A stretch of 35,908 bases of DNA, from assembly GCA_019038625.1 (NCBI GenBank), contig JAHOYU010000046.1, positions 1 to 35,908 of the forward strand. The letters run 5' to 3'. This stretch comes from Candidatus Latescibacterota bacterium (GTDB lineage Bacteria; Krumholzibacteriota; Krumholzibacteriia; Krumholzibacteriales; Krumholzibacteriaceae). Position numbers and translations under genes: made by a program. Under the pieces are notes generated by a model, which was not told the DNA's origin, did no database searches, and saw only the letters and a list, made by a program, of their open reading frames with translations. Within the stretch, counting starts at the first letter, position 1, and every line of letters starts with the position of its first letter. Shown in pieces: positions 1 to 35,908 of the stretch.

Positions 1-2
1 AG

Positions 3-1022
3 GGTAAGATGGTGTCTATGAAGACACGTACGGACAGAACGCTGTTCTTTGATTATCTGCCCATAGAAGTCGGTGGTCTGAACGGCATGACGGTTCGATT
101 CCTCCTGTATACCGTACCCGGCCAGGTCTACTATAATGCCACGAGGAAACTTGTTCTAAGAGGTGTGGATGCTGTAGTGTTCGTTGCGGATTCCGATCCT
201 GCAAGGATGGAAGACAACAAGGAAAGTCTCTCAAATCTTGAGGATAACCTTAATGACCTGGGGCTGTCGCTTTCTGATCTGCCCTGGGTGATCCAGTACA
301 ATAAAAGAGACCTGCCAGGCTGTATGGACAGGGAGATGATGGATAGAGAACTCAATACATCTAATACTGATTCGTACGAAGCGATCGCTATGACAGGCGA
401 AGGAGTGTATGAGACTTTTGAGGGTATAGCGAAAAACGTGTTCACTACTCTCAAACAGGACTTGCGCGAATCGTCCGTCAAGATAGACGAGCAGGAAGTG
501 AGCTCTCAAGAAGAGATAAGTATTGAGGTAGTCGCTCAGGGTAAGAAAAGAGAAAATGACTCAGAGACGGACGAGAGCGAATCTTTAGGTTACGCAGAGG
601 AGAGAGAAGAGGAGCACGAATCTGTCTCTGAGTTTGTAGATAGTGTACTGAAGGAAGGGGAGATCGAGGAAAGTATCGACCTTCGTTCCAATAGTGAGGG
701 GTACGAGGAATACGGACATGTCGTAGAACTCGGAGGCGGGAAAGAATCGTCGGAAAAACCGGATGATCCGGTATCGGAAGAGGACCCGGTTTCCAAAGTC
801 ACCGTGGCGACCACAGAAGAGAAAATAGATATCATTAATGACCCTCTCGACAGGCTGCCCGATACAGCGGTGGAGACAGAAGTCGTTTCCTCCGGGATGG
901 GCGATCGAAATGAAGAAAATCTGTTTGAAAAGATCATTAAGGTCCCAGTCGAATTGACTGAAGAGGAGATCAGGAACAAGACACCTCTGAAAGTGATCCT
1001 TGATATCCATGTCACTTCCTGA
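3..1022 (+). CDS. MglA-like small Ras-type GTPase with long acidic C-terminal tail (5' end cut by window)
   Basis: The reading frame is already open at the window edge and the first codons read as GKMVSMKTRTDRTLFFDYLP, which matches the stretch after the P-loop of MglA, the GTPase that sets cell polarity and motility in Myxococcus and relatives. The P-loop itself lies upstream and cannot be seen. Visible GTPase motifs are TVPGQVYYN (the G3 region, about 108-135), NKRD (G4, about 300) and AMTGEG (G5-like, about 390). After about position 470 the protein continues for some 180 residues that are very rich in Glu, Asp and Ser and look disordered. It ends with a short, less acidic, beta-prone segment (KVPVELTEEEIRNKTPLKV). 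MglA proteins normally stop soon after the G domain, so the tail is unusual. An MglB/Roadblock partner would be expected upstream, outside the window. The GTPase call is firm; any motility role is inference. Confidence 0.88.
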   Translation, partial: GKMVSMKTRTDRTLFFDYLPIEVGGLNGMTVRFLLYTVPGQVYYNATRKLVLRGVDAVVFVADSDPARMEDNKESLSNLEDNLNDLGLSLSDLPWVIQYNKRDLPGCMDREMMDRELNTSNTDSYEAIAMTGEGVYETFEGIAKNVFTTLKQDLRESSVKIDEQEVSSQEEISIEVVAQGKKRENDSETDESESLGYAEEREEEHESVSEFVDSVLKEGEIEESIDLRSNSEGYEEYGHVVELGGGKESSEKPDDPVSEEDPVSKVTVATTEEKIDIINDPLDRLPDTAVETEVVSSGMGDRNEENLFEKIIKVPVELTEEEIRNKTPLKVILDIHVTS

Positions 1023-1129
1023 GATCCCTGCGGTTGTCCCTATTTAACCACAGAGAAATAATGCTTGACCGTCCCCCGATATATGCCGATGATGTGTATG
1101 TTGGAATGTCGCTTACCCGGGAGTGATAA

Positions 1130-1495
1130 ATGGCCAGGATATTGATTGTCGATGATGAAGTAAATGTCAGGATGCTGTACTCCGAGGAACTTGAGGGCGA
1201 AGGGTATGAGACCCTTCTTGCGGAGAATGTCAGCGAAGCTCTGGCAGCAGTGGAGAATGATTCTCCGGACCTTATAATCCTTGATATAAAACTGGGAGAT
1301 GAAAGTGGTATCGACGCTCTGATGGAGATCGTCGAAAGGGATAAGCATCTTCCCGTCATAATCAACTCCGCGTACTCTGTCTACAAGGATAATTTCCAGA
1401 CTTGGGCTGCGGACGCGTATATCGTGAAATCTGTCGATCTTGAACCTCTGAAGAAAAAGATCGGTGAACTGCTCGAAAAAAAGGGGCAGGCATGA
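1130..1495 (+). CDS. Single-domain response regulator (CheY-like receiver)
   Basis: This 121-residue protein is a stand-alone receiver domain with no output domain. It has the acidic pair D8/D9, the phospho-acceptor D52 in ILDIKL, the switch Ser80 in INSAY, and the conserved Lys100 in YIVKS, so it should be phosphorylated by a histidine kinase encoded elsewhere. The ending AADAYIVKSVDLEPLKKK resembles a receiver subfamily common in deltaproteobacteria and FCB bacteria. Without an output domain it must signal by protein contact. It lies about 107 bases after the MglA-like gene, and its stop overlaps the next start as ATGA (1492-1495), so the two downstream genes are probably translated together. 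A purine-rich GGGAGTGATAA precedes the ATG. Confidence 0.93.
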   Translation: MARILIVDDEVNVRMLYSEELEGEGYETLLAENVSEALAAVENDSPDLIILDIKLGDESGIDALMEIVERDKHLPVIINSAYSVYKDNFQTWAADAYIVKSVDLEPLKKKIGELLEKKGQA

Positions 1496-1932
1496 ATTTC
1501 CCAAGGGCCGCCATACTTTTATCAGCATGCCTGATAGCCGGGGCGCCCGCGATGCTCGCGTCGCAGAACGTATACGAGGGGGAGAGTGTATTTACGGATT
1601 ATCTGAACCCGGTCGGTGAAGTCTCTTTCATGAACATTCCTGGACTGAGTTTCAACTCTTCAGTCGGATTTTCCTACATGTCGTCAGGCAACTATGGTTC
1701 CGATGGATTCGGTTATTATCTCGGACATTTTTCGTACAGGCTGAGATCCAACCTGACCTTGAATTGGGATGTCGGTGTGAGGTCTTCGATGATGGGGCCG
1801 GAATCCGGGGAGAATACCCAGATCTTTCTGCCGAACTTCGATCTGACATACAAGCCCAGCGACAGGCTCATGGTCAGGCTTTCGTTCCACCAGTACAACA
1901 GGTCTCTTTATAATTACGGAATCCGCCGTTAA
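1492..1932 (+). CDS. Small exported protein, putative outer-membrane beta-barrel (possibly truncated)
   Basis: The 146-residue product begins with a Sec signal peptide (about residues 1-23, cleavage near AMLASQ). The rest has alternating hydrophobic and polar residues with many Tyr, Phe, Ser and Gly, for example SVGFSYMSSGNYGSDGFGYY and LMVRLSFHQYNRSLY, which is typical of outer-membrane beta-strands. It is short, enough for perhaps six to eight strands, and ends in GIRR rather than the aromatic residue common at the end of barrel proteins. It may therefore be a truncated barrel or a small barrel of another type. No continuation is apparent downstream in another frame. Its start overlaps the stop of the response-regulator gene by four bases. 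The family is not recognised. Confidence 0.7.
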   Translation: MNFPRAAILLSACLIAGAPAMLASQNVYEGESVFTDYLNPVGEVSFMNIPGLSFNSSVGFSYMSSGNYGSDGFGYYLGHFSYRLRSNLTLNWDVGVRSSMMGPESGENTQIFLPNFDLTYKPSDRLMVRLSFHQYNRSLYNYGIRR

Positions 1933-1966
1933 CACCCTGTATCCCTCCACTTTAGTCACATTAGCC

Positions 1967-1995
1967 TTGACACTGGCGCCTTTCTGTTCTAGCCT
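1967..1995 (+). promoter_or_regulatory. Possible sigma70-type promoter before the TPR gene
   Basis: A perfect TTGACA (1967-1972) is followed after 17 bases by TAGCCT (1990-1995), a weak -10 that keeps only the first two bases and the last base of the consensus. It lies in the 105-base gap before the TPR gene and is the best candidate there for starting the TPR/Wzi/UbiA/UppP unit. Support is by eye only. Confidence 0.35.
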
Positions 1996-2037
1996 GTGCG
2001 CATTAGGAACCTGCGTACATCTTTGAGGGGGTAAGGA

Positions 2038-3195
2038 ATGGGGTTGCGCTGGGACAAACTGCTTGAATTCACCAAGGGTGAGGTCAAGGAAGAGAGCAGG
2101 GAAATCGCGCGGCTCAGGAAGAAATACGATTCCGGTGAAGCCAGGGTCGGCGATGTCCTCGAATTGGCGAAGTATCTCCAATCAAGAAAAGAATCTCGAA
2201 AATCCAGCATTATTCTCGGCGAATTGATCAGGCGTAAAGATATCGGTATGGATGTTCTTCTCGATGTGTGCGAGTTGTTCGAGAGATCGGGTAATTACGA
2301 ATCTGCTTTCGAAGGGTATGAAAAGCTGAGAAGTCTACGTTGCGAGGAAGCGTTACCCCTTTACAGGATGGGCAGGCTTCTTGAGAAGCAGGGCAGGCTC
2401 ACTGAGGCTCTCAAACTTCACAGTGAAGCGCTTGATCTTGAGCCGGAGAATCCGGAGTGTCATTACAGGCTTGGAGTAGCTTTTACAAAGAACCGTGATT
2501 ACGATAAAGCGGAGTTGTGTTACAGGAAAGCTATCAACATAGATCCGACACATTCGAAATCGTACACGAACCTTGGATATATTCTGGATCTCAACGGGAA
2601 GCGTAGCGCAGCTCTTCAGCAGTTTCGAAAGGCCGTACAGCACAATCCCAGAAGCGCCGAAGCACATTTTAATCTCGGAGCTCTGTATGGGGACGAGGGT
2701 GATCGTAATCAGGCGATTAAGGAATTCAGAATCGGGATCGAGATCGATCCCGGTTGCATCGAAGGCCACTATAACCTTGGTGTGGCTCTGATAAATGAGG
2801 GTAAGTACGACGAAGCTCTCGAAGAATTCAGCAAGATCCTGAAACTCGAGAGCGACAACGTGAACGCCCTTTTTTACCAGGGGCTCATCTACTACAGAAA
2901 AGGTCTTTACTCCAAGGCCCTGAAAAAACTGCACCAGGCTGCCCATCTGAATCCTGGTAATTCGACTATTCTGTTCTACGTGGGAGAATGCTTTAACAAA
3001 CTGGAGGAACCTCAGAAGGCGCAGGAGTATTTCAAGCGTGTAGCCGAGATCAATCCTGATGATCAGAGAGTATATTTCAGTATGGGTATAGCTTATGAAA
3101 AACAGGACGACAAGCGCAAGGCTCGCGAATGGTACAGGATGGGTGGAGGAGGTATCCAGGGAAGCATCAGGGGGACGAACCGCATAACCGGATGA
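2038..3195 (+). CDS. Tetratricopeptide-repeat (TPR) protein
   Basis: The 385-residue protein has about eight consecutive 34-residue TPR units from roughly residue 107 to 378, each with the usual Gly-Tyr/Ala-Pro pattern such as HYRLGVAFTKNRDYDKA and HFNLGALYGDEGDRNQA. A less regular helical region (residues 1-106) may hold two degenerate repeats. There is no signal peptide or membrane segment, so it is probably a cytoplasmic scaffold for other proteins. The tail is Gly-rich (GGGGIQGSIRG), and its codons run up to the next start, which overlaps the stop as ATGA. GAGGGGGTAAGGA just upstream supports the ATG at 2038. The linked genes encode a surface barrel and isoprenoid-lipid enzymes, which suggests a role in envelope assembly. 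That role is inference; TPRs alone do not define function. Confidence 0.92.
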   Translation: MGLRWDKLLEFTKGEVKEESREIARLRKKYDSGEARVGDVLELAKYLQSRKESRKSSIILGELIRRKDIGMDVLLDVCELFERSGNYESAFEGYEKLRSLRCEEALPLYRMGRLLEKQGRLTEALKLHSEALDLEPENPECHYRLGVAFTKNRDYDKAELCYRKAINIDPTHSKSYTNLGYILDLNGKRSAALQQFRKAVQHNPRSAEAHFNLGALYGDEGDRNQAIKEFRIGIEIDPGCIEGHYNLGVALINEGKYDEALEEFSKILKLESDNVNALFYQGLIYYRKGLYSKALKKLHQAAHLNPGNSTILFYVGECFNKLEEPQKAQEYFKRVAEINPDDQRVYFSMGIAYEKQDDKRKAREWYRMGGGGIQGSIRGTNRITG

Positions 3196-4739
3196 GACAT
3201 TCTACGTTCATATCGTTGTTCTTGTCGTTCTTCCTGATACTGGTCGTTCTTCCCGTCTGTCCGCTTCATGGCTCTAACGAATCGATAGAGCCTTCCTCAT
3301 GGATCTATTCTGCATTCAGATCGTTCGAGCTTGCAGGTCTTGTGGAGCTTCCACCATATATGCCCTGGAGCAGGGCAGATGCGGCATTCCGTCTTGACCG
3401 TCTGTTGCAGAACCTGGATGGGCGCGAGGATATCCTTTCTCCACGCCAGGTCTTTCTTCTGGAGAGGCTTCGTGGAGAACTTCAGGGAACCTCTTCCAGG
3501 CCCCAGGAAAGAGAGGATCGGCCACTTTATATTTTGAGAGAAGGCGGGAGATTTACCGCATTCGATCTGGCGGCCGGACTGTTTTTCAAAAAAAAAGAGG
3601 GTCGCGACAGAGGTGAGCTGGATGGGCTGGCCGAACCTTCCCTTCTGATCGATCCAGGTGGGGGGCTGACCTTTTACACCTCATATCGTCTGCGAATGGA
3701 ACCTGAATGGGGGCTGAATTCTGCGAAGAACAAACCTTCGGCAAGAGAGAAGAGTTTCCGGGGACTCACTGCTGAATACGAGAGAGCGTACCTGTCCTGG
3801 AGCACGGCGAGGATAAGGGTAGTAGCCGGAAGGGATTACATCCATTGGGGAAATGGGAGGGAAGAATCTCTTATCATGTCCAGCAGCGCGGGATCGCTCG
3901 ACCAGGTATCGTTCAGTTTGGAGATGGGAAGGTTCCGGTTGTCGGGAATACAGGTCTCACTCGACAGTGAGTCGGAAAGACATCTGGCCGGCCACAGGCT
4001 TGAGATAACATTTCCTCGATCGATAAGACTGGGTATAAGTGAGACTGTAATTTATTCGGGCCGGCCGTTCGATTATTCCTACATGCTTCCTGCAGGCTTT
4101 TTCTATGCAAATCAGTACAACGAAAAGGGTGACGACAATATTCTCTGGGGCCTGGACTGGAAGATCCCGCTGGGAAAGGGAACTATCGTATACGGAGAAT
4201 TACTGATCGACGATTTTCAGTATGAAGGACGAGGAGAAGCACCTGACAGACTTGGATTTTCGATGACAATAGAGAAGATGTTAGATACCGGCGACCGCGA
4301 GATCGAGTTCCTGGCAGGATATACATATATCGATATATTCACCTATGCCCACAAGGATTCTCTGGGGACAGCCTATGTGACCGGCAGAGGGGCCATTGAC
4401 AATGACCCTCTACTCGGTTCGAGGCTGGGGCCCGATTCAGACAGATGGTCGTTCCAGGTGTCGATACCGGTCACCGCGAGGGTAATGGTCTCTCTGGGAG
4501 CCGATCTGACGAGGCGAGGAGAGGGGAACGATCTTAGAGAATGGGACAGAGAGGAGGATCCTGATCCGGATTTCCCAAGTGGGGAAGTAGTTACGGAGAA
4601 GATGTTTCATTTAGCTGGATATCTGGATCTTGGCCACGGATCCCGGATCGTAGCGGGTGGCGGACTTGTCAGGACGTCACCTGATCGGGTGGGAGGGGAC
4701 GAGGGATTCGGATACCTGGGACTGGTCTTTGATTTCTGA
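3192..4739 (+). CDS. Wzi-like outer-membrane beta-barrel protein (capsule assembly family)
   Basis: I place the start at the ATG at 3192, which overlaps the TPR stop as ATGA and begins a clear signal peptide (MRHSTFISLFLSFFLILVV). An upstream in-frame ATG at 3129 would bury that signal peptide. The mature 490-residue protein opens with WIYSAFRSFELAGLVELPP and PWSRADAAFRLDRLL, the N-terminal layout of the Wzi capsule-assembly family (a large barrel that binds surface polysaccharide). It continues with many beta-hairpins and ends in GLVFDF, with the C-terminal Phe recognised by the BAM machinery. The barrel and outer-membrane location are well supported. The link to Wzi is by pattern, and the ligand is unknown. 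Its stop TGA overlaps the next ATG. Confidence 0.72.
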   Translation: MRHSTFISLFLSFFLILVVLPVCPLHGSNESIEPSSWIYSAFRSFELAGLVELPPYMPWSRADAAFRLDRLLQNLDGREDILSPRQVFLLERLRGELQGTSSRPQEREDRPLYILREGGRFTAFDLAAGLFFKKKEGRDRGELDGLAEPSLLIDPGGGLTFYTSYRLRMEPEWGLNSAKNKPSAREKSFRGLTAEYERAYLSWSTARIRVVAGRDYIHWGNGREESLIMSSSAGSLDQVSFSLEMGRFRLSGIQVSLDSESERHLAGHRLEITFPRSIRLGISETVIYSGRPFDYSYMLPAGFFYANQYNEKGDDNILWGLDWKIPLGKGTIVYGELLIDDFQYEGRGEAPDRLGFSMTIEKMLDTGDREIEFLAGYTYIDIFTYAHKDSLGTAYVTGRGAIDNDPLLGSRLGPDSDRWSFQVSIPVTARVMVSLGADLTRRGEGNDLREWDREEDPDPDFPSGEVVTEKMFHLAGYLDLGHGSRIVAGGGLVRTSPDRVGGDEGFGYLGLVFDF

Positions 4740-5572
4740 TGAGAGTTATCACAGGCATACTGTCAATAATGAGGCTCCATAATGTCGTGGCGGCTGTCTT
4801 TTGTGTCGCGACCGGATACTGGATCGTATCCTGGCCGGAGATTCCCCCGTTAGCTGTCCTGACTGCAGTGGCTCTGGCCACAGCGGCAGGGAATGTGATC
4901 AATGACTACAACGACATCGGTATCGATCGTATCAACAAACCGAAACGTGCGCTTCCGTCGGGCAGGCTGGCTTCCAGGACAGCACTGTCTCTCTACTTCG
5001 TCCTGCTTCTGCTTCTGATCAGTACATTCCCATTTCTTTCCGTCCAGATCTCGATCTGGATATTCGTGTGGATAATACTGTTGTTTCTCTATTCAAGATT
5101 TTTCAAGAGGATGTTCCTGGCCGGAAACCTGCTTGTGTCTGCCGTGACCGGGAGTGGATTCTTGCTGGGAGCGCTGGTCGCGGGTCGTATTGCCCAAGGC
5201 ATGATCCCGGCAGCTTTCACCTTTTTGTTCGTGCTGGGACGGGAACTGGTAAAGGACTGTGAGGATCTGGAGGGAGACAAAAGATTCGGGGCCAGGACCA
5301 TTCCTGTAGTCTGCGGGCAGGTTGTCGCGTTGAACTATGCTGCTGTTATCTTCGTCATCCTGGCGATCTTATTCCCGATTCCATGGGTAAAGGGGGTCTA
5401 CTCGACCGCTTACATGTGGATCATGTCATTTTCTGTCTTGCCGATACTTATCTTTTCAATCATATTTGCGCTGCAGAAAAGAAAAAATGGCCTGGTCAGT
5501 AAATTGTTAAAGCTGGGGATGTTTTTCGGGATCTTCGCTTTTCTGGCCGGCTCGATTCAGCGATCTGGATAA
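4739..5572 (+). CDS. UbiA-family prenyltransferase, DGGGP-synthase-like
   Basis: This 277-residue integral membrane protein of about eight or nine helices has both Asp-rich motifs of the UbiA superfamily: INDYNDIGIDRINKPKRALP (roughly residues 55-75) and LVKDCEDLEGDKRFGARTIP (roughly 175-195). These bind the prenyl diphosphate through Mg2+. The wording of both motifs is closest to archaeal and bacterial (geranylgeranyl)glyceryl-phosphate geranylgeranyltransferase (DGGGP synthase), which adds the second isoprenoid chain to an ether lipid, rather than to UbiA, MenA or protohaem synthase. Related genes occur in Bacteroidetes and other FCB bacteria, where the product is unclear. The ATG overlaps the Wzi-like stop (TGATG), and uppP follows after 12 bases, so it sits among envelope-lipid genes. 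Substrate identity is inferred. Confidence 0.87.
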   Translation: MRVITGILSIMRLHNVVAAVFCVATGYWIVSWPEIPPLAVLTAVALATAAGNVINDYNDIGIDRINKPKRALPSGRLASRTALSLYFVLLLLLISTFPFLSVQISIWIFVWIILLFLYSRFFKRMFLAGNLLVSAVTGSGFLLGALVAGRIAQGMIPAAFTFLFVLGRELVKDCEDLEGDKRFGARTIPVVCGQVVALNYAAVIFVILAILFPIPWVKGVYSTAYMWIMSFSVLPILIFSIIFALQKRKNGLVSKLLKLGMFFGIFAFLAGSIQRSG

Positions 5573-5584
5573 CAGGGGGCCGAA

Positions 5585-6412
5585 TTGTCGAGTGATGTAA
5601 TAATCGTAATTGTTCTTGCCATAATTCAGGGATTGACCGAATTTCTTCCCGTGAGTTCTTCAGGCCACCTTGTGATAGCGGGAGCCCTTCTCGGATCGAG
5701 AGATCCTGCCGGGGCCGGCAGTATAATGTTTGAGATCGCTGTTCATGTCGGTACTCTGGGGGCTGTCGTAACGGTTTACAGGAAGAAGATCGTCGCGTTG
5801 GTGCGCACAGCGGCAGGGTGGATATTTCCTGCCCTCAGAATAAACGAGACATTCAAGGATGATTCCCTCTACATCGGGTGGATATTCCTCGGGTCGATAC
5901 CGGCCGGATTAGTAGGCATCCTTTTCAAAGACCGGATAGAGGGGATGTTCGATTCCCCCGGGATAGTATCAGGCCTGCTGATAGTGACCGGTGTGATGCT
6001 TCTGCTCTCGAAAGGTCGTGGCGGTGATTCCTCTCTCACATGGAAAACGGTGATTCTGATCGGTATTGCGCAGGCTGTAGCGATATTTCCCGGCTGTTCC
6101 AGGAGCGGATGGACCATCGCTGTCGCGCTTTTGATGGGGATCGGGTTCGAGAGAGGTGCAGAATTCTCGTTCATGTTGAGTCTCCCTGCCATTCTGGGAG
6201 CTCTTCTTCTGGAACTGGTGGATGGCGGTGTTATTTTCTCCACTTCATCAATGATCCTGCTGGTTATCGGGACCGTCACCGCATTCGTTGCCGGCCTTTT
6301 CGCGCTGAAGTTGTTGATATATATACTCAAAAAAGGTTCGTTTTACAGGTTTGCATGGTATCTTATCCCTGCGGGATTGGGGCTTCTTGCATATTTCATG
6401 ATAATCGTGTAA
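5585..6412 (+). CDS. uppP: Undecaprenyl-diphosphatase (BacA/UppP family)
   Basis: UppP removes a phosphate from undecaprenyl diphosphate to recycle the lipid carrier for peptidoglycan and surface glycans, and its loss causes bacitracin sensitivity. The 275-residue protein has the usual length and the two signature motifs: IQGLTEFLPVSSSGHL with catalytic Glu19, and FPGCSRSGW with Arg173. Seven or eight hydrophobic helices fill the rest. No ATG fits the conserved N-terminus. The TTG at 5585, eight or so bases after GGGGGC, is the only reasonable start and leaves MSSDVIIVIVLAIIQG. It follows the UbiA gene by 12 bases and is probably co-transcribed with it. Confidence 0.96.
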   Translation: MSSDVIIVIVLAIIQGLTEFLPVSSSGHLVIAGALLGSRDPAGAGSIMFEIAVHVGTLGAVVTVYRKKIVALVRTAAGWIFPALRINETFKDDSLYIGWIFLGSIPAGLVGILFKDRIEGMFDSPGIVSGLLIVTGVMLLLSKGRGGDSSLTWKTVILIGIAQAVAIFPGCSRSGWTIAVALLMGIGFERGAEFSFMLSLPAILGALLLELVDGGVIFSTSSMILLVIGTVTAFVAGLFALKLLIYILKKGSFYRFAWYLIPAGLGLLAYFMIIV

Positions 6413-6430
6413 CTGGAATGCCTGGAACGG

Positions 6431-6459
6431 TTGACCGTGCAACCTGCCTGTGTTAGATT
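6431..6459 (+). promoter_or_regulatory. Possible promoter of the valS operon
   Basis: TTGACC (6431-6436) and TAGATT (6454-6459) are separated by 17 bases in the 86-base gap between uppP and valS. The -35 matches consensus at five of six positions and the -10 at four of six. Transcription would begin near 6466, giving a leader of only about 33 bases, too short for a T-box riboswitch. Confidence 0.42.
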
Positions 6460-6498
6460 GAGGCCTGCCGCGGACAAGTCAATCATCAAGGAGATGTA

Positions 6499-9198
6499 AT
6501 GCTCGGCAAGGTATATAAACCGAATGAAATAGAAAATAAATGGAGCAGGGCCTGGGATGAGAGCGGTGTTTTTACGGCGGATGTAGAATCAACATTACCA
6601 CCGTACACGATAATCCTTCCACCGCCGAATGTGACAGGAAAACTCACCGTGGGTCACGCGCTCGGGACGACTGTGCAGGATATCCTCATCCGCTGGAAAC
6701 GGCTTACAGGTCACAATGTGTTATGGCTTTCGGGGACCGATCATGCCGGGATCGCGACACAGAACGTCGTAGATCGTTCACTCGAGAAGGCCGGTACCTC
6801 CAGAGAAGAGATGGGCAGGGATGCGTTTCTGGAGGAATGCTGGAAATGGAAGAAACAGTATCACGGGAGGATAGTCGAACAGTTGGGTCGGCTGGGTGCG
6901 TCACTTGACTGGAGCCGGGAGGCTTTTACTCTCGATCCGGGAGTATCAAGTGCTGTGAGGGAGATATTCGTACGCCTCTTTGAAAAAGGATTGATTTACA
7001 GGGGGAAATATATTGTCAACTGGTGTCCTTCCTGTGGAACGGCGATAAGCGACGAGGAAGTAGATTTCAGGGAAGAGGATTCCAAACTTTACTACATAGC
7101 CTATCCGTACGTTGATGGTAAGGGTGAAGTGATAGTAGGAACGACCCGTCCGGAAACGATGCTCGGAGATGTTGCCGTCGCCATGAGTCCTGATGACCCG
7201 AGGGCTGGGAAGATGAAGGGGATGTTTCTGAAGCTTCCTCTGACTGACAGAGAGATACCAGTGATCTTCGATGAAGCGGTCGATCCTGAATTCGGGACCG
7301 GATGTCTGAAAGTGACGCCCGCGCACGACGCGACCGATTTCGCTATAGGCCTCAGGCACGGCTTTGATCCTGTGGTCGTCATCGACCGTACTGGCAGAAT
7401 GAACGAGGAAGCTGGAAAATTCAAGGGCCTGGGAATATTCGAGGCTAGAAAGGCCGTGCTGGCCGCCCTGGAAGAACAAGGATACATGCGGAAGATAGAT
7501 GACTATAGACATTCGGTCGGACACCACGATCGGTGCGGCCAGATTATCGAGTCCTCGATCTCCAGGCAGTGGTTCCTGAAAATGGATTCGCTGGCTGCTC
7601 CTGCTGTAAAATCCGTCGAAGATGGGGATGTCACGTTTTTCCCCGAACGATGGAAGAACATCTATCTCAGCTGGATGGAGAATATCAGGGACTGGTGCAT
7701 ATCGAGGCAGCTCTGGTGGGGTCATCGGATACCGGTGTGGTATTGTGATGATTGTGGCGAGATGACAGTTACGAGAGAAGACCCGGATCGATGCGCTAAA
7801 TGTGGCGGTGGGAAAATAACCCAGGACGAGGATGTGCTGGATACCTGGTTCTCCTCATGGCTCTGGACCTTTTCTCCCCTGGGCTGGCCAGATGAGACAG
7901 CCGACCTGAAGACTTTTCACCCTACAGATGTACTGGTTACCGGAGGAGATATCATCTTTTTCTGGGTGGCGAGGATGATCATGGCCTCTATAGAGTTTCT
8001 GGGAGAAAAACCGTTTTCCGACGTATATATAACGGGAATCGTCCGCGATACAAAGGGACGGAAGATGAGTAAATCCCTGGGGAATTCGCCAGACCCGATA
8101 GATATCATCGAACGCAGGGGCGCGGACGCTTTCCGTTTTACCCTGATGATGCTTTCTCCTCCCGGACAGGATCTGATGTTCGACGAGAGCAAGGTCGAGA
8201 TAGGTGGACATTTCGCTAACAAGATCTGGAACGCGGCGAGATTTGTCCTGAGTCAGGGTGAGGGTGGTGACGGGATGTTCGATGGTGAAGATGCCCCGGA
8301 TGGCAGCGATCCCGTACTGGATCTCTTTTCTCGCCTGTACGGAAAAAATCCTTCATATGAGACTGCATTTGGTTGGGAGGATAGATGGATCATCAGCCGG
8401 TTGAAGGCGAGGTTCGGGGAATACGGAAGGTCGATAGACGGATTCAGGTTCGATGAGGCGGTCAAGACTGTCTATGATTTCTTCTGGCATGAGTTCTGTG
8501 ACTGGTATCTGGAACTCTCCAAGCCAGCGTTCCGGGATGAGGGTCCCCGGCGGGCCGGAGCCGCAGTGACTGCAAGGGCTGTACTGGGGCTTTCAATGGT
8601 GATGCTGCATCCGGTGATGCCGTTTATTTCGGAAGAGATTTGGTCGATGCTTTCACCTGACGCTCCTCTTCTGGCGGGTTACAGGCTGAAAGATCTTCCA
8701 GACGATCTAATGGATAAAGATCTTGAGGCAGGCGTGGAGATGTTCAGAGAGATCGTTTCGAGTATCCGTAATCTCCGTCAGACTTTTAACATTGCTCCAG
8801 GGACTGAGGTCGGGATCATAATCTCCGCTGAACCTGGCAGGAATATTCCCGCGAGGCTCGAGCCATTTCGTGGACAGATCCAGGCTCTGGCAAAGGTGAG
8901 TGACCTCTCAATATCGGATGATGCTGAAAAACCGAAAGGATGCGCGGCATCGGGACATACACATATAAACATTTATCTTCCTCTGGAAGGTGTGATAGAT
9001 ATCCAGGAGGAAAGAGACCGGTTGAGCAAGGACCTCGAGAAGCTTGTAAGGGAATCGGATAAGATAGGTGTCAGGCTCAAGGACGAGAAGTTCACAGGGA
9101 GGGCGCCTGCTGATGTTGTTGAGAGGGAACGTGACAGATACGGAGAGATGATGGACAAGCGCAGACGTATTGCGAGTATTCTGGAGGATCTCGAGTGA
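6499..9198 (+). CDS. valS: Valyl-tRNA synthetase
   Basis: ValRS charges tRNA-Val. The 899-residue class I enzyme is full length. The nucleotide-binding HIGH motif region is PPPNVTGKLTVGHAL (residues 41-55), where the first His of HxGH is Thr50. The second motif is KMSKS at residues 522-526. The editing domain follows the N-terminal catalytic half and keeps motifs such as GTTRPETMLGD and TPAHDATDF. A zinc-type CDDCGE...CAKCGG pair lies near residues 416-437. The C-terminal anticodon domain starts around residue 630 and is followed by the ValRS coiled coil (about 835-899). AAGGAGATGTA supports the ATG. The stop overlaps the GTG start of the RodZ-like gene. The Thr-for-His change is also known in some other bacterial ValRS sequences, as far as I recall. 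Confidence 0.98.
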   Translation: MLGKVYKPNEIENKWSRAWDESGVFTADVESTLPPYTIILPPPNVTGKLTVGHALGTTVQDILIRWKRLTGHNVLWLSGTDHAGIATQNVVDRSLEKAGTSREEMGRDAFLEECWKWKKQYHGRIVEQLGRLGASLDWSREAFTLDPGVSSAVREIFVRLFEKGLIYRGKYIVNWCPSCGTAISDEEVDFREEDSKLYYIAYPYVDGKGEVIVGTTRPETMLGDVAVAMSPDDPRAGKMKGMFLKLPLTDREIPVIFDEAVDPEFGTGCLKVTPAHDATDFAIGLRHGFDPVVVIDRTGRMNEEAGKFKGLGIFEARKAVLAALEEQGYMRKIDDYRHSVGHHDRCGQIIESSISRQWFLKMDSLAAPAVKSVEDGDVTFFPERWKNIYLSWMENIRDWCISRQLWWGHRIPVWYCDDCGEMTVTREDPDRCAKCGGGKITQDEDVLDTWFSSWLWTFSPLGWPDETADLKTFHPTDVLVTGGDIIFFWVARMIMASIEFLGEKPFSDVYITGIVRDTKGRKMSKSLGNSPDPIDIIERRGADAFRFTLMMLSPPGQDLMFDESKVEIGGHFANKIWNAARFVLSQGEGGDGMFDGEDAPDGSDPVLDLFSRLYGKNPSYETAFGWEDRWIISRLKARFGEYGRSIDGFRFDEAVKTVYDFFWHEFCDWYLELSKPAFRDEGPRRAGAAVTARAVLGLSMVMLHPVMPFISEEIWSMLSPDAPLLAGYRLKDLPDDLMDKDLEAGVEMFREIVSSIRNLRQTFNIAPGTEVGIIISAEPGRNIPARLEPFRGQIQALAKVSDLSISDDAEKPKGCAASGHTHINIYLPLEGVIDIQEERDRLSKDLEKLVRESDKIGVRLKDEKFTGRAPADVVERERDRYGEMMDKRRRIASILEDLE

Positions 9199-10199
9199 CG
9201 GATGAAAAGGACAATATCGAAGAAACAGAGACCGGGAAGAAAGAGAAGCCGGTCGATCCTATGGATATGAGGAGTGACAGGACTGTAGGGGAGATACTTC
9301 TCGAGGCAAGAGAGAAATCTGGACAATCTCTCGAAGCTTTGAGTCTTGAAAGCAGGATTCCCAAGAGATCACTCCAGTACCTCGAGACTGATAACTATGA
9401 AGCGTTTCCGGCGAAAGTCTATGTGCAGGGTTTTCTCAGGACCTATTCCCGGTTGCTCGGGCTTGATGTTCAACAGATTCTCAGCAAATTTGAACTGCAG
9501 ACCGGTCAGACACACAAAAGCAGGGGGGATCTATGGGAAGTGGAAGAGACCTTTGTCGAGGAGAGTGTCCCCTCCACCCACATTTTCAGGAGGTATCTCC
9601 TGCCGGCGGCAGGGATAGCCGCCCTGGTGATTCTGATCGTCTGGAGCATAGCTAGACTTACCGGGGACGATGTCAAGCTTCCCGAGGATATGCCCGGCAC
9701 AGGGGAAAAGATAGAAGCGGCCAGAGATTCGGTATCCCTCGAACAGGAGGGTGTGCCACAGTCAGAAAGTTCCGGAGAAAAAAAAGCTGAAGATGGTGCC
9801 GGGGCTGGAAATACCGGGGACCTGCCCGGTGAAGAGGACAGCTTCCGGGAACAGAATGAAGTAGTGCCTGTTGAAGTGGTGAACAGTCCGGAACCAGATC
9901 GGGAGACTCAGACTGCCATGGAACTCAGGATCATCGCGAGGCCGGCAGACACGACATGGTTTGATATGGTCATATACAACACATCCGGATCTGAAACGGA
10001 CAGTATTCTCAGGGATTTCATCCTATACCCTGACCAGGTCGAAAGACTGACCGCGACCGGTTCTTTTTTTTTCAAGACCATAGGGAATGCGGGCGGATTC
10101 TGGCTCGAACGTGACGGAGAGCGGCTCAAGCCTCTCGGAGAACATGGAGAGGTCATCAGAAACGTTGTGATCACCCGAGCGGGGATTCGTTTGGAATAA
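9195..10199 (+). CDS. RodZ-like cytoskeletal/HTH membrane protein
   Basis: The domain order is that of RodZ, which links the MreB cytoskeleton to the cell wall. A helix-turn-helix of the Xre/HTH_25 type lies at about residues 30-95 (VGEILLEAREKSGQSLEALS, then FPAKVYVQGFLRTYSRLLGL). A single membrane segment follows at about 134-155, then an acidic, low-complexity periplasmic linker, and a C-terminal DUF4115-like beta domain (about 242-334). The start is a GTG overlapping the valS stop (GTGA), with GGAGG seven bases upstream. At 334 residues it is close to E. coli RodZ (337). The N-terminal 27 residues are charged and poorly conserved. The RodZ name rests on architecture; other HTH_25/DUF4115 proteins exist. 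Confidence 0.85.
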   Translation: MTDEKDNIEETETGKKEKPVDPMDMRSDRTVGEILLEAREKSGQSLEALSLESRIPKRSLQYLETDNYEAFPAKVYVQGFLRTYSRLLGLDVQQILSKFELQTGQTHKSRGDLWEVEETFVEESVPSTHIFRRYLLPAAGIAALVILIVWSIARLTGDDVKLPEDMPGTGEKIEAARDSVSLEQEGVPQSESSGEKKAEDGAGAGNTGDLPGEEDSFREQNEVVPVEVVNSPEPDRETQTAMELRIIARPADTTWFDMVIYNTSGSETDSILRDFILYPDQVERLTATGSFFFKTIGNAGGFWLERDGERLKPLGEHGEVIRNVVITRAGIRLE

Positions 10200-10210
10200 G
10201 GTATGGCCGC

Positions 10211-12208
10211 ATGTCTGAATTCAGAATCCAATCAGATTACGATTTAACCGGAGACCAACCCCAGGCGGTCAAGAGCCTCGTTTCCGGGATCGAGTCCGAA
10301 AAAAAATTTCAGACTCTGCTCGGTGTCACTGGTTCCGGGAAGACATTCACGATTGCGAACCTGATCGAGAAAACGGGCTTGCCGGCGCTTGTCATATCCC
10401 ATAACAAGACTCTGGCTGCCCAGCTCTACGGTGAGTTCCGTTCGCTTTTCCCCGATAACGCGGTGGAATATTTTATCAGCTATTATGACTATTACCAACC
10501 CGAAGCATTCATCCCTTCTACCGAGACATATATAGACAAAGACGTGTCGATAAATGACGACATCGATCGTTTGAGGCTCAAGGCCACAGGATCGCTTATG
10601 TCGAGGCGTGACGTGATCGTAGTGGCGAGTGTGTCCTGCATCTATGGCCTGGGTTCTCCTGAGGAATTCGCCAGAATGACTTTTTCCCTGTCGGAAGGTG
10701 AGGAAGTAGGTAGGGACAGGCTCCTGAGGAAGCTGGTCGACATAAGGTATTCGAGGAACGACATAGAATTTGCCAGGGGCACATTCAGGGTAAGAGGAGA
10801 TACCATAGAGGTAAGGCCATCATATATGGAAGAGATCGTAAGGGTAGAACTGTTCGATGATGAGGTGGAGAGGATCTCAATCGTACATCCCATCACAGGA
10901 GAGATCCTCAGGCGATCCAAGGAGATCAATCTGTTTCCCTCGTCGCATTTCGTAGTTTCTGGTGAGAGTGTTGAGAAGGCGATCGTGGAGATAGAGAAAG
11001 ACCTGGTGGCGAGAGTCGGAGAATTGAAGGAGAACGGATTCGAATTCGAGGCTCGGCGCCTGGATTCGAGGACAAGGTACGATATCGAGATGATGCAGGA
11101 GATGGGGTATTGTACGGGTATAGAGAACTACTCGAGGTATTTCACCAGCCGCAGGCCAGGGGAAAGGCCGGCGACTCTCATTGATTATTTCAGGGACGAC
11201 TTCCTGGTGATCATTGATGAATCACATGTGACGATTCCTCAGATAAGGGCGATGTACAAGGGTGACAGAAGCAGGAAACAGACTCTTGTGGAGCACGGGT
11301 TCAGGTTGCCCTCGGCTCTCGATAACAGACCTCTGAAATTTGACGAGTTCGAAGATATGATCGACAAGTTTATATTCTTGTCGGCAACGCCTTCGGATTA
11401 TGAGCTCGAGAAGTGCGGCGGAGAAGTGGTGGAACAGATCGTCAGACCGACCGGCCTCCTTGAACCCGAGGTGTTAATCAGGCCTGTAGAAGGACAGGTC
11501 GACGACCTTCTGGGAGAGATAAGGACACGGACAGCGAGAGGGGAAAGGGTACTGGTGACTACCCTGACCAAGAGGATGTCCGAAGATCTGACAACGTATC
11601 TCTCGAAGCTTGGAGTCAGAGTACGCTATCTTCATAGCGATATAGATGCGCTGGACAGGGTTGAGATTCTCAGGGATCTGCGTTTTGGCGAATTCGATGT
11701 CCTGATTGGGATCAACCTTCTGAGGGAGGGGTTGGATCTGCCCGAGGTAGGTCTGGTGGCCGTTCTGGACGCTGACAAGGAGGGATTTCTCAGGTCACGT
11801 ACGTCACTGATTCAGACGGCCGGAAGAGCGGCTAGAAATGTCGAGGGCAGGGTGATCTTCTACGCCGACAAACTGACCGACTCGATGAAAAATGCTATGG
11901 ATGAGATGAACAGGCGAAGGGAAAAACAGGCGGCGTATAATAAAGAACATGGAATCATACCTCGATCGATTGTAAAATCGATCGAGGATGTCAGGATATC
12001 GACCTCAGTCGCGGACGCGAAACAGGATGTGAAAGACGACGATACGGAACAGGTCATCCCTGACGGCTGGGACGATCCGAGAATGATCGATATGCTTGAG
12101 AAGGAAATGAAGAAGGAAGCGGAGGCTCTGCATTTCGAGAAGGCTGCGAGTATAAGGGACAGGATCGAAGAGATCAGGATGAACCTTCGAAGAAGGAGTG
12201 AAGAGTGA
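10211..12208 (+). CDS. uvrB: Excinuclease ABC subunit B
   Basis: UvrB is the damage-verifying helicase-like subunit of nucleotide excision repair. The 665-residue protein has Walker A GVTGSGKT (residues 38-45), the beta-hairpin region with YYDYYQPEAFIP (about 91-102), the motif II-like IIDESHVT (about 335), LSATP (motif III), a C-terminal helicase motif VI-like QTAGRAARN, and a UVR domain at the very end (EKEMKKEAEALHFEKAASIRD) for UvrA/UvrC contact. The length is typical. The ATG lies 12 bases after the RodZ-like stop; only a weak AAGG is seen before it, so translation may depend on coupling. It is followed directly by nadC, overlapping as GTGA. Confidence 0.98.
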   Translation: MSEFRIQSDYDLTGDQPQAVKSLVSGIESEKKFQTLLGVTGSGKTFTIANLIEKTGLPALVISHNKTLAAQLYGEFRSLFPDNAVEYFISYYDYYQPEAFIPSTETYIDKDVSINDDIDRLRLKATGSLMSRRDVIVVASVSCIYGLGSPEEFARMTFSLSEGEEVGRDRLLRKLVDIRYSRNDIEFARGTFRVRGDTIEVRPSYMEEIVRVELFDDEVERISIVHPITGEILRRSKEINLFPSSHFVVSGESVEKAIVEIEKDLVARVGELKENGFEFEARRLDSRTRYDIEMMQEMGYCTGIENYSRYFTSRRPGERPATLIDYFRDDFLVIIDESHVTIPQIRAMYKGDRSRKQTLVEHGFRLPSALDNRPLKFDEFEDMIDKFIFLSATPSDYELEKCGGEVVEQIVRPTGLLEPEVLIRPVEGQVDDLLGEIRTRTARGERVLVTTLTKRMSEDLTTYLSKLGVRVRYLHSDIDALDRVEILRDLRFGEFDVLIGINLLREGLDLPEVGLVAVLDADKEGFLRSRTSLIQTAGRAARNVEGRVIFYADKLTDSMKNAMDEMNRRREKQAAYNKEHGIIPRSIVKSIEDVRISTSVADAKQDVKDDDTEQVIPDGWDDPRMIDMLEKEMKKEAEALHFEKAASIRDRIEEIRMNLRRRSEE

Positions 12209-13071
12209 CCGGAATCGAAGAGGCTATCAGGGTGACGGTGAAGGCCGCACTGGACGAGGACCTGGCCTTCGATGATATAACGACCTCATTGCTGGTACCT
12301 GCAGGCATTATGGGCGAGGCGGTGATAATAGCAAGGGAGAGTGGGGTCATATCCGGTCAGCTCTGTGCCCGGATGGCATTTGATCTGGTGGATGGGTCAC
12401 TTGAGTACCTGCCGACAGTTCCCGATGGAAAGGGAGTGAATGTTGGAGAGAAGGTCGCGGTGATCAGGGGTAGACTCGCGTCTATTCTTTCAGCGGAGAG
12501 GACAGCCTTGAATCTGCTCGGCCACCTTTCAGGGGTCGCGACCATTACTTCGAAATTTGTCGGCCTGGTCTCTGAAGCCGGTGTGACTATCCTGGATACC
12601 AGGAAGACCCTCCCGGGGTTGAGGCATATCGAGAAGCAGGCCGTCGTCGACGGAGGCGGAAAGAACCACCGTCCGGATCTTGCTTCATACATCCTGGTCA
12701 AAGAGAACCACATAGAGTCGGCAGGGGGAATCGCTTCTGTTGCCGAACTGTTGGGAGAGAAACTGGGGGAGAGTGAGATCGAGGTGACATCCATCGAAGA
12801 ACTCCGCGAGCTTGAACAGTTCAGACCCTCGAGGGTGATGCTCGACAATTTCGGACCTGATGGCGTCAGGAAGGCAATCTCGCTGATCGCGGGATGGGAC
12901 GGCAAAAGACCGGAAATAGAGGTCTCCGGGGGTATAACGACCGGCAATATTGAATCGTATTCTATTGAGGGTGTGGATTTTATCTCTACTGGTTCGATCA
13001 CAGCTTCGGCCAGAGCTCTCGACCTGAGTCTTCTCGTTTCGATAGACAGGGAACAGGATGGGTATGACTGA
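12205..13071 (+). CDS. nadC: Quinolinate phosphoribosyltransferase (nicotinate-nucleotide pyrophosphorylase)
   Basis: NadC converts quinolinate and PRPP into nicotinate mononucleotide for de novo NAD synthesis. The 288-residue protein has the N-terminal open-face domain, then the alpha/beta barrel with LLGHLSGVAT, DTRKTLPGLRHIEKQAV and GGGKNHR (substrate-binding Arg, Lys and His), VMLDNF, and EVSGGI. The start is GTG at 12205, preceded by GAAGGAG and overlapping the uvrB stop. No nadA or nadB lies in the window, so quinolinate must be made by genes elsewhere. Confidence 0.97.
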   Translation: MTGIEEAIRVTVKAALDEDLAFDDITTSLLVPAGIMGEAVIIARESGVISGQLCARMAFDLVDGSLEYLPTVPDGKGVNVGEKVAVIRGRLASILSAERTALNLLGHLSGVATITSKFVGLVSEAGVTILDTRKTLPGLRHIEKQAVVDGGGKNHRPDLASYILVKENHIESAGGIASVAELLGEKLGESEIEVTSIEELRELEQFRPSRVMLDNFGPDGVRKAISLIAGWDGKRPEIEVSGGITTGNIESYSIEGVDFISTGSITASARALDLSLLVSIDREQDGYD

Positions 13072-13888
13072 GATCATTCCTGATGAGTTGCATCCCGCGC
13101 GAATAATCGAACTTTGCGGAAGGGGCAGGTTTGGCACCACCGCAATATTCTTCTGCAGTGTTGACTCTACGAATTCAGCCGCAGCTTCCATGGCTGCGGG
13201 ACTACCGGAGGGGAGCATTATCCTCGCTGGAAGACAGACCGACGGGCGTGGAAGGAAAGGTCGCGACTGGTACTCGAGCACCGATGGAAGCATTGTGGTT
13301 TCGATAATCCTCAAACCGCAGGCCGATCCGGTCACCCTGACCTGTCTATTAGCTCTAAGCGCTGCGGATGCTATAGAGGCGGAGGCCCCGGAGGTCGTGG
13401 TCGATATCAAGTGGCCGAACGATATTTATTCGGGTGGAAGGAAACTTGCGGGGATACTCGCCGAGAGAAGTGGTGGGGATGTGGTCCTGGGAATAGGCCT
13501 TGATGTCAATGATGATGCAGATGATTTTCCCGGGGAAATATCGGGGTTGGCGGTATCGATGAAGATTCTTGCTGGAAGGTCTTTCGATCGGGGGCTTTTG
13601 CTGACCTCTCTTTTGAGATCCTTCGAGAAAAACTATATGAGATGGGAAAACGAAGGGTTCAGTATATTCCGGTTCGACCTGGAAAACAGGCTGTTATGGA
13701 AAGGTATGAGAGTAAGCCTGGATTCGGGGGACGAAGTGGTGACCGGATCGCTTGAGGGATTGACAGATGAGGGCTTTGTCAGGATATCATCTGATGGGAG
13801 AGAGAGGATCTTCAGCTCCGGGGATCTTACACTGGCCGATAGTATAGATAGTAGTGGGAACGGAAGGGAGCATGGATATGACAGATAG
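13058..13888 (+). CDS. birA: Biotin-[acetyl-CoA-carboxylase] ligase, catalytic type without repressor domain
   Basis: The enzyme makes biotinyl-AMP and transfers biotin to the carrier protein (AccB) of acetyl-CoA carboxylase. The biotin/ATP loop GRGRKGRDWYS and the KWPNDIY and GGRKLAGILAE motifs are present, followed by a small C-terminal SH3-like domain. At 276 residues it lacks the N-terminal winged-helix DNA-binding domain of E. coli BirA (321 residues), so it is a group I ligase that should not repress biotin genes. Two in-frame ATGs at 13058 and 13064 are both possible, and both overlap the nadC stop. accA, for another subunit of the same carboxylase, lies at 34108. Confidence 0.95.
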   Translation: MGMTEIIPDELHPARIIELCGRGRFGTTAIFFCSVDSTNSAAASMAAGLPEGSIILAGRQTDGRGRKGRDWYSSTDGSIVVSIILKPQADPVTLTCLLALSAADAIEAEAPEVVVDIKWPNDIYSGGRKLAGILAERSGGDVVLGIGLDVNDDADDFPGEISGLAVSMKILAGRSFDRGLLLTSLLRSFEKNYMRWENEGFSIFRFDLENRLLWKGMRVSLDSGDEVVTGSLEGLTDEGFVRISSDGRERIFSSGDLTLADSIDSSGNGREHGYDR

Positions 13889-14642
13889 CATGACGACTTC
13901 CGTACTCGTAATGGACAGGGGGAACGGTTCCCTCAAGGCAGCCCTGTTCCAGAACGGGAGTATCGTGACGAGATGGCGAGACGAACCTGCAGATAAGATC
14001 CTGGAATCGGTAATGGATTCAGAGGGTGACCCGAAAGATATCATCATCGCTTACTCGAGCGTAGTATCTGAGTGGGCGGCTGGGATAGAGATCCTGGCCG
14101 GAAAAACAGGTATCCGAAATCTTCTCAGGGCAGGTCATGACATCGATCTTCCTTTCAGGTTGCTCGTGGATAATCCGGGCAGTCTCGGTCCGGACAGGAT
14201 ATGTGCCGCGTGTGGGGCCTCAGCTCGAGGAATAGATGAGGCTGTCATAATCGATGGGGGGACAGCTGTAACTGTCGACCTTTTGACCTCTGAAGGATTT
14301 TGTGGCGGTTCTATATTCCCCGGGTTCGGAATTGCCGCCGGGGTGCTTTCAAGTGGGACAGCCGCTCTTCCTCCTGTTGAAGTCATCCGGGACCCGGGCA
14401 GACCCCCTGGCCGGTCCACTATTGAAGCAATTAAAAGAGGCGTATTCCATGGAGTGAGGGGAGGAGTGAGGGAGATCCTTGCCGCGACCCGGCTATCCGC
14501 CGCCAGGCCGTTACCTGTCCTCCTGACAGGGGGGGCGGCAGGATTGCTGCTGGATGTATTGGAAGGTGATATCATTTCCATTCCAGACCTGGTTTTCGAA
14601 GGCCTCTATCATATCTCCTGCCTCGCATTCTCATCGAAATGA
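13878..14642 (+). CDS. coaX: Type III pantothenate kinase
   Basis: CoaX phosphorylates pantothenate, the first committed step of coenzyme A synthesis. It belongs to the ASKHA fold, and the type III form is not feedback-inhibited by CoA. Motifs seen are DRGNGS near the N-terminus (the DxGN phosphate loop), GPDRICAACGA, IDGGTAVTVD and GGSIFPGFG. The frame is open from a GTG at 13854, but the ATG at 13878 has GGGAG seven bases ahead and gives MTDSMTTSVLVMDRGN, so I prefer it; 254 residues is normal for the family. It overlaps the end of birA by 11 bases. coaX and birA are neighbours in many bacteria. panB and panC, which make the pantothenate, lie at 21543-23286. Confidence 0.93.
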   Translation: MTDSMTTSVLVMDRGNGSLKAALFQNGSIVTRWRDEPADKILESVMDSEGDPKDIIIAYSSVVSEWAAGIEILAGKTGIRNLLRAGHDIDLPFRLLVDNPGSLGPDRICAACGASARGIDEAVIIDGGTAVTVDLLTSEGFCGGSIFPGFGIAAGVLSSGTAALPPVEVIRDPGRPPGRSTIEAIKRGVFHGVRGGVREILAATRLSAARPLPVLLTGGAAGLLLDVLEGDIISIPDLVFEGLYHISCLAFSSK

Positions 14643-14682
14643 CCTGATATTCAAGAAAAATTGAAATCCTGATATTTAACAC

Positions 14683-14711
14683 TTGAAATAGCTTGATACT
14701 TCAAATATATT
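14683..14711 (+). promoter_or_regulatory. groESL promoter (sigma70-type)
   Basis: TTGAAA (14683-14688) and TATATT (14706-14711) are spaced by 17 bases, in an AT-rich stretch unlike the coding DNA around it. Transcription should start near 14718, placing the CIRCE operator about ten bases into the message. This is the classic layout for HrcA-controlled chaperonin operons. Confidence 0.72.
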
Positions 14712-14726
14712 ATCATTCGCTGGAGG

Positions 14727-14753
14727 TTGGCACTCCAGCATGTAGAGTGCTAA
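14727..14753 (+). promoter_or_regulatory. CIRCE operator (HrcA binding site)
   Basis: TTGGCACTC, nine bases, GAGTGCTAA. This matches the CIRCE consensus TTAGCACTC-N9-GAGTGCTAA at 17 of 18 arm positions; the single change is A to G in the left arm. It sits between the promoter and groES. HrcA should bind here and repress groESL until heat or misfolded protein titrates GroEL. hrcA itself is not in the window. Confidence 0.95.
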
Positions 14754-14808
14754 CTGGCATTAAACATTAGGCATTAAGGTTATTTAACAATAGGAGAAGG
14801 GGGTAGAA

Positions 14809-15096
14809 ATGAAGATCATGCCGCTGGCTGACCGGGTGCTTGTTAAGCCGATGGATGCTATTGAAGTGAAAAAGAGCGGAATCATCATTCCGGATACAGC
14901 CAAGGAAAAACCTCAGGAAGGTAAAGTCATAGCGGTAGGCAAGGGCCGCCGTAACGATACTACCGGCGAGAGGATCGAGCTTGAGGTCAAGAAGGGCGAC
15001 AAGGTCCTTTACGGGAAATATTCAGGAACAGAAATCACGGTTGATGACGCAGAGTATCTTATCCTCAGGGAAAGCGATATTCTGGCTGTCATATAA
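14809..15096 (+). CDS. groES: Co-chaperonin GroES (Cpn10)
   Basis: GroES is the heptameric lid of the GroEL folding chamber. The 95-residue product has the family length, begins [14 protein letters not shown], contains the mobile-loop hydrophobic segment [16 protein letters not shown] that docks on GroEL, and ends ESDILAVI. A strong AGGAGAAGGGGG lies just ahead of the ATG. groEL follows after 24 bases, in one operon under the CIRCE element. Confidence 0.99.
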
Positions 15097-16770
<1,674 letters not shown>

Positions 16771-16795
16771 GTGTCGCCCGGATAAGTATGGAGAA

Positions 16796-16833
16796 GGCGC
16801 CCGGTCTTTCTGGCCGGACGCCTTTTTCTTTTT
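16796..16833 (+). terminator. Intrinsic terminator after groEL
   Basis: GGCGCCCGG (16796-16804) pairs with CCGGACGCC (16814-16822) with one C/A mismatch across a nine-base loop, followed by TTTTTCTTTTT (16823-16833). The strong GC stem plus T-run is a textbook Rho-independent terminator 25 bases after groEL, isolating the heat-shock operon from the next genes. Confidence 0.92.
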
Positions 16834-16890
16834 CAGGGCATTCTTTTGTGTCACATGGATGGCTCATGGCTTCATCGATGCAGAATTAAC

Positions 16891-16919
16891 TTGAATTTCT
16901 CTATAAACCTTCATATTTT
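16891..16919 (+). promoter_or_regulatory. Possible promoter for the lipoprotein/dapL operon
   Basis: In the 240-base gap after groEL, TTGAAT (16891-16896) and TATTTT (16914-16919) are spaced by 17 bases. A second pair, TTGAAT (16930-16935) and TATGAA (16953-16958), also has a 17-base spacer. The region is AT-rich like the groE promoter. Each hexamer matches consensus at four or five positions; which, if either, is used cannot be told by eye. Confidence 0.38.
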
Positions 16920-17011
16920 TCATCGGGTATTGAATAACCGGATTCTGATATTTATGAAATGAAGGCGGAGAGCCGGAGAATGATTTCCTTACATGAACCT
17001 GGAGGTTTCAA

Positions 17012-18715
17012 GTGAACCGGTGGAAGAGAATCGGGCCGTGGATGTTAATTCTGGGTTTCTCGATCTATATGTCGATATTTACCGGATGCGACAATTCTTC
17101 AGTAGATCCTGATCCGGGTGTACCAGCCTCACTGGATCAGCTCAATATAATTTGCCATGATCTGGCGCCTGCTCCGGGAACGACGGCGCAGTTGACGATC
17201 CAGGTAGACGGGTATAGCCCCTCAGGCGAATGGCCCGTATATACATGGATTTCCGATGGCGGTAGTTTCCCCGACGGAAACACCGGGATCTCGGTCGCGT
17301 GGACAGCACCGGATACCCCCGGCCTTGTATCATTTACTGTGACAGGTATTCTTGGCGGTCTGGCTGACACCACTTCGACCTATGTGCTGGTCCGGAATTT
17401 CGAGGAGATGGATACCGGGAGGTTGTTCAGTTGTCATCCGAGATTCATATACAACGAACTCTACTTCTTTGGTGATGGCGATGGCCTTCCTCCCAGAAGC
17501 CCCAATTTTATAGGATATCATTGCTATAAGTACTTGTCGCCCAATATGAGTGTGCAGATCTCGGTTACCGAAGATGTCGAGGGTAGCGGATACGATCTCT
17601 ACATGCCGGATGGCGGATCCGTTGTCGTCGGCTCGTTCATAAGAAACTATTACGGTGGCCTTCAGCAGCAGAGAAAGGATGCCTGGGTCTTTCCTCTCGC
17701 AATCGGTTCGATCATTAACATATCGGACGATGGTGGCGGGGTCAGTTCAAGGGGTAACCAGCATGTCCATCCATTCTCGAATGCTTTCGGTGCGAAGGTC
17801 GTTTGGGAGGCAAGGATCGCAGGAGGATCTGCCGATGGGACCAGTGACCTTTCGGATGTCGGATTCTGGGAAAGTTTCTCAGGTGACACCATGTATGTGA
17901 CACAGAGCCATGACTCCACATTAGGTCTGGTTGGCACTGAAATGGGATATATTCACAGGTATTATAACAATATCAAACCAATGATAACTCCCGATGAAGA
18001 CAAACTCTTATATTTCGTTGATACGACAGGAGTTTATGAGCCGTGTCTAATAGATTTGCTTCCAGATCCCGATATCGGCTCCAGGCGGGCACTGATGGTC
18101 ACAGACGAGAGAGGTATCTTTGAGACCGCCGGCATCAGTGTAAACGAGAATACCGTATTTCAGTGGAACAATGATGCCGGGATAGTAGCGTTTGTCGAGA
18201 GAAGCGGAAAGCTCTGTTTTTTCGATGCTAATAACGAGTCGGTCATGATAGTGCCGGGAATCGATGATGCCAATGCTGACGCCGTGGAGATCGTCTGGTC
18301 TCCTGACCACACGGAATGTGCCGTTGTGAGGGCGGAAGGTATCTGGCTGGTCAGTGTGTCCGGACTCATGTCTGCGGACCCGGTCTTCCGAAAGGAAAAG
18401 AGTACGGATGGAATAATCGGCCTTGCCTGGTCGCCGAATATGGACGAACCGAAACTGGCCTTCAGGATGATAAGAAAGGGAAAGAATGTCGAGGACTCTT
18501 TCTCCGCTCTGATGATATCTTATCTGAACGATGGAATTACCGTATATGCTTCACCGAGCGTTCACTGGAACACTCCTTATGAACCGAATGTCGACTATAC
18601 ATATCTGAGGGTCTTCTTCGACGAGGATGAAAACATCTACGCTCCAATACCGACTCCCGAATGGAGCGGTGAACCGAACAGAAACGTCGAATGCGCGATC
18701 TTCTATTGTTATTAA
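17012..18715 (+). CDS. Predicted lipoprotein with Ig-like and beta-propeller-like regions, function unknown
   Basis: The start is GTG at 17012, set by GGAGG seven bases upstream. A signal sequence ends in IFTGC with the lipidated Cys at residue 26, so the protein should be a membrane-anchored lipoprotein. Residues about 40-130 look like an Ig/PKD-type beta sandwich (YTWISDGGSFPDGNTGISVAW...PGLVSFTVTG). The last 300 residues contain repeated WSPD or WSPN motifs (EIVWSPDHTECAVV, GLAWSPNMDEPKLAF) like the TolB/WD40 propeller repeats, which report values in a residue-by-residue blade pattern. The C-terminus is YCY. No catalytic motif is seen. It is followed by dapL after 37 bases. I do not recognise the family; a surface-exposed binding role is only a guess. 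Confidence 0.8.
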   Translation: MNRWKRIGPWMLILGFSIYMSIFTGCDNSSVDPDPGVPASLDQLNIICHDLAPAPGTTAQLTIQVDGYSPSGEWPVYTWISDGGSFPDGNTGISVAWTAPDTPGLVSFTVTGILGGLADTTSTYVLVRNFEEMDTGRLFSCHPRFIYNELYFFGDGDGLPPRSPNFIGYHCYKYLSPNMSVQISVTEDVEGSGYDLYMPDGGSVVVGSFIRNYYGGLQQQRKDAWVFPLAIGSIINISDDGGGVSSRGNQHVHPFSNAFGAKVVWEARIAGGSADGTSDLSDVGFWESFSGDTMYVTQSHDSTLGLVGTEMGYIHRYYNNIKPMITPDEDKLLYFVDTTGVYEPCLIDLLPDPDIGSRRALMVTDERGIFETAGISVNENTVFQWNNDAGIVAFVERSGKLCFFDANNESVMIVPGIDDANADAVEIVWSPDHTECAVVRAEGIWLVSVSGLMSADPVFRKEKSTDGIIGLAWSPNMDEPKLAFRMIRKGKNVEDSFSALMISYLNDGITVYASPSVHWNTPYEPNVDYTYLRVFFDEDENIYAPIPTPEWSGEPNRNVECAIFYCY

Positions 18716-18752
18716 CAGGCTTTTAGCCGACCTGACGGAGACGGACTACCGC

Positions 18753-19907
18753 ATGCAATCTGCTAGGCTGGGGAAGCTCCCACCATACCTGTTTGTCGAG
18801 ATCGACAGGCGGAAGACCGAGTACGCCCGTTCTGGTGGAAAGGTGCTGGATCTTGGTATCGGTGATCCGGACCTTGGGGCTCCCGGAGTCCTCAGGGATC
18901 TTCTTGGCGAGGCACTTGGTAACAGGGAATACGATCGGTATCCTTCGGATCGTGGATTACCGGGACTTATTGAAGCTATCAGAAAATGGGCACTTAAAGA
19001 GCATCGGGTAGATCTTTCCCCTGATGAGATACTGATAACGATCGGCAGCAAAGAGGCGATCGCTCATCTTCCGCTGGCCGTAGTCGATCCTGGAGATACA
19101 GTACTGGTTCCCGATCCTGGATATCCTGTTTACAGTTCGTCTGCGATCTTCGCCGGGGCCCAGCCGGTGACCATGCCTCTGCTTCAGTCCAACGATTTTC
19201 TGCCCGATCTCGAAGCGATCGACACCGACATATCCGCACGGTCCCGGATGATGTATCTTAATTATCCGAACAATCCTACTTCCGCAATTGCTCCTTCCGG
19301 GTTTTTCGGCCGGATGCTTGAGTATTGTGGGAATAACGGTTGTATCCTTGTCAATGACGCTGCCTACAGTGAGATCATGTACGAAGGCAGGGCCGAGGCT
19401 CTGTTTCCCATCGGCAGGGAGAGCAGCACGCCCTATATCGAGTTTTTTTCCTTTTCGAAGACCTTTTCAATAACAGGTTGGCGGATCGGGTTTGCGATCG
19501 GGTCTCCTGAGGTCATCTCCGCCCTTGGAAGGCTGAAGGCGAACATCGACTCTGGTGTATTCAGTGCTGTTCAGGCCGCAGTCGCGGGCCTTCTCGAAGC
19601 TGACTACCAGTCGGTGATCAACGAGATAATCGATGTATACAGGGAGAGACGTGATATTCTCTCGGATGGCCTGAGAAAGGCCCGCATAGAGTTCGATCCT
19701 CCCGAGGCGACCTTTTATTTCTGGATACCGGTGCCGGGAGGTGAGAAGTCGATCGATTTCTGTGGAAGGCTTCTAGATGATACCGGTATCGTTGCTACAC
19801 CCGGTGTAGGATTCGGGCAGGGGGGAGAGGGGTATTTCAGGTTGTCTATTACCGCTCCCACGGATACAATAAGACAGGCATGCGTTAAGCTGGCAGATTT
19901 CAGATAG
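18753..19907 (+). CDS. dapL: LL-diaminopimelate aminotransferase (DapL-type, class I/II PLP aminotransferase)
   Basis: DapL converts tetrahydrodipicolinate directly to LL-diaminopimelate, a short route to the peptidoglycan cross-linking residue and lysine. The sequence LGKLPPYLFVEIDRRK at the N-terminus, DLGIGDPDLGAP, IGSKEAIAHLPLAVVDPGD, VPDPGYPVY, LNYPNNPTSA and the PLP-lysine motif SFSKTFSITGWRIGFAIG all fit the DapL subgroup. The frame is open from 18627, inside the lipoprotein gene, but the ATG at 18753 fits the family and yields 384 residues. It is the first enzyme gene of a long run. A related aminotransferase of other specificity cannot be ruled out from sequence alone. Confidence 0.82.
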   Translation: MQSARLGKLPPYLFVEIDRRKTEYARSGGKVLDLGIGDPDLGAPGVLRDLLGEALGNREYDRYPSDRGLPGLIEAIRKWALKEHRVDLSPDEILITIGSKEAIAHLPLAVVDPGDTVLVPDPGYPVYSSSAIFAGAQPVTMPLLQSNDFLPDLEAIDTDISARSRMMYLNYPNNPTSAIAPSGFFGRMLEYCGNNGCILVNDAAYSEIMYEGRAEALFPIGRESSTPYIEFFSFSKTFSITGWRIGFAIGSPEVISALGRLKANIDSGVFSAVQAAVAGLLEADYQSVINEIIDVYRERRDILSDGLRKARIEFDPPEATFYFWIPVPGGEKSIDFCGRLLDDTGIVATPGVGFGQGGEGYFRLSITAPTDTIRQACVKLADFR

Positions 19908-19926
19908 TCGGTCCGGGAGGTTTTAC

Positions 19927-20292
19927 TTGTTAGAAGAGAAAGTCGTTCTAAAGGGGATAAGGGTCTTTGGCTACTACGGCGTTTCCCCGATGGAGAGGGA
20001 AGTCGGGCAGAAGCTGGAGATCGATGTCGAATACTGGAACGATTTTACGAAGGCCTGTGTGACAGATGCTCTGGAGGATACGGTCAACTATGAAAGGGTC
20101 CACTCAAGAGTGATGGATGTAGTTGAAAAGAACAGGTTCAACCTGATCGAGACTCTGGCCGATGCTATCTGTAGCGAGATCCTGAATGATTTTCCTGTTA
20201 CCAGGATAAAAACGACAATAAAGAAACTTACACTTCCATTTCCCAATAATCTGGATCATGTCGCAGTCATCGTCGAACGCGAAGCAGGATAA
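19927..20292 (+). CDS. folB: Dihydroneopterin aldolase
   Basis: FolB cleaves dihydroneopterin to 6-hydroxymethyl-dihydropterin, the substrate of FolK. The 121-residue product has the family's GYYGVSPMEREVGQ with catalytic Glu23, ETLADAI for substrate contact, and a Lys-rich strand (TTIKKLTLPFPNN) in place of the usual KP motif. The start is TTG at 19927, with GGGAGG six bases ahead and no ATG nearby. The adjacent folK, overlapping by 35 bases, confirms the pathway. Confidence 0.93.
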   Translation: MLEEKVVLKGIRVFGYYGVSPMEREVGQKLEIDVEYWNDFTKACVTDALEDTVNYERVHSRVMDVVEKNRFNLIETLADAICSEILNDFPVTRIKTTIKKLTLPFPNNLDHVAVIVEREAG

Positions 20293-20830
20293 GCCCTCAG
20301 TCACCGTTTATCTCTCACTGGGATCAAACGAGGGTGCGAGGGAAGAACATGTGCTGGCAGCTGCTGGTCTTTTATCTATCCAGGAACATATCGATTTTGT
20401 GGAACTAAGCCCACTCTATGAGACTGAACCTGAAGGAACCGGTTATTCGAGGACATTTATAAATGCGGTTGCCATGTTAAGAACGGCAATCGGGCCGTAT
20501 CGTCTTCTGGACATCTGCCAGAGAATCGAATGGGAACTCGGCCGGGTGAGGCAATCTCCTGATTGTGACAGGGCAATTGACATAGACATAGTGCTTTACG
20601 GTGATCTTGTGATGAATGATGTGAGGCTGGAGTTGCCTCATCCCCGTGCGGTCGGAAGGATGTTTGTACTCCAGCCTCTTTTTGATATCGATCCAGGAGC
20701 GGTTTTCCCACCGGTCGGTGTCAGTGTCGGTGAACTTATCGGCAGGAGTATCGGCTACGGATGGGTCAGAAGGGTCTCGACCCGCAGCGTACTGTCATCG
20801 AACTTCTTGAGTAGTAAAGATTTGGATTGA
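20258..20830 (+). CDS. folK: 6-hydroxymethyl-7,8-dihydropterin pyrophosphokinase (HPPK)
   Basis: FolK transfers pyrophosphate from ATP to 6-hydroxymethyl-dihydropterin in folate synthesis. Motifs are YLSLGSNEG at the N-terminus, LYETEPEGT, YSRTFINAV, the Mg/ATP-binding DRAIDIDIVLYG, and LPHPRAVGRMFVLQPL. The ATG at 20258 overlaps folB by 35 bases and gives a 12-residue leader before the conserved strand; no better start exists. The 190-residue length is slightly above the E. coli enzyme (159) because of a C-terminal tail. The stop overlaps a TTG in the next gene's frame. Confidence 0.95.
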   Translation: MSQSSSNAKQDKPSVTVYLSLGSNEGAREEHVLAAAGLLSIQEHIDFVELSPLYETEPEGTGYSRTFINAVAMLRTAIGPYRLLDICQRIEWELGRVRQSPDCDRAIDIDIVLYGDLVMNDVRLELPHPRAVGRMFVLQPLFDIDPGAVFPPVGVSVGELIGRSIGYGWVRRVSTRSVLSSNFLSSKDLD

Positions 20831-20868
20831 TATTGACATCGCCATGTTTTTTCACTACCGTACAGCTT

Positions 20869-21546
20869 ATGAAAGACCTGAAGGACCGGCTGATATCCGG
20901 CGGAATCAAATATCTTGCGATAGAGGGTAATATCGGCGCGGGCAAGACCACTCTGGCGCGGCTTCTTGCCGCCGAGACGGAGGCGCGTCTCTTTCTCGAA
21001 GAGGTGGATGATAATCCCTTCGTAGAGAAATTCTACGACGATATGCCCGGTTACGGGTTCCAGGCGCAGATATTCTTTCTTTTGAACAGGTATCGCCAGC
21101 AGTTGGAAATATCGCAACAGGACCTGTTCTCCGAACTGATGATCGCCGATTATCTTTTTGCCAAGGATACGATCTACGCTCACGCTGTCCTGGGCGATGA
21201 TGAACTTGTGCTATATAACAGGCTGCATTCAATGCTGGAGACGAAGATTGTGAAGCCCGATCTGGTCATCTATCTGCAGGCCACTCCTGAAGTCCTGCTG
21301 CAGAGGATCCGTAAAAGAGGCAGGAATTTCGAGAGGAGCATAGGCGACGATTATCTTGCCGGGCTCAACGACGCGTTCAATCACTTCTTTTTTCACTACG
21401 ATGATACACCGTTGCTTATCATCAACACAGATACGACCGATTTTACTTCCAGCAGAACTCAAGTCGAGGATCTCTACGCGCGTATTTCCGAAAAATTCGA
21501 AGGTACGCAGTACTATATACCTTCCTGGGAAGAGGGCGATTCATGA
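20869..21546 (+). CDS. Deoxynucleoside kinase (dNK family)
   Basis: The protein phosphorylates a deoxynucleoside in the salvage route to dNTPs. Walker A is GNIGAGKTTLA, preceded by the usual IKYLAIE strand; EEVDDNPFVEKFYDDM is the substrate-contact region; LFSELMIADYLFAKD stands in the place of the family's ERS/DRS motif; and LQATPEVLLQRIRKRGRNFE is the lid with arginines. The frame is open from a TTG at 20827 that overlaps the folK stop, but that adds 14 residues without a family counterpart, so I prefer the ATG at 20869, although no clear ribosome site precedes it. Base preference (dA, dG or dC) cannot be read by eye. panB overlaps its stop as ATGA. Confidence 0.88.
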   Translation: MKDLKDRLISGGIKYLAIEGNIGAGKTTLARLLAAETEARLFLEEVDDNPFVEKFYDDMPGYGFQAQIFFLLNRYRQQLEISQQDLFSELMIADYLFAKDTIYAHAVLGDDELVLYNRLHSMLETKIVKPDLVIYLQATPEVLLQRIRKRGRNFERSIGDDYLAGLNDAFNHFFFHYDDTPLLIINTDTTDFTSSRTQVEDLYARISEKFEGTQYYIPSWEEGDS

Positions 21547-22427
21547 GGAAAAAAGTCACAAAGAACACCATCCTCAAGATGAAACGCAGCGGTGAGAAGA
21601 TCGCTGCTATCACATCATATGATTTTCTCTCGACAAAGATAATAGATCAGACGGGGATCGATCTGATACTCGTCGGCGATTCTCTCGGTATGGTCATCAT
21701 GGGATACGAAAATACCCTCCCTGTGACGATGGAAGAGATCATTCATCATCTGAAGGCAGTGTCCCGAGCCAGGCCATCGGCAATCGTGGTCGGTGACATG
21801 CCTTTCATGTCCTACCAGGCCAGTGTAGAAGATGCTGTGAGAAATGCGGGGAGGCTGGTCAAGGAGGGAGGAGCCGAAAGTGTGAAGCTGGAGGGAGGAG
21901 AGAGATATGTCCCTGTGATCGAAGCTGTCGTTCAGGCGTCGATACCTGTAGTCGGACATCTCGGCCTGACACCTCAGTCACTGCACCAGATGGGTGGATA
22001 TCGTATTCAGGGGCGGGACGACGAATCTGCGGGAAAGATGGTGAGGGAAGCAAAAGCACTTGAGCAGGCCGGATGTTTTGCTATAGTGATCGAGGGTGTT
22101 CCTTATCAACTTGCCAACACCATTACGGAGAGTATTTCGATACCGACGATCGGGATCGGTGCCGGCAGTCATTGTGACGGTCAGGTCCTGGTACTGAACG
22201 ACATGCTTGGGATCCATGAGGAGTCTCTACCCCGATTCGTTAAAGTATATGATGAGATCGGAGACAGGATACGCGATGCTGTGTCGATGTATGTCGAGGA
22301 GGTAAAGGAAGGCAGATTCCCGTCGATCGAGCACAGTTATTCGACTCCGAGGAAAAAAAGTGCCGACAGGGCGGGCGACAATGAAGAAAGTAACGACTCC
22401 GGCTCAGGTCCGGAAAGCAATAAATAA
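21543..22427 (+). CDS. panB: 3-methyl-2-oxobutanoate hydroxymethyltransferase (ketopantoate hydroxymethyltransferase)
   Basis: PanB makes ketopantoate from alpha-ketoisovalerate and 5,10-methylene-tetrahydrofolate, so it depends on the folate genes just upstream. It is a decameric TIM barrel. Motifs are AAITSYDFLSTKI, LVGDSLGMV with Mg-binding Asp, VVGDMPFMSYQ, SVKLEGGE, VVGHLGLTPQS and IGIGAGSHCDGQVLVLND. About 30 extra polar residues at the C-terminus (PRKKSADRAGDNEESND...) overlap the panC start region. The start ATG overlaps the previous stop by four bases. At 294 residues it is longer than E. coli PanB (264), mostly because of that tail. Confidence 0.97.
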   Translation: MRKKVTKNTILKMKRSGEKIAAITSYDFLSTKIIDQTGIDLILVGDSLGMVIMGYENTLPVTMEEIIHHLKAVSRARPSAIVVGDMPFMSYQASVEDAVRNAGRLVKEGGAESVKLEGGERYVPVIEAVVQASIPVVGHLGLTPQSLHQMGGYRIQGRDDESAGKMVREAKALEQAGCFAIVIEGVPYQLANTITESISIPTIGIGAGSHCDGQVLVLNDMLGIHEESLPRFVKVYDEIGDRIRDAVSMYVEEVKEGRFPSIEHSYSTPRKKSADRAGDNEESNDSGSGPESNK

Positions 22428-23286
22428 AGCTCAGGGGAAAGGTCTCAGCGTTGGGCTGGTACCCACCATGGGAGCTCTTCATGAGGGACACGAGAGCCTG
22501 GTCAGGATGTCCCTGGATGAGACGGATTTCACCGTTGTCTCCATATTCGTCAATCCCGTCCAGTTCGGGTCCGACGAAGACCTGGCGACCTATCCGAGAT
22601 CGCTCGATGATGATACGCTGATCCTCGAAAAACTTGGAGTAGACCTTTTATTCGCTCCCGAGGTGACATCCATCTATTCGGGCGAGGAAGCGACAGAGTT
22701 TCGGGTGGAGGGACTCGGGGACAGGCTCTGTGGAGCTACCAGGCCCGGACATTTTCAGGGAGTACTTCTGGTCGTGGCTAAATTATTTAATATGGTCCGG
22801 CCGGATTTCGCCTTTTTCGGTCAGAAGGATGCCCAACAGGCCGTTATTATTCAGCGAATGGTGGCTGATCTGGATTTTCCGGTGAGAATCAGGTTGGGCC
22901 ATACTGTCAGAGAGTCGGACGGGCTGGCGATGAGTTCGAGGAATGCTCACCTCAACGGTAATGAGAGAAAGAGTGCCGTAGCGCTCAGCAGAGGCTTGCG
23001 GCTGGCATTTGAAAAGGCGAAAGGCGGGGAGCGGGACGCTGGCGTCATCATGGATGTTGTTCGTTCCAGTATGGAGTCAGGCGGATTTGATGTCGATTAT
23101 TGCGAAGTCGTTTCAGGAATGGACCTGAAGCGGCTCGAACGGCTCGAAGGCACAGTTCTCTTTGCTGCGGCTGGTCGACTTGGCAAAACGCGCCTGATCG
23201 ATAATATCAGTCTGAGGATTAAAGGCGAGTCTGTTACGGAGGCGGTTCTGGAATTTCCGGAATGGAGCAGGTATGAGTGGAAATAA
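22381..23286 (+). CDS. panC: Pantothenate synthetase (pantoate-beta-alanine ligase)
   Basis: PanC joins pantoate and beta-alanine using ATP, finishing pantothenate. It contains the HIGH-like PTMGALHEGHESLV, SIFVNPVQFG, CGATRPGHFQGV, FFGQKDAQQ and the KMSKS-like AMSSRNAHL. The frame is open from a GTG at 22360, but the ATG at 22381 starts MKKVTTPAQVRKAI, which matches the family. The gene overlaps panB by 47 bases. At 301 residues it is near the typical 280-300. The kinase for its product, coaX, sits 8 kb upstream in another unit. Confidence 0.97.
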   Translation: MKKVTTPAQVRKAINKAQGKGLSVGLVPTMGALHEGHESLVRMSLDETDFTVVSIFVNPVQFGSDEDLATYPRSLDDDTLILEKLGVDLLFAPEVTSIYSGEEATEFRVEGLGDRLCGATRPGHFQGVLLVVAKLFNMVRPDFAFFGQKDAQQAVIIQRMVADLDFPVRIRLGHTVRESDGLAMSSRNAHLNGNERKSAVALSRGLRLAFEKAKGGERDAGVIMDVVRSSMESGGFDVDYCEVVSGMDLKRLERLEGTVLFAAAGRLGKTRLIDNISLRIKGESVTEAVLEFPEWSRYEWK

Positions 23287-24010
23287 TGGTCTCGCGGCTG
23301 TGATCCTGGCGGCAGGACAGGGTACAAGGATGAAATCCGATATGGCCAAGGTACTTCACCAGCTCTGTGGAAGACCTATGATCAGGTATGTTGTCGACGC
23401 TGCCGGATCTATAGACCCTGAAAGGATAATCCTGGTAGTAGGATATCAAGCCGAAGCGGTTATGAAAGAGATGGATGGCGAGGACGTCGAATTCGCCCTT
23501 CAGGAGGAGAGATTGGGCACGGGGCATGCCGTACTGCAGGCGGGCTCACTTCTGGAAGGGTTTTCGGGTACAGTCATGGTACTGACCGGGGACACTCCTC
23601 TGCTCAGGTCGGTGACTTTGGCGGCCCTCCTTGAGACGCATCGGGATTCCTGCGCGTCAGCGACAGTGCTTAGCGCTGTACTTGAAGACGCTACAGGGTA
23701 TGGCAGGATAATAAAAGACAAGCAGGGACAATTTCTGAAGATAGTAGAGCATAAGGATGCTTCCGATGATGAGAAAAAAGTCAACGAGATAAACAGTGGT
23801 ATATTCTGCTTCGAGAGCAGAGATCTTTTCAGCGCCCTGGCCGGGGTCGGCAAGGAGAATGCCCAGGGAGAATATTATCTTACGGATGTAATGTCGATAC
23901 TGCGAGAGGAAGGCAGGAAGACTGTAGTCCATCTATGCCTGGACAGACAGGAAGTCATGGGAATTAATGACGTGGATCAGCTGAAAGAGGCAGAGAGGTT
24001 GATGAATTAG
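23273..24010 (+). CDS. GlmU-type NTP transferase (sugar-nucleotide uridyltransferase domain only)
   Basis: The 245-residue protein matches the N-terminal uridyltransferase half of GlmU: LAAGQGTRMKSDMAKVLH (nucleotide-binding loop), QEERLGTGHAV, VLTGDTPLL with the metal-binding Asp, GYGRIIKDK, EINSGIFCF and YYLTDVMSI, ending MGINDVDQLKEAERLM. GlmU normally continues for some 220 more residues with a left-handed beta-helix that acetylates glucosamine-1-phosphate, and that half is absent here. The next gene begins one base after the stop, so there is no room for a lost domain. The acetyltransferase may be a separate gene, or the enzyme may use a different sugar. Start ATG 23273 overlaps panC by 14 bases. 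Confidence 0.9.
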   Translation: MSGNNGLAAVILAAGQGTRMKSDMAKVLHQLCGRPMIRYVVDAAGSIDPERIILVVGYQAEAVMKEMDGEDVEFALQEERLGTGHAVLQAGSLLEGFSGTVMVLTGDTPLLRSVTLAALLETHRDSCASATVLSAVLEDATGYGRIIKDKQGQFLKIVEHKDASDDEKKVNEINSGIFCFESRDLFSALAGVGKENAQGEYYLTDVMSILREEGRKTVVHLCLDRQEVMGINDVDQLKEAERLMN

Positions 24011-24011
24011 G

Positions 24012-24488
24012 ATGGACAGGATCTACGCTCCCTGGCGGAGCAGGTATTTTACGATGGAAAAGAATGATGGTTGCCTCTTCTGCGAGATCCGGAAGGAAGA
24101 GAAAGATGGGGAAGTCGGCATTCTGTACAGGGGTGATCACTGGTTCGTGATCATTAATCTGTTTCCATATACTAACGGACATGTAATGGTCGTAGCGAAC
24201 CGACACATAGAGAAGTTGTCCGAGATCAGGCAGGAAGAAGGTCCGGAATTGATCGAACTTCTCGGTCGCAGTGAAAACGCGCTGGATGAAGAATACCATC
24301 CGGATGCGATGAATATCGGAGTGAACAGGGGGGCGTCGGCCGGAGCGGGAATCGTCGGTCACCTCCATTTCCACATAGTCCCCAGATGGAACGGAGATAC
24401 GAATTTCATGACCTCGGTGGCGGAAACCAGGGTCGTCTCCGAGGAGATCGGGGCAAGTTACGAAAGACTGAGAAGATATTTCGAATAG
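24012..24488 (+). CDS. HIT-family nucleotide hydrolase/phosphorylase
   Basis: The histidine triad is seen as GHLHFHIVPRW near residue 117, the signature of HIT-family enzymes that act on nucleoside phosphates. The N-terminal APWRSRY and CLFCEI, and the GHVMVVANRHI strand, resemble the bacterial branch related to Ap4A phosphorylase. At 158 residues it is a stand-alone HIT domain with a small N-terminal extension. The Cys pair could bind zinc. The gene begins one base after the GlmU-type gene's stop. The substrate (Ap4A or another dinucleotide) is inferred, not shown. Confidence 0.93.
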   Translation: MDRIYAPWRSRYFTMEKNDGCLFCEIRKEEKDGEVGILYRGDHWFVIINLFPYTNGHVMVVANRHIEKLSEIRQEEGPELIELLGRSENALDEEYHPDAMNIGVNRGASAGAGIVGHLHFHIVPRWNGDTNFMTSVAETRVVSEEIGASYERLRRYFE

Positions 24489-24537
24489 AATCCCTGTGCG
24501 ACAGGCCTGATTCGGGGAGTATGGAAAAGAGATTCGA

Positions 24538-24969
24538 ATGGCAGCTGCAAGGAAGAAGAACAGAAAATCAAGAATATCGATGCCTGGTCTGACAGGAATC
24601 GTTGTTTTTGCTTTAATGGTCTTTTCACTTTCGGTAAGATGGTCGGGTCTTGGCAGGGGACTGGCTCCGGAAAGGGAATATTTTCAGATGGAAGTGCTGA
24701 ATGGTACCGGGGAGCCCGGAATCGCTATTCGGACGACGATGCAGCTGAGGTTGATGGGTATAGATGTCAAGATCGAGGGGAATGCCGATCGCTTCGATTT
24801 CAGGGAAAGTCTGCTGATCGATCGGCGGGGTAACCCCGGGTTGATGAAAAGTCTTTCACGCAGGCTCGGTTGCCGAAGGGTCCTCCTGCAGATACAGGAC
24901 CGGCCGGAAGTCGACGTGACGCTGATAATCGGCTGGGACAGGGACAAGTTGAGACTTGAAAGATCGTAA
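24538..24969 (+). CDS. LytR_C-domain protein with one membrane segment
   Basis: The 143-residue protein has a basic N-terminus, one membrane helix (about residues 17-33, GLTGIVVFALMVFSLSV), and a C-terminal domain opening with MEVLNGTGEPGIAI, the hallmark of the LytR_C domain found at the end of LytR-CpsA-Psr cell-wall ligases. The LCP ligase domain itself is absent, so this is a membrane-anchored LytR_C module alone, facing the periplasm. Such stand-alone forms occur in FCB and Actinobacteria. AAGAG precedes the ATG. Role unknown; peptidoglycan or envelope binding is a guess. Confidence 0.82.
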   Translation: MAAARKKNRKSRISMPGLTGIVVFALMVFSLSVRWSGLGRGLAPEREYFQMEVLNGTGEPGIAIRTTMQLRLMGIDVKIEGNADRFDFRESLLIDRRGNPGLMKSLSRRLGCRRVLLQIQDRPEVDVTLIIGWDRDKLRLERS

Positions 24970-25004
24970 TTAACAGGTCCGGATGGACACAAGGGAGGTC
25001 GTGC

Positions 25005-25274
25005 TTGGCGGCGAAAAGACGAATTGGCCTTGTAGCTCTGGTCTTTTTTCTCGGAGTAGTTCTTGGAGGAGTAGTCGGAGAGACGATAGGACTCCTTCTG
25101 CCCGAGGATAACGTGATTCGTGAGTTATTCGTTTCTGGCAGAGAATTCCAGGTGGGTCCGGTTTACCTGAACCTTATCGTCATGACTTTTACTCTGGGAT
25201 TTTCTCTGAAGGTCAACCTGGTGAGTGTTCTCGGAATAATAGTCGTCGCGTTCCTCCTGAGGTGGTACTGCTAG
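25005..25274 (+). CDS. DUF4321-like small membrane protein
   Basis: The 89-residue product has two hydrophobic helices with the pattern FLGVVLGGVVGETIGLLLP, a short polar middle, then LNLIVMTFTLGFSLKVNLVS, a strand-like end LGIIVVAFLLRW. This is the DUF4321 pattern, a small integral membrane family of unknown function found next to envelope genes. The start is TTG at 25005, with AAGGGAGG seven bases ahead and no ATG. tatA follows after 14 bases, in the same unit. Confidence 0.8.
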   Translation: MAAKRRIGLVALVFFLGVVLGGVVGETIGLLLPEDNVIRELFVSGREFQVGPVYLNLIVMTFTLGFSLKVNLVSVLGIIVVAFLLRWYC

Positions 25275-25288
25275 AAGGGAAGTGTAAT

Positions 25289-25534
25289 ATGCTGAATGCA
25301 ATCTTATCCGGGAATTTACTACCGGGCTTTGCTCTGATCGGACCTCTCGGGTGGTCCGAGCTCCTGATCATTCTTGTTATCGTTCTGATCTTTTTTGGCC
25401 CGAAAAGGCTTCCAGAGGTGGCTGAAGCAATCGGTAAATCGTTGCGTAAGTTTAAAAAAGCCTCGCGTGATGTAAAAGAGGAAATCGAATCCGGGTCGAA
25501 AAATATTACGGAAGACGATGAAAAGCAGGGTTGA
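25289..25534 (+). CDS. tatA: Twin-arginine translocase subunit TatA/TatE
   Basis: TatA forms the protein-conducting oligomer of the Tat pathway, which exports folded proteins. The N-terminal helix (SELLIILVIVLIFFGP), the FGPKRLP hinge, and the amphipathic helix EVAEAIGKSLRKFKKASRD are all present, then an acidic tail. The frame is open from 25262, but the ATG at 25289, with AAGGGAAG upstream, begins MLNAILSG and gives 81 residues. No tatB or tatC is in the window, so TatC must be encoded elsewhere. It is the last gene before a strong terminator. Confidence 0.95.
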   Translation: MLNAILSGNLLPGFALIGPLGWSELLIILVIVLIFFGPKRLPEVAEAIGKSLRKFKKASRDVKEEIESGSKNITEDDEKQG

Positions 25535-25549
25535 GCGGAAGCGATTTGA

Positions 25550-25605
25550 AAAAATGCCGGACAGTCGATTCGCTGGAGACAGCGACGAAACAGTCCGGCA
25601 TTTTT
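25550..25605. terminator. Bidirectional intrinsic terminator between tatA and ppiD
   Basis: AAAAATGCCGGAC (25550-25562) and GTCCGGCATTTTT (25593-25605) pair perfectly over 13 bases, with A-runs and T-runs on both ends so that it can stop transcription from either side. Inside, TCGCTG-GAGA-CAGCGA (25570-25585) forms a second hairpin with a GNRA tetraloop, separated by symmetric seven-base internal loops. It lies between convergent genes, as expected. Confidence 0.94.
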
Positions 25606-25632
25606 ATTCTCAATCTTTTTTAAGGGCGCTGA

Positions 25633-27435
25633 TCACTTGAGAGTCAGTTCCCGGTCATCCTCCACGACTGCGTCGTCCCGCAGCTGCTTGTACCACATGG
25701 AAAGAAAATCATAAGAGCGCTCCTGCATGATCTCATTCGATATGGCCTGTCGCTGATCAGCGAACGCAACCATGTCCGGTGCTGTTCTTGATATGACTTT
25801 TATGATATACCATTCATTCTGCCCCATGACAGGAACACTTATCCTGTTGACCGGAAGTTCGAAACTCGCGAGAGCGAAATTTGTGTTCGAGCCGACTCCC
25901 GGGATCGCGTCATCGACCTTGAATGGGGGAGTTGTACTGAACTCCAGTTCTCTCGAATGCGCAACGGCTTCGAGGTCACCGCTTGTCACGGCTTCCTGTC
26001 TTATACTTCTGGCCGTATCCCTGGAGAGCTCTGTCTTTCTGTCGTAGCGGATCATTTCAATCAGCTGATTTCTGACTTCTTCGAGAGGCCTTGGCCGCTC
26101 GTCGATCTCCCCGGAGACTTTCACGTAGTAAATAGCGTCTTCCGATTCGATCGGTCCACTTACCGTGCCCTTTTCATAGTTAAAAGCGAAGTTCACAATT
26201 CGAGGAAGATAACCGAAGTCTTTTATAAATGCTCCCCTGATGAAAGGTTCCACATCAATCATGTCGAGCTTCATCATTTCGGCAGTATTTTCAAAACCTT
26301 CATTTTCGATAGTATCGGTAATCTCCGCGATGAGAGTGGAGAGCGAGTCTATAGTATCGTAACCAGGGTCGACCTTCATCAGGATATGGCTGGCCTTTAC
26401 CTGCTCTTCACCGTTCTCACTTTTTTTCTCTTCTGTCTTGATGAGGTGATAGCCGAACTCGGTCCTTACCGGCATACTTACCTGACCGATATTCTGGGTC
26501 ATAGCGGTTTCGGTGAAGAGACTGTCCATCATCCCACGGCCGAAGAAGCCAAGGTCGCCGCCTTTATCGGCGGTCATGTAATCATCCGAATATAGTTTGG
26601 CTGTTTCTGCGAAATCGTCGCCCTCCATGAGCTCTTTTCTGATCTCAAGCATCTGCTCGCGTACATCAAGATCGTCAAGTTCTGTTGCGGATTTCTCAAG
26701 GACTATAAGCTGGATGGAACGTTTTTCCGGGTCCAGAAGTTCGTCGGCCGATTCCTCGTACCTGGCAGCGATTTGCTGCTCGGTCGGTTCATAGGGAGGA
26801 TCTTCATTCAGCCACGGCACCTTGACGTACTGGACCGCCATTTCGATTGTGCGTTTTTCGAACTCGTCCTTGATCATCCTGTCGGGCATAGATATCTGTG
26901 ACATGAGCATGGATTCGAATTTCACGCGGGGAAGCTGTTCCCTGCCCCATCTTTCCAGCTCGGTCCAGTCCATCTCTGGATTAGACAACTGGCGCAGGTA
27001 CTCGTTATAATCAAAGTTCCCCTCATCATCGACGATCATACTCTGGAGTTGTGGGTGGGGATTCCTTCTGAGGAAGGAAACGAGTTCGTTATCGTTCACT
27101 GTGATTCCGAGTTTCTCGATTTCCTGAGTCCTCAGGATCTCCATAATAGTCGTTTCCCAGGCCTGTTCGGAAAGCATATGGCTCTCGGTCGCGCTGAAAG
27201 AGAGGTTATCCCCTCTTCTCGCGCGGATCTGAGCGAGAAGCTGCTGGTACTGGAATGAATACATCTGTCTCGAGATCTTCTGGCCGTTCACCGAACCGAC
27301 GAACTCCGAACGTTCGTTCGGGTTCTGATTTCCAGATTTCTGGTTCACACCGAACAGTGAAAAACCTGTAATCCCAAAGGCCACGACAACTACCCAGAGG
27401 ATGGTTTTCGTATTTGCTCTCATCTGCTGTAACAT
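25633..27435 (-). CDS. PpiD-like periplasmic peptidyl-prolyl isomerase/foldase
   Basis: This is the only minus-strand gene. The 600-residue protein has a short cytoplasmic start, one membrane anchor (residues 11-30, TILWVVVVAFGITGFSLFGV), a SurA_N-type chaperone region (about 45-215), and a parvulin/rotamase domain with FAETAKLYSDDYMTADKGGDLGFFGRGMMD and TEFGYHLIKTEE (about 275-340). This is the layout of PpiD, an inner-membrane-anchored foldase for proteins leaving the Sec channel. A second, degenerate rotamase-like part may occupy the C-terminal 250 residues. AAAAGGA lies upstream of the ATG at 27435. It is transcribed away from the M23 peptidase gene. Confidence 0.9.
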   Translation of the reverse strand: MLQQMRANTKTILWVVVVAFGITGFSLFGVNQKSGNQNPNERSEFVGSVNGQKISRQMYSFQYQQLLAQIRARRGDNLSFSATESHMLSEQAWETTIMEILRTQEIEKLGITVNDNELVSFLRRNPHPQLQSMIVDDEGNFDYNEYLRQLSNPEMDWTELERWGREQLPRVKFESMLMSQISMPDRMIKDEFEKRTIEMAVQYVKVPWLNEDPPYEPTEQQIAARYEESADELLDPEKRSIQLIVLEKSATELDDLDVREQMLEIRKELMEGDDFAETAKLYSDDYMTADKGGDLGFFGRGMMDSLFTETAMTQNIGQVSMPVRTEFGYHLIKTEEKKSENGEEQVKASHILMKVDPGYDTIDSLSTLIAEITDTIENEGFENTAEMMKLDMIDVEPFIRGAFIKDFGYLPRIVNFAFNYEKGTVSGPIESEDAIYYVKVSGEIDERPRPLEEVRNQLIEMIRYDRKTELSRDTARSIRQEAVTSGDLEAVAHSRELEFSTTPPFKVDDAIPGVGSNTNFALASFELPVNRISVPVMGQNEWYIIKVISRTAPDMVAFADQRQAISNEIMQERSYDFLSMWYKQLRDDAVVEDDRELTLK

Positions 27436-27644
27436 TTAGTATTGTCCTTTTCAGAAAAGGTAAAGGCTCGAACATCTGAAACAAGATCAAGTTAAATTAG
27501 CACATAACCGCTGATGTTGCAAATGATTTAACATCCCCGGTCCAGTGTTGCCGGGATGCATCCGGGAGTAGATAGTCACCTTCGAAGCAACAATTTCTCT
27601 ACGTGATTGACAGGAGGGCAAAGTGATGATAATTTGCAGTGGAT
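27436..27644. promoter_or_regulatory. Divergent promoter region between ppiD and the M23 peptidase gene
   Basis: Both genes start outward from this 209-base gap. For the plus strand, TTGACA (27607-27612) is 17 bases from TAATTT (27630-27635), so transcription would start almost at the peptidase ATG, a near-leaderless message. For the minus strand, TTGCAA (27522-27517) is 17 bases from TAATTT (27499-27494). The -35 boxes match moderately or well, the -10s poorly. An imperfect 16-base palindrome, CCGGGATGCATCCGGG (27551-27566), sits between them and could be an operator. A purine-rich GGAGGG (27613-27618) is placed for a start at 27623/27626 in another frame. Confidence 0.4.
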
Positions 27645-29885
27645 ATGAAAAAAACTATTACAACGATTATTCTCCTGATTCTGATTATATCTCCGGCAGC
27701 CAGAGGGGAAGTGTATCTCTGGCCGGTCAAAGGGGAGAGAAGGCTTAGTTCTAGTTTCGGGGAATTCAGGGACGGGCATTACCATGCCGGGATAGACCTG
27801 AGGAGCTATGGCGCGATAGGATTGCCCTGTCTCGCGATATCCGATGGGTATCTGTCGAGAGTGAAGATAGGCCCCCAGGGGTATGGTAAAGCGCTTTATG
27901 TTAAGTTAACTGATGGACGGACAGCCGTTTATGCTCACCTCGACTGTTTTGGCGGAGAGATAGACTCCATGGTCTGGCATCACAGGGTCAGGAAGGGTAG
28001 CCCCTGGTGCGATATAACGCTGGAGGAGGGGAAATATCCGGTATCTGTGGGTGATACGGTCTGCTACTCGGGAAATACCGGCACTTCGGCTCCGCATCTT
28101 CATTTTGAGATCCGGGACGAGCAGCAGCGGCCGATCAACCCGCTGGAAGAGATATACAGCATCCCCGACAGGCAGGCCCCTATAATCTCCGGGCTGGAGA
28201 TCATTCCGGAAGATCTGCCGGGTAACGCCCAGCCGAGTCTGGTCGACGGCCTTCCTTTTACGAAAGAATGTCTCCTGAGAGCATCTGGACGGGAGATATA
28301 CGCGCTGAGCGACACTATCCACATCCAGGGTGGGGTGAAATTCGCAGTATCGGTCTGGGATGAACAGGGGTATGGAAGATATCGCATGGCTCCGTTGACG
28401 ATCGATCTCTATGTAGACGGCCAGACTGTCTATTCTGTCAGGAATTCGGTATTCTCATACATGCAGTCGGCCGAGATAGTGTTGGAGTATCATATCAAGG
28501 GTAAGGGCCCGGCAGGCAGATATACACTTCTTTTTAGAAAAAACGGGAACACGAGGACAGACAGAAATGGTCCGGGGATGATTCATTCGATGGGCGGAGT
28601 CGATAGAGGCCTTCACCTGAGTCCCGGGTTGCATCGGTGCGAGATAGTGACCGGTGACGCTTCCGGGAATTTCTCCAGGGCTGTATTTAATATCAAACTG
28701 GGCAGCCAGCCTGTAATAACAGGGGCGGACAGGCTCGAGGCCGCACCGGAAGTCGTGTTAAGCGCGGTCGATCCGGATGGAGGGGGCCTGAGCGGCCACC
28801 TTTTCGAATCCCTCGATGGTGGCGCCACATGGGCGGAGATGCAGATAAGTGAACGGGAAAATTACAGCACGGCTTCTGTCACCGATACTGGCTCGGCGCT
28901 GTACCGATTCCAGGTTTTCAGCGGCACGGGCGCCTCAGCCGAGCGCTGGTTTTCTGCTGGAACCGTCTTTTCCGAGCCTGACAGGGCTTTTTTTGAGATC
29001 CTGCCTCGTGAGATGGAGGGAGGATTGTATGTTGACTGTCTCTCCGACGCAGTCATCATGGACATGCCGGTGCTGACTGTGACAGGAAGTTCGGGAACGG
29101 ATACAATAACAGTATTCAGGACGGATGCCGGATCGTTTTCGTCTGTGGTCTATGCCGGGAAGCTGGGCAGTGGCCCCCATACGTTCAGGGTAAATGGATC
29201 CGATTACCGGGGGTTTCACGCCGATGCCGCGAAGGTGATGAATATCTACCCACTTTCTTCGGGTGGGAAGGCGGAGATAGTGGTCGGGGACAGTATCCGG
29301 GTTGTCCTGCGCGCTCCATCCATCAGGGGGAAGGTGGTCTGTCAGGTCGCTGACGTGACCATGCCGGGACCGGTTGGAAATGGATTGAGAGCAGTCAGCG
29401 GAGCTTTTTCTATTCGGTTCACGGAACTATCGCTCAGAAGGGCGCTTGTTCTTGACGCCGAAATGGATAGAAGGATCGGCCTGTACATCTGGAATGAGGA
29501 CAAGGGATGGAAATGTGTGGGAATCCCGGCAATGGAATCGGATGCTGTAATGATAGGAAGGCCTGGAACATATGTTTTTCTCAGGGACGGAATACCTCCT
29601 CTGATAAAACATGCCGCACTTGAAAAGAACCACGGGGGAAGCAGTTTCTTCAGAAATGTCACATGTATATTGCCAGTTATCGAGAATGGAAGCGGGATAG
29701 ACCCATATTCGGCGGAAGCTGTTATCAACGGTGATCCGGTAGTCTGTGAATGGGACGGATTGCGCGACAGGTTGGTCATTCCACTTCCGGCATCTATGGC
29801 CCCGGGAAATGTCACCCTTGAAGTCCTGATAAGCGACCGAGCCGGGAATGAGACAGCCCAGCAGTTCGGGTTTGTCATACAATAG
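27645..29885 (+). CDS. Exported M23 (LytM-type) metallopeptidase with C-terminal beta domains
   Basis: LytM-type M23 peptidases are zinc enzymes that cut peptidoglycan cross-links, or in degenerate form activate amidases. The signal peptide is MKKTITTIILLILIISPAARG. The peptidase fold runs about residues 25-165, with FRDGHYHAGIDLRS holding His47 and Asp51, and APHLHFEIRD holding His151 and His153, so the zinc and catalytic residues are intact. The remaining 580 residues are Ig-like and other beta domains of unknown role, including SDRAGNETAQQ near the end. The start is uncertain: the ATG at 27645 gives the signal peptide, but a GTG lies six bases upstream and no good ribosome site is near either. 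dnaE follows closely. Confidence 0.9.
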   Translation: MKKTITTIILLILIISPAARGEVYLWPVKGERRLSSSFGEFRDGHYHAGIDLRSYGAIGLPCLAISDGYLSRVKIGPQGYGKALYVKLTDGRTAVYAHLDCFGGEIDSMVWHHRVRKGSPWCDITLEEGKYPVSVGDTVCYSGNTGTSAPHLHFEIRDEQQRPINPLEEIYSIPDRQAPIISGLEIIPEDLPGNAQPSLVDGLPFTKECLLRASGREIYALSDTIHIQGGVKFAVSVWDEQGYGRYRMAPLTIDLYVDGQTVYSVRNSVFSYMQSAEIVLEYHIKGKGPAGRYTLLFRKNGNTRTDRNGPGMIHSMGGVDRGLHLSPGLHRCEIVTGDASGNFSRAVFNIKLGSQPVITGADRLEAAPEVVLSAVDPDGGGLSGHLFESLDGGATWAEMQISERENYSTASVTDTGSALYRFQVFSGTGASAERWFSAGTVFSEPDRAFFEILPREMEGGLYVDCLSDAVIMDMPVLTVTGSSGTDTITVFRTDAGSFSSVVYAGKLGSGPHTFRVNGSDYRGFHADAAKVMNIYPLSSGGKAEIVVGDSIRVVLRAPSIRGKVVCQVADVTMPGPVGNGLRAVSGAFSIRFTELSLRRALVLDAEMDRRIGLYIWNEDKGWKCVGIPAMESDAVMIGRPGTYVFLRDGIPPLIKHAALEKNHGGSSFFRNVTCILPVIENGSGIDPYSAEAVINGDPVVCEWDGLRDRLVIPLPASMAPGNVTLEVLISDRAGNETAQQFGFVIQ

Positions 29886-29905
29886 GCGATGTGGAGGAAG
29901 CTGGT

Positions 29906-32900
29906 ATGGCCAGCGCAGGATTCATACATCTTCATAATCATTCGGAATACAGCCTCCTGGACGGAGCGTTTCGGATCAGCGATCTTGTCTCGACCGCAAA
30001 AAAGATGGGTATGAGTGCGGTAGCCCTTACCGATCATGGAAACCTGTTCGGTGCCATTCCCTTTTACAGGGAAGCGAAAGAAGCTGGCATCAAGCCGATT
30101 CTCGGTATGGAGACATACCTGGCTCGCGGAGGACACAGGGAGAAAAAAGCTGTCCGGGGCAAGGTAAGAAACGATCATCTTGTGTTGCTTGTCAAGAATG
30201 AGGCCGGCTACAGGAATCTCCTCAAGCTCGCTTCGATAGCGTACATCGAGGGCTTCTACTATAAGCCGCGTATCGATCTCGAGCTATTGGAGAAACACTC
30301 TGAAGGGCTGATAGGTATGAGCGCCTGTCTGCAGGGTTCGATACCGAAGCTCCTGCGAGAGGAGAAATGGGACGAAGCAGGAAAGCTTGCCATGAAAATG
30401 GCCTCGATCTTCGCTCCTGGTGATTTTTACATTGAAATGCAGAATCACGGAATTCCCGAAGAACTGGAACTGATTCCTCATCTCGCCGCTCTGGCGAAAA
30501 AACTCGGACTGAAGACAGTCGTGACTAACGACTGTCATTTTTGTGCCGAGGACGACCATGAGGCTCATGATATTCTCCTCTGCCTCCAGACAGGTAAGGA
30601 TCTTGACGACCCGAATCGTGTTCTCAGATCCCACAGGGAGACATGGTTCAAACCGCCCGAGGCTATGGCCGCGCTCTTTCCCGATCATCCGGAGGCACTG
30701 GAAACGACCCTTGAGATCGCCGGGAAGTGTGATTTTGATCTTGTCGACAGTGGCAACCAGTTGCCCAATTTTCCCATACCCGAACCTTATAAAGCTGCGG
30801 ACGAGTATCTTGCACATCTTGTCGAAGAGAGTCTTCCCTCGGTCATGGAAGAGATCACGCCTGAGATAAAGGAAAGAGTGGAGTATGAGCTCGGCGTGAT
30901 CAGGAAGATGAACTTCTCCGGTTATTTTCTGATTGTGTGGGATATCGTCAAAGCTGCCAGGGAGATGGATATCCTGGTCGGCCCGGGGAGGGGATCGGCT
31001 GCGGGAAGCCTTGTATGTTATGCTCTGGGGATCACGACTATAGATCCGATAAAAAACGGATTACTTTTCGAGCGTTTTCTTAATCCGGAGAGGATATCGA
31101 TGCCGGATATCGATATCGATTTCTGTGACGAGAAACGCCAGCAGGTGATCGACCATGTGGTTGAAAAATATGGCAAGGAGAATGTCTGCCAGATCATCAC
31201 GTTTGGAAGGATGGCAGCAAGGGCCGCGGTGAGGGATGTCGGCAGGGTCTTGAAGGTGCCGTATGGAGATGTCGATAAGCTGGCAAAATTGATTCCCGCG
31301 GTACCAGGCACAACGCTGACGAAGGCGATTGAAGCCGTTCCGGAATTCAAGGAGAAGTATCAGAACACCCCGGTCATAAAAAAACTGGTCGATCTATCCC
31401 TGAAGCTTGAAGGCCTTGCCCGGCATGCTTCCACACACGCGGCAGGGTTGGTGATAACACCGACAAAACTGGTCGATCATGTTCCCCTGTTCAGGTCGAA
31501 CAAGGGAGAGATCACGACACAATACGAGATGAAGATACTGGAGAGTATCGGTCTCCTGAAAATAGATATCCTTGGTCTCAAGACACTTTCGCATATAGAC
31601 AACACCCTTAAGCTGATGAAGGAGCATCGGGGTGTGGAGATGGAGATCTTCGATATTCCGGTCGACGACGAAAAGACTTTCGAACTACTAAAGAAGGGGC
31701 AGACGATAAGCGTGTTCCAGTTGGAAAGTTCGGGGATGCGGGACCTGCTCAGGAAGATAGAACCCTCCACTTTCGGTGATGTCACTGCCGTGAACGCGCT
31801 TTATCGCCCAGGGCCGCTAGGCAGCGATATGGTAACGGATTTCATCGAATGCAAGCATGCCAGGAAGAAGATCAGGTATGTGCATCCTATGCTCGCACCG
31901 ATCCTGGAAGAGACCTACGGCGTTATACTCTACCAGGAGCAGGTGATGAAGATCGCCAGCGACCTGGGAGGATTCTCGCTCGGACAGGCGGATATTCTCC
32001 GGCGGGCCATGGGTAAAAAGAAAAAGAAGGAGATGGATAAGCAGGGGAAAGCCTTCATCACGGGTGCGGTGGAAAGAGGTATTCCCGAGAAAAAGGCAAA
32101 GAAGATATTCGACCTCATGGCGTTCTTCTCGGGATACGGGTTCAATAAATCGCATTCGGCCGCCTACGCGATGATCTCCATGAAGACAGCATGGCTCAAG
32201 GCTCATCACCCCGAAGCATTCATGGCCGCTGCGATGACGAGCGACATGGGAGACACTAACAGGCTTATTGTCCTTCTGGAGGAGTGCAGGAACCTTGGTA
32301 TCAAAGTGGAGGCTCCCGACATCAATAAGGGTGGGGTCGTGTTCGAACTGTCGGGGGATGAGATCGAATATGGACTCGCCGCTATCAAGAATATGGGCGA
32401 AAAAGCTGTAAGTCACATAGTCAAGATGCGCGAGGCAGGACCCTTCAGCGATCTGTACGATTTTTGCGACAGAGTCGATCTCCGCCAGATCAACAGACGT
32501 GTCATAGAAAATCTGATCCAGAGCGGTGCAATGGACAAGTTGCCTGGTACCAGGGCACAGAAGATGGCTTCTCTCGATATGATGATATCGAGGGCGCAGA
32601 AGGTCCAGAGTGTCAGGGATAGGGGACAGACTTTTCTCGATCTTCTGGAAAGTGAAGAAGGCGGAGCAGTCGTCCAGCTGGAAATCGTATCCGACTGGGA
32701 TGAAAGCGACATGCTCAACCGGGAAAAGGAATCCCTTGGATTCTATTTTTCAGGGCATCCTCTCGATCGCTACAGAGAGATGCTGTCGAAGATCGTAAAT
32801 GTGGACAGCCTGAGTCTCTCGGGAAAAAAGGACCGGGAAGAAGTCGTCCTGGCCGGGATGATCTCAGAAGTGAAGATGATCCTGGACAGAAAAGGGAACC

Positions 32901-33337
32901 CGATGGCGTTCGTCACTATTGAGGATTTCCAGGGATCGTACGAGGTCATCGTCTTTTCTTCCTGTTATGAAAAACGCAGGGAGATGATACAGAAGGACAA
33001 TCTCGTCGTGATTCCCGGCAAGGTCTCGATAAAGGACCGGGGTGACACAAAGATAATAGCCGACCGTGTATATTCGATCGACGAAGCCCTGAAATACCTT
33101 TCGAGAAGACTATATCTAACGCTCAGGGAGGGAGTGTTCGGCGAGAAGGAACTTGAAGGGCTGCAGGAAATAGTTCATCGTTACTCAGGTGAAAGGGAAC
33201 TGATCTTTCACTGGCAAAGCAACGGGAACAGGAAGTATACTATCAGATCAAGAGGCGCCGGGGTCTCTCCCGGTCTGGAGCTGGTCCGGGAATTGAAAGG
33301 ACTAACGGGGGTAGAAAATGTCGAGATCTCATCATAA
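29906..33337 (+). CDS. dnaE: DNA polymerase III alpha subunit
   Basis: DnaE is the replicative polymerase. I choose the ATG at 29906 because GGAGGA lies eight bases upstream; an in-frame GTG at 29891 would add five residues. The 1143-residue protein has the N-terminal PHP domain with HLHNHSEYS metal ligands (His8, His10, His12) and a conserved NDCH, then the polymerase core with GPGRGSAAGS and the catalytic aspartates D401 and D403 in MPDIDIDFCDE and D554 in KIDILGLKTL. It continues with the finger and helix-hairpin regions and an OB domain near the C-terminus (about 980-1060). The PHP motif looks intact, unlike E. coli, so proofreading by the PHP is possible. A barrel gene overlaps its end by 20 bases. 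Confidence 0.99.
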   Translation: MASAGFIHLHNHSEYSLLDGAFRISDLVSTAKKMGMSAVALTDHGNLFGAIPFYREAKEAGIKPILGMETYLARGGHREKKAVRGKVRNDHLVLLVKNEAGYRNLLKLASIAYIEGFYYKPRIDLELLEKHSEGLIGMSACLQGSIPKLLREEKWDEAGKLAMKMASIFAPGDFYIEMQNHGIPEELELIPHLAALAKKLGLKTVVTNDCHFCAEDDHEAHDILLCLQTGKDLDDPNRVLRSHRETWFKPPEAMAALFPDHPEALETTLEIAGKCDFDLVDSGNQLPNFPIPEPYKAADEYLAHLVEESLPSVMEEITPEIKERVEYELGVIRKMNFSGYFLIVWDIVKAAREMDILVGPGRGSAAGSLVCYALGITTIDPIKNGLLFERFLNPERISMPDIDIDFCDEKRQQVIDHVVEKYGKENVCQIITFGRMAARAAVRDVGRVLKVPYGDVDKLAKLIPAVPGTTLTKAIEAVPEFKEKYQNTPVIKKLVDLSLKLEGLARHASTHAAGLVITPTKLVDHVPLFRSNKGEITTQYEMKILESIGLLKIDILGLKTLSHIDNTLKLMKEHRGVEMEIFDIPVDDEKTFELLKKGQTISVFQLESSGMRDLLRKIEPSTFGDVTAVNALYRPGPLGSDMVTDFIECKHARKKIRYVHPMLAPILEETYGVILYQEQVMKIASDLGGFSLGQADILRRAMGKKKKKEMDKQGKAFITGAVERGIPEKKAKKIFDLMAFFSGYGFNKSHSAAYAMISMKTAWLKAHHPEAFMAAAMTSDMGDTNRLIVLLEECRNLGIKVEAPDINKGGVVFELSGDEIEYGLAAIKNMGEKAVSHIVKMREAGPFSDLYDFCDRVDLRQINRRVIENLIQSGAMDKLPGTRAQKMASLDMMISRAQKVQSVRDRGQTFLDLLESEEGGAVVQLEIVSDWDESDMLNREKESLGFYFSGHPLDRYREMLSKIVNVDSLSLSGKKDREEVVLAGMISEVKMILDRKGNPMAFVTIEDFQGSYEVIVFSSCYEKRREMIQKDNLVVIPGKVSIKDRGDTKIIADRVYSIDEALKYLSRRLYLTLREGVFGEKELEGLQEIVHRYSGERELIFHWQSNGNRKYTIRSRGAGVSPGLELVRELKGLTGVENVEISS

Positions 33338-34091
33338 GTATTACCGCGTCTTTCTCGCGTTTGTTTTTGTCATGGTAGCGGCAGCGAATGTTTCATCGCA
33401 GGCATTCGAGGATATGAATCTGATAGACAGCCCGACAGCCGGGATCATTCCTCACGGTTCATATCTACTGGAGGGTTCCATAGGGCCGAAAAGCGGCCTC
33501 CTCTTTGGTGTGAAAGTTGGATTTCATGACCGCCTTGTCGTTGGAGCGTCTTTCGGGATCCAGGAGTTTATCGGAAGAGGGGATATAGAGGTGAACGACA
33601 AGCCGGGATTTCACGCGAAGTTCCGGATCCTCGACGAAAGCATAGCCGGCCCGGCGCTGGCGATCGGTATTGATACACAGGGCGAAGAGTCATACGACGA
33701 GGGCGATGGCAGATACGAGAGGAAATCCAGGGGCTTTTTCGGAGTCGTGAGTAAAAATTATTATTATCACAGGAATATCTCCTTTCACGGTGGCGTAAAC
33801 TATTCTCTGGAAAACGAGGCTGAGAAAGGTATAGATTTTTTCACCGGGATGTCGATCGAGATGTTCACCGGGATGACGATCCTTCTGGACTACAATGCCG
33901 CGATGAATGACGATAACGGTAACCTTCCGTCCTGCAGGACGAATGGCAAGGGATATCTCGACACCGGCGTAAGGTTCGATTACAGGGACAACCTGAGGAT
34001 AAGGATCCTTTTCAGGGATCTGACTGGAAACTATAACCGGGAAAATGGGGTCGCCCGTTCAATTGAAATCATGTTCATCGATTACTTCTAG
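33318..34091 (+). CDS. Outer-membrane beta-barrel protein, function unknown
   Basis: The 257-residue protein has a signal peptide (VFLAFVFVMVAAANVSSQ) and then regular alternating strands, starting LIDSPTAGIIPHGSYLLEG and ending SIEIMFIDYF. The C-terminal Phe preceded by alternating hydrophobic residues is the usual outer-membrane barrel signal. The opening NLIDSPTAGIIPHGSY is reminiscent of the beginning of YjbH-like exopolysaccharide-associated barrels, but I cannot place the family. GGGGGT precedes the ATG, which lies inside the dnaE end. accA starts 16 bases after its stop, so the gene sits between two housekeeping genes that are neighbours in many bacteria. Confidence 0.82.
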   Translation: MSRSHHKYYRVFLAFVFVMVAAANVSSQAFEDMNLIDSPTAGIIPHGSYLLEGSIGPKSGLLFGVKVGFHDRLVVGASFGIQEFIGRGDIEVNDKPGFHAKFRILDESIAGPALAIGIDTQGEESYDEGDGRYERKSRGFFGVVSKNYYYHRNISFHGGVNYSLENEAEKGIDFFTGMSIEMFTGMTILLDYNAAMNDDNGNLPSCRTNGKGYLDTGVRFDYRDNLRIRILFRDLTGNYNRENGVARSIEIMFIDYF

Positions 34092-34107
34092 ACAAGGACC
34101 GGTCGTG

Positions 34108-35067
34108 ATGACTGAGACAAATTCGCGGAAAGTCCTGGATTTCGAGAAACCTGTTGACGAGCTTCAGCAGAGGATCGAGAGACTGAAAAGGGACGGTACA
34201 TCGAGCGCAGGCGAGATCGCCAGACTGAACGAGAAACTGTCCGAGCTCGAACATAAGGTCTATCGTGATCTCTCGGCCTGGGACAGGGTGCAGTTGGCGA
34301 GGCATCCGATGAGGCCTACTGCGTATGACTATATCAGCCATATCTGTGAAGAGTTCGAAGAGCTGCACGGTGACCGTTATTTTGCCGATGACCCGGCAAT
34401 GATCGGGGGCCTCGCAAAGATCTCGGGAATACCTTTCATGGTGATCGGGCAGGAGAAGGGCCGTTCTACGAAAGAAAAGATCGCAAGGAACTTCGGGATG
34501 GTCAAGCCTGACGGATACAGGAAATCGCTCAGGCTGATGAAACTTGCCGAGAAATTCAATCTTCCGATACTGTCTCTTGTAGATACACAGGGTGCTCACC
34601 CCGGCATCGAAGCAGAGGAACGTGGTCAACCACGGGCCATAGCGGACAACCTCAAGGAGGTGTTCGGTATAGCGACACCTATAATCGTCGTCGTTATTGG
34701 TGAGGGGGGAAGTGGTGGAGCATTGGCGATAGCTGTAGGTGATACGATCCTGATGCTGGAGCATGCGATCTATTCTGTCATCACTCCCGAGGGGTGTGCA
34801 GCGATCCTGTGGAAGACCAAAGAGAAGGCTCCCGATGCGGCTGCCGCGCTAAGACTTACTTCAGGGGATTGCCTCGAGTTGGGAGTGATCGACGGTATCA
34901 TCGAAGAAGTCCATGGAGCTGCTCACAGGGATCTCGAAGGGAACGCGGCACGGATCAGAGATGCGATTCTCGGTGAGTACGAGAAATTGGATAAGGTCCC
35001 GCCTGATGGATTGTTGAAAATGCGGGAAGAGAAGTTTTACGCGATGGGCAAGTTCGAGGAGGGATAA
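34108..35067 (+). CDS. accA: Acetyl-CoA carboxylase carboxyltransferase subunit alpha
   Basis: AccA forms, with AccD, the carboxyltransferase that moves CO2 from biotin to acetyl-CoA, the first step of fatty-acid synthesis. The sequence has the coiled N-terminal region (LQQRIERLKRDG), LARHPMRPTAYDYI, FEELHGDRYFADDPAMIGG, GREKGR-like GQEKGRSTKEKI, DTQGAHPGIEAEERGQPRAIA, GEGGSGGALAI and MLEHAIYSVITPEGCA, all in family order. The frame is open from 34045, but the ATG at 34108, with AAGGA upstream, gives 319 residues, the same as E. coli AccA. The ligase for its biotin partner is birA at 13058. Confidence 0.98.
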   Translation: MTETNSRKVLDFEKPVDELQQRIERLKRDGTSSAGEIARLNEKLSELEHKVYRDLSAWDRVQLARHPMRPTAYDYISHICEEFEELHGDRYFADDPAMIGGLAKISGIPFMVIGQEKGRSTKEKIARNFGMVKPDGYRKSLRLMKLAEKFNLPILSLVDTQGAHPGIEAEERGQPRAIADNLKEVFGIATPIIVVVIGEGGSGGALAIAVGDTILMLEHAIYSVITPEGCAAILWKTKEKAPDAAAALRLTSGDCLELGVIDGIIEEVHGAAHRDLEGNAARIRDAILGEYEKLDKVPPDGLLKMREEKFYAMGKFEEG

Positions 35068-35148
35068 TTGCGGTATTGTCCTGGTCTGGTGAAGGGGTTG
35101 CAGCGCTTCCTGAACAGCATGTGACTTTCATTACTTCGGCCTTTTTGC

Positions 35149-35178
35149 TTGACCGGCTGATATCGAATAGTCTATAAT
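35149..35178 (+). promoter_or_regulatory. Consensus-like sigma70 promoter
   Basis: TTGACC (35149-35154) and a perfect TATAAT (35173-35178) are separated by 18 bases, after a T-rich stretch, 81 bases past accA. This is the best promoter in the window by match. Transcription would start near 35185, about 110 bases before the Trm112-family start, leaving a leader with a hairpin. Confidence 0.68.
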
Positions 35179-35184
35179 TATTCT

Positions 35185-35280
35185 GCCAGCTTAATGATAA
35201 TGAAAAGGTAAAATCACAACTGTGCTGCAGGTCCCTGATTGGAAAGGGTATCTTTCCTATGTGTCAGGGATTTTCGTTTA
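35185..35280 (+). ncRNA. Possible short leader RNA or small RNA ending in a terminator-like hairpin
   Basis: After the promoter, TCCCTGA (35232-35238) pairs with TCAGGGA (35264-35270), enclosing an inner stem GGAAAG (35241-35246) with CTTTCC (35252-35257), and is followed by TTTTCGTTT (35271-35279). The shape fits a terminator, so transcripts may end about 95 bases from the promoter. It may be an attenuator for the Trm112 gene, a separate small RNA, or a chance hairpin. No riboswitch family is recognised. Confidence 0.42.
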
Positions 35281-35294
35281 AGGAGAGAGGGAAT

Positions 35295-35462
35295 ATGGTG
35301 AGAAAAGATCTACTCGATATTCTGGCTTGTCCTAAATGCCGCGAAAAGGTAACCCTGAGCGATGATAATAACTGGCTTGTCTGTGAACAATGCGCTCTCA
35401 GGTATCCTGTCGAGGATGATATTCCGATAATGCTTATCGACAGGGCCGAGAGTCTGAAGTAG
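35295..35462 (+). CDS. Trm112-family small zinc protein (YcaR-like)
   Basis: The 55-residue product MVRKDLLDILACPKCREKV...LVCEQCALRYPVEDDIPIML is a complete Trm112-like domain with two Cys-X2-Cys pairs (CPKC and CEQC) for zinc. The family in bacteria includes YcaR; in archaea and eukaryotes Trm112 activates several methyltransferases, though the bacterial partner is often unknown. The frame is open from 35259, but AAGGAGAGAGGG just before the ATG at 35295 and the family start set the beginning. The reading frame continues after a short gap into a membrane-protein gene. Confidence 0.93.
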   Translation: MVRKDLLDILACPKCREKVTLSDDNNWLVCEQCALRYPVEDDIPIMLIDRAESLK

Positions 35463-35486
35463 CGGCAAGCGGGAGGCTCGGGACAG

Positions 35487-35894
35487 GTGTGTGTCTTTAC
35501 TCATTTTGCGGCGGGAGCGCTTCTGGGAGCCTATGCTCCTTACGCGTGGCTGGCCCCGGTCCTGGGGTTGGGAAGCCATGTTGCTCTTGACGTCCTACCG
35601 CACTACGATTTCGAAGATATACGTGTGGAAATAATTCTGTGGCTCCTCTGTCTGGGGTTGTTGCTGTTGGGTGGAGTGTACAGTTTTGCCGTGATCGCAG
35701 GGGGGCTGGCAGGTGTATTGCCGGACCTCGAGAACCTCCTGTGGAAGACCGGCGTGATCGGCGAGGACAGGAAATTTTTCCCCGGACATGCGGGGATCAT
35801 CCCTCATGGACCAAAAGCTGGAAAATTCAATCTGGCAATTCAGTTTGTTCTTTCGGCAGCGGTCCTTGGTTTTCTGGTATGGAGGAGAGCATGA
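35487..35894 (+). CDS. Small membrane protein, possible membrane-bound hydrolase-like (YbcI/DUF457-type)
   Basis: The 135-residue protein begins with GTG at 35487. The N-terminus FTHFAAGALLGAYAP and GLGSHVALDVLPHYDFED keep the His...His...Asp arrangement of small membrane-bound metal-dependent hydrolase-like proteins related to YbcI/DUF457. A membrane stretch follows (ILWLLCLGLLLLGGVYSF), then GVLPDLENLLW, HAGIIPHGP and a final helix. The catalytic activity is unproven and the family assignment is by pattern. AGGTG is the only nearby ribosome-site-like sequence. Its stop overlaps an ATG (35891) that starts the next frame. Confidence 0.68.
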   Translation: MCVFTHFAAGALLGAYAPYAWLAPVLGLGSHVALDVLPHYDFEDIRVEIILWLLCLGLLLLGGVYSFAVIAGGLAGVLPDLENLLWKTGVIGEDRKFFPGHAGIIPHGPKAGKFNLAIQFVLSAAVLGFLVWRRA

Positions 35895-35908
35895 GAAAGA
35901 TTCAAACG
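35891..35908 (+). CDS. Possible start of the next gene (cut by window)
   Basis: An ATG overlaps the previous stop as ATGA, the arrangement seen several times in this window, and the following codons read MRKIQT before the sequence ends. Six codons are too few to identify it. GGAGGAGAG lies just upstream (35880-35888), which supports a real start. Confidence 0.45.

Follow-up and report, generated by a model that had tools for sequence, protein, structure and literature searches.

A window of DNA from a Candidatus Krumholzibacteriota genome, the whole stretch analysed being 35,908 nucleotides long, encodes a UbiA-superfamily prenyltransferase that is nearest to archaeal digeranylgeranylglyceryl phosphate (DGGGP) synthase by family models, structure and catalytic residues. 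Sequence comparisons lead us to think it rather likely that this enzyme retains the DGGGP-synthase type of chemistry and has been retargeted in the Krumholzibacteriota to another membrane acceptor.

The gene (called ubiA here) is an intact open reading frame with an ATG start that spans exactly positions 4739..5572 of the plus strand and encodes 277 residues; its assignment to the DGGGP-synthase type draws on the reading frame, family profiles, an AlphaFold model, and fold and residue comparisons. Both aspartate motifs quoted in a sequence-only reading of this DNA were found letter for letter in the 277-residue protein. The dN/dS ratio against the same-genus orthologue was 0.17, and hence purifying selection acts on the gene. 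That reading took the gene to be bacterial and pointed to reports of archaeal-type ether-lipid genes in some FCB bacteria; the host belongs to the Krumholzibacteriota, a phylum of the FCB neighbourhood. Judged by titles and abstract openings, none of the literature matches listed deals with this gene or with Krumholzibacteriota lipids, and the portions available of PMC9727166 and PMC11868695 contain nothing on this gene.

The Pfam UbiA profile matched the protein with an E value of 3.2e-38 (131.9 bits; cut-off 34.2), and the top NCBIfam family was PRK12882 ("GGGP geranylgeranyltransferase"; 4.8e-58, 196.6 bits). The protein fell below the cut-offs of the NCBIfam DGGGP-synthase models, scoring 196.6 of 296 bits with PRK12882, 139 of 353 with PRK12883 and 93.7 of 278 with PRK12872.1-1. 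It likewise fell short of the cut-offs for UbiA, CtaB/CyoE, ChlG, EboC and DPPR synthase, with scores of at most 67 bits against cut-offs all above 180; the 23 NCBIfam families listed for the protein contain no MenA model.

The best PDB sequence match was the Methanocaldococcus jannaschii DGGGP synthase (MjDGGGPS) structure 6m31 (E 2.7e-34). The AlphaFold model (pLDDT 90.2) also had 6m31 as its closest PDB fold (Z 28.5 over 273 residues, 32% identity), the next family being that of 4od4 (Z 23.4), and Foldseek matched the protein to the solved DGGGP synthase with an E value of 6.3e-13. Alignment with MjDGGGPS placed motif 1 (N55, D59 and D63, equivalent to Mj N62, D66 and D70) at 4901..4927, motif 2 (Y118-x4-K123; Mj Y125 and K130) at 5090..5107 and motif 3 (D173, D176 and D180; Mj D180, D183 and D187) at 5255..5278, all on the plus strand. 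All eight catalytic residues checked are thus kept, and F141 is also the same as in MjDGGGPS; for the roles of the Mj motif residues our source is the available part of PMC9385802. The family ranking, structure and catalytic residues bear out the DGGGP-synthase-like identity first proposed from the sequence. In the alignment, 6 of 32 window-type rows and all three divergent rows have lost the first aspartate of motif 3. The window protein departs from the Mj enzyme at two GGPP-binding positions of the tunnel (S171 to Phe and I29 to Thr), and therefore the prenyl donor is uncertain too.

Phylogeny was less decisive. The protein was split from MenA and ChlG with support of 96/96, in a tree where E. 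coli UbiA sat on a branch of length 6.48 and its placement was therefore meaningless. The branching order of the archaeal, Cloacimonadota, Bacteroidota and Krumholzibacteriota groups lacked clear support, and an AU test rejected none of four placements (p 0.22 to 0.36), including a grouping with other UbiA families (p 0.319). A tree of this kind had been proposed in the sequence-only reading, with clustering among MenA, UbiA or CtaB named as an outcome that would tell against an ether-lipid role.

The absence that weighs against an ether-lipid role is that of geranylgeranylglyceryl phosphate (GGGP) synthase. The sequence-only reading had noted none in the window, and a profile search with PF01884 extended this to the whole host genome. 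Across the phylum, a full-length match was found in none of 80 Krumholzibacteriota genomes, and there was no match of any kind in the 32 that carry a window-type ubiA. The same search detected the haloarchaeal form (Haloferax) as a positive control and gave matches mostly between 1e-35 and 1e-49 in Bacteroidota and Cloacimonadota, with one partial match at 5.6e-26. Of 54 Cloacimonadota genomes with a ubiA homologue, 51 also have GGGP synthase, which mostly adjoins that homologue, versus 0 of 32 Krumholzibacteriota (Fisher p 1.6e-20). An assembly gap was discarded as the explanation, as it would need the same loss in all 32 genomes. Weak matches at six places in five other Krumholzibacteriota genomes were also discarded; these covered only profile positions 160-217 (1e-3 to 1e-5), and even a genuine GGGP synthase matches HisF-type barrels over its C-terminal part. 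None of the five genomes has a window-type UbiA, one of them (G062) having a divergent f6 homologue. Glycerol-1-phosphate (G1P) dehydrogenase (PF13685) gave no match in the host genome, and the only match to CDP-archaeol synthase (CarS, PF01864), at 17.9 bits (cut-off 22), lay inside a match to phosphatidate cytidylyltransferase (CdsA-like) and was set aside. According to the available text of PMC7852524, Cloacimonetes genomes with a claimed ether-lipid pathway also lack G1P dehydrogenase and CarS, and therefore the weight falls on the missing GGGP synthase. Because this enzyme is missing, the canonical ether-lipid role raised by the sequence-only reading, which had itself named a lack of partner enzymes as grounds for refuting that role, was dropped as the leading reading.

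A second line of evidence is found at codon 111 (5069..5071, plus strand), which encodes Trp and aligns with Mj Asn118. This column is Trp in 35 of 35 Krumholzibacteriota rows, a count made without two Kf5 homologues that group with MenA/ChlG (L077 and L079) and the unaligned f5 genomes G008 and G010. It is Asn in all 35 rows from Cloacimonadota having GGGP synthase and in 6 of 6 archaeal rows, and Leu in the three rows from Cloacimonadota that lack the synthase. At a threshold of 90%/90% it was the sole column to split Krumholzibacteriota from the synthase-positive Cloacimonadota and archaea, and two control splits at that threshold gave no separating column. Judged from these alignments, the residue at helix position 111 varies with the presence or absence of GGGP synthase across the Cloacimonadota, archaea and Krumholzibacteriota. 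Bacteroidota are an exception to the pattern, with Ala, Cys or Val; the homologues from two synthase-positive Bacteroidota genomes have Cys and Val, and therefore GGGP use need not go with Asn.

The gene lies in a block of order TPR, Wzi-like, ubiA, uppP, valS, all on the plus strand. A TPR-repeat protein assigned by Pfam (2038..3195) is an upstream neighbour kept across the phylum, and a Wzi-like outer-membrane protein (3129..4739; PF14052 at 5.1e-11, over the cut-off) is syntenic in 27 of 31 loci. The Wzi-like stop overlaps the ubiA start by one base (TGATG, 4737-4741), as in an operon. The UppP/BacA undecaprenyl-diphosphate phosphatase gene (5585..6412, assigned by family profiles) begins 12 bases downstream, and the flank of the conserved block is a gene (6499..9198) that, judged by its translation, probably encodes valyl-tRNA synthetase. 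At least one block neighbour was found beside ubiA in each of the 31 other window-type loci. Recent transfer from archaea was rejected because the same block is shared across the phylum and the clade is supported (98/95 or 99/97); the window gene is old and inherited in place. The neighbours of the Cloacimonadota homologues in genomes lacking GGGP synthase (CorA, an epimerase and pentapeptide repeats) offered no functional clue.

Elsewhere in the host genome are two trans-prenyl synthases and a geranylgeranyl (GG)-reductase homologue (C72:8479-9381; 181.9 bits, family cut-off 158.8). The best family of the latter was DGGGP-lipid reductase (209.7 bits, below the equivalog cut-off of 780); it leaves an isoprenyl-lipid role of the window enzyme possible and might alternatively serve menaquinone. 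Three UbiA paralogues, a MenA-like protein (C251), a DPPR synthase over its cut-off (C113) and an unassigned UbiA (C110), share the superfamily and genome of the window protein but belong to different NCBIfam families and lie far away in the tree. The first two give the menaquinone and DPPR tasks paralogues of their own, which we count in favour of retargeting.

The retargeted enzyme would be an integral-membrane, Mg2+-dependent prenyltransferase with DGGGP-synthase catalytic machinery. One of the two host synthases would supply a trans-prenyl diphosphate, presumably C15-C20 or longer, to the UbiA cavity, where by analogy with MjDGGGPS the aspartates of motifs 1 and 3 would hold Mg2+ and diphosphate. 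A membrane acceptor would then take over the allylic carbon through a nucleophile, for which a hydroxyl is the likeliest candidate. This acceptor is predicted to be other than GGGP because no known enzyme making that compound was found in these genomes. Trp111, which is invariant and lies two turns along the helix from the Tyr that contacts glycerol, replaces the Asn of GGGP-using enzymes and probably reshapes the pocket. A first guess at the acceptor, admittedly a long shot, is a lyso-phospholipid such as 1-acyl-glycerol-3-phosphate, attacked at its free sn-2 hydroxyl, which would give an acyl/isoprenyl hybrid lipid with chain saturation by the GG-reductase homologue conceivable; literature matches listed for lysophosphatidate as acceptor were only unrelated papers. 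The full form of this idea, which we regard as distinctly improbable, is that Krumholzibacteriota make an undescribed class of hybrid membrane lipid in which one glycerol carbon bears an acyl chain and a second one an isoprenyl ether. The enzyme would prenylate lyso-phosphatidate, or a bacterial lyso-lipid like it, instead of GGGP; Trp111 would act as the switch, and the GG-reductase homologue would saturate the chain. If true, the archaeal enzyme of the second ether bond would act on a bacterial ester backbone, inside one molecule.

Other readings were weighed against retargeting. The protein could be a true DGGGP synthase, with GGGP coming from an unrelated or very divergent synthase or scavenged from archaea of the same habitat, such that the cell makes archaeal-type ether lipids. 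The intact catalytic residues, MjDGGGPS as closest structure, and the GG-reductase homologue and two prenyl synthases of the host are all consistent with this, as is the available text of PMC7852524, in which the Cloacimonetes GGGP and DGGGP synthases work despite the lack of CarS and G1P dehydrogenase. However, none of the 32 gene-bearing genomes has a PF01884 match although the search detects the haloarchaeal form, scavenging leaves a fixed phylum-wide locus unexplained, every member has Trp for Asn at 111 and the protein stays below the NCBIfam cut-offs for DGGGP synthase. We thus consider this reading unlikely.

The locus itself raises a different possibility, that by analogy with DPPR synthase the enzyme might attach a polyprenyl chain to a sugar or polyol and so make an envelope intermediate that, with UppP and the Wzi-like protein, feeds the assembly of surface polysaccharide. 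The tight packing of ubiA between these two genes argues for it, as does the recurrence of UppP beside ubiA in 22 of 22 f1/f2 loci and of TPR-ubiA-UppP in all three divergent f6 loci, this UppP being the sole copy found in the host genome. Nevertheless, UppP is beside ubiA in none of the nine loci of families f3, f7 and f8, a UppP present in one copy has a housekeeping function, as do the further block members RodZ, UvrB and NadC, and the host has a separate DPPR synthase whereas DPPR models score the window protein only about 27 bits; we consider the proposal unlikely. Least probable, and in our view very much so, is a conventional prenyltransferase of aromatics or quinones, like MenA, UbiA, ChlG, EboC or heme O synthase. 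The AU test did not reject such a grouping, and a putative DGGGP synthase is one of the nearest characterized relatives of the quinoline-farnesylating EboC-type Ubi-297 enzymes (PMC9235831), but the PRK12882 score of the window protein far exceeds those for ChlG (66.2 bits), EboC (57.7), UbiA-like (47.9) and heme O synthase (26.1). Moreover, MenA and ChlG split off in the tree, the host has its own MenA-like paralogue and none of the neighbours noted at the locus belongs to an aromatic pathway.

Bacterial DGGGP-synthase homologues have been cited as evidence for mixed archaeal/bacterial membranes in FCB bacteria. In the Krumholzibacteriota, a phylum near that group, the second-step enzyme has its catalytic residues intact and is under selection, yet the first-step enzyme is missing, and annotation by homology only would wrongly predict ether lipids for the phylum. 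The case matters for arguments on how the lipid divide arose, and Asn118/Trp111 is a testable residue that offers an entry to the roles of DGGGP-synthase-like enzymes outside archaeal lipid synthesis.

Among known systems, EboC/Ubi-297 (PMC9235831) is, like the window protein, of the UbiA type, stands apart from the main quinone families and has Asp-rich motifs, but the EboC score of the window protein is well short of the cut-off of 250 bits and no ebo gene was noticed among the scanned neighbours. MjDGGGPS (6m31, 7bpu) shares the fold and the complete catalytic set of the three motifs; the window protein differs in having Trp for Asn118, Phe for Ser171 and Thr for Ile29, in a host without the GGGP-making partner. 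The Candidatus Cloacimonetes DGGGP synthase, which together with its GGGP synthase gave unsaturated PG-archaeol in E. coli (available text of PMC7852524), falls by family score into the UbiA branch of the window protein, with 27 to 41% identity to it, and comes from an FCB-type bacterium that, like the window host, has GG-reductase and prenyl synthases. The Cloacimonadota copies lie beside a prenyl synthase in 29 of 30 loci and GGGP synthase in 28 of 30 and carry Asn, whereas the window copy, without a GGGP synthase, lies between the Wzi-like and UppP genes and carries Trp.

The open reading frame at 4739-5572 (plus strand) stands exactly as the sequence-only reading gave it, with an ATG start, 277 residues and both quoted Asp motifs present letter for letter. 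The protein matches Pfam UbiA at 3.2e-38. The top NCBIfam model was PRK12882 (GGGP geranylgeranyltransferase, 196.6 bits), followed by PRK12884 (prenyltransferase, 173 bits), PRK12883 (GGGP geranylgeranyltransferase, 139 bits), two PRK12872 models (127 and 94 bits), ChlG (66), EboC (58) and UbiA-like (48); the window protein reached the curated cut-off of none of these models. M. jannaschii DGGGP synthase was the sole strong PDB sequence match (2.7e-34), and a profile of 18 phylum members matched that chain at 6.9e-55, with chlorophyll a synthase second (7.1e-24). When an AlphaFold2 model (mean pLDDT 90.2) was compared by VIA-align 2, the M. jannaschii enzyme (6m31) ranked first (Z 28.5, 273 residues, rmsd 4.6) and 4od4 second (Z 23.4), in agreement with Foldseek (E 6.3e-13 vs 2.4e-06). 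The catalytic residues are conserved: given the M. jannaschii residue roles in passages of the review PMC9385802, N62, D66, D70, Y125, K130, F148, D180, D183 and D187 are kept. Two of the three residues reported there to line the GGPP tunnel are altered (S171 to Phe and I29 to Thr). The chemistry is probably DGGGP-synthase-like.

The window makes up the entire contig C46 of a host genome that is 3.78 Mb and 96% complete. The closest named relative is a Ca. Krumholzibacteriia MAG (85% identity over the whole protein length), the following three matches are likewise from Krumholzibacteriota, and the gene is under selection (dN/dS = 0.17 against a same-genus orthologue). The gene order TPR, Wzi-like, ubiA, uppP, valS (as we take that gene to be), rodZ, uvrB, nadC is kept phylum-wide (38 loci); the HTH_25/RodZ, UvrB and QRPTase (nadC) labels come from family searches. 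Excluding the window itself, a Wzi-like gene lies upstream in 27 of 31 window-type loci; among the other four, L043 starts 276 bases upstream of ubiA and L047 is a small fragment from the end of a contig. UppP lies downstream in all 22 loci of families f1 and f2 and in none of the nine of f3, f7 and f8. Because UppP is single-copy in the host genome, its adjacency may be housekeeping company rather than functional coupling. In f6, where the three divergent homologues are 26 to 33% identical, all three retain the TPR-ubiA-uppP order (L078, L082 and L083, in G062, G061 and G060, with His14 and Trp111 kept), and no other f6 genome had a match at 1e-10. By this shared placement, ubiA was already present in the ancestor of the sampled families and has been passed down at its original locus. 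Upstream of the ubiA block are an Arf/Obg-like small GTPase gene (9-1022), kept upstream of the TPR gene in much of the phylum, and a stand-alone response regulator (1130-1495). Elsewhere, at the Saprospiraceae locus L013:5232-7292 the genes on either side of the UbiA homologue are presumably HAD-phosphatase-like and Maf-like, and in the two other Bacteroidota loci (L014 and L015) a gene of similar length lies 3' of the homologue.

In a 61-row tree, 21 Krumholzibacteriota rows and two divergent f6 rows lay on one side of a branch (support 98/95), and MenA, ChlG, UbiA, CyoE, DPPR, ApUbiA, AfUbiA, the host's C110 paralogue and the f5 rows formed a separate group (84/83). Upon removal of eleven mostly long-branched rows, MenA and ChlG split from the others (96/96) and Krumholzibacteriota formed a single clade (99/97). 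AU tests left all four groupings tried unrejected: with the other UbiA families (p 0.319), with Cloacimonadota plus archaea (p 0.363), with Cloacimonadota (p 0.22) and with archaea (p 0.285), the archaeal sample being six sequences, five from haloarchaeal plasmids.

The absence of GGGP synthase from the window extends to the whole host genome (PF01884, no matches). G1P dehydrogenase (PF13685) was not found there, and CarS (PF01864) gave a single match below cut-off, within a CdsA-like stretch, so the proposed ether-lipid role loses its partner enzymes. The genome encodes two trans-prenyl synthases and four UbiA paralogues: the window gene, a MenA-like protein, a decaprenyl-phosphate phosphoribosyltransferase (L086:9257-10147 on C113, minus strand; 250.9 bits vs the NCBIfam cut-off of 234) and one outside the named families (L085:9386-10348 on C110, minus strand; 320 aa; best PRK12875, 85 bits, cut-off 205). 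By resemblance we take the gene adjoining the L086 enzyme to be an undecaprenyl-phosphate sugar transferase, and those near the L085 paralogue a glycosyltransferase and a polysaccharide deacetylase. One geranylgeranyl-reductase family protein scored above its family cut-off (C72:8158-9399, L151, minus strand; 413 aa); its best equivalog was DGGGP-lipid reductase (209.7 bits, below the cut-off of 780), with MenJ at only 45. Archaeal DGGGP-lipid reductases are its closest relatives, and an acyl-CoA ligase is encoded two genes away. According to section 23 of PMC7852524, Ca. Cloacimonetes also lack CarS and G1P dehydrogenase yet have reductases, which leaves GGGP synthase as the sole diagnostic difference.

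Homologues of the window protein were found at 1e-10 in 39 of 80 phylum genomes, 32 of them at 1e-40 or better (f1 18/20, f2 5/5, f3 2/2, f7 1/1, f8 6/6); the weaker seven comprise four f5 and three f6 genomes. PF01884 matched in five of the 80, every time as a short C-terminal piece: none in the 32 strong-homologue genomes and one (G062) in the weaker seven. Among 98 Cloacimonadota genomes, 54 have a UbiA homologue and 52 GGGP synthase; by hand count from the search tables, 51 have both, three UbiA only (G105, G129, G156), one GGGP synthase only (G163) and 43 neither. Comparison of 51/3 with 0/32 gave a Fisher p of 1.6e-20, the genomes being related and hence not independent events. Within 1.5-kb flanks at 30 Cloacimonadota loci (of the 54 genomes), GGGP synthase was present at 28, with one partial at a contig end, and a prenyl synthase at 29. 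Of six named genomes, three yielded full-length GGGP synthase, namely a Cloacimonadota genome and two of the three from Bacteroidota, whereas neither of the two Krumholzibacteriota genomes did. As full-length enzymes were recovered in other phyla, the search has the power needed.

When 21 Krumholzibacteriota rows were set against a combined set of 17 Cloacimonadota and six archaeal rows (90% threshold), 30 columns were identical in both sets and one differed, window W111 (codon 5069-5071; M. jannaschii N118); two alternative splits of the three groups gave no such column. Trp occupies this position in 32/32 window-type and 3/3 divergent f6 rows, and Asn in 6/6 archaeal rows and in 35/35 Cloacimonadota rows from GGGP synthase-positive genomes (35 of 51 such genomes examined). 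All four rows of three GGGP synthase-negative Cloacimonadota genomes have Leu. Bacteroidota are an exception, with Ala in a genome lacking GGGP synthase and Cys and Val in two that have it. The Leu-bearing loci (L152, L153, L154) represent a separate UbiA type with Glu at position 14, and in G156 two copies are separated by about 1.4 kb (L154:1897-2448 and 3895-4740). His14 is invariant in the phylum (34/34 rows reaching that position), and no archaeal, Cloacimonadota or Bacteroidota row has it. Residues 111 and 118 share a predicted helix (102-120) and, with seven positions between them, lie on the same face of it; Y125 of the M. jannaschii enzyme sits near the GGGP glycerol backbone, as described in passages of PMC9385802. 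Trp111 may face the cavity.

Most simply, the window protein would be an enzyme of DGGGP-synthase type whose GGGP supply was lost or never existed, and which acts on another membrane acceptor. The data show that its catalytic residues are conserved, that the gene is under selection and inherited, and that the partner enzyme is absent; what the acceptor is, how long the chain is and what Trp111 does are inferred. Given the geranylgeranyl-reductase homologue, an isoprenyl lipid is a fair guess for the product type, a lyso-phospholipid acceptor being its most daring form. The window protein should not be classified as a DGGGP synthase, because it falls below the curated score and its genome lacks the substrate supply.

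Literature searches found no published work on the window gene, and Krumholzibacteriota do not occur in the main text of PMC7852524. The portion of that paper considered here describes co-occurrence of GGGP and DGGGP synthase genes across FCB phyla and related ones, and reports that the two Cloacimonetes enzymes jointly gave unsaturated PG-archaeol in E. coli; the portion considered of PMC6431249 reports both orthologues in all 12 FCB phyla surveyed. Hence Krumholzibacteriota differ from these surveys, as far as those portions go: the phyla described there have both enzymes, whereas Krumholzibacteriota have the second without the first.
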